From: Fibrobacterota bacterium
Lineage (GTDB): Bacteria; Fibrobacterota; Fibrobacteria; UBA11236
Direction of reading: 5' to 3'
Length of the DNA: 64,000 nucleotides
Assembly: GCA_019509785.1 (NCBI GenBank)
Contig: JAEKLQ010000025.1
Span: forward strand, 62,001 to 126,000
Made by a program: the position numbers and the translations under genes. Numbering within the stretch: the first letter of the stretch is position 1; each line of letters begins with the position of its first letter. A model generated the notes under the pieces. That model did no database searches, was not told the DNA's origin, and saw only the letters and a program-made list of their open reading frames with translations. Of the stretch, positions 1 through 64,000 are shown in pieces.

Positions 1-376
1 CAAGGGAAGTGTAGGCCCCGAACTTCATCCCTTTGCCATGAATGTAATCCGCCAAGGATTTGAGGCTGCTGCCCGTGAATTTATTGGTAGAGCTGATAAA
101 TCCATTGGCGTCGCGAGCACCCTCCCAACAATCATCCACGTTCACGTAGTTATACCCGGCCGCATTCATTCCGTTGGACGTCATGGTATCCGCCACCGCC
201 TTGAGCAGGGTTTCGCTGACGTTGCATGCGAATTCGTTCCAGGTGTTGAAGCCCATCGGGGGAGTTTTAGAAAGCGGTGGATTCACGGTTTGCGCCTGAA
301 CCATGGTGATGCATAAGGATGATGCAATAGCGCCAAGAATTCCGGCCCTTATCGTTTTCGCTACCGATGCTCTCAT
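1..376 (-). CDS. GH27 alpha-galactosidase, N-terminal part
   Basis: The reading frame runs off the left edge, so only about 125 N-terminal residues are present. A signal peptide (residues 1 to about 29, ending VQA-QT) is followed by PPMGFNTWNEFAC and, near residue 75, VNVDDCW. These are the opening strands of the GH27 melibiase TIM barrel, which hydrolyses terminal alpha-galactosyl residues; the catalytic Asp pair lies outside the window. The ATG at 376 is preceded by GAGGAGCG, a good ribosome site. A LacI-type operator lies 25 bases upstream, so catabolic repression or substrate induction is likely. The protein is probably exported and would act on galactosylated hemicellulose or oligosaccharides. 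Confidence 0.85.
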   Translation of the reverse strand, partial: MRASVAKTIRAGILGAIASSLCITMVQAQTVNPPLSKTPPMGFNTWNEFACNVSETLLKAVADTMTSNGMNAAGYNYVNVDDCWEGARDANGFISSTNKFTGSSLKSLADYIHGKGMKFGAYTSL

Positions 377-400
377 GTTCGCTCCTCTGCGGCCCTTCAA

Positions 401-414
401 TGTAAACGTTTGCA
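401..414. promoter_or_regulatory. LacI/cre-type operator
   Basis: TGTAAACGTTTGCA matches the LacI/GalR/CcpA-family consensus TGWAANCGNTNWCA at every fixed position. It sits just downstream of a leftward -10-like TATATT (423-428), so a bound repressor would cover the start of the alpha-galactosidase transcript. The LacI-family gene at 4936-5982 is the obvious candidate regulator. Confidence 0.8.
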
Positions 415-759
415 TAAAGGGGAATATAATGCCCATCGGCGGTTTTATGTCCGGGTTTTTTCCTTTAGATGTGGGAAAATTCCCTGAATATTGGAAGAAA
501 GCGGATGTTATTGAATTGGAGAGCCAGAATTGGGAGCTCAGGGTTTCAAATCAGCTAGCGATGCCGCCGGGAAATTGGGGTCTGTTTACCGTCGGGCCCC
601 ATTGAACCCGCAACTCTCCCTTCCGGGCCAGGATTTTACCTTGCTCAATGGAAAATGCCAGTGTAACTGGGGAATCCTGTGCCGTATCGGGAACTATGTG
701 TTTCCGAAGGACATTGGACATGGAGTCCAAATCCCAATAACCGGTGAGCCTTGTCACAG

Positions 760-788
760 TTGCCGCCGGGCCGCCCCATTACTTTAAT
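760..788 (+). promoter_or_regulatory. Possible sigma-70 promoter of the Ig/PKD lipoprotein
   Basis: TTGCCG (760-765), a 17-base spacer and TTTAAT (783-788) precede the gene at 857. The predicted start near 795 would give a leader of about 60 bases containing an AGGAG ribosome site. Confidence 0.4.
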
Positions 789-856
789 TCCCATTTCGTT
801 CCTGTAGCCCGGCTAGCCGCCGGAAATCGCCCCGAGGGGGCAGGAGACTGTCTTCC

Positions 857-3800
857 ATGCGTGCACCCTTCCATTCCTCCTCATTTATTCAACCCCCGCT
901 TGGACGCTTTCGGCCCGCCCTCGCGCTCCTGGGCGCCATTCTGTTTCTTCTCCTCTGGTCCTGCCAATTGGAGTCGGGAACCAAGGTGGAGGATACCGCC
1001 AGCTTCGATCAGCTGTTCGATTCGCTTTCCAAATACGATAGCGTCATCATCGTGTTCAACGACACCAACGGCCGCTTCCTGGATACGGTTTATCAGGGCA
1101 AGGTCGACAGCCACGCAAAGCTCGTGAACCTGCCCGTTAAAGGATGGGATGGGGGAAAGGCCATCATCCGCATCACCGGGATCACGGGCGGCAAGGTGGT
1201 TTATGAAGTGCAGAAGAAATTCGACGGAACGGTGAATCAGGTGGACGGCAATACCTATGTCATCCTGCCGGGAACCGCGCTCTCGGGGAACTTCCAGGAT
1301 TGGCAAATCACGGTGGGCGACTCGCTCAAACTGCCCGTCATTACGGTGACACCCGAGGCGTTGAGCGACAAGTCCATCCGCTGGATGGCATCCGACACCG
1401 CCATCCTGCACTTGGGATCTGATTTCGTGCGGGCGAAGTCCCAAGGCAGCGCCACCCTGACGGCCCGGCTCCGGTCCGATTCCACCAAAGCTTTCGCGAT
1501 CCTGGTTACGGTCAATTCCAATTTCCGTATGCCGGACAGCCTGTTCCTTTCCCCCAATCCCATGCAACTCACGGCGTCGGGAGCGCCGGGGCAATTCACG
1601 ATTCGATCGACCCCGGCCACGGCCGATAAATCCGTGGATTGGATATCGGACGATTCCACCATCGCCCGGGTTTCGCTCGACGGCTCGGTGCAAGGGCTGA
1701 AGCCGGGAAGCACGCGGATCAGGGCGGCCTCGAAGACCAAATCGGAAGTGACCGCCGGCGCCGACGTCCTGGTCGCCGCTGAAACCCCGGTGAGCAAGGT
1801 CGCCTTCCTCAACCAACCAGGCAACCTCTACGTGGGCGGCGTGCCCGAAAGCCTGCTGGTCAAGGTCACTCCCCCAACCGCCAATCAGGAGGTGGAATTT
1901 TCCGTGGCCGACTCGGCATTTGCCGCCGTCGCGAATCACAAGATCACTGCGCTTAAGGCCGGAACGACGCAGGTGATCGTCCGATCCTCGCGCTACCCTT
2001 CCATATCCGATACCTTGCCGATCACCATCGCGGCCGGAGTCCCGGTCCAGAGCGTTTCCATCATCAACAAGCCGACCGCTCCTTTCTATACCGGCGGATC
2101 CGCCTTAACCCTGCGCGCCAGCGCGTCGCCTTCCCAGGCGCCGCAAATCTTCGCATGGCGCTCTTCCGCTCCCGCCCTGGCCTCGATCGACGATTCCGGC
2201 AAGGTAACGCCGCTGTCCCCCGGAACCGTCACTCTGTACGCCCTCAGCAAGGTCGATAGCATTAAGCGGGATAGCGTCACCGTCTCGATCAGGCGGGACA
2301 TTCCCCAACTCGCGGTGGGCCGGGACACCACCCTTTCCATAGGCCAGAGCATCACCTTTACTCCCGTCGCCCCAAAACAGAGCGGAGGCTCCATTGTGGA
2401 ATTCAAGTGGGACCTGGATGGGGACCAGGTGTGGGATGATTCCGCCTCGGCCTTGAAACCGGTTTCCTTTACCTACAACCAGGCCAAAGATTACGCGGCG
2501 CGCTTCTACGTCAAGGATGATCAGGGGAACGATACCACGGTTGTCCGCCATGTGAAAGTGGTCAATGGTTCGGTGGTTCTCATCCAAGCGCCCTTCGACA
2601 AAAGCTATGCCAACAAATCGCCCATCAAGGTCACTTGGACCGTGGACGGCAAAGCCCAGGATTCGTTGATCCAGGAAACCCTGAAGGACGGGGCCAATAC
2701 CGTTACCCGGACCTTCCGGGATTCCTTGAACCGCGTCTTTAGCGCCAGCATCGTGGTCTTTTTCGACACCGTCGCGCCCAACAAGCCTTTAGTGCATGGG
2801 ACTTCTCTGACGGCCGTCACGCAACCAATCTGGACTTGGGCAACCGGAGGCGGAGGAGGAGCCGGCGCTTTCCGCATCAATGTCGATTCGGAATCGATCT
2901 TCAGCGCCGAAATCCGCGATACGAGTTTCACGCCGGTTTCGGCTTTGACTGCCGGCGTGCACACCTTCTACGTTCAAGAGCGGGATGCGGCGGGCAACTG
3001 GTCGGCCTCGGGGAAATTCGCGACCACGATCGATTTGACGCCGCCCCTGGCGCCTTCCGTTTCCGCTCCGCCGTCGCCCACCAATAATCCCAGGCCAACT
3101 TGGGCCTGGGCCACCCGGGGTGGAGGCAGCGGGAATTGGCGGTATAAGATGGGAGACAGGAACCTTTCATCGGGTGCCACCGAAACGCTGAACGCTTATT
3201 ACACTCCTTCGTCCGATTTAGCCTCCGGCACCTATACCCTCCATGTCCAGGAACGCGATTCGGTCGGGAACTGGTCCGCTTCCGATAGCGCCTCCGTGGT
3301 TGTCGATCTCTCGGCCCCAAATGCACCCAATATCGTTTCGCCATCCACACCCACTCGAGCTACCAAACCTACATGGAATTGGAGCAGCAACGGCGGGGGA
3401 GGCAATGGAACCTATCAATATCAACTGGACGTCAATCCCGCCGTAACCACTAGCTCTCTGACGTTCACCCCAAGCACCGCGCTCACCGATGGGACGCACA
3501 CGCTCAAAGTTCAGGAGAAAAACAACTCGGGAACGTGGTCGCCCGCCGCAACGTCTTCCGTGTTGATCAAATCCGCGCCTCTGGCGCCCACGGTGTCCGT
3601 TGCCGCGACCCTGACGAACGCGCCCAACTGGACGTGGACCCCAGTGGCGAACAGCGGAGGAAACGGAACCTATATCTATCAATTGGACGGCGGAGCCGGT
3701 TCTACGGTTCAACCCGTGACCCAATACTCCCCTACCCTGAGCGAAGGGTCGCACACCCTCTGCGTTTCCGAACAGGACGCTTTGGGTTCCGGAGCCCAGG

Positions 3801-4879
3801 GATGCAAATCATTGCAAGTGGATTTGACCCCTCCCGCGCTTACCCTTACTGCGCCTGTAGGAATGGCCAAGGTTTTCTCGAATTCGCCGACTGCGACCGG
3901 GACTGTCTCGGATGCGAATGGAATTAAGACTTTATCCTATGTGTTGAATTCCGGGGCAACCCAAAGTTTCGCGTTTACGGGCAGCCCATGGACCCTGAAT
4001 TCGATTCCGTGGTCTGAGGACCGGAACATCCTTGCCGTAACTGTTACCGACAATGCGAACAATTCAACGACCATCCGTGATACGGTGTATAAAAGGTCCA
4101 ACGTGATTTTCGTGCGCAAAACCGCTACCGGCGACGGAACATCTTGGGCTAACGCCTATGGGGAGTTGAATGTCCCCTTAAGCAACCCGGCGATAACCGG
4201 AAAGGCTATATGGGTTTCCGCAGGGACCTACGCCCCTGCTTCAGCGCAGCTTTCTGGAATGTCGGTGGGCACAAACGATTCCATTTATGGAGGCTTTGCC
4301 TCAAACGGCTCCGGGATATCTTTGGCTGAGCGAAACTATAACTTGAATCAAACAATAATACAGGGTCTGGCCTTTGACGGTGCGTTGGTACAATTTTCCG
4401 GGGACAACGCCATTTTCAATGGTTTTATTCTCGAGAAAGGCTCTTCTGGAATCGGGAATGGCTCTGGCAGAAACAATAAAATCATTAGCTGTACCTTTAG
4501 GAACTTTACCGGGACGGATAACGATCCCTTGGTGATGTACTCGGATGGTTCCGGATTGATCGATAGTTGTCTTTTTACCGGTAACCTGAATACCCATCAA
4601 GGCGTCCTGCGCGGCGGCGGCTTCACGGTGGCTCACACGACCATTCAAAACAACACCAGCAATGCTTCGAGCGGGGGAGTTTCCGTAATAGCGGACGTAA
4701 CGATGCACGATATGACGTTTTCCAATAATAAATCTGATGACGGAACAGGTACCCTTGTGAGCATTCACGTCCTTGCCGCCAATGGAACCTTAACCTATGA
4801 AAAATCAACCTGCACTTTTGATGGCCTCGCCGATGGATCGGGTATTATTGACGCGGGTGGGACGATTGTTTCATACTGA
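857..4879 (+). CDS. Giant modular surface lipoprotein: Ig-like, PKD and beta-helix domains
   Basis: The 1340-residue protein starts with a lipoprotein signal peptide (lipobox LWSC, Cys36). Four bacterial Ig-like (Big_2-type) domains occupy about residues 150-478. A PKD domain with FKWDLDGDQVWDD follows at about 482-570. Next come several Ig-like modules with recurring W-x-W, GGGG and VQERD-x-x-GNWS signatures (about 640-990). The C-terminal 260 residues look like a right-handed parallel beta-helix (VRKTATGDGTSWANAYG opening), a fold common in surface adhesins and polysaccharide-binding proteins. The final ~800 bases are visibly richer in A+T than the Ig part, which suggests a separately acquired module. 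It lies between an alpha-galactosidase and a LacI regulator, so carbohydrate adhesion is plausible but not shown. The start is supported by AGGAG 11 bases upstream. Confidence 0.8.
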   Translation: MRAPFHSSSFIQPPLGRFRPALALLGAILFLLLWSCQLESGTKVEDTASFDQLFDSLSKYDSVIIVFNDTNGRFLDTVYQGKVDSHAKLVNLPVKGWDGGKAIIRITGITGGKVVYEVQKKFDGTVNQVDGNTYVILPGTALSGNFQDWQITVGDSLKLPVITVTPEALSDKSIRWMASDTAILHLGSDFVRAKSQGSATLTARLRSDSTKAFAILVTVNSNFRMPDSLFLSPNPMQLTASGAPGQFTIRSTPATADKSVDWISDDSTIARVSLDGSVQGLKPGSTRIRAASKTKSEVTAGADVLVAAETPVSKVAFLNQPGNLYVGGVPESLLVKVTPPTANQEVEFSVADSAFAAVANHKITALKAGTTQVIVRSSRYPSISDTLPITIAAGVPVQSVSIINKPTAPFYTGGSALTLRASASPSQAPQIFAWRSSAPALASIDDSGKVTPLSPGTVTLYALSKVDSIKRDSVTVSIRRDIPQLAVGRDTTLSIGQSITFTPVAPKQSGGSIVEFKWDLDGDQVWDDSASALKPVSFTYNQAKDYAARFYVKDDQGNDTTVVRHVKVVNGSVVLIQAPFDKSYANKSPIKVTWTVDGKAQDSLIQETLKDGANTVTRTFRDSLNRVFSASIVVFFDTVAPNKPLVHGTSLTAVTQPIWTWATGGGGGAGAFRINVDSESIFSAEIRDTSFTPVSALTAGVHTFYVQERDAAGNWSASGKFATTIDLTPPLAPSVSAPPSPTNNPRPTWAWATRGGGSGNWRYKMGDRNLSSGATETLNAYYTPSSDLASGTYTLHVQERDSVGNWSASDSASVVVDLSAPNAPNIVSPSTPTRATKPTWNWSSNGGGGNGTYQYQLDVNPAVTTSSLTFTPSTALTDGTHTLKVQEKNNSGTWSPAATSSVLIKSAPLAPTVSVAATLTNAPNWTWTPVANSGGNGTYIYQLDGGAGSTVQPVTQYSPTLSEGSHTLCVSEQDALGSGAQGCKSLQVDLTPPALTLTAPVGMAKVFSNSPTATGTVSDANGIKTLSYVLNSGATQSFAFTGSPWTLNSIPWSEDRNILAVTVTDNANNSTTIRDTVYKRSNVIFVRKTATGDGTSWANAYGELNVPLSNPAITGKAIWVSAGTYAPASAQLSGMSVGTNDSIYGGFASNGSGISLAERNYNLNQTIIQGLAFDGALVQFSGDNAIFNGFILEKGSSGIGNGSGRNNKIISCTFRNFTGTDNDPLVMYSDGSGLIDSCLFTGNLNTHQGVLRGGGFTVAHTTIQNNTSNASSGGVSVIADVTMHDMTFSNNKSDDGTGTLVSIHVLAANGTLTYEKSTCTFDGLADGSGIIDAGGTIVSY

Positions 4880-4935
4880 CTTAGATTCAATTAGGCAGAG
4901 ATTGAAGTTTCGCGCCCCCTCTTGGGATTCCGGCG

Positions 4936-5982
4936 CTAATGTGGTTGAGGGGCGGATAAGTCCGGAAGCCGCTCGGGCGTGCTTTCGCGGATGACCAGCC
5001 GGCTTTTACAGACTTCCAATTCGGACTTGGCGGGGTTCCCCTCCCGGATGCGCTCCAACAGCATCTTCGCCGCCGCGGCCCCCAACTCATAAGAGGACTG
5101 GGCAACGGTGGTCAGCGGAGGGGTAAGTAATGCGGAGATGGGATTGTCGCTAAATCCAGCCACGGCCAGATCGGAGGGAATCTTCACTCCTGCCTGCTTG
5201 CAAGCCAGGTACACCCCCAGGGCCACGGGATCGTTCACGGCGAAGACCGCATCGGGCCTCGGGCGCAGGGCCAAGAGCTTGGCGGCCTCCCTGCGTCCAT
5301 CTTCTTCCTCGAGCCCGCCATGGATCAGATACGCGGGCGGGGCGGCGAGGCCATGCTTTTTCAAGGCGTCGCGATATCCCTTGATGCGGCGCCGGCTGAT
5401 CAGCAAAGCTTCTGGGCCCGCCAGGTGCGCGATCCTGCGGTAACCGCGTTGGATCAGATGCTCGGTCAACGCGTAGGCGGCCTCGTAATCGTCCCCGACT
5501 ACCTTGGGAGCCTTCAGCTTCTCGGGGACGCGATCGAAGAACACCACCGGAACGTTCCGCTGCATGAGGTTGGCGAAATGATCGGTGTCCCGGGAATCCT
5601 GGGCCAAGGATACGATGATACCGGCCACGCGATTGGACGCCAGGGTCTCGGCATTGCCGACCTCTCGGTCGTGGCTTTCGTTCGACTTGCACACCAGCAC
5701 GGTATAGCCGGCTTTGAAGGCGACTTCCTCGATGCCGTCCAGGGCTTGGGAGAAGAAGTGGTACTTGATGGCCGGCACGATCACCCCGATGGTCTGGGTG
5801 CTTCCCCGCTTCAGGCTCTGGGCCACCGAATCGGGTTGGTAATTCATTTCCCGGGCGGTCTTCCAGACCGATGCCTTGCGCTGGTCGCTGATATTCGGAT
5901 GATCCCGCAACGCGCGCGAAACCGTGGCGGCGGATATCTGCAGGTGCTGAGCGATGTCCTTGATGGTGGCGGTTTTCTTCAT
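4936..5982 (-). CDS. LacI-family transcriptional regulator
   Basis: This 348-residue protein has the N-terminal LacI helix-turn-helix (TIKDIAQHLQISAATVSRAL, about residues 6-25) with the hinge helix near 48-60. A periplasmic-binding-protein-like sensor domain follows (IGVIVPAIKYHFFSQALDGI to the end), including the FDRVP and VGDDYEAAY strands typical of the family. Length is normal. It should bind a palindrome with a central CG and release or bind DNA on sugar binding. The perfect operator at 401-414 is its most likely target. A weaker half-matching site lies about 65 bases upstream of its own start. The effector cannot be named from sequence. Confidence 0.9.
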   Translation of the reverse strand: MKKTATIKDIAQHLQISAATVSRALRDHPNISDQRKASVWKTAREMNYQPDSVAQSLKRGSTQTIGVIVPAIKYHFFSQALDGIEEVAFKAGYTVLVCKSNESHDREVGNAETLASNRVAGIIVSLAQDSRDTDHFANLMQRNVPVVFFDRVPEKLKAPKVVGDDYEAAYALTEHLIQRGYRRIAHLAGPEALLISRRRIKGYRDALKKHGLAAPPAYLIHGGLEEEDGRREAAKLLALRPRPDAVFAVNDPVALGVYLACKQAGVKIPSDLAVAGFSDNPISALLTPPLTTVAQSSYELGAAAAKMLLERIREGNPAKSELEVCKSRLVIRESTPERLPDLSAPQPH

Positions 5983-6046
5983 GCCGTATTCCCGCGGAAC
6001 GATCGCACCCTTGACCGGGCGCGCCCGCCCGCGCGGCCCGCCCTGC

Positions 6047-6060
6047 CGTAATCGTATTCA
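6047..6060. promoter_or_regulatory. Weak LacI-type operator upstream of the LacI gene
   Basis: Read leftward, TGAATACGATTACG agrees with the LacI/cre consensus at 12 of 14 positions, with a central CG. Its position upstream of the regulator gene fits autoregulation, but the two mismatches make this uncertain. Confidence 0.3.
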
Positions 6061-6099
6061 CCCAAGGGCGCGGTGTCTACGGGAAAAGGGAATCCAACG

Positions 6100-6122
6100 A
6101 AAAAGCCCTCCTCGCGGAGGGC
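6100..6122 (-). terminator. Rho-independent terminator of the zinc-ribbon gene
   Basis: A 7-bp GC-rich stem (GCCCTCC/GGAGGGC, loop TCGC, 6105-6122) is followed on the leftward strand by a run of five T. It lies 30 bases after the stop of the gene at 6152-6532. Confidence 0.75.
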
Positions 6123-6151
6123 TTGCGTAGCGGGACGAATCCACCAAGCGT

Positions 6152-6532
6152 TCAACGAGTGGTGGCGAAAGTGCGGGATTTCCGCTTCTGCATACGGATG
6201 AAGTTGGCGCGGCGGAAATCGTTGCGATGCTCGAGGCAATAGCGAGGATATACGAACTGCTTCGGGAACACCTTGACGACGTACCGGTTATCGCATCCAT
6301 CGAGGCAGCAGCAAAACTCGAGGTCCAGCACTTCCGTGTAGTTGTGCTTGAACACCATGTTTTTAACGTCTACGCTTTCGAATTCCTTCTTATGCTTGGC
6401 GCGTTGCTTGATGTCCCGGTGCAGTTCGCAGTATTTCGCAATGGGGTGGCCCCAAAATTCCCTGCCGCAGCCCGGTTCCTGGCAAATCTTAAGTTTGATT
6501 CGCTTCTTCTTCTTATACTTGGGCAGCTGCAT
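6152..6532 (-). CDS. Small basic protein with two Cys2-CysHis zinc-binding modules
   Basis: The chosen ATG at 6532 has AGGA nine bases upstream and gives 126 residues; an earlier in-frame start would only add non-conserved sequence. Two similar modules are visible: C17-x4-C22 with C35-x2-H38, and C75-x4-C80 with C99-x2-H102. Both have a YC-x2-HR ending, so they look like an internal duplication of one zinc-binding unit. The N-terminus (KYKKKKRIKLK) and the C-terminus are strongly basic, pointing to nucleic-acid binding. I do not recognise a family. The gene is monocistronic with its own promoter-like sequence and a clear terminator. Confidence 0.7.
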   Translation of the reverse strand: MQLPKYKKKKRIKLKICQEPGCGREFWGHPIAKYCELHRDIKQRAKHKKEFESVDVKNMVFKHNYTEVLDLEFCCCLDGCDNRYVVKVFPKQFVYPRYCLEHRNDFRRANFIRMQKRKSRTFATTR

Positions 6533-6594
6533 GTCGCGAGTCCTAACTAGCCATTTCGGCTGGTGAAGGGCATACGGTCCCCTTATGAGGGTAA

Positions 6595-6622
6595 AAGATA
6601 ATAAAACTGGAAGAATTTTCAA
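6595..6622 (-). promoter_or_regulatory. Possible promoter of the zinc-ribbon gene
   Basis: On the leftward strand TTGAAA (6622-6617), a 16-base spacer and TATCTT (6600-6595) lie about 63 bases before the start codon, in the most A+T-rich part of this intergenic stretch. Confidence 0.35.
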
Positions 6623-6881
6623 CCAGAAATGATAGTTTCTCCCATCATTTTAGTTTTTATAGGCTAAATTCCTTCAAAATCGGCAAAACTTTTTTTCGCC
6701 ACCCTACCATGGAAGAAACGTTAAATCCCTCAAGAACGCCAATGCAATTCAAATAAAGCTGGGACTGAAGTCGACCGGCGGCCAGCTTCGCTTCCTCTCC
6801 GGTGGCCAGAATAAAAAGCCCGGCAGGAATTGGCCGCTTCGCTTGCCGCCGGAACCGGGACGCTCGCCGGGGATCCGGGTT

Positions 6882-6887
6882 TATAAT
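6882..6887 (+). promoter_or_regulatory. -10 box adjacent to the S41 protease start
   Basis: A perfect TATAAT ends six bases before the ATG at 6894. A transcript starting the usual distance downstream would begin at or next to the start codon, so the mRNA is probably leaderless. No good -35 element is visible. Confidence 0.5.
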
Positions 6888-6893
6888 GGAGCC

Positions 6894-8444
6894 ATGTCCG
6901 CCCTTTCGCGTCTTGCCATCGTGGCGGTGACCTGCCTGTCCGCGGGCTGCATTTTCGATTCCGGCTATTCCGTGCAGGATACCTTGGGGCCGGTGGCCAA
7001 ATCCCAAGTACTGGATACCGTGGTCGGGGGAAACGCGATCCCGGCCCGCCGCGTCGATCTCTATCAGCCGCTGTTGGACCTGACCTTGAAGCCGGGGCAG
7101 ATCGCATCGCCGGAAACCTTCGCACCCGTCAACGTGAAGGATCACGAGGACAGCGGCCGCGTCGTTCAATACCGGATGACCCGGCAGCGTTTCGGTTCCT
7201 GGAGCCCGGAATTGGAGTTCAAGTGGAATTGGTACCAGTTACAGGCCAATTGGATCTTCCCCAAGGAACTCCCGGATACCTCCGGCCTGGCCGGCGGGAC
7301 CGGTGCGCTGTACGAAAAGCTGCATAGCGAGGATCGCTTCACCCGGTACTTCGACAGCGCGGCCGCGCCGGGAATCTGGAACCTCATCAATAACTCGACC
7401 AAGCCGGGAGCCGTTGGGGTTATGGTGAAATCCAACGGCACTGGCGACACCGTACTAGTGAAACTGGTGGTGGCGGGATCCCCCGCCGATCGCGCGGGCA
7501 TGGCGAAGGGCATGGCCATTCTCGCGGTGGGCGATTCATCGGTAACGGGGGACTCGGCCCTGACACGGTTCGCGCGCTTCAACTCGGGGGATTCGGGCAG
7601 CTCGGTGAAGCTCACCTTCCTGGCCCCGGGCGGAACGCCTACCACGCGGGAGCTGGTGCGCGTTCCGGTGGCCTTCCCTACCGTGCTGGTGGATTCGCTC
7701 GATGGCGTAGCTTACTTGACCATTACCGGTTTTACGCCCAATACGCTTGATCAGAAATCGACGTGGACGGAACTGCGGGATGCGCTCATCGCCACGCGGC
7801 GCTTTCCCGCGACCATCTTGGATCTCCGCGACAACGGAGGCGGGTCCTTGGACGTGGCCATGCTGATGTGCGATGAAATCATTCCGGCAGACAAGGTGAT
7901 CATCCGCCAGGTGCAGCGCCGCTTCGACGAGATGGCCTTGGCCCCCATCGCGACCGAGATAGCGGAGGTGGCCACCGGCGGGGGCGCGGGGGAGAAGGCC
8001 GCCGACGGCAGCGCCCGGAAATACCTGCTGTTGGCCGACAGCGGGACCGCCAGCGCGGCGGAAATCTTCGTGGTGTCGCTGCGCGAGGGCGCAGGGGTGC
8101 CGCTCATGGGAATCAAGACCTTCGGCAAGGGAGTGGGCCAGATCGTCAAGAACACGCCAGGCAAAGGATTGTCCTTGATCACCTTCCTGAAATTCACGAG
8201 CGCCTCGGGCCTGGATTACCATAAGCATGGCCTGGAGCCGGACTACCCGGACTCCGCGTCCGGGGATTCCCTCCTGCCGCATGCGGTCGCGAAGGCTAAG
8301 GAACTGGCCCAGATACATACGGCCGCGAAACGCTCCGCCGCTGAGGGCAGGGCCCTCATGGCTGCCGCTGCCGCGGCGGAGTGGAACCGCAAGCAGGCGC
8401 TGAGGCCGGGAGTGAAGGAATTGCTTCTGGAAGACCGGCCATAA
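6894..8444 (+). CDS. S41-family (tail-specific) protease, lipoprotein
   Basis: The 516-residue protein begins with a lipoprotein signal peptide (MSALSRLAIV..., Cys19 after LSAG). A PDZ-like region lies at about 170-260 (VGVMVKSNGTGDTVLVKLV, AGMAKGMAILAVGD). The S41 catalytic domain follows at about 265-460. The catalytic Ser is S387 in GTASAAE and the general-base Lys is K412 in FGKGVGQ, so the enzyme looks active. Anchored in the envelope, it would cleave unfolded or C-terminal segments of exported proteins. The start was placed at 6894 because the signal peptide begins there. Substrates are unknown. Confidence 0.88.
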   Translation: MSALSRLAIVAVTCLSAGCIFDSGYSVQDTLGPVAKSQVLDTVVGGNAIPARRVDLYQPLLDLTLKPGQIASPETFAPVNVKDHEDSGRVVQYRMTRQRFGSWSPELEFKWNWYQLQANWIFPKELPDTSGLAGGTGALYEKLHSEDRFTRYFDSAAAPGIWNLINNSTKPGAVGVMVKSNGTGDTVLVKLVVAGSPADRAGMAKGMAILAVGDSSVTGDSALTRFARFNSGDSGSSVKLTFLAPGGTPTTRELVRVPVAFPTVLVDSLDGVAYLTITGFTPNTLDQKSTWTELRDALIATRRFPATILDLRDNGGGSLDVAMLMCDEIIPADKVIIRQVQRRFDEMALAPIATEIAEVATGGGAGEKAADGSARKYLLLADSGTASAAEIFVVSLREGAGVPLMGIKTFGKGVGQIVKNTPGKGLSLITFLKFTSASGLDYHKHGLEPDYPDSASGDSLLPHAVAKAKELAQIHTAAKRSAAEGRALMAAAAAAEWNRKQALRPGVKELLLEDRP

Positions 8445-8492
8445 CGGGCCATCGGATTCCGGACCGTTGATCGCCGGCGAAAACGGGAGCCT

Positions 8493-9656
8493 TTAAGCCG
8501 GGCTTTGCATCTCTTTCAAGATTTCCAGGAACAAGCGGATGCCGATTTCGATGGCATCGTCGTTGAAATCGAAGCGCGGATTGTGAAGCCCGCCCTGCTT
8601 ATCTCCCAGCCCGAGCCATAGGTAGGCTCCGGGAGCCTTCTCGAGGAGGAACGGGAAGTCCTCGGCGGCCATGCTGGGCCGCGGTTCCAGGACGGCTTCG
8701 GCGCCGAAGGCGCGTATGGCGGCGCGTCGGGCCAAGGCGGACATGGCGGCATCGTTGCGGAGCGCGGGGCAGCCCTCCACCCACCGCAGATCGGATTCCA
8801 GGCCGAGGCCGCGGCAAAGGTTCGTCGCCAACGTTTCCAAGCCCTCGCGCAGGCGCGTCCTCACGGCAGGGGCATGCGCGCGCACCGTACCGCGCAACAG
8901 GCATTCTTCCGGGATCACGTTGTAGGCGCGGCCGGCTTGGATATGGGCGAAGGTCACCACCGCCGTATCCAGAGGATCGATATTACGGCTGACCAGGGAT
9001 TGGGCCGCGGTCACGAGCTGGGCGGCGGCGAAGACGGGGTCGCGGGTGAGATGGGGCTGCGCTCCGTGGCCGCCCCGACCCGACACCTTGATTTCGAAAT
9101 TATCCACCGAGGCCATCACCGCGCCGGAATGCACGCCGATGGACCCGAAGGGGAGTTCGGGCCATCCATGCAGGCCGAACACCGCCTCTACCTTGGGATT
9201 ATCCAGGGCGCCGGCCAGGGCCATCTGCTTGGCGCCGTTGCCCGCCTCTTCGGCGGGTTGGAAAAGGCATAACACGTCGGTGGCGTAGGGCTTCCCGGCG
9301 CGGGCCAAGTGTTTGGCGAATCCCAGGAGGATGGCGGTATGGCCGTCGTGGCCGCAGGCATGCATGGCCTTGCCGCCCTTCGCGGCCCAGGGCAGTCCCG
9401 AGGTTTCTTCCATGGGAAGGGCGTCCAGATCGGCGCGGAAGGCGACCGCGCGCGAGCGATCGCCCCCGGGCCAGCGGGCCGAAAGGGCGGCGCTGCCGGG
9501 GAATTCCCGCAACTCGAATCCGGCCGAGCGCAGATCGGCGGCCACGCGATCGCGGGTGCGGTACTCCTGGCCGGAAAGTTCGGGGTCGGAATGCACGGCG
9601 CGGCGGAAGGCCACGCAGTCGCGGATGAGTCCCGGATCGAGCGCGGGCGCGCCCAT
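8493..9656 (-). CDS. M20-family amidohydrolase
   Basis: With the start at 9656 the protein is 387 residues, the normal size for the hippurate hydrolase/N-acyl-amino-acid amidohydrolase branch of M20. Metal-binding motifs are visible: HACGHDGHT near residue 100, FQPAEEAGNGA, LHGWPELPFG, and the dimerisation-domain motif GRGGHGAQP. Such cytosolic enzymes remove acyl groups from amino acids or related amides using a dinuclear metal centre. The ATG overlaps the stop of the upstream M23 gene by one base (TGATG), so translation is coupled. The exact substrate is not predictable. Confidence 0.88.
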   Translation of the reverse strand: MGAPALDPGLIRDCVAFRRAVHSDPELSGQEYRTRDRVAADLRSAGFELREFPGSAALSARWPGGDRSRAVAFRADLDALPMEETSGLPWAAKGGKAMHACGHDGHTAILLGFAKHLARAGKPYATDVLCLFQPAEEAGNGAKQMALAGALDNPKVEAVFGLHGWPELPFGSIGVHSGAVMASVDNFEIKVSGRGGHGAQPHLTRDPVFAAAQLVTAAQSLVSRNIDPLDTAVVTFAHIQAGRAYNVIPEECLLRGTVRAHAPAVRTRLREGLETLATNLCRGLGLESDLRWVEGCPALRNDAAMSALARRAAIRAFGAEAVLEPRPSMAAEDFPFLLEKAPGAYLWLGLGDKQGGLHNPRFDFNDDAIEIGIRLFLEILKEMQSPA

Positions 9657-10576
9657 CACGAACCCGATCGTCTGCCTGGCGCGCCTGAGACCAGGCGCAG
9701 CTCGGGCAGGAAATAGTTCATGGGATCGACCTTGGCCCCGCGCACGGTGAGTTCGAAGTGCAAGTGCGCGCCCGTGGCCACGCCGGTCATGCCCATGGTG
9801 CCGATGGGCTGACCGCGCGCCACCTTCTGCCCGCGCTTCACGGTAACGTCCTGCAAATGGGCGTAAAAGGTTTCCACCCCGCGGCCGTGTTCGATGCGCA
9901 GGCAATTGCCCCAGAGCAGATCCTTCTCGACCGAGGCGACCGTGCCTCCGCCGGCGGCATAGACGGGAGCGCCGGCTTGCTGGGAGAAATCGACACCCGC
10001 ATGCAGGGCCTTGCGGCCCGTGAAGGGATCGGGGCTGTAGCCGAAGCCGCGGGTGTTGAGGGCCGCGGGGGCGACGGGCAAGGAGGTAGGGAGGCCTTCG
10101 ACCAGATCGGAGCGCGCCTGGAGAAGGGCCAAGGTGCTGTCCAGGGAAACCGAGATGGCCCGGGCCTTGGCCAGGGCGACGCCGGGATCGGGACGGCCGG
10201 CGCTGGCATGCAGGAAGGAGAAGAGGCCGGAGGACTTCTGCTTCGCATCGCTTTCCATGTACTCCACGCCGGAGAGCAGCAGAGCGTTTACTTTCTGTTC
10301 TTCCAAGTGGGCCAGTTCCCCGTGCAGGCCGCGCAGATCCTGGTCGAGCTTGCCAACGCGCGCCTCCAAGGCGCGGTTTTCCTCGCCCAGCCGTTTGCGT
10401 AAGGCGCGAGTCTGGTCCGGCTCATGCAAGGAACCCGTCACGACCAGCCAGACCCCGAGGGTGGCCAGCGGCACGGCCACGCAGGCGGCGATGATCAGCG
10501 AGCGCCGGGAGACCGCGAGGGAACGTACCCGCGAGGTGTCCTTGGGGTAGAAATTGATCCGGAGTTTATCGTCCAT
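9656..10576 (-). CDS. M23 (LytM-type) peptidase with membrane anchor
   Basis: The 306-residue protein has a short cytoplasmic N-terminus, one membrane segment (about 27-48) and a periplasmic coiled coil (about 55-97). A C-terminal LytM domain carries the zinc ligands H192-x3-D196 and H271-x-H273 (HLHFE), so it should be a catalytically competent peptidoglycan endopeptidase, not a degenerate activator. It resembles cell-division or morphogenesis M23 proteins. It follows the 102-residue protein gene by 22 bases and is coupled to the amidohydrolase gene by a TGATG overlap. No ribosome site is evident, so it may be translated by read-through of ribosomes from upstream. Confidence 0.88.
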   Translation of the reverse strand: MDDKLRINFYPKDTSRVRSLAVSRRSLIIAACVAVPLATLGVWLVVTGSLHEPDQTRALRKRLGEENRALEARVGKLDQDLRGLHGELAHLEEQKVNALLLSGVEYMESDAKQKSSGLFSFLHASAGRPDPGVALAKARAISVSLDSTLALLQARSDLVEGLPTSLPVAPAALNTRGFGYSPDPFTGRKALHAGVDFSQQAGAPVYAAGGGTVASVEKDLLWGNCLRIEHGRGVETFYAHLQDVTVKRGQKVARGQPIGTMGMTGVATGAHLHFELTVRGAKVDPMNYFLPELRLVSGAPGRRSGS

Positions 10577-10598
10577 CGGATGGGCGCCGGCCCGCCGA

Positions 10599-10907
10599 TC
10601 AGCGCGGCCGCTTCTGGAGCTGGCCGAGCCTGGCTTCCAGCTCGGAGATGTTCTTCTTGTACTTCTCGATGTTGCGCTGCATATCGGTCACGCCCGGCCG
10701 CATGCCGAAGCGGTCGAGGGTTTCGTCGAGAAGGGCCAGATGGGCCTCCTTCCCGAGCTCGGTGAACTCGCGGATCAGCTTGCGGCGTTCCGCCATCAGA
10801 TCGAGGTGCAGTTTCCCGGTGCGGGCCGCTTCCTCGATCTTATTGGCCGAGGTCTGCGCCCCGGTCAGGACCGATTTCTTCAATTTTTCCAGGAAACTGT
10901 CGGTCAT
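10599..10907 (-). CDS. Small coiled-coil protein, unknown function
   Basis: This 102-residue protein is almost entirely helical in appearance and charged (LEKLKKSVLTGAQTSANKIEEAARTGKLHLDLM, then ISELEARLGQL). It has no signal peptide or membrane segment. The start has GGAAGGACGG upstream. It is the first gene of the run that continues into the M23 peptidase, so a role in envelope or division assembly is possible. I do not recognise a family. Confidence 0.7.
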   Translation of the reverse strand: MTDSFLEKLKKSVLTGAQTSANKIEEAARTGKLHLDLMAERRKLIREFTELGKEAHLALLDETLDRFGMRPGVTDMQRNIEKYKKNISELEARLGQLQKRPR

Positions 10908-10982
10908 GGTCCGTCCTTCCCGATTGGCCTTGCCCGCCGGACCCGGAGTCCAGGCGTCCAGGAAGGCCCTCAGCCGGATGCT

Positions 10983-10988
10983 AATATA
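10983..10988 (-). promoter_or_regulatory. -10-like box upstream of the small coiled-coil gene
   Basis: TATATT on the leftward strand, inside an A+T island in otherwise GC-rich sequence, lies about 75 bases before the start at 10907. No convincing -35 element was found. Confidence 0.3.
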
Positions 10989-11043
10989 GTATTCAGGCCG
11001 AAGGGAAGGTCAGCGATTCCGGCTTTGGGAAGGCCAGGGTATT

Positions 11044-11289
11044 TCACGGTTCCTCGGGGAAACCCGGTTCGGCCGCGGCCTGGTTTTCCTCGTTCTCCGC
11101 CAACTCGCGTTCGCGTTCCGCGCGCAAGGTTTCGGTGATGATGTGCCGGAAATTGGTGTCCACGAAATCGAAGACGTCGTCCTGGGCAGCCTGCGGATCG
11201 TCCATCAGCAGTTCCTGCACGCATAGGGCGGTGGAAATCATGATTTCCTTGACCAACTCTTCATCGTACATCCTCAGATGCTCTTGCAC
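11044..11289 (-). CDS. Small acidic protein, unknown function
   Basis: The 81-residue protein is acidic and helical (YDEELVKEIMISTALCVQELL, then DDVFDFVDTNFRHIITETL). It starts with GTG, supported by AGAAGG seven bases upstream; an ATG six codons later is the alternative. It has its own promoter and a small palindrome that could be an operator at the transcription start. No family is recognised. Confidence 0.65.
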   Translation of the reverse strand: MQEHLRMYDEELVKEIMISTALCVQELLMDDPQAAQDDVFDFVDTNFRHIITETLRAERERELAENEENQAAAEPGFPEEP

Positions 11290-11308
11290 GGGGCCGCCTT
11301 CTTTCGGT

Positions 11309-11322
11309 AGTCACGGGTGACT
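11309..11322. promoter_or_regulatory. Possible operator palindrome
   Basis: AGTCAC-GG-GTGACT is a perfect 6-bp inverted repeat with a 2-base spacer. It begins nine bases downstream of the TATAAT at 11332-11337, so a bound protein would sit on the transcription start of the small acidic protein gene. Confidence 0.4.
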
Positions 11323-11331
11323 GCTCGGATG

Positions 11332-11361
11332 ATTATACGAATCGCCCGATCCGGCGCGCAA
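11332..11361 (-). promoter_or_regulatory. Promoter of the small acidic protein gene
   Basis: On the leftward strand TTGCGC (11361-11356), an 18-base spacer and a perfect TATAAT (11337-11332) precede the GTG start at 11289 by about 42 bases. Confidence 0.5.
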
Positions 11362-11500
11362 GACAAGTCAGGCCCGGGTTTTTATCTTGAGCCGGGCCTG
11401 CGCGCCGGCGTATAGGGCCCTCGCGTTGCGGATGGCTTGGACTTTTTTCGGATTTTGCGATCGCCCATGCAGGTGATCGCGACCAGAAGCGGATCGATTG

Positions 11501-12823
11501 ATGGCGGATGCAAAGACCGGGGATGGAATGCGGCTTCGGGGCGCCGGCCGCACCTTCGCCAGAGAGGTGGTCGTCCCCATCATCCTGGCGCTGGTGGTCA
11601 TCCAGTTCGTCATCCAGGCATTCAAGATCCCTTCGGCTTCGATGGAGGACTCCCTCCTCATCGGGGACTTCCTCTTGGGCCTCAAATTCGTTTACGGATC
11701 GCCCCTTCCGTATTCCCACCATAAGCTGCCCGGCCTCACCGATCCCAAGCCCGGCGACGTCCTCATCTTCAAGTATCCCGGGGATCCGGAATATCCCGAG
11801 GGCGATACCAAGCGGTATAAGTTCCTGGCCAACCTTTTCCTGTTCGGCAACCTCTATTGGGATAACCATCCAGCCCCCGGCGAGAAGAGCCTGGTGTGGT
11901 ACATGCCCAAGGATTTCATCAAGCGGTGCATAGCGCAAAGCGGGCAGGTCATCACCGTCTCGGGCCCCAAGCTGCTCATCGACGGGAAGGAATCGCCGCT
12001 GCCGCGTAGGGGCAAGTTCCGGGACGATCGCGGTTACGATCCACAGCGCGATACCCTGAATTTCCGATTGCCGGTTCCGGGCGAAACCATCGACTTCGAT
12101 ACCTTGACCCTGGAGCACGCGGTGTGGATGCGCTCCCTGGCCTACCAGGAGCATCCGGACGAGGACGTGCAGTTGCAGCTTGACTTGATGAAGGATTCCG
12201 TGGTCGATAACGATTACGTGCTGCCTTACCTGAACGGCGATCCCGCCAACCAATCCCATGGCGCGGTCTACGCCCTGCTCAACCTGCCCTTCCAAAGGAT
12301 GTTCCAGGGCAGCACCATGTACCTGCATTCGGAAAACGTCCCCTTCAAGGTTTTCCAGGACGCGGCCCGTTACGGCTTCATCCGCACCAACGATCTGCCC
12401 GCCTTCCGTACTTATGATCCGTCGGATAGCGCGGCGGCGCGGGCCGCGCATTCGGGCCGCCGCGTGGACAGCAATGAGTATTTCCTGGGCTGCTATCTCC
12501 AGTTCGTGGGCCAGAACATACGGGGCCAGAGCGACTCCCTGCACCACTACCGCATCCGCCCTTCCTTGATCATCAACGGCCAGCGGTCCAGCAAATATAC
12601 GGTCATGAAGAAGTGCTTTTTCATGATGGGGGACAACCGCGATCGCTCCTCGGACAGCCGCTATTGGGGCCTTTTGTCCAAGGATTTCGTGAAGGCGAAA
12701 GCCTTCATCATCTACTTCTCCTTCGACGACGCGGACGATCGCTTTTCCTTCACCAACCCGTTTTCTTGGTTGCTTATCCCGGGCAAGATCCGGTGGAGCC
12801 GGATCGGGAAGCTGATTGACTAG
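11501..12823 (+). CDS. lepB: Signal peptidase I with a large insertion
   Basis: The 440-residue protein has one N-terminal membrane segment (about 23-41) followed by the catalytic serine motif PSASMEDSL (S47). The general-base lysine is K141 in DFIKRCIAQSG and the box E motif MMGDNRDRSSDSRYWG lies near 375. About 230 residues separate K141 from box E, well over 100 more than in compact signal peptidases. The extra sequence contains QLQLDLMKDSVVDNDYVL and other segments I cannot place. It cleaves Sec/Tat signal peptides at the outer face of the inner membrane. The ATG at 11501 is preferred over the TTG just before it. The next gene overlaps its stop. Confidence 0.9.
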   Translation: MADAKTGDGMRLRGAGRTFAREVVVPIILALVVIQFVIQAFKIPSASMEDSLLIGDFLLGLKFVYGSPLPYSHHKLPGLTDPKPGDVLIFKYPGDPEYPEGDTKRYKFLANLFLFGNLYWDNHPAPGEKSLVWYMPKDFIKRCIAQSGQVITVSGPKLLIDGKESPLPRRGKFRDDRGYDPQRDTLNFRLPVPGETIDFDTLTLEHAVWMRSLAYQEHPDEDVQLQLDLMKDSVVDNDYVLPYLNGDPANQSHGAVYALLNLPFQRMFQGSTMYLHSENVPFKVFQDAARYGFIRTNDLPAFRTYDPSDSAAARAAHSGRRVDSNEYFLGCYLQFVGQNIRGQSDSLHHYRIRPSLIINGQRSSKYTVMKKCFFMMGDNRDRSSDSRYWGLLSKDFVKAKAFIIYFSFDDADDRFSFTNPFSWLLIPGKIRWSRIGKLID

Positions 12824-14771
12824 GGTAAGCCTGCGGGCGGCGACGGCCGCCGGCGGACTGCTGCTCGCTGCCTGCGCCCATATGGAGGCCCCTCCCGGAG
12901 GCCCCGTCGACACCAAGAAGCCCTTCATCACCGCGGTGCAGCCCGCGCCCGATTCCACCCGCGTGGGCCTGGATCTGGATGCCCGCATCAAGTTCTCGGA
13001 ATGGGTGGCGCAGGACGTCGAACGCGGTAAGGTCTATCTGGTCCCTCCCCTGGCTAAGCGGATCCGGCCGCGCCTCTCGGGGAATGAATTGCGCGTGACC
13101 AGCACCGGCCGCCTGGATACCAACACGACCTACGTACTGGGAGTGCTGGAAACGGTGAAGGATTTGAACGGCCTGCCGCTGGAGTCTCCCTTGCAGCTCG
13201 CTTTCTCCACCGGCCCCTCCCTCGACTCCGGCAGCCTGGCCGGCGTAGTCGCCCCCTTCCAGGGCCGGCCCTCGCTCGGCGCATTCGCGGCCTTATACCC
13301 GCGCGGCCCGGAGCTGCGCGGACGCTTCCAGCACCTCACCCATCGCAACGATAGCGTGGTGGTACCCGCGCCCCAGCCGGAGCCCCGCAAGGAGAAGCCG
13401 GCCTACATCGTGCCCGCGGATACCCTGGGGCATTTCGCATTCACGCACGTGCGGCCCGGCCGCTACGCCTTGCTCGGGTTCCAGGACGTGAACGGCAATC
13501 TCACCCCCGAGGTGGGCGGCGAGGCCCTGGCCATCGGCCCTTCCGTGGACATCGCCAAATCCGGCCAGGCCGCGGCGTCCTCCGCCGCGGGATCGGCTTC
13601 GGGGGACGCGCAAACGCTGACCCTGGCCCCGTACGACACCGTGCCTTTGCGTTTGACCGCGGCCCGCTGGGTCCAGGAAGGGATGTACCAGGGCAAGTGC
13701 CTGGGCACCGTGCGCCTGAAGCTCAGCCGTCCGCCGCATCCCCTGGCGGCCTTGCGCCGCGACGCCTACGACCTGCATAGGGCGGGGCCGGCCGGAAAGC
13801 CCGCCGGCGCGTCCTTGCCGATCCTGGACGTATGCCTGAATCCGCTCTCGGGGGAGATCGAAATCGCCACCATGCCCCTCGATCGCGATAGCCAATACGT
13901 GGCCTCCTGCGCGGGCCTGCGCGATCCCAACGGTAACCTGGCCGATACCTCGCATAACCGCGCCGCCTTCAAGGCCGACACCGCGGCGCGCGATACGACC
14001 AAGGCGGAACCGGTTTTCCTGGGGCCGCGCAAAGTCTCGGGGGAAGTCCCGCGCCTGCCTCCCAACGGGCTCGCGCCCGGAGCCGGCCTTACCGCCTATT
14101 ATCCGCGCCTGCTGACCGATTCGCTGCAAGCCTGGCTACGCGCGCATCTGCAAGCCAAGCTGGATACCGCGCCGCTGCCCTACGCATTGGAGCGCATCAG
14201 CCACCACGAGTTCTCCCTCAAGTTCCCGTCGATCGCGCCCAAGGGGCAGCACCTGGTGCTGGCCCTCAAGTCCGACAGCGGGACCGCGCCGCGCGCGGGG
14301 AGCGCGCCGGCGCCCGGAACGTCCGCCCCGGCCGCGCCTGCCGCAACGCCCTGGGCCGGATTCGTTTTGGCCGACGCGGCGAAGATGGGGTCGCTCAAGT
14401 TCAAACAAGATCGTTCCGCGTACGGCTCGCGCTTGGTGGTGCGGTCTTTGACTTCCCCCTTCGAAGCTTCCCGGGTCACCCCCGCCGCCGATGAGGTCAC
14501 CGTCGATAGCTTGCCCGAAGGGTTTTATGCGGTGGATTATTTCCGCGATGCCAACGGCGATGCCGTTTGGGAACCCGGCAACCTCGCGCCATGGACCCTC
14601 GGGGAGCCTTACGTGCAATGGGCCGATTCCGTGGAAGTGAAGGCCGGGATAGCCGGCCGCGGCGACGGCAGGCCTCCCGGAACGCGGCGCGCGGCCCCGG
14701 CCGATTCCACCAAGGCGGAAGGGTCCATCCCTATCCCCGAGAGGAAGCTGGCCTGGCCTCCGGCTTGGTAG
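12816..14771 (+). CDS. Lipoprotein with SbsA-type Ig-like domain
   Basis: The 651-residue protein starts at a TTG inside the end of lepB (8-base overlap) and carries a lipobox LAAC (Cys20), soon followed by APPGGPVDTKKPFI. This Pro-Gly-Gly-Pro, D-T pattern after the lipid anchor, then an SbsA-like Ig domain (about 35-130), is typical of a lipoprotein family widespread in Bacteroidota. The middle and C-terminal parts hold more beta-rich repeats (PFQGRPSLGAFAALYP, LPEGFYAVDYFRDANGDAVW) resembling prealbumin-like or carboxypeptidase-regulatory modules. It is presumably on the outer-membrane surface. Function is unknown; it is co-transcribed with signal peptidase. Confidence 0.8.
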   Translation: MTRVSLRAATAAGGLLLAACAHMEAPPGGPVDTKKPFITAVQPAPDSTRVGLDLDARIKFSEWVAQDVERGKVYLVPPLAKRIRPRLSGNELRVTSTGRLDTNTTYVLGVLETVKDLNGLPLESPLQLAFSTGPSLDSGSLAGVVAPFQGRPSLGAFAALYPRGPELRGRFQHLTHRNDSVVVPAPQPEPRKEKPAYIVPADTLGHFAFTHVRPGRYALLGFQDVNGNLTPEVGGEALAIGPSVDIAKSGQAAASSAAGSASGDAQTLTLAPYDTVPLRLTAARWVQEGMYQGKCLGTVRLKLSRPPHPLAALRRDAYDLHRAGPAGKPAGASLPILDVCLNPLSGEIEIATMPLDRDSQYVASCAGLRDPNGNLADTSHNRAAFKADTAARDTTKAEPVFLGPRKVSGEVPRLPPNGLAPGAGLTAYYPRLLTDSLQAWLRAHLQAKLDTAPLPYALERISHHEFSLKFPSIAPKGQHLVLALKSDSGTAPRAGSAPAPGTSAPAAPAATPWAGFVLADAAKMGSLKFKQDRSAYGSRLVVRSLTSPFEASRVTPAADEVTVDSLPEGFYAVDYFRDANGDAVWEPGNLAPWTLGEPYVQWADSVEVKAGIAGRGDGRPPGTRRAAPADSTKAEGSIPIPERKLAWPPAW

Positions 14772-14859
14772 GCCGATTGATTCCGGCGAGGCTTCCCGGT
14801 AAATCCAAGTGAGACGAATCACGATCCTTCCCGATTAGGCGGAAATAGCCGGAAAATGT

Positions 14860-14867
14860 TACCTTTC
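14860..14867 (+). promoter_or_regulatory. TAnnTTT-type box upstream of the kinase operon
   Basis: TACCTTTC differs from the Bacteroidota -7 consensus TAnnTTTG only in its last base. It lies ten bases before the ATG at 14878. Here a GGGAG ribosome site is also present, so the transcript may carry a very short leader. Confidence 0.35.
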
Positions 14868-14877
14868 CCCGGGAGTT

Positions 14878-15399
14878 ATGGACGATTTCGTGCCCATCGC
14901 GACCAGCGCGGAACGCCCTTCGCTGGAGCGGCTGGGGAAGTATCTTAGCCACCACGGCATCCTGTGCCGGGTGCGCCCGGACGAGCGGGCGGCCCGCCCC
15001 GGCGGGCCTGGCGCGGAGAAGTACCATTTGGTCGTGTCGCCCGGAAACCTGGAACAGGCCCAAAAGGTGCTCAGCGAGGTCGCCTTAAGCGGCGACATGG
15101 AAGAGGCCGAGCAAGCCATCGAGATCCAGTTCGACGGTACCGAGCGCATCGAAGTCGCCACCTGGTTGCAAATCCTGCTGGACGAACAAGACCACGAGGG
15201 GTCGCCCATCTTCTTCTTCCGGCCGGAGTACGAAGCCATCCTCGATGAACTGCATGCATCGGGAAAAGTGGACATCCCCCTTTACATCCTGAAGGGCCTG
15301 GCCAGCTTCATCCCGGACGGACCCAAGCGTGCCGTGATGGGCCCCGGCCTCCAAGGCTTCTTCGGCCTTATCGAAGCGGTGGCCCGGGGCGAAGCATGA
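14878..15399 (+). CDS. Conserved small protein coupled to a Ser/Thr kinase
   Basis: The 173-residue soluble protein has an N-terminal part (SLERLGKYLSHHGILCRV, then YHLVVSPGNLEQAQKVLSE) that resembles DUF2007-like signal-transduction domains. The C-terminal half has an acidic segment and GSPIFFFRPEYEAILDEL. The last four bases overlap the kinase start (ATGA), so the two proteins are made together and may interact. GGGAG precedes the ATG. The DUF2007 resemblance is by eye only. Confidence 0.7.
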   Translation: MDDFVPIATSAERPSLERLGKYLSHHGILCRVRPDERAARPGGPGAEKYHLVVSPGNLEQAQKVLSEVALSGDMEEAEQAIEIQFDGTERIEVATWLQILLDEQDHEGSPIFFFRPEYEAILDELHASGKVDIPLYILKGLASFIPDGPKRAVMGPGLQGFFGLIEAVARGEA

Positions 15400-17066
15400 T
15401 CCTCTCTGAAGCCACCGACACCCGCTACGACGTCGTCAAGTTGTTGGGGCAAGGCGCTTCGGCGACGGTGTACCTGGCCCGCCATATCGCCCTGGGCGAA
15501 CTGCGCGTGCTGAAAATCCTGCATCATGACATGATGCTGGATCCGCGCCGTCGCGAGAAGTTCAAGATGGAAGCGCAGGTCTCCGCCCACCTCAAGCATC
15601 CCGCCATCGTCCAGGTTTTCGACGTGACGCAGACCAACTCCAAGCTGCAAATCGAGATGGAGTACATCGACGGGATGAGCCTGCGGCAATTCCTGGAGAA
15701 GCGCAAGCATTTCCCTTTGTCCGTGGCCCTGGCCATCACCTATGCCGTGCTGGAAGGCATGGAACATGCGCATAAGGCCCGCCTGACTTTCGGGGAGACG
15801 GTGCTCGACGGGGTGATCCATCGGGACCTGAAGCCCGAGAACATCCTCTTGCGCCGCAATGGCCAGCCCGTGATCTGCGATTTCGGCGTGGCCAAGGTCG
15901 GCGCGGATCTGATGACGCAGACCCAGCACATCAGCGGAAGCGTGGCCTACATGGCCCCGGAACGGCTGCGCGGCGAATTGAGCACGCGCAGCATCGACGT
16001 GTTCGCCCTGGGGGTGATGCTGTTCGAATTGCATAAGGGCTATCGCCCTTTCCCCGGCAACAACAAGGCACAAGTGCTCGAGAACATCCTGAAATGGAAC
16101 CTCGTCGATCTCGATGCGGCCTGGAAGGGAAGCGACGAGGCGGTGCTGGACGTGGCGAAGAAAGCCATGGCCCGCGAACCGTCCCAACGATACCAGGACG
16201 CCGGCCAAATGCTCGCCGCTCTGCGTACCATTTACAAGCTCTACCATGGGGATGCCCCTCCCGCCGCCGTCATCCAGGATTACCTGGCCCGCGGCCATTT
16301 CACCACCGCCGAGTTCCGCGCCCTGATGCCCGAGGAAACCCCCTGGCGCTCACGGCTCCTTAAACTGGTTGCGGGCGCCTGCGTGGCCGGCGCCGCCGCA
16401 TCCGTCTGGCTGTCCTTCCATGGAGGCCCGCTCAAGAACGCCGGCGTCGCCAAGGCCGCGCCGGGTCCCGCATCCTCGGACGCGGACCCTGGGAAACCGA
16501 AGGGGACCGGTGAAGCCGGTGGCCCGAGCGTCGCCGCAGCGGTCCCGCCGGCGGGCAGCCCCAATGCTACGGCCACGGCGACGGGCCAGGTTAACACCGC
16601 GGTTACCCCGGCTCCGGCGGCGCAATCCCCCGCGGAGGCGGAGAATCAAGTGCGCGCCCTGCCCCCGGAAGCCAGGCAAGGCGGCTATTACTCCTTGGCC
16701 AAGGCCTCGCTGCGCGAGGGCGCAGATCCCGGCCGCGCCCTGCTCCTGGTCAACAAGGCCCTCGATTTCTCCTATCACCCCACCATCGCTTTGCTCAAGG
16801 TCGAAATCCTGCAGGACCAGGATATGTACAACCTGGCCGGCGGCGAGTTGGATCGCGTGCGGCCTTGGCTCGCGCGCATGACCCGCGACAACCAAGCGCA
16901 ATACTACTGGCTGCTGGCTCAGCAGAACCTCCGGCGCGGAGGCGTCGTGGGGCCTAAGGCGCGCGCCAGGGCCAAATTCGCCTTGCGCCGTTACCTCTCC
17001 CTCAGTCCCAAAGGCGCGGAAGAAAACCTGAAGTCCGCCCGCCAGGAATTGCGCGCGCTCCCTTGA
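15396..17066 (+). CDS. Membrane-anchored Ser/Thr protein kinase
   Basis: A complete Hanks-type kinase domain occupies about residues 10-275: LLGQGASATVYLA glycine loop, K40, HRDLKPEN with D144, DFG 162-164 and the MAPERL activation-segment motif. A single membrane segment (about 326-344) separates it from an Ala/Pro-rich linker. The periplasmic part (about 410-556) is helical and TPR-like (LRALPPEARQGGYYSLAKA). All catalytic residues are present. It probably senses an envelope signal and phosphorylates cytosolic targets. It forms an operon with the preceding small protein. The ligand is unknown. Confidence 0.9.
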   Translation: MILSEATDTRYDVVKLLGQGASATVYLARHIALGELRVLKILHHDMMLDPRRREKFKMEAQVSAHLKHPAIVQVFDVTQTNSKLQIEMEYIDGMSLRQFLEKRKHFPLSVALAITYAVLEGMEHAHKARLTFGETVLDGVIHRDLKPENILLRRNGQPVICDFGVAKVGADLMTQTQHISGSVAYMAPERLRGELSTRSIDVFALGVMLFELHKGYRPFPGNNKAQVLENILKWNLVDLDAAWKGSDEAVLDVAKKAMAREPSQRYQDAGQMLAALRTIYKLYHGDAPPAAVIQDYLARGHFTTAEFRALMPEETPWRSRLLKLVAGACVAGAAASVWLSFHGGPLKNAGVAKAAPGPASSDADPGKPKGTGEAGGPSVAAAVPPAGSPNATATATGQVNTAVTPAPAAQSPAEAENQVRALPPEARQGGYYSLAKASLREGADPGRALLLVNKALDFSYHPTIALLKVEILQDQDMYNLAGGELDRVRPWLARMTRDNQAQYYWLLAQQNLRRGGVVGPKARARAKFALRRYLSLSPKGAEENLKSARQELRALP

Positions 17067-17088
17067 TCATTAACGTTAGGACCCGCCC

Positions 17089-20088
17089 ATGAATCCCGTA
17101 CGGGACTTCGTCGCATTCGATTTGGAGACAACCGGCCTCGAGCGGGATACCGATCGCATCATCGAGATCGGCGCGGTGCGCGTGCGCGAAGGCGCCTTCG
17201 AAGCGCGCATGTCCCGCCTGGCCAGGGTCGATAAGCCCCTGACCCCCTTGGTGGAATCCCTCACGGGCATCGCCTACGCGCAGTTGGCGGAAGCCGATCC
17301 GCTCCGGGCCGGCCTGGAGGAATTCCTCGCCTTCGCCGGGGATTTGCCCCTGGTCGCCCACAACGCCGACTTCGACGCGGCCTTCCTTTCCCAGGCCCTC
17401 GCCAGCGAAGGATTCGCTCCCCTGGCCAATCCCGTATTCGATTCCCTGCTGCTGGCGCGCACGGCTTGGCCGCGCCTGGACAGCCATCGCCTGGAAAACC
17501 TGGTCGCCGCCCTGGGCATCCCGCCGCAAACGGCCCACCGCGCCCTGCCCGACGCCGAGCAGGCGGCGCATGTGTGGCTGCGCGCGCAGGAAAAGTTAGC
17601 CGGATATGCGCCCGCCATTCGGGCCGCCCTCGCCCACCTCTTGGGACCGGGCCCCGACCATTGGCGCGCCCTTTTCGGGGGGCGGGCCGCAGGCGATGCG
17701 GGCGCATCCGAAGATGCGGGCGCATCTGCGGATGCGGGCGGAGTTCCCGGTTTCGATATATCGGGCCTGCTCCCGCGCCTTGCCCCAGGTAACACCGAAG
17801 CTACCCCCGGGCCGGGATTGGCGAAGCCGACCGCTTCGGCGGAATCCCTTTTCGCCGGCGAAGCCATGGGAAAGGCTTTTGCCGCGTTAAGCCGGCCCTA
17901 TCAGGCACGGAGCCGGCAAGCCCGGGTGGCCGCCATGGCCGAACGCGCTTTCCAAGAGGGCCGCGTGCTGGCCCTCGACGCCGACCCGGGATCCGGACGC
18001 GCCCTGGCCTGCCTGGCGGCGGCGCTGCGGCATGGCCGGGCCCGCCGCCGTCCCGTGGTCTACGCCGCCGCGGCCCGTAGCCGCATCGAACGGCTGGCCG
18101 AGCGGGAGTTCCCGTTGCTGAAGGCGCTTTTCCCCGATGCCCGCATCGAGGTTCTGAAGCCGCCTTCCGCCTACGTGAGCCCGCGCAAACTGGCGGGCAT
18201 CCTGGCGCATCCCGATACCCGCCTGACCGGGGAAGAGCGCCTGGCCCTGTTGCCCCTCCTGACCTGGCTGGAAGACGCCGGCGACGGGGACGTCGCGGAG
18301 AATTCCGGATTCAATTTCGATCGCCGTAAGACGCTTTGGTCCAAGCTTTGTTCCGATTCCTACGCCGCCGAACCCGAAGGCCATGCCTACGCCGCGCGGG
18401 AAAAGGCACGACGGGCCCATCTGGTCCTGATTACCCACGAATTGTTCCTGGACGATCTGGCGCTGGACTTCGCCTTGCTTCCCCCTTACGAGGCCATCGT
18501 CTTCGATGACGCCCATCGCTTGCCGGAGGCAGGCCAGTTGCGGTTGGGACGCGAAGTGGGCTTCTTCCGGCTGAAGCACATCCTGCAACTCATCGCCCAG
18601 GGCAAGCAGGATTCCCGGGGCCTGTTGGCCGAGCTCGAACGCGGGGCCGGCATCCTCGCGCCGGTTCCGGCGTCTACGGAAGAGAGTTCTACGGAAGAAA
18701 GTTCTACGCAAGTAGAGCCGAGCGAACCTGCCGATGACTTGCGCTTGCTGCGCCGTCTGGCCTTCGAACCCGAACGGCAATTGCAGAAGTTCTTCAACAA
18801 GATCGCCAAGCACGCGCATAAGCGGCGCAAGGACGGGGAGAGCCGCCTACGCTACGCCGACAAGCTGGTGGTAGAGTTCAACACCGGGCCCGAGCCCGTG
18901 CTAACGGCTTTGAGGGAATTGGAAGACGTACTCCGTCGCTTGGAGGGCATGCGCGCCGACCTCGCCCCGGACCTGCGCCGGGCGGCCGATCTGCTGCGCG
19001 ATTTCCGCTCCGACCTGGATCATCTGGCCCATCCTTCCGGCAAGGCCGAGACGCATTGGATCGAGGAATTCCCCAATCCGCATAAGGCCCTTTTGCGCAG
19101 CGCCCCATTGTCCTTCGGCCCCGTCCTCACCGAGAAGTTCCTTCCCCAGGTCGAGGCCGCGGTATTCGTATCGCCCGCCTTGGCCATCGGAGACGACTTT
19201 TCCTTCTTCTTAGGGCAGACCGGCCTGGACTCGCGACCCGAGCGCCTGAAAACCATCCTGGTGCGCGGCCGCGGCGCGGACGAGCCCCTCGATCCCGTTT
19301 TCATCGCGCGTTATAGCCCGGTGCTGTCCAACCCGGGCGCCCTCCAGGCGATGACCGCCTCCCTGGCCCGCGGCCTCAAGGGGCTGCCGCGGCCGACCTT
19401 GGCGTTGTTCACCCATATCGGCATGCTGAAGCAGGCCCGGGCCCTGCTGGCCGAGCAATTGGGGCCCATGGGCCGCTTGGTGGTGGCCCAGCACGTGGAC
19501 GGCGGGCGCGACAACCTGCTGCACTTGTTCCGGCATCGCCCGGATGCCTGCCTGCTGGCGACCGATGCCTTCGTGGAGAGCCTGGAGCCGGGGGATTCCC
19601 TACCCTCCCTGGTCGTGGTGACCAAGTTGCCCTTCCCCGTGCCCAGCGAGCCTTTGGTGGCTCCCCATCTGGAACGGCTACAAGAGGAGGGCAAGAACCC
19701 GCTCCATGAGTACTTGCTGCCCTGCGCCATCCTGCGCCTCAAGCAAGAGCTGAACCGCCTTCCCCGCGCGCCCGGCTCCCGTCTCGTGATCTGGATTCTC
19801 GATCCGCGCTTAGCCACCGAGAAATACGCGCGCTTCTTCCAACGGGGGCTCGGCCGCGAGGCCCGCATCTTCACCCGGGAAGAGGACCTGTTCGCGCGCA
19901 CGGCGGAAGCCTTGGGCCTCGCCGCGGTAACGACGGTTCCCGGCGAAACGCTTGCGGAACCGGCCGCCGCGAAGCCCGTTACGGCCGCGGAGGCCATTGG
20001 GGCCGGTCCTGAAGCCATCGCGACAGCGCCGGAAATCGCAGCCACGGAAACGCTAGCCGGAATCGGGGAGACTCAAGCGGAGGCATGA
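17089..20088 (+). CDS. DnaQ-type exonuclease fused to a degenerate DinG-like helicase
   Basis: Residues 1-170 form a DEDD 3'-5' exonuclease: FDLETTG, then VAHNADFD and HRALPDAEQ. From about 265 to the end the protein follows the DinG/XPD layout but with altered motifs. Walker A reads DADPGSGRALA (Lys to Arg, Ser/Thr to Ala) and the DEAH box reads DDAH. The Fe-S cysteines are absent apart from one Cys. Motif VI reads QELNRLPR. The C-terminal LPFPVPSEP and NPLHEYLLP segments confirm the relationship. Cluster-less DinG nucleases that are not helicases are known in Firmicutes; here even ATP hydrolysis is doubtful. The likely role is single-strand exonuclease activity in repair. Two short tandem repeats expand its linkers. 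Confidence 0.85.
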   Translation: MNPVRDFVAFDLETTGLERDTDRIIEIGAVRVREGAFEARMSRLARVDKPLTPLVESLTGIAYAQLAEADPLRAGLEEFLAFAGDLPLVAHNADFDAAFLSQALASEGFAPLANPVFDSLLLARTAWPRLDSHRLENLVAALGIPPQTAHRALPDAEQAAHVWLRAQEKLAGYAPAIRAALAHLLGPGPDHWRALFGGRAAGDAGASEDAGASADAGGVPGFDISGLLPRLAPGNTEATPGPGLAKPTASAESLFAGEAMGKAFAALSRPYQARSRQARVAAMAERAFQEGRVLALDADPGSGRALACLAAALRHGRARRRPVVYAAAARSRIERLAEREFPLLKALFPDARIEVLKPPSAYVSPRKLAGILAHPDTRLTGEERLALLPLLTWLEDAGDGDVAENSGFNFDRRKTLWSKLCSDSYAAEPEGHAYAAREKARRAHLVLITHELFLDDLALDFALLPPYEAIVFDDAHRLPEAGQLRLGREVGFFRLKHILQLIAQGKQDSRGLLAELERGAGILAPVPASTEESSTEESSTQVEPSEPADDLRLLRRLAFEPERQLQKFFNKIAKHAHKRRKDGESRLRYADKLVVEFNTGPEPVLTALRELEDVLRRLEGMRADLAPDLRRAADLLRDFRSDLDHLAHPSGKAETHWIEEFPNPHKALLRSAPLSFGPVLTEKFLPQVEAAVFVSPALAIGDDFSFFLGQTGLDSRPERLKTILVRGRGADEPLDPVFIARYSPVLSNPGALQAMTASLARGLKGLPRPTLALFTHIGMLKQARALLAEQLGPMGRLVVAQHVDGGRDNLLHLFRHRPDACLLATDAFVESLEPGDSLPSLVVVTKLPFPVPSEPLVAPHLERLQEEGKNPLHEYLLPCAILRLKQELNRLPRAPGSRLVIWILDPRLATEKYARFFQRGLGREARIFTREEDLFARTAEALGLAAVTTVPGETLAEPAAAKPVTAAEAIGAGPEAIATAPEIAATETLAGIGETQAEA
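17695..17741 (+). repeat. In-frame 18-bp tandem repeat in the exonuclease-helicase gene
   Basis: Units start at 17695, 17713 and 17731 (the third is partial), each beginning GATGCGGGCG. They encode repeated DAGAS-type peptides in the linker between the nuclease and helicase-like parts. Copy number may vary between strains. Confidence 0.7.
18673..18717 (+). repeat. In-frame 15-bp tandem repeat in the exonuclease-helicase gene
   Basis: Three units of about 15 bases starting TCTACGGAAGA (18673, 18688, 18703) encode STEES peptides in a surface loop of the degenerate helicase domain. Confidence 0.7.
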
Positions 20089-20099
20089 AGGAGGTTGGC

Positions 20100-20471
20100 A
20101 TGGAACCGGGAGGATTGGCGCGCTGGCAGTGGGACGGTTATCCGCTCTATCACCAGGCCCGGACGAACCTCTTGATCCACATCGTCCTCGTCCCCGTCTT
20201 CCTGGGCGGAAACATCGCCTTGATCGCCGGTCTCGTGCGGCTGTCCTGGGCCATGGCCCTGGCCGGCTTGGCCGCCATGATTATTTCCTTCGCGGCCCAG
20301 GGTTACGGGCATGGACGCGAGGCCAATCCCTCCATCCCTTTTTCAGGCCCCGCCAACGCCTTCGCGCGCATCTTCCTCGAACAATGGGTCACCTTCCCGC
20401 GCTTTTTCCTCACCGGCGGCTGGTCGCGCGCCTTGCGGTCCGTGCCTTTACGAATCCGCCAAAAAAACTAG
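20100..20471 (+). CDS. Small membrane protein, Mpo1/DUF962-like
   Basis: The ATG at 20100 has a strong AAGGAGG five bases upstream, so it is preferred over the ATG at 20085 that overlaps the previous stop. The 123-residue product has two hydrophobic segments (about 20-40 and 43-62) followed by GYGHGREANPSIPFSGPANAF and a FPRFFLTGGW motif. This pattern resembles small Mpo1/DUF962-type membrane proteins. The function is uncertain; eukaryotic Mpo1 is a fatty-acid dioxygenase. It is last in the operon with the exonuclease gene. Confidence 0.65.
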   Translation: MEPGGLARWQWDGYPLYHQARTNLLIHIVLVPVFLGGNIALIAGLVRLSWAMALAGLAAMIISFAAQGYGHGREANPSIPFSGPANAFARIFLEQWVTFPRFFLTGGWSRALRSVPLRIRQKN

Positions 20472-20487
20472 TCTTTCTTTCGGACGG

Positions 20488-20514
20488 CCGCTCCCGACCC
20501 GCCTGCGCGGGAGC
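20488..20514 (+). terminator. GC-rich hairpin between operon end and cellulase
   Basis: An 8-bp perfect stem (CGCTCCCG/CGGGAGCG) with an 11-base loop lies 17 bases after a stop codon and 26 bases before the cellulase ATG. There is no T run, so it may be a weak terminator or a 5' leader structure. Confidence 0.35.
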
Positions 20515-20540
20515 GGTTCAAAACCGGGAGAAACCGACTT

Positions 20541-22352
20541 ATGCTGCGCTTCCTGCTTCTCATTTGCATCGCCATTTCCTTCCAAGCCTGCGAGCATGCC
20601 ACCTCGGTCTGCGGTTGCGTCGTGGTGCCCCCCGCGTTGCAGGCGGACTTCCCCTCCGCCAAGGCCTTGAATGCCCGCTTGGGCCAGGGAGTCAATCTCG
20701 GCAACGCCTTGGATGCCTATCCCGCGGAAGGGGCCTGGGGCGTGACCCTCAAGGCGGACTACTTCCGTTGGATCGCGGATTCCGGATTCAAATCCGTGCG
20801 CATCCCCGTGCGCTTTTCCGCGCATGCCCTGGTGGATAGCCCATATACCATCGATTCCGTTTTCATGGACCGGGTGGACTGGGCGGTGAAGCAAGCCTTG
20901 GACAACCATTTGCTGGCGATCTTGGACATGCACCATTACGATTCCCTCATGGCCCATCCGCAAAGGGAGCTTCCCCGTTTCCTTTCCATGTGGAAGCAAA
21001 TCTGCAAGCGTTTCCGCGACGCTCCGCCCGAAGTGCTGTTCGAGCTGCTGAACGAACCGCAGGATCAGCTGGACGCGGCGACCTGGAACGGGTTCCTCGC
21101 TCAGGCCATCGACACCATCCGCGTCCTGCAACCCGGGCGCACCCTGGTGGTGGGCACCGCCCCCTGGGGCGGATTGGGCGGCCTGTCCGCGCTGCGCCTA
21201 CCCGCCGACACCAACTTGATCGTCACCATCCATTACTATGATCCGCATACCTTCACCCACCAGGGAGCCGCCTTCGAGGACGGCGCGGACCAATGGCTCG
21301 GCACCACCTGGCGCGCCACGCCCGCCCAGCGCGCGGTGATGGACCAGGATCTGGCCACGCTACGCGATTGGTCCGCCGAACAGGATCGGCCCGTTTTCAT
21401 GGGCGAATTCGGGACCTATTTCCGCGCCGATACCCTCTCCCGGGCGTTGTGGACGGAGTATATGACGCGGAAGATGGATTCCTCCCGCATCAGTTGGGCC
21501 CTTTGGAACTTCAGCTCCGATTTCGGGATCATGAACGATACCACCGAGGCCTGGAAAGGCTATCTGATGAAAGCGCTGCTCCACCACGGGAGCAATCCCC
21601 TGCTCGATTCCATCCTGGGCGCCTCCACGCCCATCGACGCCGGCGTCTACGTGACCATGGATGACTTCGAGGACAGCCTGGTGAATATGCCGGCTTCGGC
21701 CCGCAAGTGGCGGGAGCATCAGGGCATTCCCCTCACCGATTACCATTCGAATTGGTATACCTTCCATTCGGGCAGCTCTACCCTGTTGTCCGGGGATGGA
21801 ACCCCCATCCACGATTATAAGGAAGTGGATTCCGGCACGCCCCCCAACTTCGATCTCCTGGTGGGCCCGTGGGGCAGCGAAGGCAATGGCGTCCACGTCA
21901 AGATGCGGGCCGTCGCGGACTCCCTGTCCCCGAACCCTTGGGCCGGATTCGGGGCGGGCATCCTGGGCGGGTACGATTCCACCTTCGTGGACCTGACCAA
22001 GCTGACGGCCATCCAGTTCCGCGCCAAGGGAAAAGGCGATTGGTGCATGGAGGTGATCTCCGACACCGTCAGCTCCGACCCGGACAGCACCGAGCGTTGG
22101 GGCCAGATGAGCGCCGCCTTCCGCCCGAAAACGGAATGGGAAACGGTCTTGATTCCCGCTGATATCCTGGCGGCCAAGCCCTATTCCAAGCAGGCTAAGC
22201 AACATCTCACCTGGGAGGACGTCCGCAAGAAGATCATCGCCTTGGAATTCATGAACGGGCATTGCTCCGGCGAGCAGACGGATACGACCTCGGAGCTGTA
22301 CCTGGATGATATCCGCTTAATCGGCGTGACGAACGCGGATCTGGGGATGTAA
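20541..22352 (+). CDS. GH5 endoglucanase lipoprotein with C-terminal CBM-like domain
   Basis: The 603-residue protein starts with a lipoprotein-type signal (Cys17). The GH5 barrel spans about 40-355: GVNLGNALDAYPAEGAWG, IPVRF, HHYDS, acid/base E172 in LLNEPQ, and nucleophile E289 in FMGEFGT. All catalytic residues are present, so it should cleave beta-1,4-glucans (cellulose or mixed linkage). After a Thr/Asp-rich joint, residues about 380-600 form a beta-sandwich ending YLDDIRLIG, similar to CBM11-type modules. Surface anchoring of cellulases fits a fibre-degrading lifestyle. GGGAG precedes the ATG. The gene appears monocistronic. Confidence 0.9.
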   Translation: MLRFLLLICIAISFQACEHATSVCGCVVVPPALQADFPSAKALNARLGQGVNLGNALDAYPAEGAWGVTLKADYFRWIADSGFKSVRIPVRFSAHALVDSPYTIDSVFMDRVDWAVKQALDNHLLAILDMHHYDSLMAHPQRELPRFLSMWKQICKRFRDAPPEVLFELLNEPQDQLDAATWNGFLAQAIDTIRVLQPGRTLVVGTAPWGGLGGLSALRLPADTNLIVTIHYYDPHTFTHQGAAFEDGADQWLGTTWRATPAQRAVMDQDLATLRDWSAEQDRPVFMGEFGTYFRADTLSRALWTEYMTRKMDSSRISWALWNFSSDFGIMNDTTEAWKGYLMKALLHHGSNPLLDSILGASTPIDAGVYVTMDDFEDSLVNMPASARKWREHQGIPLTDYHSNWYTFHSGSSTLLSGDGTPIHDYKEVDSGTPPNFDLLVGPWGSEGNGVHVKMRAVADSLSPNPWAGFGAGILGGYDSTFVDLTKLTAIQFRAKGKGDWCMEVISDTVSSDPDSTERWGQMSAAFRPKTEWETVLIPADILAAKPYSKQAKQHLTWEDVRKKIIALEFMNGHCSGEQTDTTSELYLDDIRLIGVTNADLGM

Positions 22353-22364
22353 TCGGTTCAGCGC

Positions 22365-23135
22365 ATGCACCCTATTCCCTCCACGCTAAACGACGCCGAT
22401 TTCCTGGAGGCGGTCGCGGGCTCCCTGGCCCGCATGCCCGGCGTGGAGGCCGTAATGCTCGGCGGCTCCCGAGCCGCCGGCAGGCAGTCGCCCGCATCGG
22501 ACTGGGACTTCTCCATCTACTACCGCGGTAACTTCGATGTTACTGCGGTGCGCGACTTGGGCTGGCCCGGCGAAGTCTCCGCCCTAGGGGGATGGGGCGG
22601 CGGGGTTTTCAACGGAGGCGCCTGGCTCGAGGCGGGCGGACGCCGGGTGGACGTCCATTACCGGGATCTCAATGACGTGGAGCGCCGCATCCGCGAGGCG
22701 GAGAAGGGGGAGTTCGCCATCGAACAACTTCTCTTCTATTTGGCGGGTATCCCTACCTATGTCATAGTGGCCGAACTCGCCTTGGGACAAGTCCTCAGCG
22801 GCTCGCTTCCCCGGCCCGGTTATCCGGAGGCGCTCAAGCGTACGGCATACCGCATCTGGCAGGACCGCGCCGAAGTGACCCTTCATTACGCCCTGAAAGC
22901 CTATGCCGAACGTGGGGATCGCGCCATGGCCTGCGGATCGGTGGCCCGCGCCCTGTTGGAAGCCGGACATGCGCGGCTCGCGCGCGACGGCGTTTGGATC
23001 ACCAATGAAAAGACCCTTTTAGCCCAAGCGGGATTCGCCAATGCGGATGCCCTGTATGCTGCCCTCGGCCCCGGGCCCGAGGGCCTGGTCGCGCTGATCG
23101 AACGGGCCCGGTCCTTGATTTCCGACAACGTCTGA
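22365..23135 (+). CDS. Nucleotidyltransferase-fold protein (MNT/DUF4037-like)
   Basis: The 256-residue protein has the polymerase-beta-type nucleotidyltransferase signature: GGSRAAG at 33-39, D46 and D48 in SDWDFSIYY, and a third acidic residue D96 in RRVDVHYRD. The catalytic triad is therefore intact. The C-terminal helical part (about 115-250) resembles DUF4037 or kanamycin-nucleotidyltransferase-like domains. It could transfer NMP to a small molecule such as an aminoglycoside, or to a protein. It follows the cellulase by 12 bases without an evident partner, and no HEPN toxin gene is adjacent. Confidence 0.8.
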   Translation: MHPIPSTLNDADFLEAVAGSLARMPGVEAVMLGGSRAAGRQSPASDWDFSIYYRGNFDVTAVRDLGWPGEVSALGGWGGGVFNGGAWLEAGGRRVDVHYRDLNDVERRIREAEKGEFAIEQLLFYLAGIPTYVIVAELALGQVLSGSLPRPGYPEALKRTAYRIWQDRAEVTLHYALKAYAERGDRAMACGSVARALLEAGHARLARDGVWITNEKTLLAQAGFANADALYAALGPGPEGLVALIERARSLISDNV

Positions 23136-23147
23136 ACGGGCGGACCT

Positions 23148-23852
23148 TCAAGCCTTCAAAGCAAAAGCCCTCAGGAAGTCGCGCAGTTTTCCTTCCGACC
23201 CGCCGAACTCCAATTTCTTCGCGGCCCGTAGTGCGCTTGCCGATTCGCCCCGGAAGAAAAGGGCCCGGAAGGCATCGCCCTCTCCCTGGAGCAGGATTTC
23301 CGGCAAACGTTGGGAGCCCTCCCTCAATTCCGCGTGGTCGCCTTCCAGATGGTATTGGAATATCCGCCCTTCGCAGCGGATCTCGGCGAGCAAGGGCCTA
23401 TCCGTTCCGCGATATCTTCGCTTGAGGGCGAACAAGGCCCAAGCCAGCTCTTTCCGATCGGCGGGATCGGGCTGGGCCAGGTAGCGGAAACCCCACTGGC
23501 CCAAGGCATGCAGGGCCGGTTCCAATTCGCGGCCGGCGGCGGTGAGGACATAGGCTTCGACGCGCGCGCCGGAGGCGGAGGATTTTTCCACCAGCCCCAG
23601 GGCCTCCATCTCCTTCAAGCGCGCGGCCAGCAGGTTGGGGGCCAGCCCGTCCAGGCCGCGCTGCAATTCCGAAAAGCGCTTGGGGCCGAGCATCAGATCG
23701 CGCGCTAAAAGCAAGGTCCAGCGTTCCCCTACCACGTCCAGGGCCTTGGCCAGACCGCAGGCTTGCGCGTAGCTGCGCCGCTCCGGGCGCGCGGGACGCC
23801 CAGGGCCTTCAGGGCGGGCTTTCCGGGAACGCAGGGAGGGCTTCTGAGCCAC
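23148..23852 (-). CDS. HxlR-family transcriptional regulator
   Basis: The 234-residue protein has a basic N-terminal tail and then an HxlR-type winged helix (about 30-120: CGLAKALDVVGERWTLLLARDL, FSELQRGLDGLAPNLLAARLKEMEALGLVEK). A C-terminal extension of about 110 residues is SCP2-like and may bind a ligand. It starts with GTG behind AAAGGA. The gene is divergent from a membrane protein gene; the 74-base gap holds a palindrome that is probably its operator. Cys32 lies close to the DNA-binding domain, as in redox-sensing HxlR proteins, but this is only suggestive. Confidence 0.85.
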   Translation of the reverse strand: MAQKPSLRSRKARPEGPGRPARPERRSYAQACGLAKALDVVGERWTLLLARDLMLGPKRFSELQRGLDGLAPNLLAARLKEMEALGLVEKSSASGARVEAYVLTAAGRELEPALHALGQWGFRYLAQPDPADRKELAWALFALKRRYRGTDRPLLAEIRCEGRIFQYHLEGDHAELREGSQRLPEILLQGEGDAFRALFFRGESASALRAAKKLEFGGSEGKLRDFLRAFALKA

Positions 23853-23871
23853 AGGAACAATCCTTTATATT

Positions 23872-23885
23872 TAGATAACTATCTA
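23872..23885. promoter_or_regulatory. Probable HxlR operator
   Basis: TAGATA-AC-TATCTA is a perfect 6-bp inverted repeat in the divergent intergenic gap. It overlaps A+T-rich promoter elements, including a leftward TATAAT at 23888-23893. Control of both the regulator and the membrane protein gene is likely. Confidence 0.6.
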
Positions 23886-23926
23886 CTATTATATTTTAAA
23901 GTACCGAATCCGAAAAGGGGGAAGAT

Positions 23927-24628
23927 ATGGAAACTCGCTGGGACCTGCCGACCCTCTGCCTGCTCGCGCTCGCCGCCGCCGTGGCTTCGGCCATCCTCGT
24001 GGGGGTGCGACGGGCCGATCGGACGGCCGGGGGACGGCCCCTCTTCCCCGTAGCCGTCGCGGGATTGGCGTTATGGCTCGCCTATGCGGCCCAGCTCTCT
24101 TTGCGCGGCAAGCTGCTTCCGCCACCGGGAGGCGGCGCGCCGCCGGTGGCGCTCCTGATGCCGCCCGGCCTATTGCTCGCGATCCTGGCGGTCTTCTCGC
24201 CCCTGGGCAAACGCATGACGGCCCTTCCTTATGCAGCGCTCATCGGCTTCCAGGCTTTCCGCTTGCCCCTGGAGTTCCTGCTTTATGCCTTCCATGCCCA
24301 AGGCCGCCTGCCGGTCCAGATGACTTTCGCCGGGCGCAATTTCGACGTCCTCACGGGACTCTCGGCCATCGTGGTAGCCTGGCTGGCCGCGCGCGGCCGG
24401 GCGGGCCGCAAGGTTTTCCTGGCCTGGAACCTGGCCGGATTGGCGTTGCTCCTCAATATCGGCGCGGTGGCCGTTTTGTCGCTTCCGGCGCCTTGGCGCG
24501 CTTTCCCCAATGATCCGCCCAACGAGTTGGTGCTGCATTTTCCCTACGTGTACATTCCCGCCCTATTCGTGATGGCGGCCCTGGCCGGGCATCTGCTCAT
24601 CTTCCGGAAGCTTACGCGGATTTTATAA
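23927..24628 (+). CDS. Polytopic membrane protein, unknown function
   Basis: This 233-residue protein has about seven hydrophobic segments spread over its whole length. A conserved-looking central stretch reads FQAFRLPLEFLLYAF, then FAGRNFDVLTGLSA. A strong GGGGGAAG ribosome site precedes the ATG. It is transcribed divergently from the HxlR regulator and shares its operator, so it may be the regulator's main target, for example in stress or small-molecule handling. I do not recognise a named family. Confidence 0.7.
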   Translation: METRWDLPTLCLLALAAAVASAILVGVRRADRTAGGRPLFPVAVAGLALWLAYAAQLSLRGKLLPPPGGGAPPVALLMPPGLLLAILAVFSPLGKRMTALPYAALIGFQAFRLPLEFLLYAFHAQGRLPVQMTFAGRNFDVLTGLSAIVVAWLAARGRAGRKVFLAWNLAGLALLLNIGAVAVLSLPAPWRAFPNDPPNELVLHFPYVYIPALFVMAALAGHLLIFRKLTRIL

Positions 24629-24632
24629 TTTG
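24624..24632 (+). promoter_or_regulatory. -10 box adjacent to lptE
   Basis: TATAATTTG contains both a perfect TATAAT and a near match to TAnnTTTG. The TATAAT ends nine bases before the ATG at 24639, and no ribosome site is visible, which suggests a leaderless transcript. Confidence 0.5.
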
Positions 24633-24638
24633 CCTTGC

Positions 24639-25121
24639 ATGCCCATCCGCCTTCCTCTCCTGGCTTTCGCCCTGCTGGCGCTGGCGGGATGCTATAGCTT
24701 CTCCGGCACCACCCTGCCCTCGCATCTGCGCACGGTGCGCATCGATCCCGTGGCCAACAAGACCCTGGAGTCGTCCCTGGCGGATCAGATCACGCAGGGG
24801 CTGGAAGAGGGTTTCCGCTCGCGTAGCAATCTGCGCCGCGTGAACGAGGGCGGGGACGCCGAGCTCATCACCGTGCTGACCGATTACTCGCAGCGGCCGC
24901 AGACGACCAGCGGCGCCACGGTGACCAGCTATCGCGTGGACATCCTGGCCAGCGTTCGCTTTATCGATCGGGTGAAGGGGGACACGCTTTACAGCGACGA
25001 TCGGGTGCCCGGTTTCGGGCTGTACGCCATCGATCGGGGCGAGACGGAAGAGACGGCCAAGAAGCAGGCGGTGGATGGCTTGGTCAAGGTGGTCCTGGAC
25101 AATTCGGTATCGGGGTGGTGA
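24639..25121 (+). CDS. lptE: LptE-like LPS-assembly lipoprotein
   Basis: The 160-residue protein has a lipobox LAGC (Cys18) and the LptE-type mature sequence: YSFSGTTLPSHLRTVRIDPVANKT near the anchor, then a helix and ADQITQGLEEGFRSRSNLRRV. Later strands carry DYSQRP and VRFIDRVKGDTLYSDDRVPG. LptE plugs the LptD barrel and helps insert lipopolysaccharide into the outer membrane. Start placed at the ATG at 24639 where the signal peptide begins. Its stop overlaps the dapF start by one base. Confidence 0.8.
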   Translation: MPIRLPLLAFALLALAGCYSFSGTTLPSHLRTVRIDPVANKTLESSLADQITQGLEEGFRSRSNLRRVNEGGDAELITVLTDYSQRPQTTSGATVTSYRVDILASVRFIDRVKGDTLYSDDRVPGFGLYAIDRGETEETAKKQAVDGLVKVVLDNSVSGW

Positions 25122-25957
25122 TGAAGTTCGTCAAGATGCACGGTACGGGCAACGATTACGTCTATGTGGACCTATTCGCCGGAAAGATAGCCGATCCGGC
25201 CAAGGCGGCGGTGGCAGTATCCCATCGGCGCTTCGGCATCGGCGGGGACGGGCTTATCCTCATCAAGCCGCGCCCGGACGCCGACGGCGAAATGGAGATG
25301 TACAACGCCGACGGAAGCATGTCCGAGATGTGCGGCAACGGCCTGCGTTGCGTGGCCAAGTACGTGCACGATCATTATGCCCGCGGCAAGGACGAATTGA
25401 AACTGATGACCGGTGCGGGCTGGCGCTTCGCGCGCATCGTCAAGCGGGACGCGGCCGGCGCGGCCGAAGAGGTGCGGTTGGACATGGGCGCGCCCATCTG
25501 GGACGGGCCGAAGATCCCGACCACCTTGGCCGGCGAGGTACTGGAGAAGAAGCTGGAAGTGGCCGGGAAATCCTTCACCTTCAGTTCGGTCTCCATGGGC
25601 AATCCCCATTGCGTGATCTACGTGGACGACGTGGCCCGCTTTCCGGTAGAGCAGATCGGGCCCTTGATCGAAACCCATCCCCTGTTCCCCCGCAAGGTGA
25701 ACGTGGAATTCGTGCAGGTGATCTCGAAGGAAGAAGCCATCCAGCGCACCTGGGAGCGGGGCTCCGGCGAGACCTGGGCTTGCGGGACCGGCGCCTCGGC
25801 GGTGGCCGCGGTGGGCTATCGCCTGGGCAAGACGGGATCTCGGCTTACCTTACGCCTTACCGGCGGAAACCTCCTCCTGGAGTACGACGGCAAGGGCAGC
25901 GTGTTCATGACCGGGAACGCCGTGGAAGTTTTCCAGGGAGAATTCCCGGGCCTATAG
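25121..25957 (+). CDS. dapF: Diaminopimelate epimerase
   Basis: The 278-residue protein carries MKFVKMHGTGNDYVYVD at the N-terminus. The two catalytic cysteines are C71 (EMCGNGLRC) and C221 (ACGTGASA). It converts LL- to meso-diaminopimelate for lysine and peptidoglycan synthesis in the cytosol. Its length matches the family. The ATG overlaps the lptE stop (TGATG), so the two are translationally coupled, linking two envelope-building functions. Upstream in-frame GTG codons are less likely starts. Confidence 0.95.
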   Translation: MKFVKMHGTGNDYVYVDLFAGKIADPAKAAVAVSHRRFGIGGDGLILIKPRPDADGEMEMYNADGSMSEMCGNGLRCVAKYVHDHYARGKDELKLMTGAGWRFARIVKRDAAGAAEEVRLDMGAPIWDGPKIPTTLAGEVLEKKLEVAGKSFTFSSVSMGNPHCVIYVDDVARFPVEQIGPLIETHPLFPRKVNVEFVQVISKEEAIQRTWERGSGETWACGTGASAVAAVGYRLGKTGSRLTLRLTGGNLLLEYDGKGSVFMTGNAVEVFQGEFPGL

Positions 25958-25983
25958 CCGCTGCCGCCGCTTCGCCTCGGCGC

Positions 25984-26553
25984 TCAGATCACCCCGGAGA
26001 ATCCGAATCCGAAGGTATCCAGGATCTCATAATGCAGAAGGCTATGATCCTCGATGCTAAAGAAGGCAGCGAACAGGAACGAGTCGCTCAGTTTGAACTT
26101 CGTCCCTAAAGTCCCCGTGAATACTGCCCCCATCTTCGAATAGTCGGAGCTGCCGGTACCAGAACGCGAATTGATTTCCGGACCGGCGCTCATGTCGAAG
26201 AAAGGCAAAGGCCGGAAGACGAGTTCCGTATAATTCGCGAGGATTCCCGCCTTCGCGCTGATGCTGAGCATAGAGCTGGTGGATTCGTAAGAACCACCGC
26301 CGATGAGGGAGAAGTCCTTTTCCTCGGTATGGTACCGTTCCCAGCTGAAGACGGGCCCGAAGTTGATGTACTGGCTCAGGTAAACGGCTGCGGACGGCCT
26401 CACCAACAGGGCGGTTTGCGAAATGGCATCGCCCCCGCTCATCATGTACGAGCCCTGGCCGGATAACTCGACGGCCCCCATCCTGATTTCGCGGGAGTGC
26501 GCCGCGGAAAACGCGATTAATAGCATGGCCGCGAAGGGCGTAATAGAACGCAT
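25984..26553 (-). CDS. Outer-membrane beta-barrel protein
   Basis: The 189-residue protein has a signal peptide (MRSITPFAAMLLIAFSAAHS) and then alternating hydrophobic and polar strands: VELSGQGSYMMSGG, AAVYLSQYINFGPVFSWERY, GPEINSRSG, LGTKFKLSDSFLFAAFFSIEDHS. This is the look of a small eight- to ten-stranded barrel. AAGGA precedes the start. No function can be assigned. It converges on dapF. Confidence 0.7.
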   Translation of the reverse strand: MRSITPFAAMLLIAFSAAHSREIRMGAVELSGQGSYMMSGGDAISQTALLVRPSAAVYLSQYINFGPVFSWERYHTEEKDFSLIGGGSYESTSSMLSISAKAGILANYTELVFRPLPFFDMSAGPEINSRSGTGSSDYSKMGAVFTGTLGTKFKLSDSFLFAAFFSIEDHSLLHYEILDTFGFGFSGVI

Positions 26554-26622
26554 TGGGTTTCCTTTCGCGCGGCGCTGTTCGATTGCGGGTAAGCCGCGCG
26601 GCCAGGAAAAGTAGTCAACGGG

Positions 26623-27183
26623 TCATTGCTTGACCACGAAAGCCTGGATCTTCTGATCGGATAGCTCCAGGATCTTATCCTCGGCATCCTGCTTGGTCTC
26701 GAAGTAGCCCCAGCGCAATTTGTAGTAAGGCGCGTCGAAGACCACGTCTACCGTGCCGCCCAGCATTTTCTCGTACTGGGCCTTCTTCGCCTGGGCCGCG
26801 TCCACGTCCGACTCGGCCCCGATCTGGATGCGGAAATTGCCCTTGGTTTTGGCGGGTTCGGGGGCTTTGGCCGCGGCCGTGGCGGCCTGCGGCGCCTGGC
26901 TGGCCGGCTTAACGGCGGCGAGGGCTATGGGCTTGGCATCCAACAGCCTGTCCAGTTCCCCGGGTTCCTGGAACTTACGGCCGGACGCGGGGACCGCGGC
27001 TTCGGGCGATTGGGCCGACGGGGTTGCCGCGGCCTCTGGCGGGGAAGGTTCTTCGGTGCGCGAGCCGCCGATTCCGGCGCAGGCGGATATCCCGGCGGCC
27101 ACGCTGGCCATCGCCAGCCAGGAGATACCGCGGTGGAGCTTTCGGCCGGGATCCCTAAAGAATCCCAAGATATGGACGGGCAT
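26623..27183 (-). CDS. SPOR-domain lipoprotein
   Basis: The 186-residue protein has an N-terminal signal with lipobox ISAC (Cys35) and an Ala/Pro-rich linker (about 40-108). The C-terminal SPOR domain (about 112-186) contains FRIQIGAESDVDAAQAKKAQYEK and YYKLRWGYFETKQDAEDK. SPOR domains bind denuded glycan strands at the septum, so this is probably a division-associated envelope protein. GGGAGG lies just before the start. Confidence 0.82.
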   Translation of the reverse strand: MPVHILGFFRDPGRKLHRGISWLAMASVAAGISACAGIGGSRTEEPSPPEAAATPSAQSPEAAVPASGRKFQEPGELDRLLDAKPIALAAVKPASQAPQAATAAAKAPEPAKTKGNFRIQIGAESDVDAAQAKKAQYEKMLGGTVDVVFDAPYYKLRWGYFETKQDAEDKILELSDQKIQAFVVKQ

Positions 27184-27332
27184 TGGACCTCCCGGTGACG
27201 GCCCTATACGGGACGCAGGCCGGGAAAATAGAAAAGATGGCTTGTTCCATGCCCACGGGCATTGCGCCGCCCCGTAAAATCGGGCGGGGGCCGCCTTTAA
27301 TCGAGCGCGGCAAGGGGATTGGAAATCAGGCC

Positions 27333-27710
27333 GTGGAAATCGCCATTTCGAAAATGGGGGACTTGCGCATCCTATCCGTCAAAGGGAGCCTGCGCTTGCA
27401 GCATTGGCGGGTGATCGACAAGCATCTCGACGCTTTGCTCGAGCATGGCGCGGATTGGGTGGCCTTGGATCTATCCGGGGCCTCCCTCGGCGACGATGCC
27501 GCCCTGGAATCCCTCTCCCATAACGCCCGGAAGTTCCAGGCCCGGCGGGCCCACCTTTTGATCCAATCGGGATCGGCCAGCTTGCGCGAAGCCCTCCGGT
27601 CCGCTTTCGCCGGAATCGATCCGAATGACGTCATCTTCGCGGACCGGCCGTCCCTGGAAGCGGGCTTGCGGGGCCGGGTGCCATTGGCCCCGATCGGAAA
27701 GCTAAATTAA
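27333..27710 (+). CDS. Single STAS-domain protein
   Basis: About 125 residues from a GTG start form a STAS fold: VEIAISKMGDLRILSVKGSL, then DWVALDLSGASLGDDAALESL, where the Ser after DL is in the position phosphorylated in anti-anti-sigma factors. A late strand reads HLLIQSG. Such proteins bind an anti-sigma factor or a stressosome-like partner. The start is uncertain; an ATG at 27354 or more distal upstream starts are possible. No kinase or phosphatase partner is adjacent. Confidence 0.65.
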   Translation: MEIAISKMGDLRILSVKGSLRLQHWRVIDKHLDALLEHGADWVALDLSGASLGDDAALESLSHNARKFQARRAHLLIQSGSASLREALRSAFAGIDPNDVIFADRPSLEAGLRGRVPLAPIGKLN

Positions 27711-27754
27711 GTCCAAAGCGTCCTCCCAAAGAGGGGCCCTCCCGAGGAGGAATC

Positions 27755-28312
27755 ATGGACTACGAAATCGCCCTCAACCAGGCTTTGGATCTGCTCGCCG
27801 ATGGCGAACAGCGGCGCGCCGATCGATTGCTGCAAGGCATCATCGACCACGCCAAATCGCGGCTGACCGGTTCGGAAGAGGATCGCGACCGCCACTATTA
27901 CTGGGCGCGCGCGCTTACGGCCATGGAAGAGCCCGAACAGGCGCTGCTCCGCTTCGAACGCGCCTTGCAGATCGATCCCGGTCACGAAGCATCCCTATGG
28001 GAGTCCGCGTCTATCTTCCTGCACGAACTGGACAAGCCCGAAAGCGCCCGCGTCCTGCTGGCGGAAAAGCTGGTTCCCCTCTCCCCCGACAATACCCTGT
28101 ATCGTGAGTCGCTGCAATTGGCGGAGTTCACTTTGCGTTTGCGGAAAGATCCCCCGCCGCTTGCCGCGGGCGCAGGGAGCGCAGTCCGCAAGGGCGGTCC
28201 GGTCTGGGACGCCACGGTTGCCAAGGAACGGGCCGCCGCCCTCGAGCGCGAAGCCGAAGAACTGCTGCGGGCGGCGGGAATCCAGGAGACCGAGGACGAA
28301 CTTCCCGGTTAG
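27755..28312 (+). CDS. TPR-repeat protein
   Basis: The 185-residue soluble protein has two or three tetratricopeptide-like repeats (LNQALDLLADGEQRRADRLL, ARALTAMEEPEQALLRFERA, ASIFLHELDKPESARVLLAE). The C-terminal helix is charged (KERAAALEREAEELLRAAGI). A strong GAGGAGG site precedes the ATG. Its last four bases overlap the stop of the convergent thioesterase gene. It is probably a scaffold protein; partners are unknown. Confidence 0.75.
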   Translation: MDYEIALNQALDLLADGEQRRADRLLQGIIDHAKSRLTGSEEDRDRHYYWARALTAMEEPEQALLRFERALQIDPGHEASLWESASIFLHELDKPESARVLLAEKLVPLSPDNTLYRESLQLAEFTLRLRKDPPPLAAGAGSAVRKGGPVWDATVAKERAAALEREAEELLRAAGIQETEDELPG

Positions 28313-28842
28313 CGCGCGTCCCGGGTCGCCAAGGCTTCGGCTTCCTTCCAGGCGGTCATGCCTGCGGGCATGTCCGGAGGCGCTTGCCGAACGCCCATCA
28401 GCTCCAGCAGGCGGGTAACGGGTACGCTACCCCCGGTGCGGGCCACGAAAACCGCTTTAAGATAGGCATGCAGCGCCATGTCGCCGTTCCGCAGGATGCG
28501 CTGTTCCAGGTAAATCCATTTTTCGTCCCAGGTCACGATACGCGTGCGGATCTCGAACCGCTGGAACAGGTTCAGGGGCCGCCGGAAGCGGATTTGGCAG
28601 CTCGCCAGCACGGGGTACCATTTCTGGGCCAGGACGTGACGGATGGCGCCGTTGCGCAAGAGCAAATCCAAGCGGCCGAGATCCATCAGGGTGAGGTAGC
28701 GGCCGTTGTTCATATGCAGATTCGTATCGAGATCGTTGGGCCAGACGCGGAAGCGTACCACGGATTCGTCGAGGATGCCCCGGCGCGCGGGAAATACGAT
28801 CCAGAACAGCAGTGTCTTGAGAAGGCGGAAAAGGAGATTCAT
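28309..28842 (-). CDS. Hotdog-fold acyl-CoA thioesterase-like protein
   Basis: The 177-residue protein has a hydrophobic N-terminal helix and then the 4-hydroxybenzoyl-CoA-thioesterase-like pattern: WPNDLDTNLHMNNGRYLTLMDLGR. The Asp-x-N-x-H-x-N-N-x-x-Y arrangement contains the usual catalytic acid. The segment WYPVLASCQIRFRRPLNLFQ continues the fold. It resembles the THEM6-like group and probably hydrolyses acyl-CoA or acyl-ACP near the membrane. It starts directly after the rhomboid stop (TGAATG). Confidence 0.78.
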   Translation of the reverse strand: MNLLFRLLKTLLFWIVFPARRGILDESVVRFRVWPNDLDTNLHMNNGRYLTLMDLGRLDLLLRNGAIRHVLAQKWYPVLASCQIRFRRPLNLFQRFEIRTRIVTWDEKWIYLEQRILRNGDMALHAYLKAVFVARTGGSVPVTRLLELMGVRQAPPDMPAGMTAWKEAEALATRDAR

Positions 28843-29586
28843 TCAGCGGTTCCAGGCGCCCGGGAACATTCCCGGCCGGCGCGCGGGCGGACGGGCGCGG
28901 GCCAGCAGGAAGATCAGGATCACGCCCACCGTGAACCCGCCGATATGGGCCATGTAGGCCACCCCGCTGGCCTCCCCCGCCGGGGTGCTCACCTGGCTGA
29001 AGATTTGCAGCAGGATCCACATCCCCAACACCACGGCCGCCGGCATGCGGGTGATATAGCGCCACATCAGCACCCGCACGGGATTGGTCGGATACTTGAT
29101 GAGGTATGCGCCCAGGACGCCGGCGATGGCCCCGGAAGCGCCCAGGCAAGGGATGGAGGAGTCCGGTTGGAAGATGATTTGCGCGAATCCCGCCCCCAAG
29201 CCGCAGGCCAGATAGAACAACAGGAACTTCCCATGCCCGAGCAGATCCTCGATTTGATCGCCGAAGATCCATAGATAAAGCATGTTGCCGAGGATGTGCA
29301 TCCAACCCCCATGCATGAACATCGAAGTGAGGAGGGTCAGGTAGATGGGGGAAGGGCCGGGGTATTGGGGGATCGCCACATTGCGGCCGTGGATATCCAT
29401 GGCCGAGGCCCGCACCAGGTCGACCCCATGGGTGATCTCGTAAGGGATGGTGGCCCAACCGTAGGTGAAGGCCTGGCCCAGGCGCAACTGCGTGAACCAC
29501 ATCAGCCCGTTGGCGGCGATGAGGCCATAGACCACGAAGGGAGTGAGCGTGCGGCCGGAATTATCGTCGCCAATGGGAATGAACAT
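28843..29586 (-). CDS. Rhomboid-family intramembrane serine protease
   Basis: The 247-residue protein has about six membrane segments. The catalytic dyad is S151 in LGASGAIAG and H214 in AHIGGF, with the loop-1 motif MHGGWMHILGNMLYLWIFGD. The enzyme therefore looks active and cleaves membrane segments of substrate proteins within the inner membrane. GGAGGAA precedes the ATG. It forms a two-gene unit with the thioesterase. Confidence 0.92.
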   Translation of the reverse strand: MFIPIGDDNSGRTLTPFVVYGLIAANGLMWFTQLRLGQAFTYGWATIPYEITHGVDLVRASAMDIHGRNVAIPQYPGPSPIYLTLLTSMFMHGGWMHILGNMLYLWIFGDQIEDLLGHGKFLLFYLACGLGAGFAQIIFQPDSSIPCLGASGAIAGVLGAYLIKYPTNPVRVLMWRYITRMPAAVVLGMWILLQIFSQVSTPAGEASGVAYMAHIGGFTVGVILIFLLARARPPARRPGMFPGAWNR

Positions 29587-29621
29587 GCTGCCGATTCCTC
29601 CGGTGGACCGGGTCCGGTAAC

Positions 29622-29651
29622 CGGGTCGGGGGGAATAAGCCCCCTGACCCG
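29622..29651 (-). terminator. Strong hairpin after the flagellar operon
   Basis: An 11-bp stem with one bulge (CGGGTC plus GGGGG pairing with CCCCC and GACCCG, loop GAATAA) lies about 60 bases downstream of the flgL stop. No T run follows, so it may act as an mRNA-end stabiliser or a factor-dependent terminator. Confidence 0.4.
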
Positions 29652-29712
29652 ATTCCTTCGAAAAATACTTCGCGGGCGGAGGAATGCCAGGGCTTCGGAG
29701 AAAAGTCGGCCC

Positions 29713-30891
29713 TTAGAGGAAGTTCACCAGGGAGCTTTGCAACGCCTGCGCGCCCATCTTCAGGGAGGCTTCGTAGACGGCTTGTTCCAGGTTGAAATCG
29801 GAGACCGCCTTGGCGAAATCCACGTCTTCCACGTCGGATTGGAGCTGGGTGGTGTAGGTCTGGCGATCGGAGTTGCGGGATTGGGTGGATTCGAAGCGTT
29901 GTACGCGGGCGCCATTGGAGGACTGGGCGGTCAGGTTGCGCTTGAGGGATTGATCGATGCCGTCGAGGCTACCGCGGATCTTGTCGGGCTTATTGTTCAA
30001 GGTGCCGTCCAGCAAGTCGATCATGGCGTCCCAGGCATTGCCGCCGGTCTTGGCGCCGAATGCGTCCGAGGCGGTGGTGTTGATGCGGGCGGTTACGCCT
30101 TCTTCGATCTCGCGTTTGGAAACGCCGTCCAGATCCTTTTCGTTGCGGCGCAACCAGCTGTAGCTGGCGGTCAGGTTGCCTCCCGCGAGGGAGGCCGCGG
30201 CCGGGGCCGAAAGGATCTTGAGCTGGCCGGTATGGTAGTTGACCTCGAAGTCGGTGCCTTCCTTAAGGCCGGGGATGCCGAAGGTCCCGGGCACGATCAG
30301 GTTCGGGAGGGCGCTCTTCGAAGGGGTGTCGTTGGAATCGGTGACATTCTGATCCTTCAAGTCGATCCAGGTCCCGATGGCGGTGTAATCGCTATTGGAG
30401 GAATTGGCGGGAGCGCCGGCCTGGATGGTCGATTGGCCGTTGCGCATCTCGTAGGGAGCGACTTGGGTGTTGGTGCCCGAGAAGACGAATTCGCCCTTGA
30501 AGGTGGTGTTTGACAAGGCCACCATCTGGTCGAACATGCCCCGCACCTCTTGGCCGATGTAGTAGCGGCTGTCGCCGGAATTGGAATCGTTCGAGGCCTG
30601 GATGGCGCGTTCGCGCATGGCCTGGTAGATATTGGTGCCGGTATTCAAGGTCGAATCGATGGTACCAAGGTATCCGAGCCCGTCGTTGATGTTGCGCTGG
30701 AAGCTGGAGAATTGATCGAGCTGGGAGCGGAGTTCCATGCTCTGGGCGGCGCTCACGGGATCGTCCGTGGCGTTGTTGATCTTCTTGCCGGTGGCCAGCT
30801 GCTCCTGGGTCCCTTCCAGCTTGTTGTAATTCATGAAGAGCCGGTCGAGGATACGGGAGCTGACTTGGCTGAAACTGATTCGGGAAGCCAT
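29713..30891 (-). CDS. flgL: Flagellar hook-associated protein 3
   Basis: The 392-residue protein begins RISFSQVSSRILDRLFMNYNKLEGTQEQLATGKKINNATDDP, the conserved flagellin/FlgL N-terminal helix. It ends EDVDFAKAVSDFNLEQAVYEASLKMGAQALQSSLVNFL, the matching C-terminal helix. The central variable part makes it longer than the E. coli protein. It joins hook to filament at the cell surface. AAGGAGGG precedes the ATG. It is last in the flgJ-flgN-flgK-flgL operon. Confidence 0.95.
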   Translation of the reverse strand: MASRISFSQVSSRILDRLFMNYNKLEGTQEQLATGKKINNATDDPVSAAQSMELRSQLDQFSSFQRNINDGLGYLGTIDSTLNTGTNIYQAMRERAIQASNDSNSGDSRYYIGQEVRGMFDQMVALSNTTFKGEFVFSGTNTQVAPYEMRNGQSTIQAGAPANSSNSDYTAIGTWIDLKDQNVTDSNDTPSKSALPNLIVPGTFGIPGLKEGTDFEVNYHTGQLKILSAPAAASLAGGNLTASYSWLRRNEKDLDGVSKREIEEGVTARINTTASDAFGAKTGGNAWDAMIDLLDGTLNNKPDKIRGSLDGIDQSLKRNLTAQSSNGARVQRFESTQSRNSDRQTYTTQLQSDVEDVDFAKAVSDFNLEQAVYEASLKMGAQALQSSLVNFL

Positions 30892-30903
30892 GGTTTTCCC
30901 TCC

Positions 30904-32592
30904 TTATTGCGCCAACTGCATGAGCACATCCATCATCTGGGAGACGGTGGTGATGTACTTGGCGGAAGCGCGGTAGCTGTTTTCGAACTTGATCATGTTG
31001 GTCATCTCTTCGTCCAAGGAGACGCCCGAAATCGTCGCCTGCTCCGAATCCATCTGGGAGATCAGGAAGGTCTTGGTGTCGAGGCGGGACTTGTTCTGGT
31101 TTTGCTCGATGCCCAACTTGCCGATGGTGGCTGAGTAGAAGGTGGTCACGCTCTGCGTCGGGGTGCCGTCCGTGTCCGGTACCATGGAATTCTTGAGGCG
31201 CAGACCGGCGATGAGGAGCGAGTTCTGGCCGTTGCCGTTTCCCGAGAAGCCGGTGGTGTTGTACTGGAATTGGACGTTGATGGCGTCGCCGGCCACGTAG
31301 CGGCCATAGTTCAGGAACTTGATGGTTCCGAGTTCGGAGTCCACGACGTAATCGGCGCCGGCGCCTTCTTGCAATACGGTTCCGTCGGAAAGGGTGACCT
31401 TGACGCTTCCCTGCGCGAGATCACGGTAGTTGGGGTTGGTGGTCTTCAGATCGAGTACCGGATTGGCCACGGCGGGGATGCCGCCGACGGGGGCGAAAGC
31501 GGCTACGTCCACGATTTTCCCGCCTTCGGCGGCGGCGATGTTCTCGGCGCCGGCGAGGATCGCGTCCGATAAGGTCATGTTGCCGGCGGAGGTTTTCGAC
31601 GGGTCGAAAAAGGGGACGCCGGTGGACTTGTTGAGGTTGTATCCCAGCTCGTGCTGATCGTTGACCTGCTTCACGATGGAACCCGCCAAGGAGTTCAGCG
31701 CGTCCATGTACTTCGAGAGCACCTGGCCCCGGGCATCCATGATGCCCTTCAGCTCGCCGCCGCGGGGGTCGAAACCGCGCTTGGATTCGACGAAGCGCAG
31801 ACGCAGTTCCGATGCCTTTTCGCCGTTGGCCAGGGTCTTGTCCACGCCATAGGTCTCGATCTGCATGGCTTCGGAAGGGCCTACGATGAGGTTGCCGCCC
31901 GAAGTGACGATGAGCCGGCCGTTGGTATCCTCGACGGTCTGCACGTCGATCAGGCTGGAAAGCTTACGCACCAGCAAATCGCGTTGGTCGCGGGCGTCAT
32001 TGGCTTTCTGGCCCGGGCTGGTCTCCACGCCGGCGATCTTCTGGTTGAGATCGTAAATCTGCCCGGTCAAATCGTTGACCTGCTTGGCCTGCTGATCCAG
32101 CGGGTTGTTCATCGACAAGCCGTAATCCTGGATCTGCTTGTACACGCTTTGGAAGGTATCGATCATCACGTCGGCGCTGGACTTGACGGCTTCGCGGGCC
32201 GAGAGGTCGCCCGGATTGTTGGCCAGATCCTGCCATGAGGCCCAGAAAGCGTTCATCTTGGACGCCAGGCCGTCATCGCTGGGTTCCTTCAAGATGTTCC
32301 CGAGACGGGTATAGGCGGTATCCAATTGCGTGTTGTATCCCTTGTCGCCCAGGGCTTCCCACGTCTGGCGATCCAGGAATTCGTCGCGGATGCGATCGAC
32401 TTCGGTGACCGCGACGCCCAATCCCTTTTGGCCGTACACGTCGTCCGGGATGGCATCGGCCTGGAGGTTCACCCGCTTGCGCGAGTAGCCTTCCGTATTG
32501 GCGTTGGAGATGTTCTGGCCGGTGACGTCTATGGCGGTCTGGGAGGCGTTAAGGCCCCGCATGCCGACGTTGAGGGAGTCCATCAAGCCCAT
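30904..32592 (-). CDS. flgK: Flagellar hook-associated protein 1
   Basis: With the start at 32592 the protein has 562 residues. The N-terminus MGLMDSLNVGMRGLNASQTA followed by IDVTGQNISNANTEGYSRKRV is the FlgK signature. The C-terminal helix GVSLDEEMTNMIKFENSYRA then SAKYITTVSQMMDVLMQL closes the coiled-coil core. It forms the first ring of the hook-filament junction. The ATG overlaps the flgN stop by one base (TGATG), coupling chaperone and substrate synthesis. Confidence 0.95.
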   Translation of the reverse strand: MGLMDSLNVGMRGLNASQTAIDVTGQNISNANTEGYSRKRVNLQADAIPDDVYGQKGLGVAVTEVDRIRDEFLDRQTWEALGDKGYNTQLDTAYTRLGNILKEPSDDGLASKMNAFWASWQDLANNPGDLSAREAVKSSADVMIDTFQSVYKQIQDYGLSMNNPLDQQAKQVNDLTGQIYDLNQKIAGVETSPGQKANDARDQRDLLVRKLSSLIDVQTVEDTNGRLIVTSGGNLIVGPSEAMQIETYGVDKTLANGEKASELRLRFVESKRGFDPRGGELKGIMDARGQVLSKYMDALNSLAGSIVKQVNDQHELGYNLNKSTGVPFFDPSKTSAGNMTLSDAILAGAENIAAAEGGKIVDVAAFAPVGGIPAVANPVLDLKTTNPNYRDLAQGSVKVTLSDGTVLQEGAGADYVVDSELGTIKFLNYGRYVAGDAINVQFQYNTTGFSGNGNGQNSLLIAGLRLKNSMVPDTDGTPTQSVTTFYSATIGKLGIEQNQNKSRLDTKTFLISQMDSEQATISGVSLDEEMTNMIKFENSYRASAKYITTVSQMMDVLMQLAQ

Positions 32593-33218
32593 CAGACGCT
32601 CCGGTTCACGAGGTTGCGGATCTGCACCCGGGCGTAGTTCACGCCGCCCTTGGCGGTATAAAGGCCCATGCTGTCGGCCTTGCTGCGGCCGGCCACGCTG
32701 GTGAGGATCCCGATGGTGGTATGGATGATCTTGCTGCCGTTCTCGATCAAGGCCTGGTTCACGATCAGGGTTTGCCGGAGCGCGGCCATGGCCCCCATCA
32801 AGGCATCGCGGCACTCCTTGAGGCGGGCGGCGTTTTGGTGGGAGACCAGGGGATAGATGGCTTCGCACTTCGCGGGCGCGTGGGCAGGGGTGGATGCGTC
32901 CCCTGCCTTGCGCGAGCCCAGGATGGCGGAGGTGATCCCGACGCGATCTTCTTCCAGGCCGGCCAGATTATGCAGCAGTTTCTCGATCTCGCCGTTCACC
33001 TGGAGGTTATCGGCGAGGTGGCGGTTGATCAGGGCGGTACGTTGGCGTTCGGCCATGCCGCGATAGGCCGCGTACAATCCGAGTTGGGATTTCAGATTGT
33101 CGATTAAGCGGACGCAGAGGGCTTCGCGATCGGTTTTCGGCGCGTCCGCGGCGGTCGTCCCCTCGGCGAACAAGTCGGGGAATTCCTCCAATATGGCTTG
33201 GCGGGTCATGGTGGCCAT
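32592..33218 (-). CDS. flgN: FlgN-like flagellar export chaperone
   Basis: The 208-residue all-helical protein has the FlgN layout. A long coiled-coil part (about 35-95: LCVRLIDNLKSQLGLYAAYR) is followed by a helical region and a C-terminal peptide GLYTAKGGVNYARVQIRNLV. FlgN binds the C-termini of FlgK and FlgL and delivers them to the flagellar export gate. It lies immediately upstream of flgK, as in most flagellar operons. It is about 60 residues longer than the enterobacterial protein. Confidence 0.85.
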   Translation of the reverse strand: MATMTRQAILEEFPDLFAEGTTAADAPKTDREALCVRLIDNLKSQLGLYAAYRGMAERQRTALINRHLADNLQVNGEIEKLLHNLAGLEEDRVGITSAILGSRKAGDASTPAHAPAKCEAIYPLVSHQNAARLKECRDALMGAMAALRQTLIVNQALIENGSKIIHTTIGILTSVAGRSKADSMGLYTAKGGVNYARVQIRNLVNRSV

Positions 33219-33225
33219 GGCTTCC

Positions 33226-34188
33226 TCAATTCCCTTGCGCGGCGTCCAGCTCGCGCTTGGTCGTCAGGACGGTGTCGACGTAAGTCTTGGTTTCCGCGAA
33301 GGGCGGGATGCCGCGGTAGCGATCGACCGCGGTGGGGCCGGCGTTGTAGGCGGCCAGCGCCTTGGACTCGTCGCCGCCATAGCGGTTCAACAGGTCCTTC
33401 AGATAACGGGTTCCCGCCAGGACGTTTTCCTTGGCGTTGAAAGGATCGCGCACGCCCATCGCCTGGGCGGTGCTGTCCATCAATTGCATCAAGCCTTTGG
33501 CGCCCGCGCCGGACACCGCCAGGGGCTGGTTGGCCGATTCCGCCTTGATGACGCCCTTGATGAGGTTGGCGGGGACGCCATAGGCCTGCGAAGCCTGATC
33601 GATGATGGGCCGCAGGGCGGCATCGCTCATGGCCGCGGGGGCCGTGGATTTGCCGTCGCGGGAATGCGCGCCTACCAGCTTAGCCAGCATCGGCGCCATC
33701 GGGAAATCGTTCCCGGCGTCCTCTACGTCGCCGTCGAAGCGGGGGATGGCGGTGGGCTGGTTCGCCGCTGGCGCGCTCACGGCGTCGAGCCCTTGGGCGC
33801 GGCGCAAAGAGCGGTAAATCTGGGAGGCCAGGCTGTTGGAAATCCCGGTCAGGGCGTTCTTCATCCCCTGCGCCCCGGAAACCAGCGGGTTCTTGGCGTC
33901 CAGGCTGGCATATTGGTTGTCGAGCATCTCGGAGAAGATCTCGCGGCCGGGCGAGGCCTTGGTAAGTTCGTTGCCCTCGGCGATGGTGCTCTGGCGCATG
34001 GACTTGTACATCTGGGAGAGGAACATGGATTGGAAATCGAGGGCGGCCTTCCAACGCTTCTTGTCCGCCTCGGCGCCTTGGGCCTTCTGGGAAGCCAGTC
34101 CCTTGGCGGCCTGTTCCAGCGGAGCCACCTTGGAGAGGCCCAACTGGTTCTTGATCAGGTCGAGGTTGTTGGTGGGTTCTGTGTTCAT
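33226..34188 (-). CDS. flgJ: FlgJ-like rod-capping protein with lytic transglycosylase domain
   Basis: Residues 40-115 match the FlgJ rod-binding domain (LDFQSMFLSQMYKSMRQSTI, then GREIFSEMLDNQYA). After a linker, residues about 190-315 form an SLT-type lytic transglycosylase with catalytic E217 (IKAESAN), then GLMQLM, ENVLAGTRYLKDLL and ALAAYNAGP. Enterobacterial FlgJ carries a glucosaminidase instead, so this organism uses a different wall-cutting enzyme to let the rod pass. It is the first gene of the operon and is preceded by a sigma-54 promoter. Confidence 0.9.
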   Translation of the reverse strand: MNTEPTNNLDLIKNQLGLSKVAPLEQAAKGLASQKAQGAEADKKRWKAALDFQSMFLSQMYKSMRQSTIAEGNELTKASPGREIFSEMLDNQYASLDAKNPLVSGAQGMKNALTGISNSLASQIYRSLRRAQGLDAVSAPAANQPTAIPRFDGDVEDAGNDFPMAPMLAKLVGAHSRDGKSTAPAAMSDAALRPIIDQASQAYGVPANLIKGVIKAESANQPLAVSGAGAKGLMQLMDSTAQAMGVRDPFNAKENVLAGTRYLKDLLNRYGGDESKALAAYNAGPTAVDRYRGIPPFAETKTYVDTVLTTKRELDAAQGN

Positions 34189-34249
34189 GGTTCTCTCGTA
34201 GCTTGCCGGTTACTGTCCTGCTTTAACTTCCTCTTCAAGTGCATTGGAT

Positions 34250-34265
34250 TGCAAGACCCATGCCA
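34250..34265 (-). promoter_or_regulatory. Sigma-54 promoter of the flagellar operon
   Basis: On the leftward strand TGGCAT-GGGTC-TTGCA matches the sigma-54 consensus TGGCAC-N5-TTGCA at 10 of 11 positions, with the GG and GC exactly ten bases apart. Transcription would begin near 34239, about 50 bases before the flgJ start. Confidence 0.75.
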
Positions 34266-34416
34266 GCGCCCGGAAGGCCCGGATATCCCCCATAAGTGGC
34301 GGCCGGCCATGGCGGTTAAGGGAAATTGAGGACGGGGACGGGGAAAAACTTGCCTCGCGGCGGAGCGGGCGGGGGAGGAATCTGCCCTTGGGGCAGCCTA
34401 TATATATGGCCCGGGC

Positions 34417-35466
34417 TTAAGGGGCCAGGTCTTCGGCCTTGGCGATGATAGAGCTTTCGTCCAGGCGCCGCAGCGCCTCCAGCAGGATGGCCATGGTGTC
34501 CCCGTCGAGATTGCGCTCGCCGGCGGATTGTTGGGGCAGGAAGCGGAAGGATCCGGATTGCCACCGCAGGGCGTCATCGATGGCCAGGGTAGCGGGCAAG
34601 TTACCCAGGCTGGCGTGCACCAGGCCGCCTTCCTCGAAACCGAAATGCGCCCGCAACGGCCCTTGTTCCACCAGCAAGGTGCCCGTCATGCGCGCCGTGA
34701 GGACGGACTGCAGGAGATCGGCGAACGCGAAGTAGCGCAGATCCCCCGAAAGGCCCGGCGACAGCAATTGGGCCAGCTTCTGGTTGGTGGCGCGGATGCG
34801 CTTGGAAAGCATGCGGTAAAGGATGATGCTCATGACCGGGAATTCGGCCAAGGTCTTGTGGAAGTCCTCGCGGGCGATGGCCAGGGTGAGGCAATCTTCC
34901 ACCGCGTCCACCTGGTTGCTCGTGGAGGCGCCGGTGAGGATGGACATCTCCCCGAAGCAATCCCCCTTGCGCAGCACCGACAGCTCCAGCACCCGGCCGT
35001 CCTGGCCGCGGGTGGCGATGCGGACCATCCCTTTCAGGAGGACGTGGAAATGGCTGCTGGTGACGTTCGCCTTGAGGATGACGTCGCCGCTTTTGTATTC
35101 CCTGGCCAGGGCGCGCTCCCGGAAGGCCCGAGCCACGGCGATAGGCATCTGATCCAGGAACGGGCGGGCCATCTGGTTCTCGGCCGAGAGGACTTCTTCG
35201 AACTGGACGGCGGGCCGCGAGAGCTTGCTCATGCGGCAGTACGACCAACGGCAGGCGCAATTCTTCCAGCCCGCTTCGACCTGCCCTTCTTCGCGCCGCC
35301 CTTCCATAGCCACGGGGATGAAGCTCGCGACGGGCATGGAGCAGGATACCGTCTGGTTCCCGTATACGCCGGGCATCTGCACTTGCAGCGAATCGCCCTT
35401 GGTATAGAAGGGGCAATTACGCAAGTCCAACGCCTTGAGCGCCCAGGATTGTTCCGCTTCATCCAT
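34417..35466 (-). CDS. Cyclic-nucleotide-binding protein with DUF4388-like domain
   Basis: The 349-residue protein starts with a Cys-rich part (C18, C42, C70, C72, C77) that may bind metal. A cyclic-nucleotide-binding domain follows at about 105-225 (FHVLLKGMVRIATRGQDGR, then RKGDCFGEMSILTGASTSNQV, the phosphate-binding cassette). The C-terminal region, about 238-335, resembles DUF4388/PATAN domains (YFAFADLLQSVLTARMTGTLLV, LVHASLGN), which are common in response-regulator and gliding systems. There is no DNA-binding domain, so it probably signals through protein contacts. The start has a TAnnTTT-type box four bases upstream instead of a ribosome site. Confidence 0.8.
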   Translation of the reverse strand: MDEAEQSWALKALDLRNCPFYTKGDSLQVQMPGVYGNQTVSCSMPVASFIPVAMEGRREEGQVEAGWKNCACRWSYCRMSKLSRPAVQFEEVLSAENQMARPFLDQMPIAVARAFRERALAREYKSGDVILKANVTSSHFHVLLKGMVRIATRGQDGRVLELSVLRKGDCFGEMSILTGASTSNQVDAVEDCLTLAIAREDFHKTLAEFPVMSIILYRMLSKRIRATNQKLAQLLSPGLSGDLRYFAFADLLQSVLTARMTGTLLVEQGPLRAHFGFEEGGLVHASLGNLPATLAIDDALRWQSGSFRFLPQQSAGERNLDGDTMAILLEALRRLDESSIIAKAEDLAP

Positions 35467-35470
35467 ATCC

Positions 35471-35478
35471 GAAAGTTA
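35471..35478 (-). promoter_or_regulatory. TAnnTTT-type box adjacent to the cyclic-nucleotide protein gene
   Basis: TAACTTTC on the leftward strand matches TAnnTTTG except for the last base and ends four bases before the ATG. No ribosome site is present. Confidence 0.4.
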
Positions 35479-35720
35479 CCTATTCCGATTGGGTCCGTGA
35501 GGACGGCCACGCTTTCGCCGCAGAGTAACTACCGCCCGGGAATCCTAGCCGCACGGGGCTTGGAGGATTTTGGGGACCGGTCCGGTAATCCTCCAATAGC
35601 ATAAACTAGCAGGGTACCGGATCTCAAGCGAATCGCGGATGTGTCAAGAATCCCGATGCCTCGGAACGAATTCGCCCGGTTTCGCCCCGGGCGCGGGCCG
35701 GGGCTTGATCAAATCCGGGG

Positions 35721-35855
35721 AGCGCCAATGTAGCGCTATTGGGAGTGCCTTTGGAGCGCCATCGGAACCCCATCCGTGCGCCATTTCAGGTTAATAGAAG
35801 CACAATCTGAAGCGCCATTGGCGCTCCCAATAGCGCTCCATTGGCGCGCCATCCA
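35721..35855. repeat. Ten 11-12 bp units forming a long inverted repeat
   Basis: Six consecutive units (starts 35721, 35732, 35744, 35755, 35766, 35777) and, after a 23-base spacer, four more (35811, 35822, 35834, 35845) follow a degenerate pattern close to AGCGCCATTGG or its complement. In addition 35722-35749 pairs with 35820-35847: 26 of 28 positions are Watson-Crick, one is G-T and one a mismatch. The array is non-coding and its period is close to one helical turn. Confidence 0.75.
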
Positions 35856-35939
35856 TTTTGGGAGCACAGGCCTTCCAGGCTCCTAGGTACAGCAAGGCAC
35901 CGAGGATAGGGCGGGTCGGCTAAGGTAGTGAGGGGACGG

Positions 35940-37274
35940 TCAGCCTTTGAAAGCGGGATTCGGGGTCATCATGGCGGCATAGAGGGCCCGAATGGCCTTC
36001 TCGTAGTCTTGGTTGCCTACCCCGACGATGATGTTGTATTCCGAGGAACCCTGATCGATGATGCGCACGTTGACGTGGGCGTCGCGCAGGGCGATGAATA
36101 CCTTGGCCGCCGTGCCGATCTGGTTCGCCATGCCCTCGCCCACCACGGCGATGAGAGCCAAGTCCGGTTCCACCTCCAGGATGTCGGGCTCGAGAACCCG
36201 GCGCAGATCCTCGAGGATGCTTTCGGTCTTGTCGCCGATTTCCTCGGCGGCGGCCACCACGCTCATGGAATCGATGCTCGAGGGCATATGCTCGATGCTG
36301 ACCCCGTGCGTCTCGAAAATGCCGAGCATCCTGCGGGCGAAGCCGACTTCCTTGTTCATCATGCTCTTCTCGAGGCTGAACATGCAGAAGTTCTTCTTGC
36401 CCGCCACCCCGGCGATGTCGTAGCGCGTCACTTCGGGCAACTTGGAAACGATGAGCGTACCGGGATCATCGGGGCGGTTGGTATTGCGGATGTTGATGGG
36501 GATGCCCGCGTCGCGCACTGGCGCGATGGCCTCGTCGTGGAAAACGCTGGCGCCCATGTAGGAGAGCTCGCGGATCTCGCGGTAGCTCACTTCGTCGAGG
36601 GGATGGGGATTATCGACGATGCGGGGATCGGCCATCAGCAAGCCCGAAACGTCGGTCCAGTTTTCATAGAGCTCGGCCATGATGGCGCGCGCCGCGATGG
36701 CCCCGGAGATGTCCGAGCCCCCGCGCGAAAAGGTCTTGATGTTCCCCTTCACGTCGACGCCGTAGAAGCCCGGCATCACGTAGAGCTTGGACGGATCGGA
36801 CATGCGCTTGCCCAGCACTTCGTAAGTCTTCGCGTCGATACGGCCGGCGCGGTCGAAGAATACCGTATCCTTGGGATCCACGAACTCGGCGCCCAGGAAG
36901 GCCGCCATCAGGACGCCGCACAGGTATTCCCCGCGCGAGGCCACGAAGTCCCGCGAAGCGCCTTCTTCGATCTCCTTACGGAACGCGGCCAGGGTCTGCT
37001 CCATCCCGGCCTTGAGCCCCAATTGCCTTTCGATCTCCAGGTAGCGATCGCGGATCAACGCGAAGGGCGCATCCAAGGGAAGCTTCTTCTGGGCCAGGTC
37101 ATGGCACAGGTAGAGCAGATCGGTGAGCTTGGCTTCCCCCGAGTGCCGCTTGCCCGGGGCCGATGGCACGACCACCTTGCGCTTGGGGCCGGCTTGGAGG
37201 ATTTTCTTGATCTTGAGGAATTGATTGTGGTCGGCTACGCTAGAGCCGCCGAATTTCGCGACGATGCGGTTCAT
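35940..37274 (-). CDS. lysC: Aspartate kinase
   Basis: The 444-residue protein has the aspartokinase start VAKFGGSSVAD, the TFSRGGSDISGA nucleotide-binding motif near residue 215, and two C-terminal ACT domains (SLEKSMMNKEVGFARRML, VAVVGEGMANQIGTAAKVF). It phosphorylates aspartate as the first step toward lysine, diaminopimelate, threonine and methionine. The ACT domains predict feedback control by an end-product amino acid. It is a monofunctional form, not fused to homoserine dehydrogenase. A TAATTTTC box lies seven bases before the ATG. Confidence 0.93.
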   Translation of the reverse strand: MNRIVAKFGGSSVADHNQFLKIKKILQAGPKRKVVVPSAPGKRHSGEAKLTDLLYLCHDLAQKKLPLDAPFALIRDRYLEIERQLGLKAGMEQTLAAFRKEIEEGASRDFVASRGEYLCGVLMAAFLGAEFVDPKDTVFFDRAGRIDAKTYEVLGKRMSDPSKLYVMPGFYGVDVKGNIKTFSRGGSDISGAIAARAIMAELYENWTDVSGLLMADPRIVDNPHPLDEVSYREIRELSYMGASVFHDEAIAPVRDAGIPINIRNTNRPDDPGTLIVSKLPEVTRYDIAGVAGKKNFCMFSLEKSMMNKEVGFARRMLGIFETHGVSIEHMPSSIDSMSVVAAAEEIGDKTESILEDLRRVLEPDILEVEPDLALIAVVGEGMANQIGTAAKVFIALRDAHVNVRIIDQGSSEYNIIVGVGNQDYEKAIRALYAAMMTPNPAFKG

Positions 37275-37281
37275 GTTGCGG

Positions 37282-37289
37282 GAAAATTA
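37282..37289 (-). promoter_or_regulatory. TAnnTTT-type box adjacent to lysC
   Basis: TAATTTTC is followed by CCGCAAC and the ATG. The same box with nearly the same following bases occurs before the gene at 54734. No ribosome site is visible, so lysC mRNA may be leaderless. Confidence 0.45.
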
Positions 37290-37303
37290 AAAAAAGAATG
37301 AAG

Positions 37304-37326
37304 TAAAACTTAATCCCGCCCGATAA
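37304..37326 (+). promoter_or_regulatory. Possible sigma-28-like promoter
   Basis: CCCGATAA (37319-37326) matches the sigma-28 -10 consensus GCCGATAA at seven of eight bases. TAAA at 37304-37307 resembles the -35, but it is about four bases closer than usual. It precedes the possible FlgM gene. Confidence 0.35.
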
Positions 37327-37350
37327 GCTGTAAGAGGACGCGTCGCGATC

Positions 37351-37740
37351 ATGGAAATCAAGAACAACAAACCGGCCGAAAGCAGCGAACCCCGCCGATT
37401 CTCGGCTGGGCGCGCGGTTTCCAAGCCGGGTGCCAACTCCTTCGCCGCCGCGCTCAAGAAAGCATCCGATGCCGCGCCCGCCCCCAAAGCCGCCGCGCCG
37501 GCTCTTCCGGACGCTCCACAGCCGCTCGATACCGCCGCCGCGCCTCAATCCCAGGAATCCCAAACGGCTGGGAAGTCCCCGGCCGCGCAATCCGAGGCCC
37601 CGCCGGCGGATTCCGATGCCGCCTTCGCCGACCACATGGAGTTGGTGCGCTTTCGGCTCAAGACCGGCTATTACGCCAGCAAAGCCATCAATGACGCATT
37701 GACGGACAAGCTGAGCGGCTATTTCGATGAATTGGCTTAA
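37351..37740 (+). CDS. Small Ala/Pro-rich protein, possibly FlgM-like anti-sigma factor
   Basis: The 129-residue protein is disordered and Ala/Pro-rich for about 90 residues. It ends in a helical stretch, MELVRFRLKTGYYASKAIND then ALTDKLSGYFDELA. A disordered N-terminus with a helical C-terminus containing R-x-x-x-G-x-Y is the general form of FlgM, the anti-sigma-28 factor. A sigma-28-like -10 lies upstream and a flagellar operon is nearby. The similarity is weak by eye, and it could be an unrelated small protein. AGAGGA lies 12 bases before the ATG. Confidence 0.5.
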   Translation: MEIKNNKPAESSEPRRFSAGRAVSKPGANSFAAALKKASDAAPAPKAAAPALPDAPQPLDTAAAPQSQESQTAGKSPAAQSEAPPADSDAAFADHMELVRFRLKTGYYASKAINDALTDKLSGYFDELA

Positions 37741-37742
37741 GG

Positions 37743-38732
37743 CTATCCCCCGAAATACTCGGTGAACCGCCGCAGGAAGCGGTCCAGATCCCCCGCAGGC
37801 AAGGCATCGATGCCGGCCGCCAATTTGCGTCCGCCCCCGCCGAACTCGATAGCCAGATCGGAAGCCGCGGGACCGCCCGCCCGCGGCGCCCGCACGGAGA
37901 CGCGGTAGCACCCATCCGACACGGCATGCAGAACCGCTAGCGCTTGGTCGGGGCGTTCCAGCGCCCGCTCGTTGGCCCAGGTGGCGGCATAGCGCCGCGC
38001 GAAGGGCGCATCCGGGACCGCGAAGGCCTTGGCCCGCGGCGCGTCGGCCAGGGGCGAGAGGGATTGCAAGGCATCCTGGTCGGCTTCGAATTGCGAGGCC
38101 AGCGGCCCGAAGATAGGCGCGTCCCAGCAGAAGTCGAGGGCGGATGGGTAAGCCTCCATGCGCGCGGCCAAATCGGCGGCGGGAAACAGCTGATCGCCCG
38201 GAAGCTCCCCGTAGGCATTGTAATTGAGCAAGCTTCCCGCCCGCCGCAGGAGTTGGGCCTCATGGGCGGAGGCGCCCCCGGCGGACGCGAGGGAGGAGCC
38301 GGTGGCCGGCAGATTGTCCCCGAAGGCGGCCATGGCGGCCCAGAGCGGCTGGCGATGGCCACGGACCGCGTTCACGATGGCCGCGGTGCAGGTTTCCGGG
38401 GCCTGGTTCACGTGCAATTCCAGGGAAGGATGGGTGGGCGGAAGCCCGGGCTCGTGGTGATCGTACCAGGTAACTTTTACGTTACCCCGATCCAGCAGGC
38501 CCGAGAGGGCGGCCAGATTGCGCTTGAGGCTGATGTCCAAGGCATGCACGTGCCCGGTCGCTCCCGATGGGATCCGCTCCAGCAGTTCGATCTCGCGTTT
38601 AAGCCCGGTCACGCGCAGCGTGGGCGGGCCGAGTTCGAGGAAAAGGATGTGCTGGGCGCAGAGCCCGTCGGCGTCGCCGTTGAAGACGTAGTAGGCGCCG
38701 CCATCAGCCGAGGCCGGGCCTTGATCAATCAA
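37743..38732 (-). CDS. DHH-family phosphoesterase
   Basis: From a TTG at 38732 (overlapping the DinB stop) the protein has about 329 residues. The motifs VFNGDADGLCAQH, ALDISLKRN, WYDHHEPG (the DHH box) and the C-terminal GGGGRKLAAG (DHHA1) are all present. Such proteins hydrolyse small nucleotides or short RNA/DNA oligomers using Mn. A longer form from ATG 38774 would add residues that look like out-of-frame DinB sequence. The gene order dinB-DHH is a translationally coupled pair. Confidence 0.82.
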   Translation of the reverse strand: MIDQGPASADGGAYYVFNGDADGLCAQHILFLELGPPTLRVTGLKREIELLERIPSGATGHVHALDISLKRNLAALSGLLDRGNVKVTWYDHHEPGLPPTHPSLELHVNQAPETCTAAIVNAVRGHRQPLWAAMAAFGDNLPATGSSLASAGGASAHEAQLLRRAGSLLNYNAYGELPGDQLFPAADLAARMEAYPSALDFCWDAPIFGPLASQFEADQDALQSLSPLADAPRAKAFAVPDAPFARRYAATWANERALERPDQALAVLHAVSDGCYRVSVRAPRAGGPAASDLAIEFGGGGRKLAAGIDALPAGDLDRFLRRFTEYFGG

Positions 38733-39237
38733 GGCCGTAGCGCTCTTTGAGCACCTGGATATGGTGCCGCTCATGCCCGATCAGGGCCCGTAGCATTTGC
38801 GCCGGGGTGATCCGTACGCCTGCCGCCGTGCCCACTCGATCCCAGCCGGCGGGATCGATGCCGGCGATCAGGGCGCGGGCGGCCTGGCCCACGCCCTTCC
38901 AGGCGTCCAGCACGGCGCGCCATGAAAGCGAATCGTAACCGGCGGCGGCCGCGTAATCGTTTTCCTCGAAGCTGGGCAGGGGCTGGCGCTCGCCGCGCGA
39001 GATGCACACCGTGCGGTAAAGGAAAATCAGGCTCGTATCGGTGATATGCCCCACCACTTCGCGTACCGTCCATTTGCCTTCGGCATAGCGGTAGCCGGCC
39101 TTGGACTCGGGCAGGCTGGTCAGGTAGGTATGGCAGATTTCGGAATGGCGGGCGTAAGCCTCGACCGGGTGGGTCGACGGGGCATCGTCGAAGGCCACGT
39201 AGTTCTTGTAGAAGCCGGAATCCTTGAATTCGATCAT
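38725..39237 (-). CDS. DinB-like four-helix protein
   Basis: The 170-residue protein has the DinB/YfiT fold signature: KWTVREVVGHITDTSLIFLYR with a metal-binding His, and the C-terminal ALIGHERHHIQVLKERYG with H-x-x-x-H. Related enzymes are nickel- or zinc-dependent thiol transferases using bacillithiol or similar cofactors. The start ATG at 39237 follows a TATACT by seven bases and has no ribosome site. Confidence 0.85.
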   Translation of the reverse strand: MIEFKDSGFYKNYVAFDDAPSTHPVEAYARHSEICHTYLTSLPESKAGYRYAEGKWTVREVVGHITDTSLIFLYRTVCISRGERQPLPSFEENDYAAAAGYDSLSWRAVLDAWKGVGQAARALIAGIDPAGWDRVGTAAGVRITPAQMLRALIGHERHHIQVLKERYGLD

Positions 39238-39244
39238 GCCAAAA

Positions 39245-39274
39245 AGTATAGCTACCGAGGGACGATGGTCACAA
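39245..39274 (-). promoter_or_regulatory. Sigma-70-type promoter of the DinB gene
   Basis: TTGTGA (39274-39269), an 18-base spacer and TATACT (39250-39245) on the leftward strand. The -10 ends seven bases before the ATG, which predicts a leaderless transcript. Confidence 0.6.
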
Positions 39275-39294
39275 TCGCGGGATGGGGCCGCGGC

Positions 39295-39300
39295 TATTTT
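39295..39300 (+). promoter_or_regulatory. -10-like box adjacent to the sigma-54 activator gene
   Basis: TATTTT followed by GCCGTC and the ATG at 39307. There is no ribosome site. It forms a divergent pair with the DinB promoter in a 69-base gap. Confidence 0.35.
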
Positions 39301-39306
39301 GCCGTC

Positions 39307-40419
39307 ATGCCTTCCGTAGCCGCGACCCATACTTCCGCCATTCCAGGTTTCGGCGACGGGGCCGAGGCTCCCCTTTGCGCGAACGATTCCCCCTTCGCCG
39401 CGGTCCTGAGGCTTTGCGAGGCCGTCGCGAAGCGCTCCTGCCCGGTCCTCTTGCGCGGCGAAAGCGGAACCGGCAAGGAAGTGGTGGCCCGTTTCCTCCA
39501 TACCCACGGCGAGAGGGCGGGCAGGCCTTTCATCGCCGTCAATTGCGGCGCCCTGCCTCCCGGCTTGATCGAATCGGAGCTGTTCGGGCATAAGAAGGGC
39601 GCCTTCACTGGCGCCTCCGCCGACCACCCGGGCCGCTTCCGTCAGGCCGATGGCGGCACCTTGTTCCTGGACGAAATCGGCGATATGCCTTTGGAGGCCC
39701 AGGTGCGGCTCTTGAGGGCGTTACAGGAAAAACGGGTTTGCCCCGTGGGCGATACCCGCGAATACCCGGTCGACTTCCGGTTGGTCTGCGCTACCCACCG
39801 CGATCTCGCCGCGCTGGCCCGGGAGGGACGCTTCCGCGAAGACCTGCTCTTCCGCCTGGACGTGATGGCCATCGACCTGCCTCCCTTACGCGCGCGCCGC
39901 GGCGACATCCCGATCCTGTTGCGGCATTTCCTCGCCTCATTACTACCGCCAGCGGAGGCGGACGCGGCGTGGCGCGCGGTTCCCCCGGAACTGGCCGAGC
40001 GGCCCTTCTCGGGTAACGTGCGGGAGCTGCGCAACCTGGCCGAACGCTATTGCGTATACCGCGAACTGGGCCGGGGCTGGGAGGCCGTGCTCGCGGGCGC
40101 GCCCGCGGGAGGCCCAGGCAACGTATCGCGGGCGTTACCGTCCGCATCCGGAAACGGGGAAGCATTCCGGCCGCGCGCTTCACGGGTTTCCGATCGCGAA
40201 ATCATGGAAGCCCTGGGCGCCTGCGGCCATCATCGCGGTCGCGCATCCGGCATGTTGGGGATAACCCGGCGCGCTTTGCAATACCGGCTCGCGAAAATGG
40301 CGCTTCCCGGACGCGCTTATCCCTTCCCCTCCTCCGGGTTTGGCTCTATATTATCAGGGCTATATGGGGAACGCGATGGGGGGAGTGCCGTCGAGGGGCG
40401 CAGCGGCATCCGCCCGTAA
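39307..40419 (+). CDS. Sigma-54-dependent activator without receiver domain
   Basis: The 370-residue protein goes almost directly into the AAA+ domain: Walker A GESGTGKE (51-58), the sigma-54 contact loop GAFTGA (98-103), Walker B LFLDEIGD (119-126), and an arginine-finger region REDLLFRLDV. A Fis-type helix-turn-helix follows at the C-terminus (IMEALGACGHHRGRASGMLG then ITRRALQYRLAK). There is no phosphoacceptor or GAF domain, so activity must be controlled by abundance or a partner, as in PspF or some flagellar activators. The flagellar operon at 29.7-34.2 kb has a sigma-54 promoter and is a candidate target. Its end overlaps the next gene's start by 56 bases. Confidence 0.9.
   Translation: MPSVAATHTSAIPGFGDGAEAPLCANDSPFAAVLRLCEAVAKRSCPVLLRGESGTGKEVVARFLHTHGERAGRPFIAVNCGALPPGLIESELFGHKKGAFTGASADHPGRFRQADGGTLFLDEIGDMPLEAQVRLLRALQEKRVCPVGDTREYPVDFRLVCATHRDLAALAREGRFREDLLFRLDVMAIDLPPLRARRGDIPILLRHFLASLLPPAEADAAWRAVPPELAERPFSGNVRELRNLAERYCVYRELGRGWEAVLAGAPAGGPGNVSRALPSASGNGEAFRPRASRVSDREIMEALGACGHHRGRASGMLGITRRALQYRLAKMALPGRAYPFPSSGFGSILSGLYGERDGGSAVEGRSGIRP
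40347..40352 (+). promoter_or_regulatory. -10-like box adjacent to the CHASE2 kinase start
   Basis: TATATT ends 11 bases before the ATG at 40364, within the end of the upstream activator gene. It could provide separate expression of the kinase. Confidence 0.35.
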
Positions 40420-42835
40420 GCCCGCCTCCGCGCTCGGATTTTTGCCGGCCGCCCTGGTTTCCTTAGCTCTCGCCGCCGTCGTGCTGATCGCGGGATCCCA
40501 TTGGGGAGAATCCGCCTGGTACCAGGCCTTCGCCCGCGTCGCCGGCCCTCCGCCGCCATCCTCGACCGTTCTCATCATCACCGCCGATCCCGGCGCGGAT
40601 CCCTGGGATGCCGCAGCCCGAGCGCGCTTAGCCGCCACCGCCCTGAGTCGCGGTGCTTCCGTGGTGGCCCTGGGGCCCGCTTCCTCCCCCATCGCCGCGG
40701 GCGCGGATGCGATCGCCGGTGCGCCTACGGATGCCCCTGCGGCACCGGCCGGCCGTTGGGTGATCCCGCATACCTTCGCCCGCGTGCGGGCCTGGTCCTT
40801 CCCCGAGAATGGGCCGCCGGCTTATCCTCCCATCCTTTCCCGATCCCTCTATCCCGCCCTGGACGGGCCCGAACCGGGATTGTCCCTGGCGATGGGAGAA
40901 GGTCTGGATATTCCCGATAGCTTGATCACGGAAGCAAGCGCCGGCCCGTCCGCGCCGACCACCGGCTTCATCCTGCCGGCGGGCGAAGCCGCGGTGTGGG
41001 CCGTGCCCGCCTTTATCCGCTTGGAGCGCGGGGTGGCGGCGTCCCTGGGAGTGGAAGCCGCGCGCCGGTACCTGGGCGTCCCGGCCGCGAAGATCGGCTA
41101 CGTGGAGGGCGTGGGAGCCTTGTTCGACGCGTCCCACGCCTTGCCGATAGATGCCTCGGGGGCCGCGCTTCCCCGGTTCCATGCGCCGGACGGCATCCCG
41201 CACCTATCCGCCCAGCGTTTCCTGGAAAGCTCCGGATCCGCATCCGAGGCGAGGGGCAAGCTGGTATTCCTCGATCCCGGCGGAGCATCGCTGCCCACCG
41301 CCGCCGGCCTACGCACCCCCACCGAGGTGGAAGCGTCCCTTTCCGCGGGATTGCTGGAAGGCACGCTAATCGCCGCGCCCGCTTGGGGCGCGCCCCTGGC
41401 CGCCCTGGCGGGCCTATGCTCCGCGGCCTTGATGGCGGCCGTCCTGATCGCCGGATTCGGCGGCGTCCCCGCCTTCATGATGGGAGCGTTCCTCGCTTGC
41501 GTATACCCGATCGTCGCCTTCGCCGCTTTCGCCAAAGCCTCCCTGTGGCTGCCGCCCCAGGCCCCGCCCCTGCTCGTCGCCGCCGCCTATTTCCCGCTCG
41601 CCTGGGCGCGCCGCAGCCTCACCGGCAGACGCGCGCACCCGCCCATGATCCATCCCGCGCCCGCCTTCGATCCCGTCCTGATGCCGATGGCGCGGCCCTT
41701 GCCTCAACCGGTAACGCCGATGCGCGGCACGCCCCAAGTCGCCATCCCCGCCGTCCGCCCGATACAGGGCAGTGCGCCGGCGGGAAGGATGGCCGCGACG
41801 GAATCGCCCTCGCTCATGCCACCTGCCCCCGTGGCCTCCGCGCCAATGCCCCCCGCGTCCGTTGCTCCCGCCCCGCTGGCGCAGGCGCCCCGGAATGCCG
41901 AGCCGCCGCGCCCGCGGCCGGTCTTGCGTGAACGACAGGGCGCCCCGGTCGAACGCCTGGCCGAACCGGCGGCCCCGTCGCCTGCCGGCGACGAAATCGA
42001 GAGGGACGCCAAAGGCGGCCTGGTGCGCGTGGGCAAGTACAGGATCGTACGCAAGATGGGATTCGGTTCGGCCGGCGACGTATTCGAGGGTTTCGATTCC
42101 CAGATGGGCCGCAAGGTGGCCATCAAGACCATCACCCGCTTCGCGTCCTCCCGTTTCGATCGCGCGGGAGAACGCTTCGTGCTGGAAGCCCGGGCCGCGG
42201 GCTCGCTGAATCATCCTTGCATCAACACCATCTACGATTTCGGTACCATCCGCGACGTCTCCTACATGGTGCTGGAATTCCTGGACGGCGTGACGCTTTC
42301 CCAATGGATGCGGGCCCATCCCCAACCTCCGCATCCCCGCGCCGTAGCCCATTGGATGCGGCAAATCGCTTCCGCCCTCGACTTCGCCCATAGCCACAAG
42401 ATCATCCATCGCGATCTCAAGCCCGCCAACCTGATGGTGGTGGATAACGGCGCCACCTTGAAGCTGCTCGATTTCGGCATCGCCAAGATGGAAGACATGG
42501 GGCTCACCGCCACCGGCATGACGGTCGGCACGCCGTCTTACATGTCGCCCGAGCAGTTGGCGGGGGCGAACGTGGGCCCGGCTTCGGATCAATACGGCTT
42601 CGCGGTCGTGCTCTACCAGCTGCTGAGCTACCGCCTGCCTTATATCGGGACCAAGATCCCGGAGTTGTGCAACCGCATCCTCAAGAACGAAATCGTCCCC
42701 TTGGACGAGGTTAGCCCGGCCTTGGGCGGCGCGTTCTGGGGAGCCCTGCGCAAAGCCATGGGGAAGACGCCGGAAGAACGCTACCCCGACTGCATGGCGC
42801 TATACACCGCCTTGGCCGAAACCATGCCGGCCTGA
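40364..42835 (+). CDS. CHASE2-type receptor Ser/Thr kinase
   Basis: The 823-residue protein has an N-terminal membrane segment (about 26-45) and an extracytoplasmic region of about 290 residues with the CHASE2 pattern (VLIITADPGADPWDAAARAR..., then FLDPGGASL near its end). Three close membrane segments follow (about 345-420), then a Pro-rich linker of about 130 residues. The C-terminal kinase starts near 556: GKYRIVRKMGFGSAGDVFEG, a VAIK lysine, HRDLKPANL and DFGIAK, then MSPEQL. This is the receptor-kinase layout seen in cyanobacteria and myxobacteria, but with the kinase C-terminal. The start is uncertain (ATG 40364 or 40376). All catalytic residues are intact. Confidence 0.85.
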   Translation: MGNAMGGVPSRGAAASARKPASALGFLPAALVSLALAAVVLIAGSHWGESAWYQAFARVAGPPPPSSTVLIITADPGADPWDAAARARLAATALSRGASVVALGPASSPIAAGADAIAGAPTDAPAAPAGRWVIPHTFARVRAWSFPENGPPAYPPILSRSLYPALDGPEPGLSLAMGEGLDIPDSLITEASAGPSAPTTGFILPAGEAAVWAVPAFIRLERGVAASLGVEAARRYLGVPAAKIGYVEGVGALFDASHALPIDASGAALPRFHAPDGIPHLSAQRFLESSGSASEARGKLVFLDPGGASLPTAAGLRTPTEVEASLSAGLLEGTLIAAPAWGAPLAALAGLCSAALMAAVLIAGFGGVPAFMMGAFLACVYPIVAFAAFAKASLWLPPQAPPLLVAAAYFPLAWARRSLTGRRAHPPMIHPAPAFDPVLMPMARPLPQPVTPMRGTPQVAIPAVRPIQGSAPAGRMAATESPSLMPPAPVASAPMPPASVAPAPLAQAPRNAEPPRPRPVLRERQGAPVERLAEPAAPSPAGDEIERDAKGGLVRVGKYRIVRKMGFGSAGDVFEGFDSQMGRKVAIKTITRFASSRFDRAGERFVLEARAAGSLNHPCINTIYDFGTIRDVSYMVLEFLDGVTLSQWMRAHPQPPHPRAVAHWMRQIASALDFAHSHKIIHRDLKPANLMVVDNGATLKLLDFGIAKMEDMGLTATGMTVGTPSYMSPEQLAGANVGPASDQYGFAVVLYQLLSYRLPYIGTKIPELCNRILKNEIVPLDEVSPALGGAFWGALRKAMGKTPEERYPDCMALYTALAETMPA

Positions 42836-42980
42836 ATCCGCCCGGCCCTGCCGCCCGGCCCTACCGTCGGGCCCGCCGGACCGTTCCCGCGAATTGTTAC
42901 TTTTCCCCCCGCGGCGGCCCAAAGCCCGGGTTCCCTTCCTCGAACCCCATCTTCCCTCCCGCCGGCGGAAAGGCTTCTAC

Positions 42981-44873
42981 GTGCAGGCCATACCCTACCC
43001 GAAGGCGCTCCCGTTTTGCCTGAGCCTATGCATTGCCGCTCTCGCGGACGCGAAACCCGCGCCCGCTCCGGCTTCGCAATCGGCCAGCGCGGCCAATGCG
43101 GCCTCCGCGTCCGGCGACAGGGCCGCGGCCGCGGCTCTCAAGCGCGCCGAAGCCGCCTACCAGTCCGGCCAGCTTAAAGAGGCCGATGCGCAACTCAACC
43201 GGCTGCTGAAGCAATACCCGAAATCGCCGGCCGCCGAAGAAGCCTACGTCATCTTGACCGACATCGCCTTGCGCCAAGGGAAAGGCGAAGCCGCCTTGGC
43301 CCAGGTCGCCCGCTTCCATCGCACGTACGGGACCTCCGCCTACGGGGCCCGCATGGCTTACTACCAGGGCCAAGCGGAACTGCGCGTGGGCAAGAACGCG
43401 GAAGCGGCGCGCGCTTTCGCGGCGGCCGCGGTGGCCGCCCCCAATGCCGCCCTCTACGCCAACGCCTCCAAGGGCCTTTGGGCCATCGTGGAAGGCGGAG
43501 GGCTGCTCACCGAAGAAGCCGAAGGCGTGCTGGAAGCGGCGGAACGCGATCCGGCCTTGCGCGCGGGCCTGTTGGAGCGCCTGGGCGACCAGTACCTGCG
43601 CGAGGGCCGCTACACCGCCGCCCGCTCCGCCTTCCAGGATTGGCTGGATCGTTATGGCAAAGGGGACGGGGCGGGTCGCGTGAAGGAAAAGCTGCGCCAG
43701 GCGGCGGAAGCGCCCGTGCAGAACCGCACCATCCTCTTGATGGCCCCCATGACGGGCGAGTTCTCCGACATCGGCAAGGCCATGAAGGAAGGCGCGCAGC
43801 TCGCCGTCGACGACAACAACGCCAAAGGCGCGGGCCGCATCGAGGTCCGCATCCTGGACGATCAAGGCAATCTCATCACCGGCATCCACCGTTTGCGGAA
43901 GGTCATGCGCGACGAGCCCATCGACGCCGTGCTGGGCCCGGCCATGAGCGACGTCAGCGCCGGCGTCGCCATCGACCTTTCCGCCCGCAAGAGCCCGGTC
44001 CCCATGGTCACCCCCACCGCCACCACCCATGGCATCGCGGCCTTGGGGGACGGCATCTTCCAGCTCAACGTCACCACGGGAACCCTGGGGCAACGCATCG
44101 CGCTCTATGCCTCCGGCTGCCTGAAGCTGAAGGACTTCGCCATCGTGGCTCCCGAGAGCGAGTACGGCTACCAATTGGCCGACGCCTTCCAGAAGACCGT
44201 GGAGCGCAAGGGGGGCAGCGTGGTCTCCGTGCAGTATTTCCAGCCGGGAGCGCAGGATCTGGCCCCGCAGTTCGAGGAGATCCGCAAGGTGGCGGGCAAG
44301 ATGTACATCGAGAAGCTGAAGGCGGACGGCGTACCCGCTTCTGAGCTCGATTACAAGGCCCAGCAGAAAATCATGAGCGATTCCGTGCTGCCCCTGGACG
44401 GCGTATTCCTGGCGGCCACCAACGGCGAAGAGGCTTATACCCTCGCCTCGCAGGCGGCCTTCAACAAGATCCGCGCGCAATTCCTGGGCTCGTCGGGCTG
44501 GAACGATCGGGCCATGCTGCGGCGCAGCAGCACCGTCGCCGTGCAAGGCGCGTACTTCAGCGTGGACTTCCAGGAGAATTCCAAGACCGACGTTTACCTC
44601 GCGTTCTCGCGGGCCTACAACGCCAAATGGAAGCGCAACCCGGACAAGGTGGCCGCCCTGGCTTACGACGCGGCCCGCTTCCTCCTGCAAGGCTTGTCGA
44701 CCGCGCCTTCCCAGGACCAGATCATCCCCAGCCTGAAGGCCATCAAGAGCTTCAACGGGGTGCTGGGGCGCATCGTCTTCGACGAGAAGTACGGGGCGAA
44801 TACCAACGCCGCCATCTATCGGGTGGAGAAAAAGGGCTTCAAGGAAGCGGAGACCTGCCCCGAGGCGGAATGA
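42981..44873 (+). CDS. TPR plus periplasmic-binding-protein fold, LpoA/LivJ-like
   Basis: From GTG 42981 (GGAAAGG upstream) the 630-residue protein has a signal peptide ending AALA-DAK. TPR-type repeats occupy about 45-235 (AAAALKRAEAAYQSGQLKEA). A type I periplasmic-binding domain follows from about 250: TILLMAPMTGEFSDIGKAMK then EGAQLAVDD, and VLGPAMSDVSAGVAIDL. This combination is the layout of LpoA-like activators of penicillin-binding proteins and of leucine-binding proteins. It could activate peptidoglycan synthesis or bind a small solute. A longer N-terminal extension from 42894 lacks coding character. Confidence 0.8.
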   Translation: MQAIPYPKALPFCLSLCIAALADAKPAPAPASQSASAANAASASGDRAAAAALKRAEAAYQSGQLKEADAQLNRLLKQYPKSPAAEEAYVILTDIALRQGKGEAALAQVARFHRTYGTSAYGARMAYYQGQAELRVGKNAEAARAFAAAAVAAPNAALYANASKGLWAIVEGGGLLTEEAEGVLEAAERDPALRAGLLERLGDQYLREGRYTAARSAFQDWLDRYGKGDGAGRVKEKLRQAAEAPVQNRTILLMAPMTGEFSDIGKAMKEGAQLAVDDNNAKGAGRIEVRILDDQGNLITGIHRLRKVMRDEPIDAVLGPAMSDVSAGVAIDLSARKSPVPMVTPTATTHGIAALGDGIFQLNVTTGTLGQRIALYASGCLKLKDFAIVAPESEYGYQLADAFQKTVERKGGSVVSVQYFQPGAQDLAPQFEEIRKVAGKMYIEKLKADGVPASELDYKAQQKIMSDSVLPLDGVFLAATNGEEAYTLASQAAFNKIRAQFLGSSGWNDRAMLRRSSTVAVQGAYFSVDFQENSKTDVYLAFSRAYNAKWKRNPDKVAALAYDAARFLLQGLSTAPSQDQIIPSLKAIKSFNGVLGRIVFDEKYGANTNAAIYRVEKKGFKEAETCPEAE

Positions 44874-44913
44874 CACTGGCCCTGGGGCGGAATGGCGCCT
44901 GCCCCCGGGCGGC

Positions 44914-45936
44914 CTAACCCTGCCGCTTCTCGCTTTCAGGTAACGGGCGCGTTACCTCGGCGGTTTCCTTCTGGGCCGCGGGGCCCTTGAAGAGGCGCCG
45001 GAAGAAGGCCACCACAGCCAACAGACCGATCACGATGAATTTCTTGGCCGCCAACAGCCCGATCAGAAGCAATTTGAAGAAACCGACCTTGGCCAGCACG
45101 CCGCCGGCGACCAGGGCCGCGATGCCGTAGGTGGCCACCTTGTCGATCTTGGGATCGAACTCGCTGTAGCGGTTCCCGGGATCGAACTCCACGGCCGCCA
45201 GCACCGGCGGCATACCCGCCTTCACCGTCGCCAGCTCCCGCATGGTCGCCACCGCGGTCAGGATCAGGACCCCGCGGCGGCCCAGGATGCGGATATCGTA
45301 ATTGAGGGAGTTGTGGTCGCTTCCCTCCGCGCGCAGCTCCTTGGCCCAATGCAGCTTATGCGCGGCCTTATCGTAATACGGCTTCTCGGCCCATCCCAGC
45401 AGGTGCATGGCCGAGTATCCCTGCTTGACGCGCTCCTTGTTATTCTCCTCGGTGGATTTCTTCATGGTCTTGAGCAGATCTTCGTAATCGATCTTCTCCG
45501 CATCATCGTCCTTCACGTAGCCTTCCGCTTCGGACTGGATGATGACCGCCCATGAGCCTTCGCCTAAGGGCTCCTGGCCCGGAGCCCATATCATCCCCAG
45601 GGTATGGATGTCGGGCGGATTGCCCCAGAACGAGGTCAGCACCGTTTGCGACTGCTTGGCATCGAGGTAGCGATACCCTTCCGGAAGCTTGAGGGTGGCC
45701 AGGCCCCCATCGAGCTTGATCTCGCCGGTTCGGTAGCTTAGGCGTTTGTCCATCTCGATTAGGGCCGCCATGGCGCTGTCCGGGGCCGAGCCTTGGCCCC
45801 CTTGGGAAAAGGAACTATCGGCGAGACCGGGAATGGACGGGGCGGGCGACAGCTTGGGGGATGCCGAAGCAGGTAGGCTGGCTAAGGCTAAAGCGAAGGC
45901 GGACGCGAGAACGAAGGGCGCGCGAAATCCTTGCAT
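44914..45936 (-). CDS. DUF2167 membrane protein
   Basis: With the start at 45936 (GGAGG upstream) the protein has 340 residues. It has a signal peptide (MQGFRAPFVLASAFALALAS), then the DUF2167 pattern: GEIKLDGGLATLKLPEGYRY, VLTSFWGNPP, LGMIWAPGQ and WAEKPYYDKAAHKLHWAKEL. Two membrane segments lie at about 265-310. The family is exported and its function is unknown. The gene is divergent from the methyltransferase gene with a 57-base gap. Confidence 0.85.
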   Translation of the reverse strand: MQGFRAPFVLASAFALALASLPASASPKLSPAPSIPGLADSSFSQGGQGSAPDSAMAALIEMDKRLSYRTGEIKLDGGLATLKLPEGYRYLDAKQSQTVLTSFWGNPPDIHTLGMIWAPGQEPLGEGSWAVIIQSEAEGYVKDDDAEKIDYEDLLKTMKKSTEENNKERVKQGYSAMHLLGWAEKPYYDKAAHKLHWAKELRAEGSDHNSLNYDIRILGRRGVLILTAVATMRELATVKAGMPPVLAAVEFDPGNRYSEFDPKIDKVATYGIAALVAGGVLAKVGFFKLLLIGLLAAKKFIVIGLLAVVAFFRRLFKGPAAQKETAEVTRPLPESEKRQG

Positions 45937-45977
45937 GGAACCTCCGGGTTGCGGGTCGCCAGAATGTAGACATTCCT

Positions 45978-45986
45978 TATATCTTG
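45978..45986 (+). promoter_or_regulatory. -10-like box adjacent to the methyltransferase start
   Basis: TATATCTTG, close to TATAAT and to TAnnTTTG, lies seven bases before the ATG at 45994. No ribosome site is present. Confidence 0.4.
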
Positions 45987-45993
45987 TCGCCCC

Positions 45994-47253
45994 ATGTTCC
46001 CAGGCGGAAAAACGACCCCCGGCCCCGGAGAAGTCTTCGAGACGACCATCGAAAAGCTGGTGCCCGGGGGCGATGGCTTGGCCCGCCTGGACGGAAGGGT
46101 GGTTTTCATCCCCTTCACCCTGCCCGGTGAGAAGGTCCGCGCCCGCGTAACCGAAGCGAAAAAGGATTTCCTCCGCGCGATTGCCCTGGAGATCCTCGAA
46201 CCCTCGCCCGATCGCGCGCCGCCGCCCTGCCCCGTGTTCGGCCGTTGCGGCGGCTGCGATTGGCAACATATCGCGCCGCCCGCCCAACTCCGCCAGAAGC
46301 TGGCCCTCGCCGAAGACGCCTTGCGCCGGGTGGGCGGACTCGCGTTCCCCGGGCTTACCATCGAAGGCGGGGAACCTTGGCGTTACCGTAACCGCGTGCA
46401 AATCCATCGCGACGCCTCCGGCACGGCCGGCTTCCTGGCGCGCGCCAGCCATGACTTGGTGCCCATCCGCGATTGCCCCATCTCCCGGCCGGCCTTCGGG
46501 CCCCTCTTCGCGCCCGCCCCCGCGCCGGGAACGGGCGCCCGCCCGTTGGAGACGGGCGCCCGCTTCCCGGCTTCCCGACCCTTCGCCGGTACGCGCCGCT
46601 TCTCAGCCTGGAGCCATCCCCTGCCCGATGGCGACTTCCTCATCAGCGCCGATCCCGCCGCCGCGGGACTGTGCCCGACGGGCGAAGCCGCGGAAATCGC
46701 CGCACCCCTTTTGGGCAAGACCTTGCGCTTCGATTTGCGCTGCTTCTTCCAAAGCAACCTGGAGATGACGGCGCGCCTGGTCCCTTACGCGCTGGAAGGG
46801 CTCTCCGGCCGCCTGGCGCTGGATCTGTATTGCGGCGTGGGCCTGTTCGGGACTTTCCTGGCGGACCGGTTCGAGCAGGTGCTGGCCGTGGAGGAGAATC
46901 CGGCCGCCCTGGAGTACGCGCGACGTAACATCGGAGTTACCCATGGTTTCCTGCGCGGCCGCGTGGAGGAACTGCTCCAGGCCGAACGCGGGCCTTTAGC
47001 CGAAGCGGAACCGGATACCATCGTGGTCGATCCCCCGCGCACCGGGCTCGATCGGGCCGTGGCCGGATTCCTGATCGCCAAACGGCCGGCGCGGCTGGTA
47101 TACGTCTCTTGCGACCCGGTGACCTTGGCGCGCGACTTGAAATCGCTTCTGGCCGCGGGTTTCGCCTTGGAGGATTTGCGCCTGTTCGATTTCTACCCGC
47201 AGACCGCGCACGTGGAAGCGGTCGCGAAGCTGGCTTGGCGCGGGATTTTTTAG
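45994..47253 (+). CDS. RlmD/TrmA-type RNA (uracil-5-)-methyltransferase
   Basis: The 419-residue protein has an N-terminal TRAM domain (FETTIEKLVPGGDGLARLDG). The Fe-S cluster cysteines C79, C85, C88 (CPVFGRCGGC) and C161 are all present. A Rossmann-fold SAM domain follows: LDLYCGVGLFGTFLA, VVDPPRTGLD, and the catalytic-cysteine motif YVSCDP near residue 372. It methylates a uracil in 23S rRNA or tRNA. Presence of the Fe-S cysteines favours the RumA/RlmD branch. The target base cannot be decided. Confidence 0.9.
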   Translation: MFPGGKTTPGPGEVFETTIEKLVPGGDGLARLDGRVVFIPFTLPGEKVRARVTEAKKDFLRAIALEILEPSPDRAPPPCPVFGRCGGCDWQHIAPPAQLRQKLALAEDALRRVGGLAFPGLTIEGGEPWRYRNRVQIHRDASGTAGFLARASHDLVPIRDCPISRPAFGPLFAPAPAPGTGARPLETGARFPASRPFAGTRRFSAWSHPLPDGDFLISADPAAAGLCPTGEAAEIAAPLLGKTLRFDLRCFFQSNLEMTARLVPYALEGLSGRLALDLYCGVGLFGTFLADRFEQVLAVEENPAALEYARRNIGVTHGFLRGRVEELLQAERGPLAEAEPDTIVVDPPRTGLDRAVAGFLIAKRPARLVYVSCDPVTLARDLKSLLAAGFALEDLRLFDFYPQTAHVEAVAKLAWRGIF

Positions 47254-47282
47254 CTTTTCCCCGTCTTCACCGGAGGCTACGC

Positions 47283-47867
47283 ATGCTCCTGACCGTCCTT
47301 TTCTGGGTCCTTCTCGCGCTTATCCTGGTCGTGCTGGGAGCGGGCTTGGCGATGTTCCTGAAGGGACGCGCGGGGGATCGCCAATCCCAGGAGGATTCCT
47401 CCCCGATCTACGCCAGCGGCGTGTATTCCCTCATCCGCCGCTCGCCCCGCAAGGAACTCCAGGAACGCGAACCTCCCTTGGAGGAAGTGCAGGCCGTGCT
47501 GGCCTCGGCGGCGGGGAAAACCGCCAACGGATCGGCGGAGCAGTACCTGGACGAGTGGCGGCGGGTGGCCAATATTAGTATAAGTAACATCGAAAAAGGC
47601 GATAGGGAAGGAATCCAGACTTACAAGTACCAGGTCCCGGCCAAGTGCCAGAGTTCGTGCGCGATGTTCGGAGGCGACGCGTACGTCACCCGCGAGCAGA
47701 TCCACAATCACGTGGCGCTCATCCCGCCGTTCCATCTGGGATGCGGGGTGCAATTGGCGACGAAGGAGGCCTGGAACGCGGCCAACGAGAATGCCGCCTG
47801 GACTCCGATCCTTCCCGTGAACGGTAAGTACCAGACGCCGGATTGGAGAAGCGTTGTCAAGTTATAG
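47283..47867 (+). CDS. Membrane-anchored protein of unknown function
   Basis: The 194-residue protein has one N-terminal membrane segment (about 3-26). A charged soluble domain follows, containing KCQSSCAMFGG and FHLGCGVQ. The three or four Cys suggest a disulfide or metal site. GGAGG precedes the ATG. It overlaps the start of the PorV-like gene by 14 bases, so the two may work together at the envelope. Confidence 0.7.
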   Translation: MLLTVLFWVLLALILVVLGAGLAMFLKGRAGDRQSQEDSSPIYASGVYSLIRRSPRKELQEREPPLEEVQAVLASAAGKTANGSAEQYLDEWRRVANISISNIEKGDREGIQTYKYQVPAKCQSSCAMFGGDAYVTREQIHNHVALIPPFHLGCGVQLATKEAWNAANENAAWTPILPVNGKYQTPDWRSVVKL

Positions 47868-50463
47868 AGTCCCCCGCTCCCGCCTAGCCTATGGATTGCT
47901 CGCTTCCCTCCTTCTCCTGCCCGCGGCCGGGGCGAAGGCCCAGGGCGGATCGGCCGTCATCACCCTGGTGATGCCCGTGGGCGCGCGCCAGTTGGGAATG
48001 GGCGAAACCGGCGTGGCCATGGCCGACGACGTATTCGCGACCTTCTGGAATCCGGCCGGCATGGCCTTCGGCCCCCTCTCCAACGAATGGGAACTGGTTT
48101 ATCCGAAGACCGATATGCGCGAATTCACGGTGCTGGCCACCAAGCCGCGTTCGGGATTCCTGCTTCACTCGACCGTATGGGCCGGGGCCAAGAAAAGCCT
48201 TTCGCTCTACAACGGCAAGGTGTGGCGCGTCGACCATGAGTACGTCATGGAGCAGGGCGATCAAATCGAGAAAATCGTGCGCCGCTACGCGGGCACGGGC
48301 GACAACCTGGACAGCCTGGTCAAGCGCGTAAAGGCCTATAACGGGCTCAAGTCCGCCAAGGACGAAGAAGATCTGATCAGCCTTAAGCTGCCTTACAACC
48401 TGCTCTTTCCCGACGAACCCGTAACGGCTTTGGCGCTGGACAATACCGATCGCCTGTGGGTGGGAACGACCGGCGGGCTGTACCGCTTCGACGGGTCGGG
48501 CTGGAAATCCTTCGATAAGGAGCCGGGCTTCACCTACCTGGGGAACGACTCTTCCCTGGTGAAGGGCGCCGACGCCAACTCGCCCGAAGTCGCCGCCGCG
48601 CTCGCCGCCTTGGACACCGCCCGTTTCCGTAAGCTGGCCGATTCCCTGGCCACCACCCGCAAGCCCGTCGCCGTCACGGACACCGCCAAGGCGAAGCTCG
48701 ACACGGCTAAGATCAAGGTCTCGACCGCCGATAGCCTCAAGACCCGGCGCGTCGACGATTCCGTGGCCCGGGCTTCCATCGCCCGCAACGTCTATGACTC
48801 CCTATACCGCGAAGCCAAACAGGAAATCCTCGACGAAGCCGCCGCCCGCGCCGATTCGCTCGCTTCCAAGGCCAAGGCGGAGGCTTCCGCCAAGGGCGAC
48901 TCCGCCTCGCCGTTCCGCAAGCTGGGAGTGACCTCCCTGACGGTGAAGGGCGCCAGCGTGTGGATCGGCACCACCGACGGCCTCTATGAGTACAAGAAGA
49001 CCGCCGTTACCCGCCGCGGCCAGAACCTGCTGCCGAGCCAGTACATCACCGGCATCGCCGCCAACGAGAATTTGGACGAGATCTACGTCTCCCTCAAGGA
49101 CGCCGGCATCGCCCGCTACATTCCCGCCAAATCGGCGGGCGCGGCCGCCAAATGGAAGCTCTTCAACGTGGCCGACGGCCTGGTGGATTCCTCCGCGCAT
49201 CAGATCCTGCTGGACAAGGACGGGCACGTATGGGCCGCCCATGCCCACGGCATCAGCCACTACACCGCCTTGCGGGTATGGGAGAAAATCCACTTCAAGA
49301 AGCAGGAGCTGCGTTCCATCGCCCTCGACGAGGACGGCCATATCTGGATCGCCACCAACGAAGGCGCGTGGAAATACACGCCCAAGCACACGAACGCCCA
49401 AGGCCGTCTGGAGGAGAAGAAGGAGGCCAACGGGGCCGCTCCCAAGCAGGATCTCCGCGCCGACTGGGTGCATTTCCATACCGGCAACGGCCTCACCGAC
49501 AAGGACGTCTACGACGTGAAGGCGCAGGGCCCGGACGTCTGGTTCGTTACCGGAGCGGGCATCGAGCGGTATAACAGCGCCAAGTCCCAGGTGGGCTTCT
49601 TTTACGAAAGCCTGCTGCCGGTGCTGAACTTGCCGGATCTGTACCATGCCTTCATGGCCGCCACCTTCCCGGTGGAAGAATGGGGCACCGTAGGCGGCTT
49701 CATCAACTACGTCTCCTTCGGGAAGAATACCCAGACCAACGCGGACGCCACCGAAGGCCGCACCTTCGACTCTTATGAGCTCGTGGGGGCCCTGAGCTAC
49801 GGCACCAAGCTGTCGAAAAACCTGGGGCTGGGCCTCAACGCGAAGTTCATCTATTCCGCGCTGGCGCAGGGGGTGACCTCCTCGGGCGAACGCACCGACG
49901 GCATCGCCATCAGTTACGCCGTGGACGCGGGCCTATTGTGGAAGAACATCCTGGTGAAAGGCCTTTCCGCGGCCCTGGTGCTGCAGAATATGGGCCCCGC
50001 GGTGTTCTACGTGGACCAGGCCCAGGCCGATCCCATCCCCTTTACCTGGAAGGTGGGCCTCGCCTACGAACTGCTGCATCTGCCCAATCACCGCATCACC
50101 GTCGCCGCCGACGCCAACCGCGAGGCGGTCTACCGCGAGGGCAACGACGCCTCGCCCGTCTACATCGGGGCCTGGAAGGATCTCGTATACCCTTACCAGG
50201 ACAAGGATCATTCGGCCACCTCGGTCTTCCGCGAGAACATCCGCCAGACGGTATACAATACCGGCGTCGAATACGTGATCGCCAACGTGGTGGCCCTGCG
50301 CAGCGGCTACCTGTACGATTTCCGCGGGCAGCGTTACGAGTTGGACATGGGCGCGGGCTTCATGATCTCGGACATCCTGCAGGTGGATGGGACCTTCATC
50401 AAGTCCTTCGATAACGGCATCCGCAACAACCAGAAGCGCTTCAGCATGCTGCTGCGCTTCTGA
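47854..50463 (+). CDS. PorV/PorQ-family barrel with inserted beta-propeller
   Basis: The 869-residue protein starts at TTG with a signal peptide ending GAKAQ. Residues 30-110 carry the PorV/PorQ opening: PVGARQLGMGETGVAMADDV and FATFWNPAGMAF. From about 188 to 580 several two-component-propeller repeats appear (DNTDRLWVGTTGGLYRFDG, ALDEDGHIWIATNEGAWKY, VWFVTGAGIERYN), interrupted by an Ala-rich helical stretch (about 245-345). The barrel resumes near 585 and ends RNNQKRFSMLLRF with a terminal Phe. PorV shuttles cargo in type IX secretion; an inserted periplasmic or surface propeller could be a cargo- or ligand-binding platform. This domain order is unfamiliar to me. Confidence 0.8.
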   Translation: MSSYRVPRSRLAYGLLASLLLLPAAGAKAQGGSAVITLVMPVGARQLGMGETGVAMADDVFATFWNPAGMAFGPLSNEWELVYPKTDMREFTVLATKPRSGFLLHSTVWAGAKKSLSLYNGKVWRVDHEYVMEQGDQIEKIVRRYAGTGDNLDSLVKRVKAYNGLKSAKDEEDLISLKLPYNLLFPDEPVTALALDNTDRLWVGTTGGLYRFDGSGWKSFDKEPGFTYLGNDSSLVKGADANSPEVAAALAALDTARFRKLADSLATTRKPVAVTDTAKAKLDTAKIKVSTADSLKTRRVDDSVARASIARNVYDSLYREAKQEILDEAAARADSLASKAKAEASAKGDSASPFRKLGVTSLTVKGASVWIGTTDGLYEYKKTAVTRRGQNLLPSQYITGIAANENLDEIYVSLKDAGIARYIPAKSAGAAAKWKLFNVADGLVDSSAHQILLDKDGHVWAAHAHGISHYTALRVWEKIHFKKQELRSIALDEDGHIWIATNEGAWKYTPKHTNAQGRLEEKKEANGAAPKQDLRADWVHFHTGNGLTDKDVYDVKAQGPDVWFVTGAGIERYNSAKSQVGFFYESLLPVLNLPDLYHAFMAATFPVEEWGTVGGFINYVSFGKNTQTNADATEGRTFDSYELVGALSYGTKLSKNLGLGLNAKFIYSALAQGVTSSGERTDGIAISYAVDAGLLWKNILVKGLSAALVLQNMGPAVFYVDQAQADPIPFTWKVGLAYELLHLPNHRITVAADANREAVYREGNDASPVYIGAWKDLVYPYQDKDHSATSVFRENIRQTVYNTGVEYVIANVVALRSGYLYDFRGQRYELDMGAGFMISDILQVDGTFIKSFDNGIRNNQKRFSMLLRF

Positions 50464-50520
50464 GCCCCTCCCTTTACCGCATTCTCCAACGCATCGGCGG
50501 CCGGAACCCCGGACGCCGCT

Positions 50521-51132
50521 TCAAGCCCGCATCAGCCGCGAAAACGTAATCGTGAAATCGGTCCGGATACGGTTCGGGAAATCCGAAGGGGGAGCTTCGG
50601 AGCAACGCACCCCGCGCAGGTGGCGCCAATGCGCCCCCAGCCCGGGCTTTACCGATGCGACGTCGAAATCCGAACTGTCGAAATCCATGTCGACGCAGGC
50701 CCGAATGATCAAATCGTCGCCCTCTTTCGTGAAGCATTCATTGGTCTGCCGGAATCCGCCCACGGTCGAATCGCAGGATCGCCGCGGTTGCAGGTTGATG
50801 AAGCCGCTGTCCGGGCGGCCCAACTTGCCGGACACCACCGTGTCCCTTTGCTTATCGAAGTAGATATACCGGTACCGGGCGGTGAAACTCTCCCCGGCTA
50901 GTTGAAAGGTCATCGAGGGCCAAAGGGTATCATCGATGTCGATCCGGTAGTTGGCGATGAGATCGGCGGGCGAGGCGAAGGAATCGACGGCAACGTTGTT
51001 ACGGTAAACCACGCTCCATCCCGTGATCATGGGATCGGCGTAAGCGGCGTCGTCGGGCCCCAGATCCGGACCGAGGCCGCAACCTGCCGCCAATAGGGCC
51101 ATGGGTAGAATTCGCTTAAGCATGGGAATCAT
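50521..51132 (-). CDS. Lipoprotein, unknown function
   Basis: The 203-residue protein has a lipobox LAAGC (Cys18, or Cys15 if translation begins at the ATG at 51123). The mature part is Asp-rich and beta-like (VSGKLGRPDSGFINLQPRRS, then FTKEGDDLIIRACVDMDFDS). It may be related in style to the lipoprotein at 52438-53223. No family is recognised. It follows the patatin gene by nine bases on the same strand. Confidence 0.7.
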   Translation of the reverse strand: MIPMLKRILPMALLAAGCGLGPDLGPDDAAYADPMITGWSVVYRNNVAVDSFASPADLIANYRIDIDDTLWPSMTFQLAGESFTARYRYIYFDKQRDTVVSGKLGRPDSGFINLQPRRSCDSTVGGFRQTNECFTKEGDDLIIRACVDMDFDSSDFDVASVKPGLGAHWRHLRGVRCSEAPPSDFPNRIRTDFTITFSRLMRA

Positions 51133-51141
51133 CCCCGAACC

Positions 51142-52404
51142 TCAATTCTCCATCAGTTTATTCCAGGCCGCCTTCCCCTCGCCGAACGTCCCATGGCCGA
51201 TACGCGCGTTGAAATCCGCGTCGCTGCGGATCCCCTGGTTGGGCACGATATCCTGCAGCCACAGTTCGGCCAATTTCTCGAGTAGATCCACCTGCTCCTG
51301 CTTCACCGCGTCGATATCCATCTTCGTCAAGGCTTCGAATTCGTCGATGGACAGGGGCGGATTCTCCTTGCGCCAGCCCGGAAGCGACCAGCCTCCCGTG
51401 GCCTTATCGAGAACGGGACGGACGACGGGGCTTAGGCGCACGATGCATCCGTTCGCGATGACCTGATCTTCCCGGGTCGGCAAGGGTTGCCCTAAGGCCA
51501 CGTGGGCGGTGAAGGAAGCGGAATCGGGAGGATCGTCGATAATGCTTTGCGCCAATTCGATCAGGTCGTTGATAAGGCCGGTGGTCTCCTGGTGTCGGAT
51601 CAATTCCGGGTATTGGGGAAGGCGATGATCCCCCAGCGGCAACGATACCTGGCCGGTCCCCAGGCTGAGCGCCTGGATGGACTGCGGGCCGCCCTGGTAC
51701 CAATCGGGATTCGACAGCACCTCGGTCACGGCAGCCAATAGGGGATTGTTGTAACCGCCGATGGCGCCGTCCCAGAACCGGCGGTTCGCGTACGAAGGGC
51801 TGGCCGGAAGGACCGCGGGCGTATCGAAGTAATTGACGGGCGCGTTGCTGGAAGCATGCACGGCTTCGGCCAGGAGCGGAGGCTTGCATGTGTCGAAGTT
51901 GGCCGCCAGGCTCTTGATGTCGGAGCGGAAGAAGACCGCCTTTTTACGATCGTAGTCGAACGCGGTGATCATGAGCCGAAGCTTGTTCTCGCCGCTCCCG
52001 GGCCAGGCTTGCGCGGAGACTTGGTCCAAGGACGTCCCGCCGAATCCGGCGAAGACCTTGCGGAGGCCGCTGTACTTGCGGCCGGCGGAATAGCGCGGGC
52101 CCATGCGCAAGGCGGTCTCCAATGCCTTGTCCACGAAATGATCCAGCCAGCCGACCTCGTAGAAGATGCTTTGCCGCGTCCCCTCATCCTTGAAGAGGCC
52201 GATGATTTGCGCCGGGGTCATGTTCTCGATCAGGCCGCCCAGCACGATGGCCCCGCCCGAAGTGGCGGCCGCGAAATCGAAATTGGAGAGGATGTCCCGG
52301 CCGGGGATGTCGCCGAAAAGCTTCTGCAAGGCCTTGGCCTGGATCATCGCCCAGCTTCCGCCACCGTCTAAGGAAAGGATCCGGAATTTTTTCCCTATGG
52401 GCAT
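51142..52404 (-). CDS. Patatin-like phospholipase
   Basis: The 420-residue protein has the patatin elements: LDGGGSWAM oxyanion loop (11-20), nucleophile S49 in AATSGGAIV, and catalytic D212 in FWDGAIGG. The oxyanion motif lacks the usual Arg-Gly, and the first Gly of G-x-S-x-G is Ala, so activity may be altered. There is no signal peptide, so it is cytosolic. AAGGAGG precedes the start. It forms a unit with the downstream lipoprotein gene. No cyclase or other defence gene is adjacent. Confidence 0.85.
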   Translation of the reverse strand: MPIGKKFRILSLDGGGSWAMIQAKALQKLFGDIPGRDILSNFDFAAATSGGAIVLGGLIENMTPAQIIGLFKDEGTRQSIFYEVGWLDHFVDKALETALRMGPRYSAGRKYSGLRKVFAGFGGTSLDQVSAQAWPGSGENKLRLMITAFDYDRKKAVFFRSDIKSLAANFDTCKPPLLAEAVHASSNAPVNYFDTPAVLPASPSYANRRFWDGAIGGYNNPLLAAVTEVLSNPDWYQGGPQSIQALSLGTGQVSLPLGDHRLPQYPELIRHQETTGLINDLIELAQSIIDDPPDSASFTAHVALGQPLPTREDQVIANGCIVRLSPVVRPVLDKATGGWSLPGWRKENPPLSIDEFEALTKMDIDAVKQEQVDLLEKLAELWLQDIVPNQGIRSDADFNARIGHGTFGEGKAAWNKLMEN

Positions 52405-52437
52405 GCTCGCCTCCTTGGTCGCTTGACCGGAAGGAAT

Positions 52438-53223
52438 CTAATCCCAAGCCTCATTCATCTGCAATGGGTGATTCCGGAACGAAACGACCGGCCGTGGTAT
52501 CGCCGTGGCCGGCGAGGGCGGATTAACGCGCTCCCGCCAGCCGTCGGGCACGTAATAGACGGGTCCGCAGGGCCGCCGGGTTTCGCGGATGACCCAGAGC
52601 AGGGAATCGCCGGCAGCCGAATCCTTGCGGAACCGGTAGGTAAGCGCCGCTTCCCCGTTCTTGCGGAAGATCATCCCGTAACCATAACCCGTATCGATCT
52701 TATCCGAGTTGATGATGATCCAGGCGGTGTCGAGGTCGAGCGCCCCATTCCGGAACGGCGCCACGAAACCGACGCGGCTGGAGCCGTCCGGGGGAATCAA
52801 CCCGTTCAAGGGGACGTTCTCCAGGGCCGAACGACGTACTTCGGCGAGATCGCGGTAACGCGAATGGTACAGGACGTAAAGCGCGGAGGGGAATTCCAAG
52901 GAATCCGCCTCCGAAGGCACGCGCGGATCGAGGCTGAACTCCAGGATGCCTTGATAGCCTTCCGCGTCGGCGAGGCGGTTGTAAACCTCTTCCCCGACCC
53001 GCACCTTGCCCGAGCTGTCCGCCCACATGAAGACCTGGAACCATCGGCCGGGCTGCTCGACGCCGTTCACGGATTCGAACTGGGTGAATTCGGTACAGGT
53101 CGAGACGAAAGAATCGGGCTCCAGGTAGTTCGCCCCCGGGATCGGGATCGGCGCGCCCCCGGTATCCAAGAAGCATGCGGACAGGAGTCCCGCCGCCGCG
53201 GCGAGCGGGAGCCGCAGACCCAT
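52438..53223 (-). CDS. Lipoprotein coupled to purB
   Basis: From ATG 53223 the protein has 261 residues with lipobox LLSAC (Cys17). The mature part has conserved-looking strands (FQVFMWADSSGKVRVGEEVY, DLDTAWIIINSDKIDTGYGY) and two Cys (RRPCGPVYY). It shares no recognised family. The start codon overlaps the purB stop by one base (TGATG), so its synthesis depends on purB translation. Confidence 0.75.
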   Translation of the reverse strand: MGLRLPLAAAAGLLSACFLDTGGAPIPIPGANYLEPDSFVSTCTEFTQFESVNGVEQPGRWFQVFMWADSSGKVRVGEEVYNRLADAEGYQGILEFSLDPRVPSEADSLEFPSALYVLYHSRYRDLAEVRRSALENVPLNGLIPPDGSSRVGFVAPFRNGALDLDTAWIIINSDKIDTGYGYGMIFRKNGEAALTYRFRKDSAAGDSLLWVIRETRRPCGPVYYVPDGWRERVNPPSPATAIPRPVVSFRNHPLQMNEAWD

Positions 53224-54662
53224 CAAACCCGCAACTCCTCCTGATCCAGATCTTTCCAGTCGGCATGCTTCGCCAGAACCGGCTCCACCTCTTGCGCCAG
53301 GAATTCCCGGGTGATTTCCGGCGAACGGCCCACGTACTTGGCGGCGTCCAGAACCTCGCCCAAGACGTTCGCGTCCATCCCGAATTGCGGATCCTTCGCT
53401 ATGCGTTCCATCAGATCGTTGTCCAGGCCCTCTTGCTTCACGCGTTTGGCCGCCGCCAGGGAGTGCTTGCGGATGGCCTCGTGCAGCTCTTGGCGATCGC
53501 CGCCCCGCTTCACCCCGGCCATCATGATGTTCTCCGTAGCCATGAAGGGGAGCTCGGCCATGACGTGGCGTTCGATCATTTTCGGATAGACCACCAGGCC
53601 CTGGCATACGTTCTCGGCCAGGATGAGCATGGCGTCCATCGCCAGGAAGGCCTGGGGCACCGCCAAACGCTTGTTGGCGGAATCGTCCAAGGTGCGTTCG
53701 AACCATTGCGTCGAAGCCGTGAACTCCGCGCTGGGCAGCATGGCCTGCACGAAGCGGGACAACGATCCGATGCGCTCGGCGCGCATGGGATTGCGCTTGT
53801 AGGCCATGGCGCTGGATCCGATCTGATCGGCCTCGAAGGGTTCTTCGATTTCCTTCAGGTGCTGCAACAGGCGCAGGTCGGTGGAGAACTTGGCCAGGCT
53901 CTGGGCCAGGCTGGAGAGCACGGCGAGCACGCGGCTGTCGAGCTTGCGCGTGTATGTCTGGCCGGAAACGGCGAGGCTGCGGGCGAAACCCGCTTTCTTG
54001 GTCACCGCGGCGTCGAGCGCCTTGACCTTGGCATGATCGCCGTCGAAGAGCTCCAGGAAGCTGGCCTGGGTGCCGGTGGTGCCCTTCACGCCCAGGAAGG
54101 GGAGGTTCGCTTCCACGAAAACGAGTTCCTCCAGATCGAGCAGGAGATCCTGGATCCACAGGGTGGCGCGCTTGCCCACCGTGGTCAACTGGGCGGGCTG
54201 GAAATGGGTGAAGGCCAAGGTAGGCATGCCTTGGTATTGGCGGGCGAAACCGGCGAGGGCGGAGACCACGCGTAAGGTTCGGCGGCGCACCAGGTCCAGG
54301 CCGGCGCGCATCTGGATCAAATCGGTGTTATCGGTGACGTAGGCGGAAGTGGCGCCCAGATGGATGATGCCCGCGGCCGTCTTCGCCTGCAGCCCGAAAG
54401 CATGCACGTGGGCCATGACGTCGTGGCGTACGGCCTTCTCCCGCTTTTCCGCCTCGGCGAAATTGATGTCCGTCTCGAAGGCCTTGAGTTCGGCGATCTG
54501 GGCTTCGCTGATGGGCAAACCCAACTCCCGTTCCGCCTCGGCCAGCCATATCCACAGCCGCCTCCAGGTCTGATGCTTGAATTGGGGCGAGAACAGGAAA
54601 CCCATGCGCGCGGAGGCGTAGCGTTTGCTGAGGGGATTTTCGTACTGGCGGCTGTCGGTCAT
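53223..54662 (-). CDS. purB: Adenylosuccinate lyase
   Basis: The 479-residue protein has the fumarase/aspartase superfamily signature GSSAMAYKRNPMRAERI (near 285-300) and the catalytic-loop THFQPAQLTTVGKR. Its length matches the long PurB branch found in animals and some bacteria. It acts twice in purine synthesis, releasing fumarate from SAICAR and adenylosuccinate. The ATG at 54662 is preferred because a Bacteroidota-type promoter lies directly upstream. It heads a unit with the downstream lipoprotein gene. Confidence 0.95.
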   Translation of the reverse strand: MTDSRQYENPLSKRYASARMGFLFSPQFKHQTWRRLWIWLAEAERELGLPISEAQIAELKAFETDINFAEAEKREKAVRHDVMAHVHAFGLQAKTAAGIIHLGATSAYVTDNTDLIQMRAGLDLVRRRTLRVVSALAGFARQYQGMPTLAFTHFQPAQLTTVGKRATLWIQDLLLDLEELVFVEANLPFLGVKGTTGTQASFLELFDGDHAKVKALDAAVTKKAGFARSLAVSGQTYTRKLDSRVLAVLSSLAQSLAKFSTDLRLLQHLKEIEEPFEADQIGSSAMAYKRNPMRAERIGSLSRFVQAMLPSAEFTASTQWFERTLDDSANKRLAVPQAFLAMDAMLILAENVCQGLVVYPKMIERHVMAELPFMATENIMMAGVKRGGDRQELHEAIRKHSLAAAKRVKQEGLDNDLMERIAKDPQFGMDANVLGEVLDAAKYVGRSPEITREFLAQEVEPVLAKHADWKDLDQEELRV

Positions 54663-54668
54663 GGGGGC

Positions 54669-54700
54669 CAAAGGTAGCTCCGGGGCGGGGGTCGATCAAA
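54669..54700 (-). promoter_or_regulatory. Bacteroidota-type promoter of purB
   Basis: On the leftward strand TTTG (54700-54697), a 20-base spacer and TACCTTTG (54676-54669) match the consensus TTTG-N19-21-TAnnTTTG exactly. The box ends six bases before the purB ATG, so the transcript should be leaderless or nearly so. Confidence 0.65.
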
Positions 54701-54719
54701 CGGGGTGGCTCGAAGTGTT

Positions 54720-54727
54720 TAATTTTC
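54720..54727 (+). promoter_or_regulatory. TAnnTTT-type box adjacent to the cyclotransferase-like gene
   Basis: TAATTTTC ends six bases before the ATG at 54734. It is divergent from the purB promoter in a 71-base gap, and no ribosome site is visible. Confidence 0.45.
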
Positions 54728-54733
54728 CCGCTC

Positions 54734-55207
54734 ATGACGGTCCCTCCCGCGTCCCGGCTTTTCTTCACTTATGGAACCCTGATGCTCACCACCGGAATCG
54801 CCGCCGTGGACGATGCGATGCGCAAAGCGGGGACCTCCCTCGGGCGCGGCCACGTGCATGGGCATCTTTATGATCTGGGGGATTACCCGGGCGCGGTGAC
54901 GGCGACGCCGGGCGATGGCGCCGGCGAGGATGGGCCGAAGGTGTGGGGGCATCTGCTCCGCCTGGACGATCCGGATGCGTTGTTTTCCGTTCTCGATCCG
55001 TACGAAGGGTTCGATGCCGGGAATCGGGCCGCTTCCGAATTCGTGCGGGATCGGGCGACCGTGGTTTTGACCGCGACAGGAGCATATTATGACGCGCAGA
55101 TCTACTGGTACAACTTCACCGTGGCCGGGCGCGCGCTTATCGGGTCGGGGGATTATCTGGCGCATTGGGCCGCGAAGGGCAGGCCGCGCCAGGCGCGCAT
55201 CCCCTAG
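54734..55207 (+). CDS. Gamma-glutamylcyclotransferase-like (AIG2) protein
   Basis: The 157-residue protein shows the GGCT fold: FFTYGTLMLTTG at the N-terminus, the glycine-containing GHLYDLGDYPGAV strand, and LDPYEGFD with the conserved acidic residue. C-terminal YWYNFTVAG completes the barrel. Such enzymes cyclise gamma-glutamyl amines or peptides; the small bacterial members are mostly uncharacterised. Confidence 0.85.
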   Translation: MTVPPASRLFFTYGTLMLTTGIAAVDDAMRKAGTSLGRGHVHGHLYDLGDYPGAVTATPGDGAGEDGPKVWGHLLRLDDPDALFSVLDPYEGFDAGNRAASEFVRDRATVVLTATGAYYDAQIYWYNFTVAGRALIGSGDYLAHWAAKGRPRQARIP

Positions 55208-55238
55208 CGGTTACGGGAGATCGCTTCGGCTTCGTCGC

Positions 55239-55838
55239 ATGGACATGGGGATCGGAAAAGCATTGTTCATCTCCCTCGCCTCCCTACTGGCCGGATGCGG
55301 ATACCACCGGGATCCTTGCGCCTCTAAGGGGTTATTCGATGAAGGCCCTTGCTACACCCAGAGCGAGCAGGGATATCGCGACATCGTGTGGATCGATTCG
55401 GCAGGCGCCCGCCACGCGATCGATCCCGCCGGCTACGTCAGCGAACTATCCGGATACCAATCCGATGGGTCCCATTCGGAAAGCCGGTTTGGCTTCTTTC
55501 TCGATCCCGCCGTCCGATCCGATGGTTGCAGGCTGGCGATTACCTACCACGATTCCGGGTCGTGGGCCACCGGGAAGGATACCGTCCGCGCGGGCGGCGT
55601 GCGGCTCCAGGGGTATCGCCCCGACGGCTATCCGCCTTGGAAGCCCGACGATGCCTGCGGTCGGATCGAGTTCCCGGATGGCATGGAGTGGATGGTCAAA
55701 ACCAACAGCGAATCCTTTGCCGACGTCGAAGGCTCCGGGCACGGCCAGGACGAAACCTACAGAATGGGTATCCGCTGGGGACGCGAGCGCATGGAGGCGA
55801 CCTATCATACCCGTTACTGGACGGTATTGACCCCCTAG
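55239..55838 (+). CDS. Lipoprotein, unknown function
   Basis: The 199-residue protein has a signal peptide with lipobox LLAGC (Cys20), then a Cys-containing, Asp/Gly-rich mature part (DPCASKGLFDEGPC, DIVWIDSAGARHAIDPAGYV, WGRERMEATYHTRYW). GGGAG lies upstream of the ATG. It follows the GGCT-like gene by 31 bases. No homology is recognised. Confidence 0.68.
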   Translation: MDMGIGKALFISLASLLAGCGYHRDPCASKGLFDEGPCYTQSEQGYRDIVWIDSAGARHAIDPAGYVSELSGYQSDGSHSESRFGFFLDPAVRSDGCRLAITYHDSGSWATGKDTVRAGGVRLQGYRPDGYPPWKPDDACGRIEFPDGMEWMVKTNSESFADVEGSGHGQDETYRMGIRWGRERMEATYHTRYWTVLTP

Positions 55839-55848
55839 ACGCGCGAAA

Positions 55849-55875
55849 GCCCGGGGGCGCTCAGGACCCCCGGGC
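55849..55875. terminator. GC-rich hairpin between convergent genes
   Basis: A 9-bp perfect stem (GCCCGGGGG/CCCCCGGGC) with a 9-base loop lies in the gap between the rightward lipoprotein gene and the leftward AhpD-like gene. It has no T run but could end transcription in both directions. Confidence 0.4.
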
Positions 55876-55952
55876 CCCGCGGCCTCCGCGGCCCCTGCCG
55901 CATCGCCGCTTGGCGTAACCGGAATGTTACCTTGGTTATGGCATTCCGGGCC

Positions 55953-56915
55953 TTACTTGGCCGTCTTTTTGGCGGAGGCAGAAGCCTGGGCGCCTTTCAC
56001 GAGGCGGGCGATGTCGGCCTTGAACTGGGTTTCATCCACGCGCATCCCGTTCAAAAGGGTGCTCATCTCGCGGGTGAAGGCGGCCATGCCGATGGCTTCG
56101 GACAATTCCTCTTCGGTCGCGCCGTTGAGCTTGGCGAACTCGGTATGCGCGATGATGCAGTACTTGCACGGGATTTGCGCGGCCACCGCCAAGCCCACCA
56201 ACTCCTTGTCCTTGCCCTTGAGATCGGTTCCGGGATTGAGCTGCACGTCCTTGAACAGGCGCCAGGCGCCGGCGCGGCCTTGATCCGGGAACTTGCGCAG
56301 GAACTCGGGAGCCAGCCCCAAGGTACGGCTGATGTCCTGGAGGGCGCTGGCGCCATCGGTCACCGCTACGGCCTTCCCGCTTTGTCCCGACGATCCTTTC
56401 TTCGCGTTGGCCACGATCTTGGCGATCTCGGAGCGGAACTTGCCCTCGTCCATCTGGTTCCCGTTCAAGACCGTGCTCCAATGCCGGGTGATGGCCGCCA
56501 TGGAGACCGCTTCGCCCAGCTCGGCGTCGCAGGCCCCGTTGAGCTTGGCGAATTCGCTATGGGCCTCGATGCAATAGCGGCAGGGGATTTGCGCCGCCAC
56601 TCCCAAGCCGATCAACTCCTTCTCTTTGCCCGAAAGGGCGGTCTTGGGGTTCATCTGCAATCCTTTCATCTCCTCCCATACGCCGGGCAGGGCTTCGGCG
56701 GGGAAGGCCTCGAAGAATTGGGGCACGAAACCCAGGGTCTTCTGGATATCGGCGGTCGTGGCGGAATAGGGCGAATCCGGGGCATCTTTCGATGCGGGGG
56801 CCTCGGCGCCGCGGGCGATGCCGGCGAAGGCGCCCAGGGCCATGGCGGTCGAAGCAGCGACGGCCAAGAGGGTCGCGCGCAGGGTTTTGTTCTGGGGGAT
56901 TATTTGCTTGAGCAT
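55953..56915 (-). CDS. Exported protein with two AhpD/CMD domains
   Basis: The 320-residue protein has a signal peptide (to about residue 36). Two copies of a carboxymuconolactone-decarboxylase/AhpD-like domain follow, each with the redox motif C-x2-C-x3-H: C112/C115/H119 (CRYCIEAH) and C250/C253/H257 (CKYCIIAH). The copies also share GLGVAAQIPC-type helices, so they arose by duplication. AhpD proteins reduce peroxidase partners through the Cys pair; a periplasmic, duplicated form suggests oxidative defence outside the cytosol. GAGGAGA precedes the ATG. Its promoter carries the 57001-57036 repeats. Confidence 0.85.
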   Translation of the reverse strand: MLKQIIPQNKTLRATLLAVAASTAMALGAFAGIARGAEAPASKDAPDSPYSATTADIQKTLGFVPQFFEAFPAEALPGVWEEMKGLQMNPKTALSGKEKELIGLGVAAQIPCRYCIEAHSEFAKLNGACDAELGEAVSMAAITRHWSTVLNGNQMDEGKFRSEIAKIVANAKKGSSGQSGKAVAVTDGASALQDISRTLGLAPEFLRKFPDQGRAGAWRLFKDVQLNPGTDLKGKDKELVGLAVAAQIPCKYCIIAHTEFAKLNGATEEELSEAIGMAAFTREMSTLLNGMRVDETQFKADIARLVKGAQASASAKKTAK

Positions 56916-56988
56916 GGGAAGTCTCCTCGTTTTCCGTTCCGTCCCCCGGTGCCGGACCGCGAAGCGCGGCGCGTCCAGGTGACAAAGG

Positions 56989-56996
56989 GAAAATTA
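56989..56996 (-). promoter_or_regulatory. TAnnTTT-type -10 box of the AhpD-like gene
   Basis: TAATTTTC on the leftward strand, four bases downstream of the triple repeat. It predicts a transcript start near 56982 and a leader of about 65 bases with a ribosome site. Confidence 0.5.
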
Positions 56997-57000
56997 CGGG

Positions 57001-57036
57001 ACCCCCGTGTGAAGCCCCGTGTGAGGGCATGTGTGA
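57001..57036 (-). promoter_or_regulatory. Three 12-bp direct repeats, probable activator-binding sites
   Basis: Read leftward, three consecutive 12-base units each begin TCACAC; two of them continue with GGGG. The period is exactly 12. They lie between the stop of the SARP/BTAD regulator gene and the -10 box of the AhpD-like gene, covering the -35 region. Confidence 0.6.
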
Positions 57037-57054
57037 GAGGGAAAAGACCGGAAA

Positions 57055-60000
57055 TCAGGCGGAAGGAGCGGTTGCGAGGCCCAAGCCATCGGCCAATTCC
57101 CCGGCCAATCGGCGCACGCGCAAGGGGAGCACGCGGGTCGCGGCGAGGGCGGGCTCGAGTTCGCGCCAGCATTGTTCGGCCTCGGGCTTGCGCCCTTGGG
57201 ACAAGGCGGAAAGGCCGAGCAGGCAACGGGCCCATACCGGTTCGGTTGCACGGAGCAGGGGTTCGCAACGGGCGATGGCTTCGGCGCAACGTTCGGCGAT
57301 AAGGCCATGCTCGCCGGCGCGACATTCGCGTTCGGCTCGCATCAACTGCATATACGCGGGCATGACCTTGACGTTGTCGGCGCGTAGCAGGGCCAGGGTG
57401 GCATCGAAGAGCGCCTCAGCGCCGGTATCCCCCATTTGTAGGCGGGCCAGCGCTTCCAGGGCCTGGCCGAAATGCCGGTCCGCGGAATGCCGCACTACAT
57501 CGTCCAATGCGTGAATCTCACGGACATGGGCCAACGCTTCCAAGGGATTTCCCTCCTCGAGTTCGAGCCTGGCAAGGTCACAGAGTATCTGGAACTCGAA
57601 TTGAGGAAGCTCTTTTTCCCGCATCAGGATGCGGGCCAAGCGCAAGTGGGCGCGCGCCTCGTCCAGCCGCCCATCGCGGTGCGCGAGCCAACCGAGCCCC
57701 GTGCGCGTATCCGCTTCCTCCAGTTTGTGCTGGCGGCAAATGGACTCGGAGTGCGATAACAAGGCCCGCGCTTTGGGAATCTCTTGATCGGTGGCCAAAA
57801 GGCAAAGCGCCATGCCTGACAAGCTGAAGGCGCGGGCCAGGGGATCTTCGATTTGCGCGGCCCCCTCCTCAATATCCAGAACCACCAATCCGCGCAAGAC
57901 GCTGGGATCCGGCCCGGTGAATTGGATTACCGAAAGCGCATATATGGCGGCCAAGCGCGTTTCCTCCTGACCCGCGGCCTTGGCCCTGGCTGCCAAACGC
58001 GCCAAGCGAAATTCGATTCCCGCGGGATAATCCGGCTGGTTATGGCCGGCACGGTTGGCGAGGAGGCAAAATTCGCGGCATAGGGCCCAATGACCGCCTA
58101 TACGCTCGAGATGATCAATCCCGCGCTCAATGAAGTCCACCATGGACGGGAATGCCCGAAGGCGGAAGCAATGGGTCCCGGCCTCAAAGCAGGCCTCGGC
58201 CGCCAGGGTCCAGCGTTCGCCGGCCTCGGCGTGCGCGGCGACTTCTTCCCAGCCGCGCCTCAAGGCGGGATGCGATCGTAACGTCTCGGCTACGTGGGCG
58301 CGCATGCGCGCCCGGCGCGGGGCCGACAGGGTCTCCTGCGCCCGCAGCCGGATCAGGTCGTGGCCGAAGAGGTATTCCATGCCGGCCTCCCCTTCCATCA
58401 CCCGCATCAGGCCCTGTCCTTCCAGGCGCTCCAAGGCGGCCAACAGGGTATGCACCGGCATTTCCAAAAGCGATTCCAGCAAGGCGGGCGGAGCGCCGCG
58501 GCCCAGGAGCGAGGCCCATTGCAGCACCAGGCGGCCGTCCTCGCCGGCCAGGCGGATGCGTTCGTCCAGCATGGCTTCGAGGCTGGCCCGCGGCCCCGCG
58601 CCCGTGTCCATGGCCAGAGCGAGCGAAGCCAGGGGATGCCCCGCGCTGCGCGCGAAGACCTCGCCGGGATCGCGATCGGAGCCGGCGGACTTGAGCAGGG
58701 AGGCGGTGCCCGCGGCGTCCAAAGGGCCCACCGGCCAGGTCTCGCAAAGGTTTTCCCGCTGCGCCAGGCGCAGGAACGGTTCGATGGGAGGATGGGCCGG
58801 GGCGGCGACGTTGCGCATGCCCGCCAAGGCCAGGCGGAACGGGCATTCGGCGTCGCGCAGGAGGTATTGCAGCAAGGCCACGGAGGCGCCGTCCAGCCAA
58901 TGCACGTCGTCGAGGACCAGGGCCAAGGGCGCTTCGGCGGCCAGGGCCGCGAGCCAGGCGCGCATGGCTTCGAAGAGGGCGGACTGATCGGAATGGCCTT
59001 TATCCGGGCTCCCGGAAGGCCTGACCAGGGGGCATTCGGCCGATCCCGCCGGCAGGCCGCGCGCGGCATCGATCCAAGGGCCCAGGGCCCGATCGCTTTC
59101 GGCCTCGAAGGCGCGGCCTTGCAGAACGCGCCAGCCCCGCGCCGCCAAGGCATCGCCCATCTCTTCCAGCAGACGCGTCTTGCCGATTCCCGGCTCGCCT
59201 ACCAGCAAGCGCAGGCGCCGGTCCGGCGTCGCGGCCAGCAGCGCGGCGAAGCGCGCGAGCTCGGAGGCGCGGCCGGCGATGGGCGGGCGCACGGTAACCG
59301 GGACGTTAACAGGGCGGATGATGGTCGCCCCGGGCGCGGGGGCGGGCTGCGATCCGGGCGCGGCGGGTCCGGAATTCCCCAACGGGCCGATGGCGACGCG
59401 CGCCTTCTCCAAGGCGGGGCCGGGAACGGATCCGTTCCGGCGCAGCATCTGCGCGCAACGTTCGTAATGGGCCAGCGCCTCGCGCTTGCGGCCCAGGGCG
59501 ATGAGGGATTCCACGATGGCGATATGGGGGCGCTCGTCCAAGGGATCTTGTTGCACCCACACGTGGGCCAGGCGCAGCCTGGCTTCGGGAAGGCCGGCAT
59601 GGCGGCGCAAGGCCTCCGCGAAAACGGCGGCCCGCGCCTGGGTCAAGGACTTCTCCTCCCCCAAGCGCCAGCTTTCGAAGCGGATGGCATCGTTCAGATC
59701 GAGATCGGCCAGGAAGGGGCCGGTAAGCTGGGCCACCGCGCTTTCCAAGACGGCGGTTTCGGCCTGGTCGGGGGCGCGGGCCAGGTCCCGCAAGCGCCGC
59801 GCATCCACCTCCCAACCGCCGGGCTCCACCCATAAGGCGTCGTCCTCGGCGATCAGGCGCGCCGCGCCTCCGGAGTCGAGCACGGTCTTGAGGCGCGACA
59901 GGCACCAGCGCAAGGCCCCGCGCGGATCGGGCGAGTTCTCCCAGAGCAACTCGCAAAGGCGGGCCCGCTGCAAGGGCCTTTCCGCCGTGGCCAGGCAAGC

Positions 60001-60090
60001 CAACAGTGCCCGGGCTTGTCGCGAAGCCGGCAGCCCCAGGGGATCGTCCCCCAGCCAGGCGCGGAGACCTCCGAAAGTCTGGATGCGCAA
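57055..60090 (-). CDS. SARP/BTAD-type ATPase transcriptional regulator
   Basis: The 1011-residue protein starts with an OmpR-type winged helix (about 1-95: IQTFGGLRAWLGD, LWENSPDPRGALRWCLSRLK). A bacterial transcriptional activation domain follows (about 96-235). The ATPase part has Walker A GEPGIGKT (298-305) and LVLDDVHWLDGASVALL. The C-terminal 450 residues are TPR-like helices, a sensor-type array. This is the large AfsR/MalT-like activator layout, unusual outside Actinobacteria. The only standard start is TTG at 60090; an AGGAG further upstream is better placed for an ATC codon, so the true N-terminus is uncertain. It probably controls the adjacent AhpD-like gene. Confidence 0.88.
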   Translation of the reverse strand: MRIQTFGGLRAWLGDDPLGLPASRQARALLACLATAERPLQRARLCELLWENSPDPRGALRWCLSRLKTVLDSGGAARLIAEDDALWVEPGGWEVDARRLRDLARAPDQAETAVLESAVAQLTGPFLADLDLNDAIRFESWRLGEEKSLTQARAAVFAEALRRHAGLPEARLRLAHVWVQQDPLDERPHIAIVESLIALGRKREALAHYERCAQMLRRNGSVPGPALEKARVAIGPLGNSGPAAPGSQPAPAPGATIIRPVNVPVTVRPPIAGRASELARFAALLAATPDRRLRLLVGEPGIGKTRLLEEMGDALAARGWRVLQGRAFEAESDRALGPWIDAARGLPAGSAECPLVRPSGSPDKGHSDQSALFEAMRAWLAALAAEAPLALVLDDVHWLDGASVALLQYLLRDAECPFRLALAGMRNVAAPAHPPIEPFLRLAQRENLCETWPVGPLDAAGTASLLKSAGSDRDPGEVFARSAGHPLASLALAMDTGAGPRASLEAMLDERIRLAGEDGRLVLQWASLLGRGAPPALLESLLEMPVHTLLAALERLEGQGLMRVMEGEAGMEYLFGHDLIRLRAQETLSAPRRARMRAHVAETLRSHPALRRGWEEVAAHAEAGERWTLAAEACFEAGTHCFRLRAFPSMVDFIERGIDHLERIGGHWALCREFCLLANRAGHNQPDYPAGIEFRLARLAARAKAAGQEETRLAAIYALSVIQFTGPDPSVLRGLVVLDIEEGAAQIEDPLARAFSLSGMALCLLATDQEIPKARALLSHSESICRQHKLEEADTRTGLGWLAHRDGRLDEARAHLRLARILMREKELPQFEFQILCDLARLELEEGNPLEALAHVREIHALDDVVRHSADRHFGQALEALARLQMGDTGAEALFDATLALLRADNVKVMPAYMQLMRAERECRAGEHGLIAERCAEAIARCEPLLRATEPVWARCLLGLSALSQGRKPEAEQCWRELEPALAATRVLPLRVRRLAGELADGLGLATAPSA

Positions 60091-60206
60091 TTGGGGTTGG
60101 ATGATATTTTCTCCTGGACCGGCACGTTGCCGCGGAGGAAAACTAATATCCCGCGGGCCGCGAAAGGGCGGTGGGATTTCCGCCCCCGAAAAAGCATCTT
60201 AAAGCT

Positions 60207-60890
60207 ATGACCCCGATGTACTTGCCTTTCGCTTTGATCCTCGCCTTCGCCGGCACTGCCGCCGCGCAGACCTGCCATGCCCCCGAATCCCGGCAATTCG
60301 CCGACCAAGGCGGCCCCCACGTCGCGGAATGCACCGAACTATCGTACGCTCAGTATCCGCCCACTTCAGGCCGCCATTTCGACGGCATCTGGGCCAACCC
60401 CGGCACCTATCGCTTCGTCGTCAATACCGGATACTGGTTGCACTCCGCCGAGCACGGCTCGGTCATTTTCCTGATCAATTGCCGCCTCGATCCCGATTGC
60501 GGGGTCGACTACGGCCGCCTTCAGGCCATCGCGGACGCCTTCCCGAACGACACCGTCTGCGCCGGCACCAAGTACAAGCATCGCATCGTCATAAGCGCCG
60601 ATACCCTGATCACGACGCGATACGCGGCGGTGGCTTGGGATTGGAGCCTGGAATCGGACTGTTTCGATTCGACCGCCTTCGCGGGATTCCTGAAGGCCCA
60701 TTACGCGCAAGCGCCGGAAGACATCTGCGGCTTCGGTACGGATTTCACCGGCACCGGATGGTGCAATGGCCCTTTGGCATTGAAAGCCCCGCGGACGCCC
60801 GCCCGCAAGGCGGCCCGGACCTGGCATGCATCCTTCTGGCCGGGTCTTCCCGAGAACGTCCGTCCCGACGGCAAAAACCTTAAGCCTTAA
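60207..60890 (+). CDS. DUF3105-like exported protein
   Basis: The 227-residue protein has a signal peptide (cleavage near AAA-QT, residue 20). It carries the DUF3105 motifs: YPPTSGRHFDGIWANPGTYR, LHSAEHGSVIFLINC, and TTRYAAVAWDWSLE. Several Cys may form disulfides. The family is of unknown function; conserved His residues suggest metal binding. A second ATG at 60217 is an alternative start. It precedes the 452-residue unknown gene by 21 bases. Confidence 0.78.
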   Translation: MTPMYLPFALILAFAGTAAAQTCHAPESRQFADQGGPHVAECTELSYAQYPPTSGRHFDGIWANPGTYRFVVNTGYWLHSAEHGSVIFLINCRLDPDCGVDYGRLQAIADAFPNDTVCAGTKYKHRIVISADTLITTRYAAVAWDWSLESDCFDSTAFAGFLKAHYAQAPEDICGFGTDFTGTGWCNGPLALKAPRTPARKAARTWHASFWPGLPENVRPDGKNLKP

Positions 60891-60911
60891 GCCCCTCCGG
60901 AATCCCCGAAC

Positions 60912-62270
60912 ATGCCGGTCGTCTATCTCGAACCGAACCAGGAAGAAACCCTCAACCGGCATGATTTCTGGCGCGGCTGCTATGCCACCATGTTGGCCGA
61001 ACTCAAGCAGGAGGAAATCTTCGAATTCTTCGCGGCCCTTCCCATGGTGAAGGGGGGCCGCAAAATCGAAGGCGTCGAGTTCTTCAATCTGCTTTGGAAC
61101 GAAAAAGGGCTCATCCCGATGGACTGGAACTACGGTTCCATCCATCCCATGGAAAAGTTCCTCATCGACCACGGCTACGACGCCATCGCCTTCTTCCGCA
61201 AAATGCTTCACCGCAACAACCGGGCGACCTATATGCCCGGCAAGATCCTGCTTTCCTGGTTCTATCCCGTGATGGACAAATTCTTCGATCGGTTCGATCC
61301 GCGCGAGACCGTCCTGCACATGGTCACGATCTATACGGAGAATTACGTCGAGGGCACTATCCACCGCCGCATCAAGAAGGTCGTGGACGGCGAATGGATG
61401 TACTCCTACATGATGTTCATCGGGCACAAGTCCTTCAAGAAGTTCTACGTATTCAACTTCGACTTCATCGTGGGCGAGCAGATCCGGGCCTTCCCGAAAA
61501 TGATGGACCTACCGGAGTTCGAGGATCTCTCGTTCCTGGCCGATTGCCAGCGCATCGAAGACGTACTTTGGTCGGGGGATTTCTCGCGAGACCAGGATGG
61601 CCTGCGCCGGAACGGCGAACTGCTCGCGGTCCCCGATCGATACCACGCATTCCTGGACCGGGGCGGGTTCGAGTACCGCAAGCTGAACGTCCCTGATTGG
61701 CCCGTCCTGATCGCCTTGCGGGACGTCGATTGCCCGGTCCGCAAGCGCCGCGTCATCTACAAGGGATGCGCGTACGAGGCCCCAGCCTATATAACCGTCA
61801 TCAAGCACCGGAAAAACACGCCCGAAGAACGCAAGCTACTCAAGCATATGCTGCGCGACACCGTGGAGGAAGACGAGCTTTTCCCTCCCGAAGTGGTCCG
61901 CAGGCACGAGCAATTGATCCGAAGCCTCGAGAAAAAGGCGGTCTTCGCTTATCATCCCGAAGATGAAAGCATCGCCGTGAACGGGGAATACCTCACCAAG
62001 GGGATCCCCGCGAAAATTCTCAGGAGCATCCTCGTCTCCCATGCCCGCGAGGGCCGTACGGTTTTCGAATACCGCGACTTCAAGCGGGACTTCGAGATCA
62101 ACCTCGGGCAGAAGAATTCGAACTTCGAGATCCGGTTCTACCGCCTGATGGATAAGCTGGAGGAGAAAGATTGCGGCGTGCGAATCGAGAAGGGCGAGCG
62201 GGGACGCTTTTCCCTGGTCACCTCCGGTTGCAAGGTGATCCTGGAAGAAGCGGGCATCAAGGCCCCGTAA
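60912..62270 (+). CDS. Large soluble protein of unknown function
   Basis: The 452-residue protein is soluble with no signal peptide. It contains many aromatic and charged residues (HDFWRGCYATMLAELKQEEI, MLHRNNRATYMPGKILLSWF, IYTENYVEGTIHRRIKKV). The last third resembles a winged-helix region (GIPAKILRSILVSHAREGRT, FEIRFYRLMDKLEEKDCGV). I recognise no family. It is probably transcribed with the DUF3105 gene. Confidence 0.7.
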   Translation: MPVVYLEPNQEETLNRHDFWRGCYATMLAELKQEEIFEFFAALPMVKGGRKIEGVEFFNLLWNEKGLIPMDWNYGSIHPMEKFLIDHGYDAIAFFRKMLHRNNRATYMPGKILLSWFYPVMDKFFDRFDPRETVLHMVTIYTENYVEGTIHRRIKKVVDGEWMYSYMMFIGHKSFKKFYVFNFDFIVGEQIRAFPKMMDLPEFEDLSFLADCQRIEDVLWSGDFSRDQDGLRRNGELLAVPDRYHAFLDRGGFEYRKLNVPDWPVLIALRDVDCPVRKRRVIYKGCAYEAPAYITVIKHRKNTPEERKLLKHMLRDTVEEDELFPPEVVRRHEQLIRSLEKKAVFAYHPEDESIAVNGEYLTKGIPAKILRSILVSHAREGRTVFEYRDFKRDFEINLGQKNSNFEIRFYRLMDKLEEKDCGVRIEKGERGRFSLVTSGCKVILEEAGIKAP

Positions 62271-62393
62271 AGGACGGCGGCCTAATCGACGGTAGAATGA
62301 AATAACCAGTTCGAGTACGGGCGGGACATTTATTACGATTATCAGCATCCAGGAATAGCGGCGAGCGTCGTTTATTCGCGCAGCGGGAGGCAA

Positions 62394-63332
62394 ATGGCGC
62401 CGGGAAAATGCGATACGCCCTTGAGGGGGTGGTTGTCTTCGCTGGTAATCGGGACCCTGGGGATCTCTTCGATGAGCGGCGCTTATGCGTTGACGATCGA
62501 AAGCCAGGACATGGGCTACATACCAGGGCATACCTACAACTATACCGAAGGACCCTTCCAGTCGACCGGGCTCGATCTTTCCGAAGGAACCGGAAAACGA
62601 TGGGATTTCGCTACGTTCACGGGGAGTTGGTATTACAATTACACCAAAATTTATAGCGTAAGTAACGTCGCCAAATTCCCTTCGGCGACTATCGCGATCG
62701 ATTACGCGGGCATGACCTTAGCCGCCTTCTCGGGAACCCAATATTACCGGGAACAGAATGGCGATTTGCAATACCTTGGCGAAATAGCGGGCACCTCCAC
62801 GAACGTGTATAGCCCGTTCATTTCCATGGGGCTGCCTCATTCGGTCGGGAAGACATGGAGCAGCAGTTATACCTACAATGGGACTGCGCAGTCGCAGGAC
62901 GGGAAGGTAATCGCGGATGGGACGATTACCACGAAATTAGGTAGTTTCCCGGCCATTCTCGTCAAGTACCAAACCGGATCCACCCCCACGTACAACTTCG
63001 AAACGAAGGAATATGGACGCATCGCGTATTTCGCCCTCAACAACCTGATGGTGCTGACATCCGGTACGAAAAATACGGGCATAAGGATCCGCCCGAGGGC
63101 TGGCGCTTCGGAACGGAATTTCTTTTCCTGCTCTGGAGAGCCAGGGGCCATATCCATCAGGTCGGAACTGGCCGGTCAAGTCCGGATGTATTCGGCGGAC
63201 GGCGGTCTCGTCCGCTTTGCGGAGATCAATGCCGGCATACCTTGGCAAACGCATACCGCATCGGGCGCGTATGTTATCGATTTCGCTTCTCCCCAATACA
63301 GCATCTCCCGGAGCGTAACGGTCGGGAAATAG
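62394..63332 (+). CDS. Secreted protein with possible type IX sorting tail
   Basis: The 312-residue protein has a signal peptide and then a beta-rich, Tyr/Ser/Thr-rich body (GYIPGHTYNYTEGPFQSTGL, VGKTWSSSYTYNG). The last 70 residues (VRMYSADGGLVRFAEINAG, then GAYVIDFASPQYSISRSVTV and a final GK) have the strand pattern of type A type IX sorting domains. GGGAGG precedes the ATG. The gene is noticeably lower in GC than its neighbours, which may point to recent acquisition. Function is unknown. Confidence 0.65.
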   Translation: MAPGKCDTPLRGWLSSLVIGTLGISSMSGAYALTIESQDMGYIPGHTYNYTEGPFQSTGLDLSEGTGKRWDFATFTGSWYYNYTKIYSVSNVAKFPSATIAIDYAGMTLAAFSGTQYYREQNGDLQYLGEIAGTSTNVYSPFISMGLPHSVGKTWSSSYTYNGTAQSQDGKVIADGTITTKLGSFPAILVKYQTGSTPTYNFETKEYGRIAYFALNNLMVLTSGTKNTGIRIRPRAGASERNFFSCSGEPGAISIRSELAGQVRMYSADGGLVRFAEINAGIPWQTHTASGAYVIDFASPQYSISRSVTVGK

Positions 63333-63347
63333 CGCGGGAGTGCCGGT

Positions 63348-64000
63348 CTAGACCTTCACCTTCCCCGGGATGGAACCCAAGGCCAGCGGCTCCAGCGCGG
63401 CGACCAGATCCTCCGAAGTTACCGTAGCGCCGAAGATACCCCCCTGCATGCCGATCATGCTGATGGCCGCCTCATGGTTGCGCTTGTCCGTGGCGGCCGT
63501 CCCGTCGGTGATCATACAGCATTCGAAGCCTCGATCGTTGGCCTCGCGCATGGTGGTATGCACGCAGACGTCTGTGGTGATCCCGCAGAGGATCAGATGG
63601 GTGACTCCCTTGGTCCTCAGGATATGCTCCAGATCGGTGGCGTAGAAGCTGCCCTTGCCGGGTTTGTCCACCATCACTTCGCCGGCGGCCGGCTTCAGCT
63701 CCGGGATGATTTCCCAGCCCGGTTCGCCGCGCACCAGGATGCGGCCCTGCGGCCCCGGTTCGCCGATGCCCGGGCAGACCCGACGGCTGCGCCAGCTCTT
63801 GTTGGCCGGAAGATCGACCAGCTCGGGCCGATGGCCTTCGCGCGTATGGATGATCATCATTCCCGGGACCCGGCGCGCGGCCGCCAGGACGCGCTGGATG
63901 GGCCCGATGGCCGCGCGCGTCAGCCCGATATCGTAGCCCATGGAATCGACATAGCCCCCCGGGCCGCAGAAGTCGACCTGCATGTCGATCACGATCAAGG
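63348..64000 (-). CDS. Isochorismatase-fold cysteine hydrolase, truncated at the window edge
   Basis: About 217 residues are present; the N-terminus continues beyond the right edge, since [10 protein letters not shown] normally follows a few more residues. The catalytic triad is visible: D in IDMQVDF, K in [13 protein letters not shown] and C in [14 protein letters not shown]. The family hydrolyses amides or related bonds, for example biuret, ureidoacrylate or nicotinamide. The substrate cannot be decided. The tail ends IPGKVKV. Confidence 0.88.

Follow-up and report, generated by a model that had tools for sequence, protein, structure and literature searches.

The three 12-bp direct repeats located between a gene for a large SARP-type regulator and an AhpD-like gene (hereafter ahpD) in a Fibrobacterota genome are, as judged from comparative sequence analysis, very probably the operator of this adjacent regulator, which would use them to activate ahpD in an AfsR-like manner. 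The analysis started from a 64,000-nt stretch of a single contig (the window) and covered six genomes of the genus, including the 5.4 Mb genome of the window itself, 168 genomes of the phylum, and plasmid-borne SARP loci from other phyla. The apparent novelty, as indicated by these comparisons, is a set of SARP operators with a 12-bp pitch that are tied to one SARP clade of Fibrobacterota and Alphaproteobacteria. To our knowledge, hardly any SARP operators have been described outside Actinobacteria.

Both genes are encoded on the minus strand and are separated by an intergenic gap of 139 bp, with the SARP stop codon at 57055–57057 and the ahpD start codon at 56915. As transcribed, the intergenic sequence reads ...TCTCACACATGCCCTCACACGGGGCTTCACACGGGGGTCCCGTAATTTTCCC..., i.e., three repeat units, the four bases CCCG, and the putative promoter box TAATTTTC (56989–56996). 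The initial annotation had described three consecutive 12-base units, each starting with TCACAC, just past the stop of the 1011-residue SARP gene and immediately upstream of a box; all of this is borne out by the minus-strand sequence from 57036 to 57001 (TCACACATGCCC TCACACGGGGCT TCACACGGGGGT), with 18 bases from the stop to the first unit and with the small refinement that CCCG stands between the third unit and the box. The units are contiguous, two of the three being 11/12 identical, and each consists of a heptamer followed by a 5-nt spacer: TCACACA tgccc (unit 1, 57025–57036), TCACACG gggct (unit 2, 57013–57024), and TCACACG ggggt (unit 3, 57001–57012). The distance from the third heptamer to the box is 9 nt, so that the entire element may be written as TCACACA-5-TCACACG-5-TCACACG-9-TAATTT (12/12/9 geometry). 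A Shine-Dalgarno-like GAGGAG (56923–56928) lies ahead of ahpD. The array was not reported by Tandem Repeats Finder because it is short and imperfect. Elsewhere in the window, at 44853–44912, there is a 22-bp tandem repeat with 2.7 copies (ACCTGCCCCGGGGCGGAATGAC).

The regulator (57055–60090, minus strand, TTG start) was assigned to the large SARPs by Pfam, profile, and Foldseek comparisons. Its winged helix (residues ~1–95) is followed by BTAD (99–231), AAA_16 ATPase (272–416), and TPR (756–819) regions, and the Pfam scores for BTAD (PF03704, 43.2 bits vs. a cut-off of 22.1), AAA_16 (75.1 bits), and TPR_12 (31.3 bits) all exceed the respective cut-offs. The Pfam Trans_reg_C model was not reached by the SARPs of the genus, the one from G004 alone giving a match at E = 0.023, and a single-protein sequence search against PDB returned no match. 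A profile was needed: built from four sequences of residues 1–246, it matches AfsR (8hvr, E = 8.8e-9) and EmbR (2fez, E = 2.2e-5) over the whole length and aligns with AfsR over residues 2–235, as expected of an N-terminal OmpR-type winged helix, in keeping with the AfsR-like circuit initially proposed. The AlphaFold2 model is weak (mean pLDDT 59.6) and shows the expected order of strands and helices; with this low-confidence model, Foldseek ranked AfsR and EmbR first at TM-scores of 0.3–0.4, values so low that the support is by ranking only. A secreted-looking DUF3105 gene (60171–60890), divergent from the SARP gene, is conserved in the related genome G005 (L029 8969–9895) and has no repeat element of its own.

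The putative target (55953–56915, minus strand) encodes a 320-aa protein with an N-terminal signal-like segment and two CMD/AhpD domains. It belongs to the CMD/AhpD-domain superfamily by Pfam CMD (90.4 bits in two stretches) and by TIGR00778 (74.7 bits vs. a cut-off of 27.8, also in two stretches) and falls far below the cut-off of the true-AhpD model TIGR00777 (26.7 vs. 191.95 bits). Alignment reveals the motif E-x11-CxxC-x3-H in both halves, the second-half His being replaced by Asp in two relatives. The initial annotation had linked the circuit to periplasmic redox defense; a redox or peroxide role would be plausible for the protein, but the regulatory module as such is not defined by redox, because the genes neighboring other members of the SARP clade are varied (see below).

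Established SARP operators consist of direct repeats that are 11 or 22 bp apart, with the 3′ copy 8 bp from the −10 element (PMC10936776, PMC7040171, PMC4393881), and a review permits spacers of 4–15 nt (PMC10972967). The window element has three heptamers upstream of its target, i.e., at least two direct repeats of 6–9 bp, and its 9-nt distance to the box, counted from a 7-bp unit, becomes 8 nt with the 8-bp footprint of AfsR and is constant at the sites of the genus. The pitch is what departs from the established operators, being at every site 12 bp rather than 11 or 22 bp. The initial proposal of a SARP operator overlapping the ahpD promoter, in an AfsR-like arrangement outside Actinobacteria, is strongly supported by the comparisons between genomes described below. 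The closest parallel is AfsR-afsS of Streptomyces coelicolor (22-bp afs box), which shares the winged helix-BTAD-ATPase-TPR organization (the second part of AfsR being NOD and TPR), the adjacency of regulator and target, and a tandem array of direct repeats whose 3′ copy lies ~8 bp ahead of a weak −10. It differs in pitch (11 vs. 12 bp here), in number of units (two vs. three or four), in the base-contacting Thr88 that is replaced by Trp here, in phylum, and in the target, which is CMD/AhpD-like here. PimR-pimM of Streptomyces natalensis, a SARP-LAL system, resembles the window locus in having three heptamers in an operator dedicated to a single neighboring gene. For PimR, spacers of 4 nt, binding of a single monomer to each heptamer, and a requirement of at least two heptamers for binding are described (PMC5930380); unlike the window element, its operator has an 11-bp pitch and the consensus CGGCAAG and does not overlap the −35 region, and the C-terminal half of the regulator is of the LAL type. 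As for the box, TAATTTTC reads as either a −10 hexamer (TAnnnT) or a Bacteroidetes-type TAnnTTTG box. Its counterparts in the genus include one full fit to the latter (TAAATTTG, in G005), while TAATTTTC, TATCTTTA, and TAACTTCG deviate at one position each; however, TAnnnT also fits an ordinary sigma-70 −10.

The genus genomes contain four SARP-AAA-TPR genes (one in the window's genome, G000, two in G005, and one in G004), and the same layout is found at each of them: three 7-mers with a period of 12, a 9-nt gap, and TAnnTT, with words that differ among the loci and a target that differs once. In the G005 ortholog (SARP 74% and AhpD-like protein 77% identical), the element is TCACACG TCACACG TAACACG, followed by CCCG and TAAATTTG. 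Between the orthologs of G000 and G005, the heptamers are identical at 19/21 positions and CCCG plus box at 10/12, compared with 6/15 for the spacers and 22/60 for the 60 nt upstream. The SARP gene and ahpD of G005 are separated by an oppositely oriented DUF4143 ATPase gene, and the repeats stay at ahpD, over 1.2 kb away from the stop codon of the SARP gene. The second G005 pair (SARP 52%, AhpD-like 54%) carries TTCCACG ATCCACG GCCCACG, 9 nt, and TATCTTTA, and the element on G005 contig C310 is identical to that in a Fibrobacteres MAG record (JAHFCH010000060.1). In G004, where the SARP is 31% identical, the element (L032 2646–2599, minus strand) reads TCCAACG TCAAACG TACAACG, 9 nt, and TAACTTCG; it overlaps the final codons of the SARP coding sequence, and the start codon of the target follows ~65 nt beyond the element and box. 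This target is a different gene, whose product looks secreted and matches Pfam models only below threshold (PirA-like as the best, E = 0.0017; Polyketide_cyc2/SRPBCC, E = 0.066). Finally, G002 has an AhpD-like gene (60% identity) and lacks both a SARP of this kind and, beside this orphan, the repeats. The initial annotation had expected the 12-base period to persist in relatives, and it does so in every relative within the genus that retains both genes; loss of the repeats from relatives keeping both genes, named there as contrary evidence, was not seen in the genus genomes.

Two side observations were made at these loci. The DUF4143/AAA_14 ATPase gene of G005 (L029 13078–14343) has similar-looking ORFs at 930–2063 and 19116–20000 of the same contig, which suggests a mobile or spreading family. 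Upstream of the orphan AhpD-like gene of G002 (contig G002:C88, L012; 31501–32394, minus strand), there is an inverted-repeat-like sequence, TGCCAATACGGCA, rather than direct repeats, and this gene is possibly under another regulator. No further relative of the window SARP was found in the 168 genomes of the phylum at E <= 1e-20; a contig scan for distant SARPs yielded one close relative and ten weak ones, the latter mostly ATPase-only and without clear repeats.

The element stands out from chance expectation in several respects. A word-independent scan for three 7-mers with a period of 12 and 9 nt to a TAnnTTTG-like box (237 kb, both strands counted) assigned 16–19 of 21 points to the four SARP-adjacent sites, and the next best site scored 13. 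A weak triple ahead of the start codon of the SARP gene (60247, minus strand) also has 13 points, which is background level, and was not counted as autoregulation. Dinucleotide shuffles of each ~240-nt region, with the period (10–13) and the gap (6–12) left free, gave P ~1e-4 or less (worst 1.5e-4). These shuffles and the genome-wide searches are the fairer tests, because the register and the box were picked after the sites were known. Genome-wide counts are based on pattern searches: TMACACN6TMACACN6TMACAC (at most one mismatch) has a single match in the window's genome, a single match in G005 beside the orthologous gene, and none in the other four of the six genus genomes. The more general MMACGN7MMACGN7MMACGN9TANNTT (at most one mismatch) matches only the four SARP-adjacent sites in the six genomes; outside the genus its 18 scattered matches, one of them exact, do not exceed the reversed-pattern control.

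Homologs of the SARP domain were further drawn from plasmids of Alphaproteobacteria, Betaproteobacteria, Deinococcota, Chloroflexota, Cyanobacteriota, and Streptomyces; the sample of other phyla thus consists of plasmids only. A survey has doubted that proteobacterial matches are typical SARPs (PMC7040171), and our literature search (open-access only) found no paper that treats operators of SARPs from rhizobia, Fibrobacter, or Proteobacteria. When 27 plasmid loci (287 kb) were subjected to the word-independent scan, with low-complexity or simple-repeat tracts and one intragenic period-11 match set aside, only four sites emerged, all in Ensifer, with a period of 12 and a best gap of 9; each lies at the promoter of the divergently oriented neighbor of the SARP gene. 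A word-based scan, which gave fewer matches at periods other than 12, added two Rhizobium loci, in which the element separates the SARP gene from one for an alpha/beta hydrolase, as well as Alloyangia, where four units precede a cupin gene (box CATTCT), and Mesorhizobium, where the element is on the divergent side (box CAATCT); these four labels depend on the word from other loci, and those of Alloyangia and Mesorhizobium are without a TA box. A second Mesorhizobium site (L076 8018–8051) has two units, TCCAACG-5-TCAAACG-9-TAGCTT, ahead of a DUF4242 gene and overlaps the SARP 3′ codons. Four tandem heptamers occur in some clade members (L083 6948–7005; L077 4910–4853, minus strand), which keep the pitch of 12 bp and the 9-nt distance to where the box would be. 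Over 38 units from 12 loci, the heptamer consensus is TCCCACG, with T at position 1 in 35 units, A at position 5 in all 38, C at position 6 in 34, and G at position 7 in 33.

When 32 SARP domains were placed in a maximum-likelihood tree, the element-bearing loci fell in one group (support 93/96). The 12/12/9 element is present in 12 of the 13 members of this clade (Microvirga being the member without it) vs. 0 of 19 other SARPs, counts that represent only about eight independent lineages, as the orthologous Ensifer loci and the G000/G005a pair are not independent. Its distribution on the tree takes 2 changes, vs. 9.8 with shuffled labels, and 0 of 500 shuffles were as low. When the word-independent scores were compared by period, seven clade loci reached 15–19 at period 12, whereas non-clade loci stayed at or below 14 at this period and clade loci at or below 13 at every other period from 9 to 14; Ensifer L089 and L090, which scored 17–19 in the 27-locus scan, have their sites partly beyond the stretch used in this comparison. 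The genes next to clade members are of various kinds (SRPBCC-like, cupin, alpha/beta hydrolase, PLP enzyme, methyltransferase, DUF4242). Overall, the initially proposed AfsR-like arrangement gains from the fact that the repeats follow ahpD in G005, are absent in the SARP-less G002, and recur beside alphaproteobacterial SARPs.

The clade is also marked within its predicted recognition helix, which in the window SARP spans residues 56–72 (PRGALRWCLSRLKTVLD; 59875–59925, minus strand), a helix predicted between that of residues 42–52 and the beta wing. The recognition helix of AfsR makes base contacts through Thr88 and Arg92, the former being a conserved residue of Streptomyces SARPs (PMC10936776). 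By profile alignment, with the chain-to-AfsR residue offset of 20 checked on Thr63 and Glu77 named in PMC10936776, Trp62 of the window SARP corresponds to Thr88 and Arg66 to Arg92. The clade lacks the conserved Thr: Trp occupies this position in 13 of its 13 members vs. 0 of 19 other SARPs, and all clade members have Arg or Lys at position 66.

How well does an operator of the adjacent SARP fare against other explanations of the repeats? A neutral tandem repeat produced by replication slippage, with no regulatory role, would agree with the contiguity of the units and the 11/12 identity of two of them, but it was rejected as extremely improbable: the heptamers are conserved while the spacers vary between units and orthologs, other loci have other words in the same 12/12/9 geometry, and the element is tied to one SARP clade. 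A terminator, or some element belonging to the 3′ end of the SARP gene, was likewise rejected on the position of the G005 repeats, remote from the SARP stop and next to ahpD. The repeats might also serve another regulator acting on ahpD, such as a response regulator of the OmpR/PhoB type, given that OmpR-type winged helices in general share the habit of using direct repeats of ~11 bp. This we consider very unlikely, as no element exists where the SARP is absent (G002), the element always adjoins a SARP of the same clade even though the target genes are unrelated, and it is unique in the genome.

Binding by the SARP itself as a repressor, or chiefly for its own regulation, is a somewhat stronger contender and still improbable. 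The elements of Ensifer and of one Mesorhizobium locus lie between divergent SARP and target genes and could serve both; those of Fibrobacterota and Rhizobium, however, come after the SARP gene and lie at the promoter of the gene that follows it, the word-independent scan detected no second element at SARP promoters, and a site upstream of a −10 without an evident −35 matches the known SARP activators (PMC10936776, PMC7040171, PMC4393881). The objection with the most weight, although we favor it in only a minority of our judgment, concerns generality rather than the window site: the sites in G004 and at the second Mesorhizobium locus may reflect nothing but coding constraint on the SARP C-terminus, so that the generality within the genus would be overstated. 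Indeed, 12 bases equal four codons, and the two C-termini (IPTP GQTR VTTP and IPTP VQTG) share IPTPxQT; yet G004 keeps the exact 9-nt gap to TAACTTCG with the target start ~65 nt further on, and the other sites, being intergenic, are unaffected. The overlaps in G004 (IPTPGQT) and in the second Mesorhizobium locus (IPTPVQT) are possibly dual-use sequence.

For the preferred reading of a SARP operator, we infer binding, activation, protomer packing, and signal control from the computed repeats, their geometry, their co-segregation with the regulator, and the homology to AfsR. SARP protomers would bind side by side, one per heptamer, with the protomer on the third repeat adjoining RNA polymerase as in AfsR, and a promoter without a good −35 element would thereby be activated at the TAATTTTC box; the AAA and TPR domains may gate this activity in response to a signal. 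The placement next to RNA polymerase would be canonical because of the box distance of 9 nt (8 nt with the AfsR footprint). At 10.5 bp per turn, a step of 11 bp ends ~17 degrees past a full turn and a step of 12 bp ~51 degrees past it; because of this additional rotation of the protomers, we infer that the side-by-side contact cannot be identical to that of AfsR. The window SARP appears to be dedicated to one neighboring target.

Taken more broadly, these data make it likely, with less confidence than for the window operator itself, that SARPs of two phyla form one Trp-marked subfamily, which recognizes TCCMACG heptamers in sets of three or four with a fixed 12-bp pitch, each member serving one neighboring gene. 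If so, the protomers of this subfamily would pack with a different rotation (~50 vs. ~17 degrees) and have a dimer interface unlike that of AfsR. A constant and searchable 12/12/9 element provides predicted binding sites and targets for orphan regulators of the clade and makes the co-evolution of repeat pitch and recognition helix directly testable, and the fixed-pitch layout shared by two phyla points to a distinct branch of SARPs whose target genes may be found by sequence.
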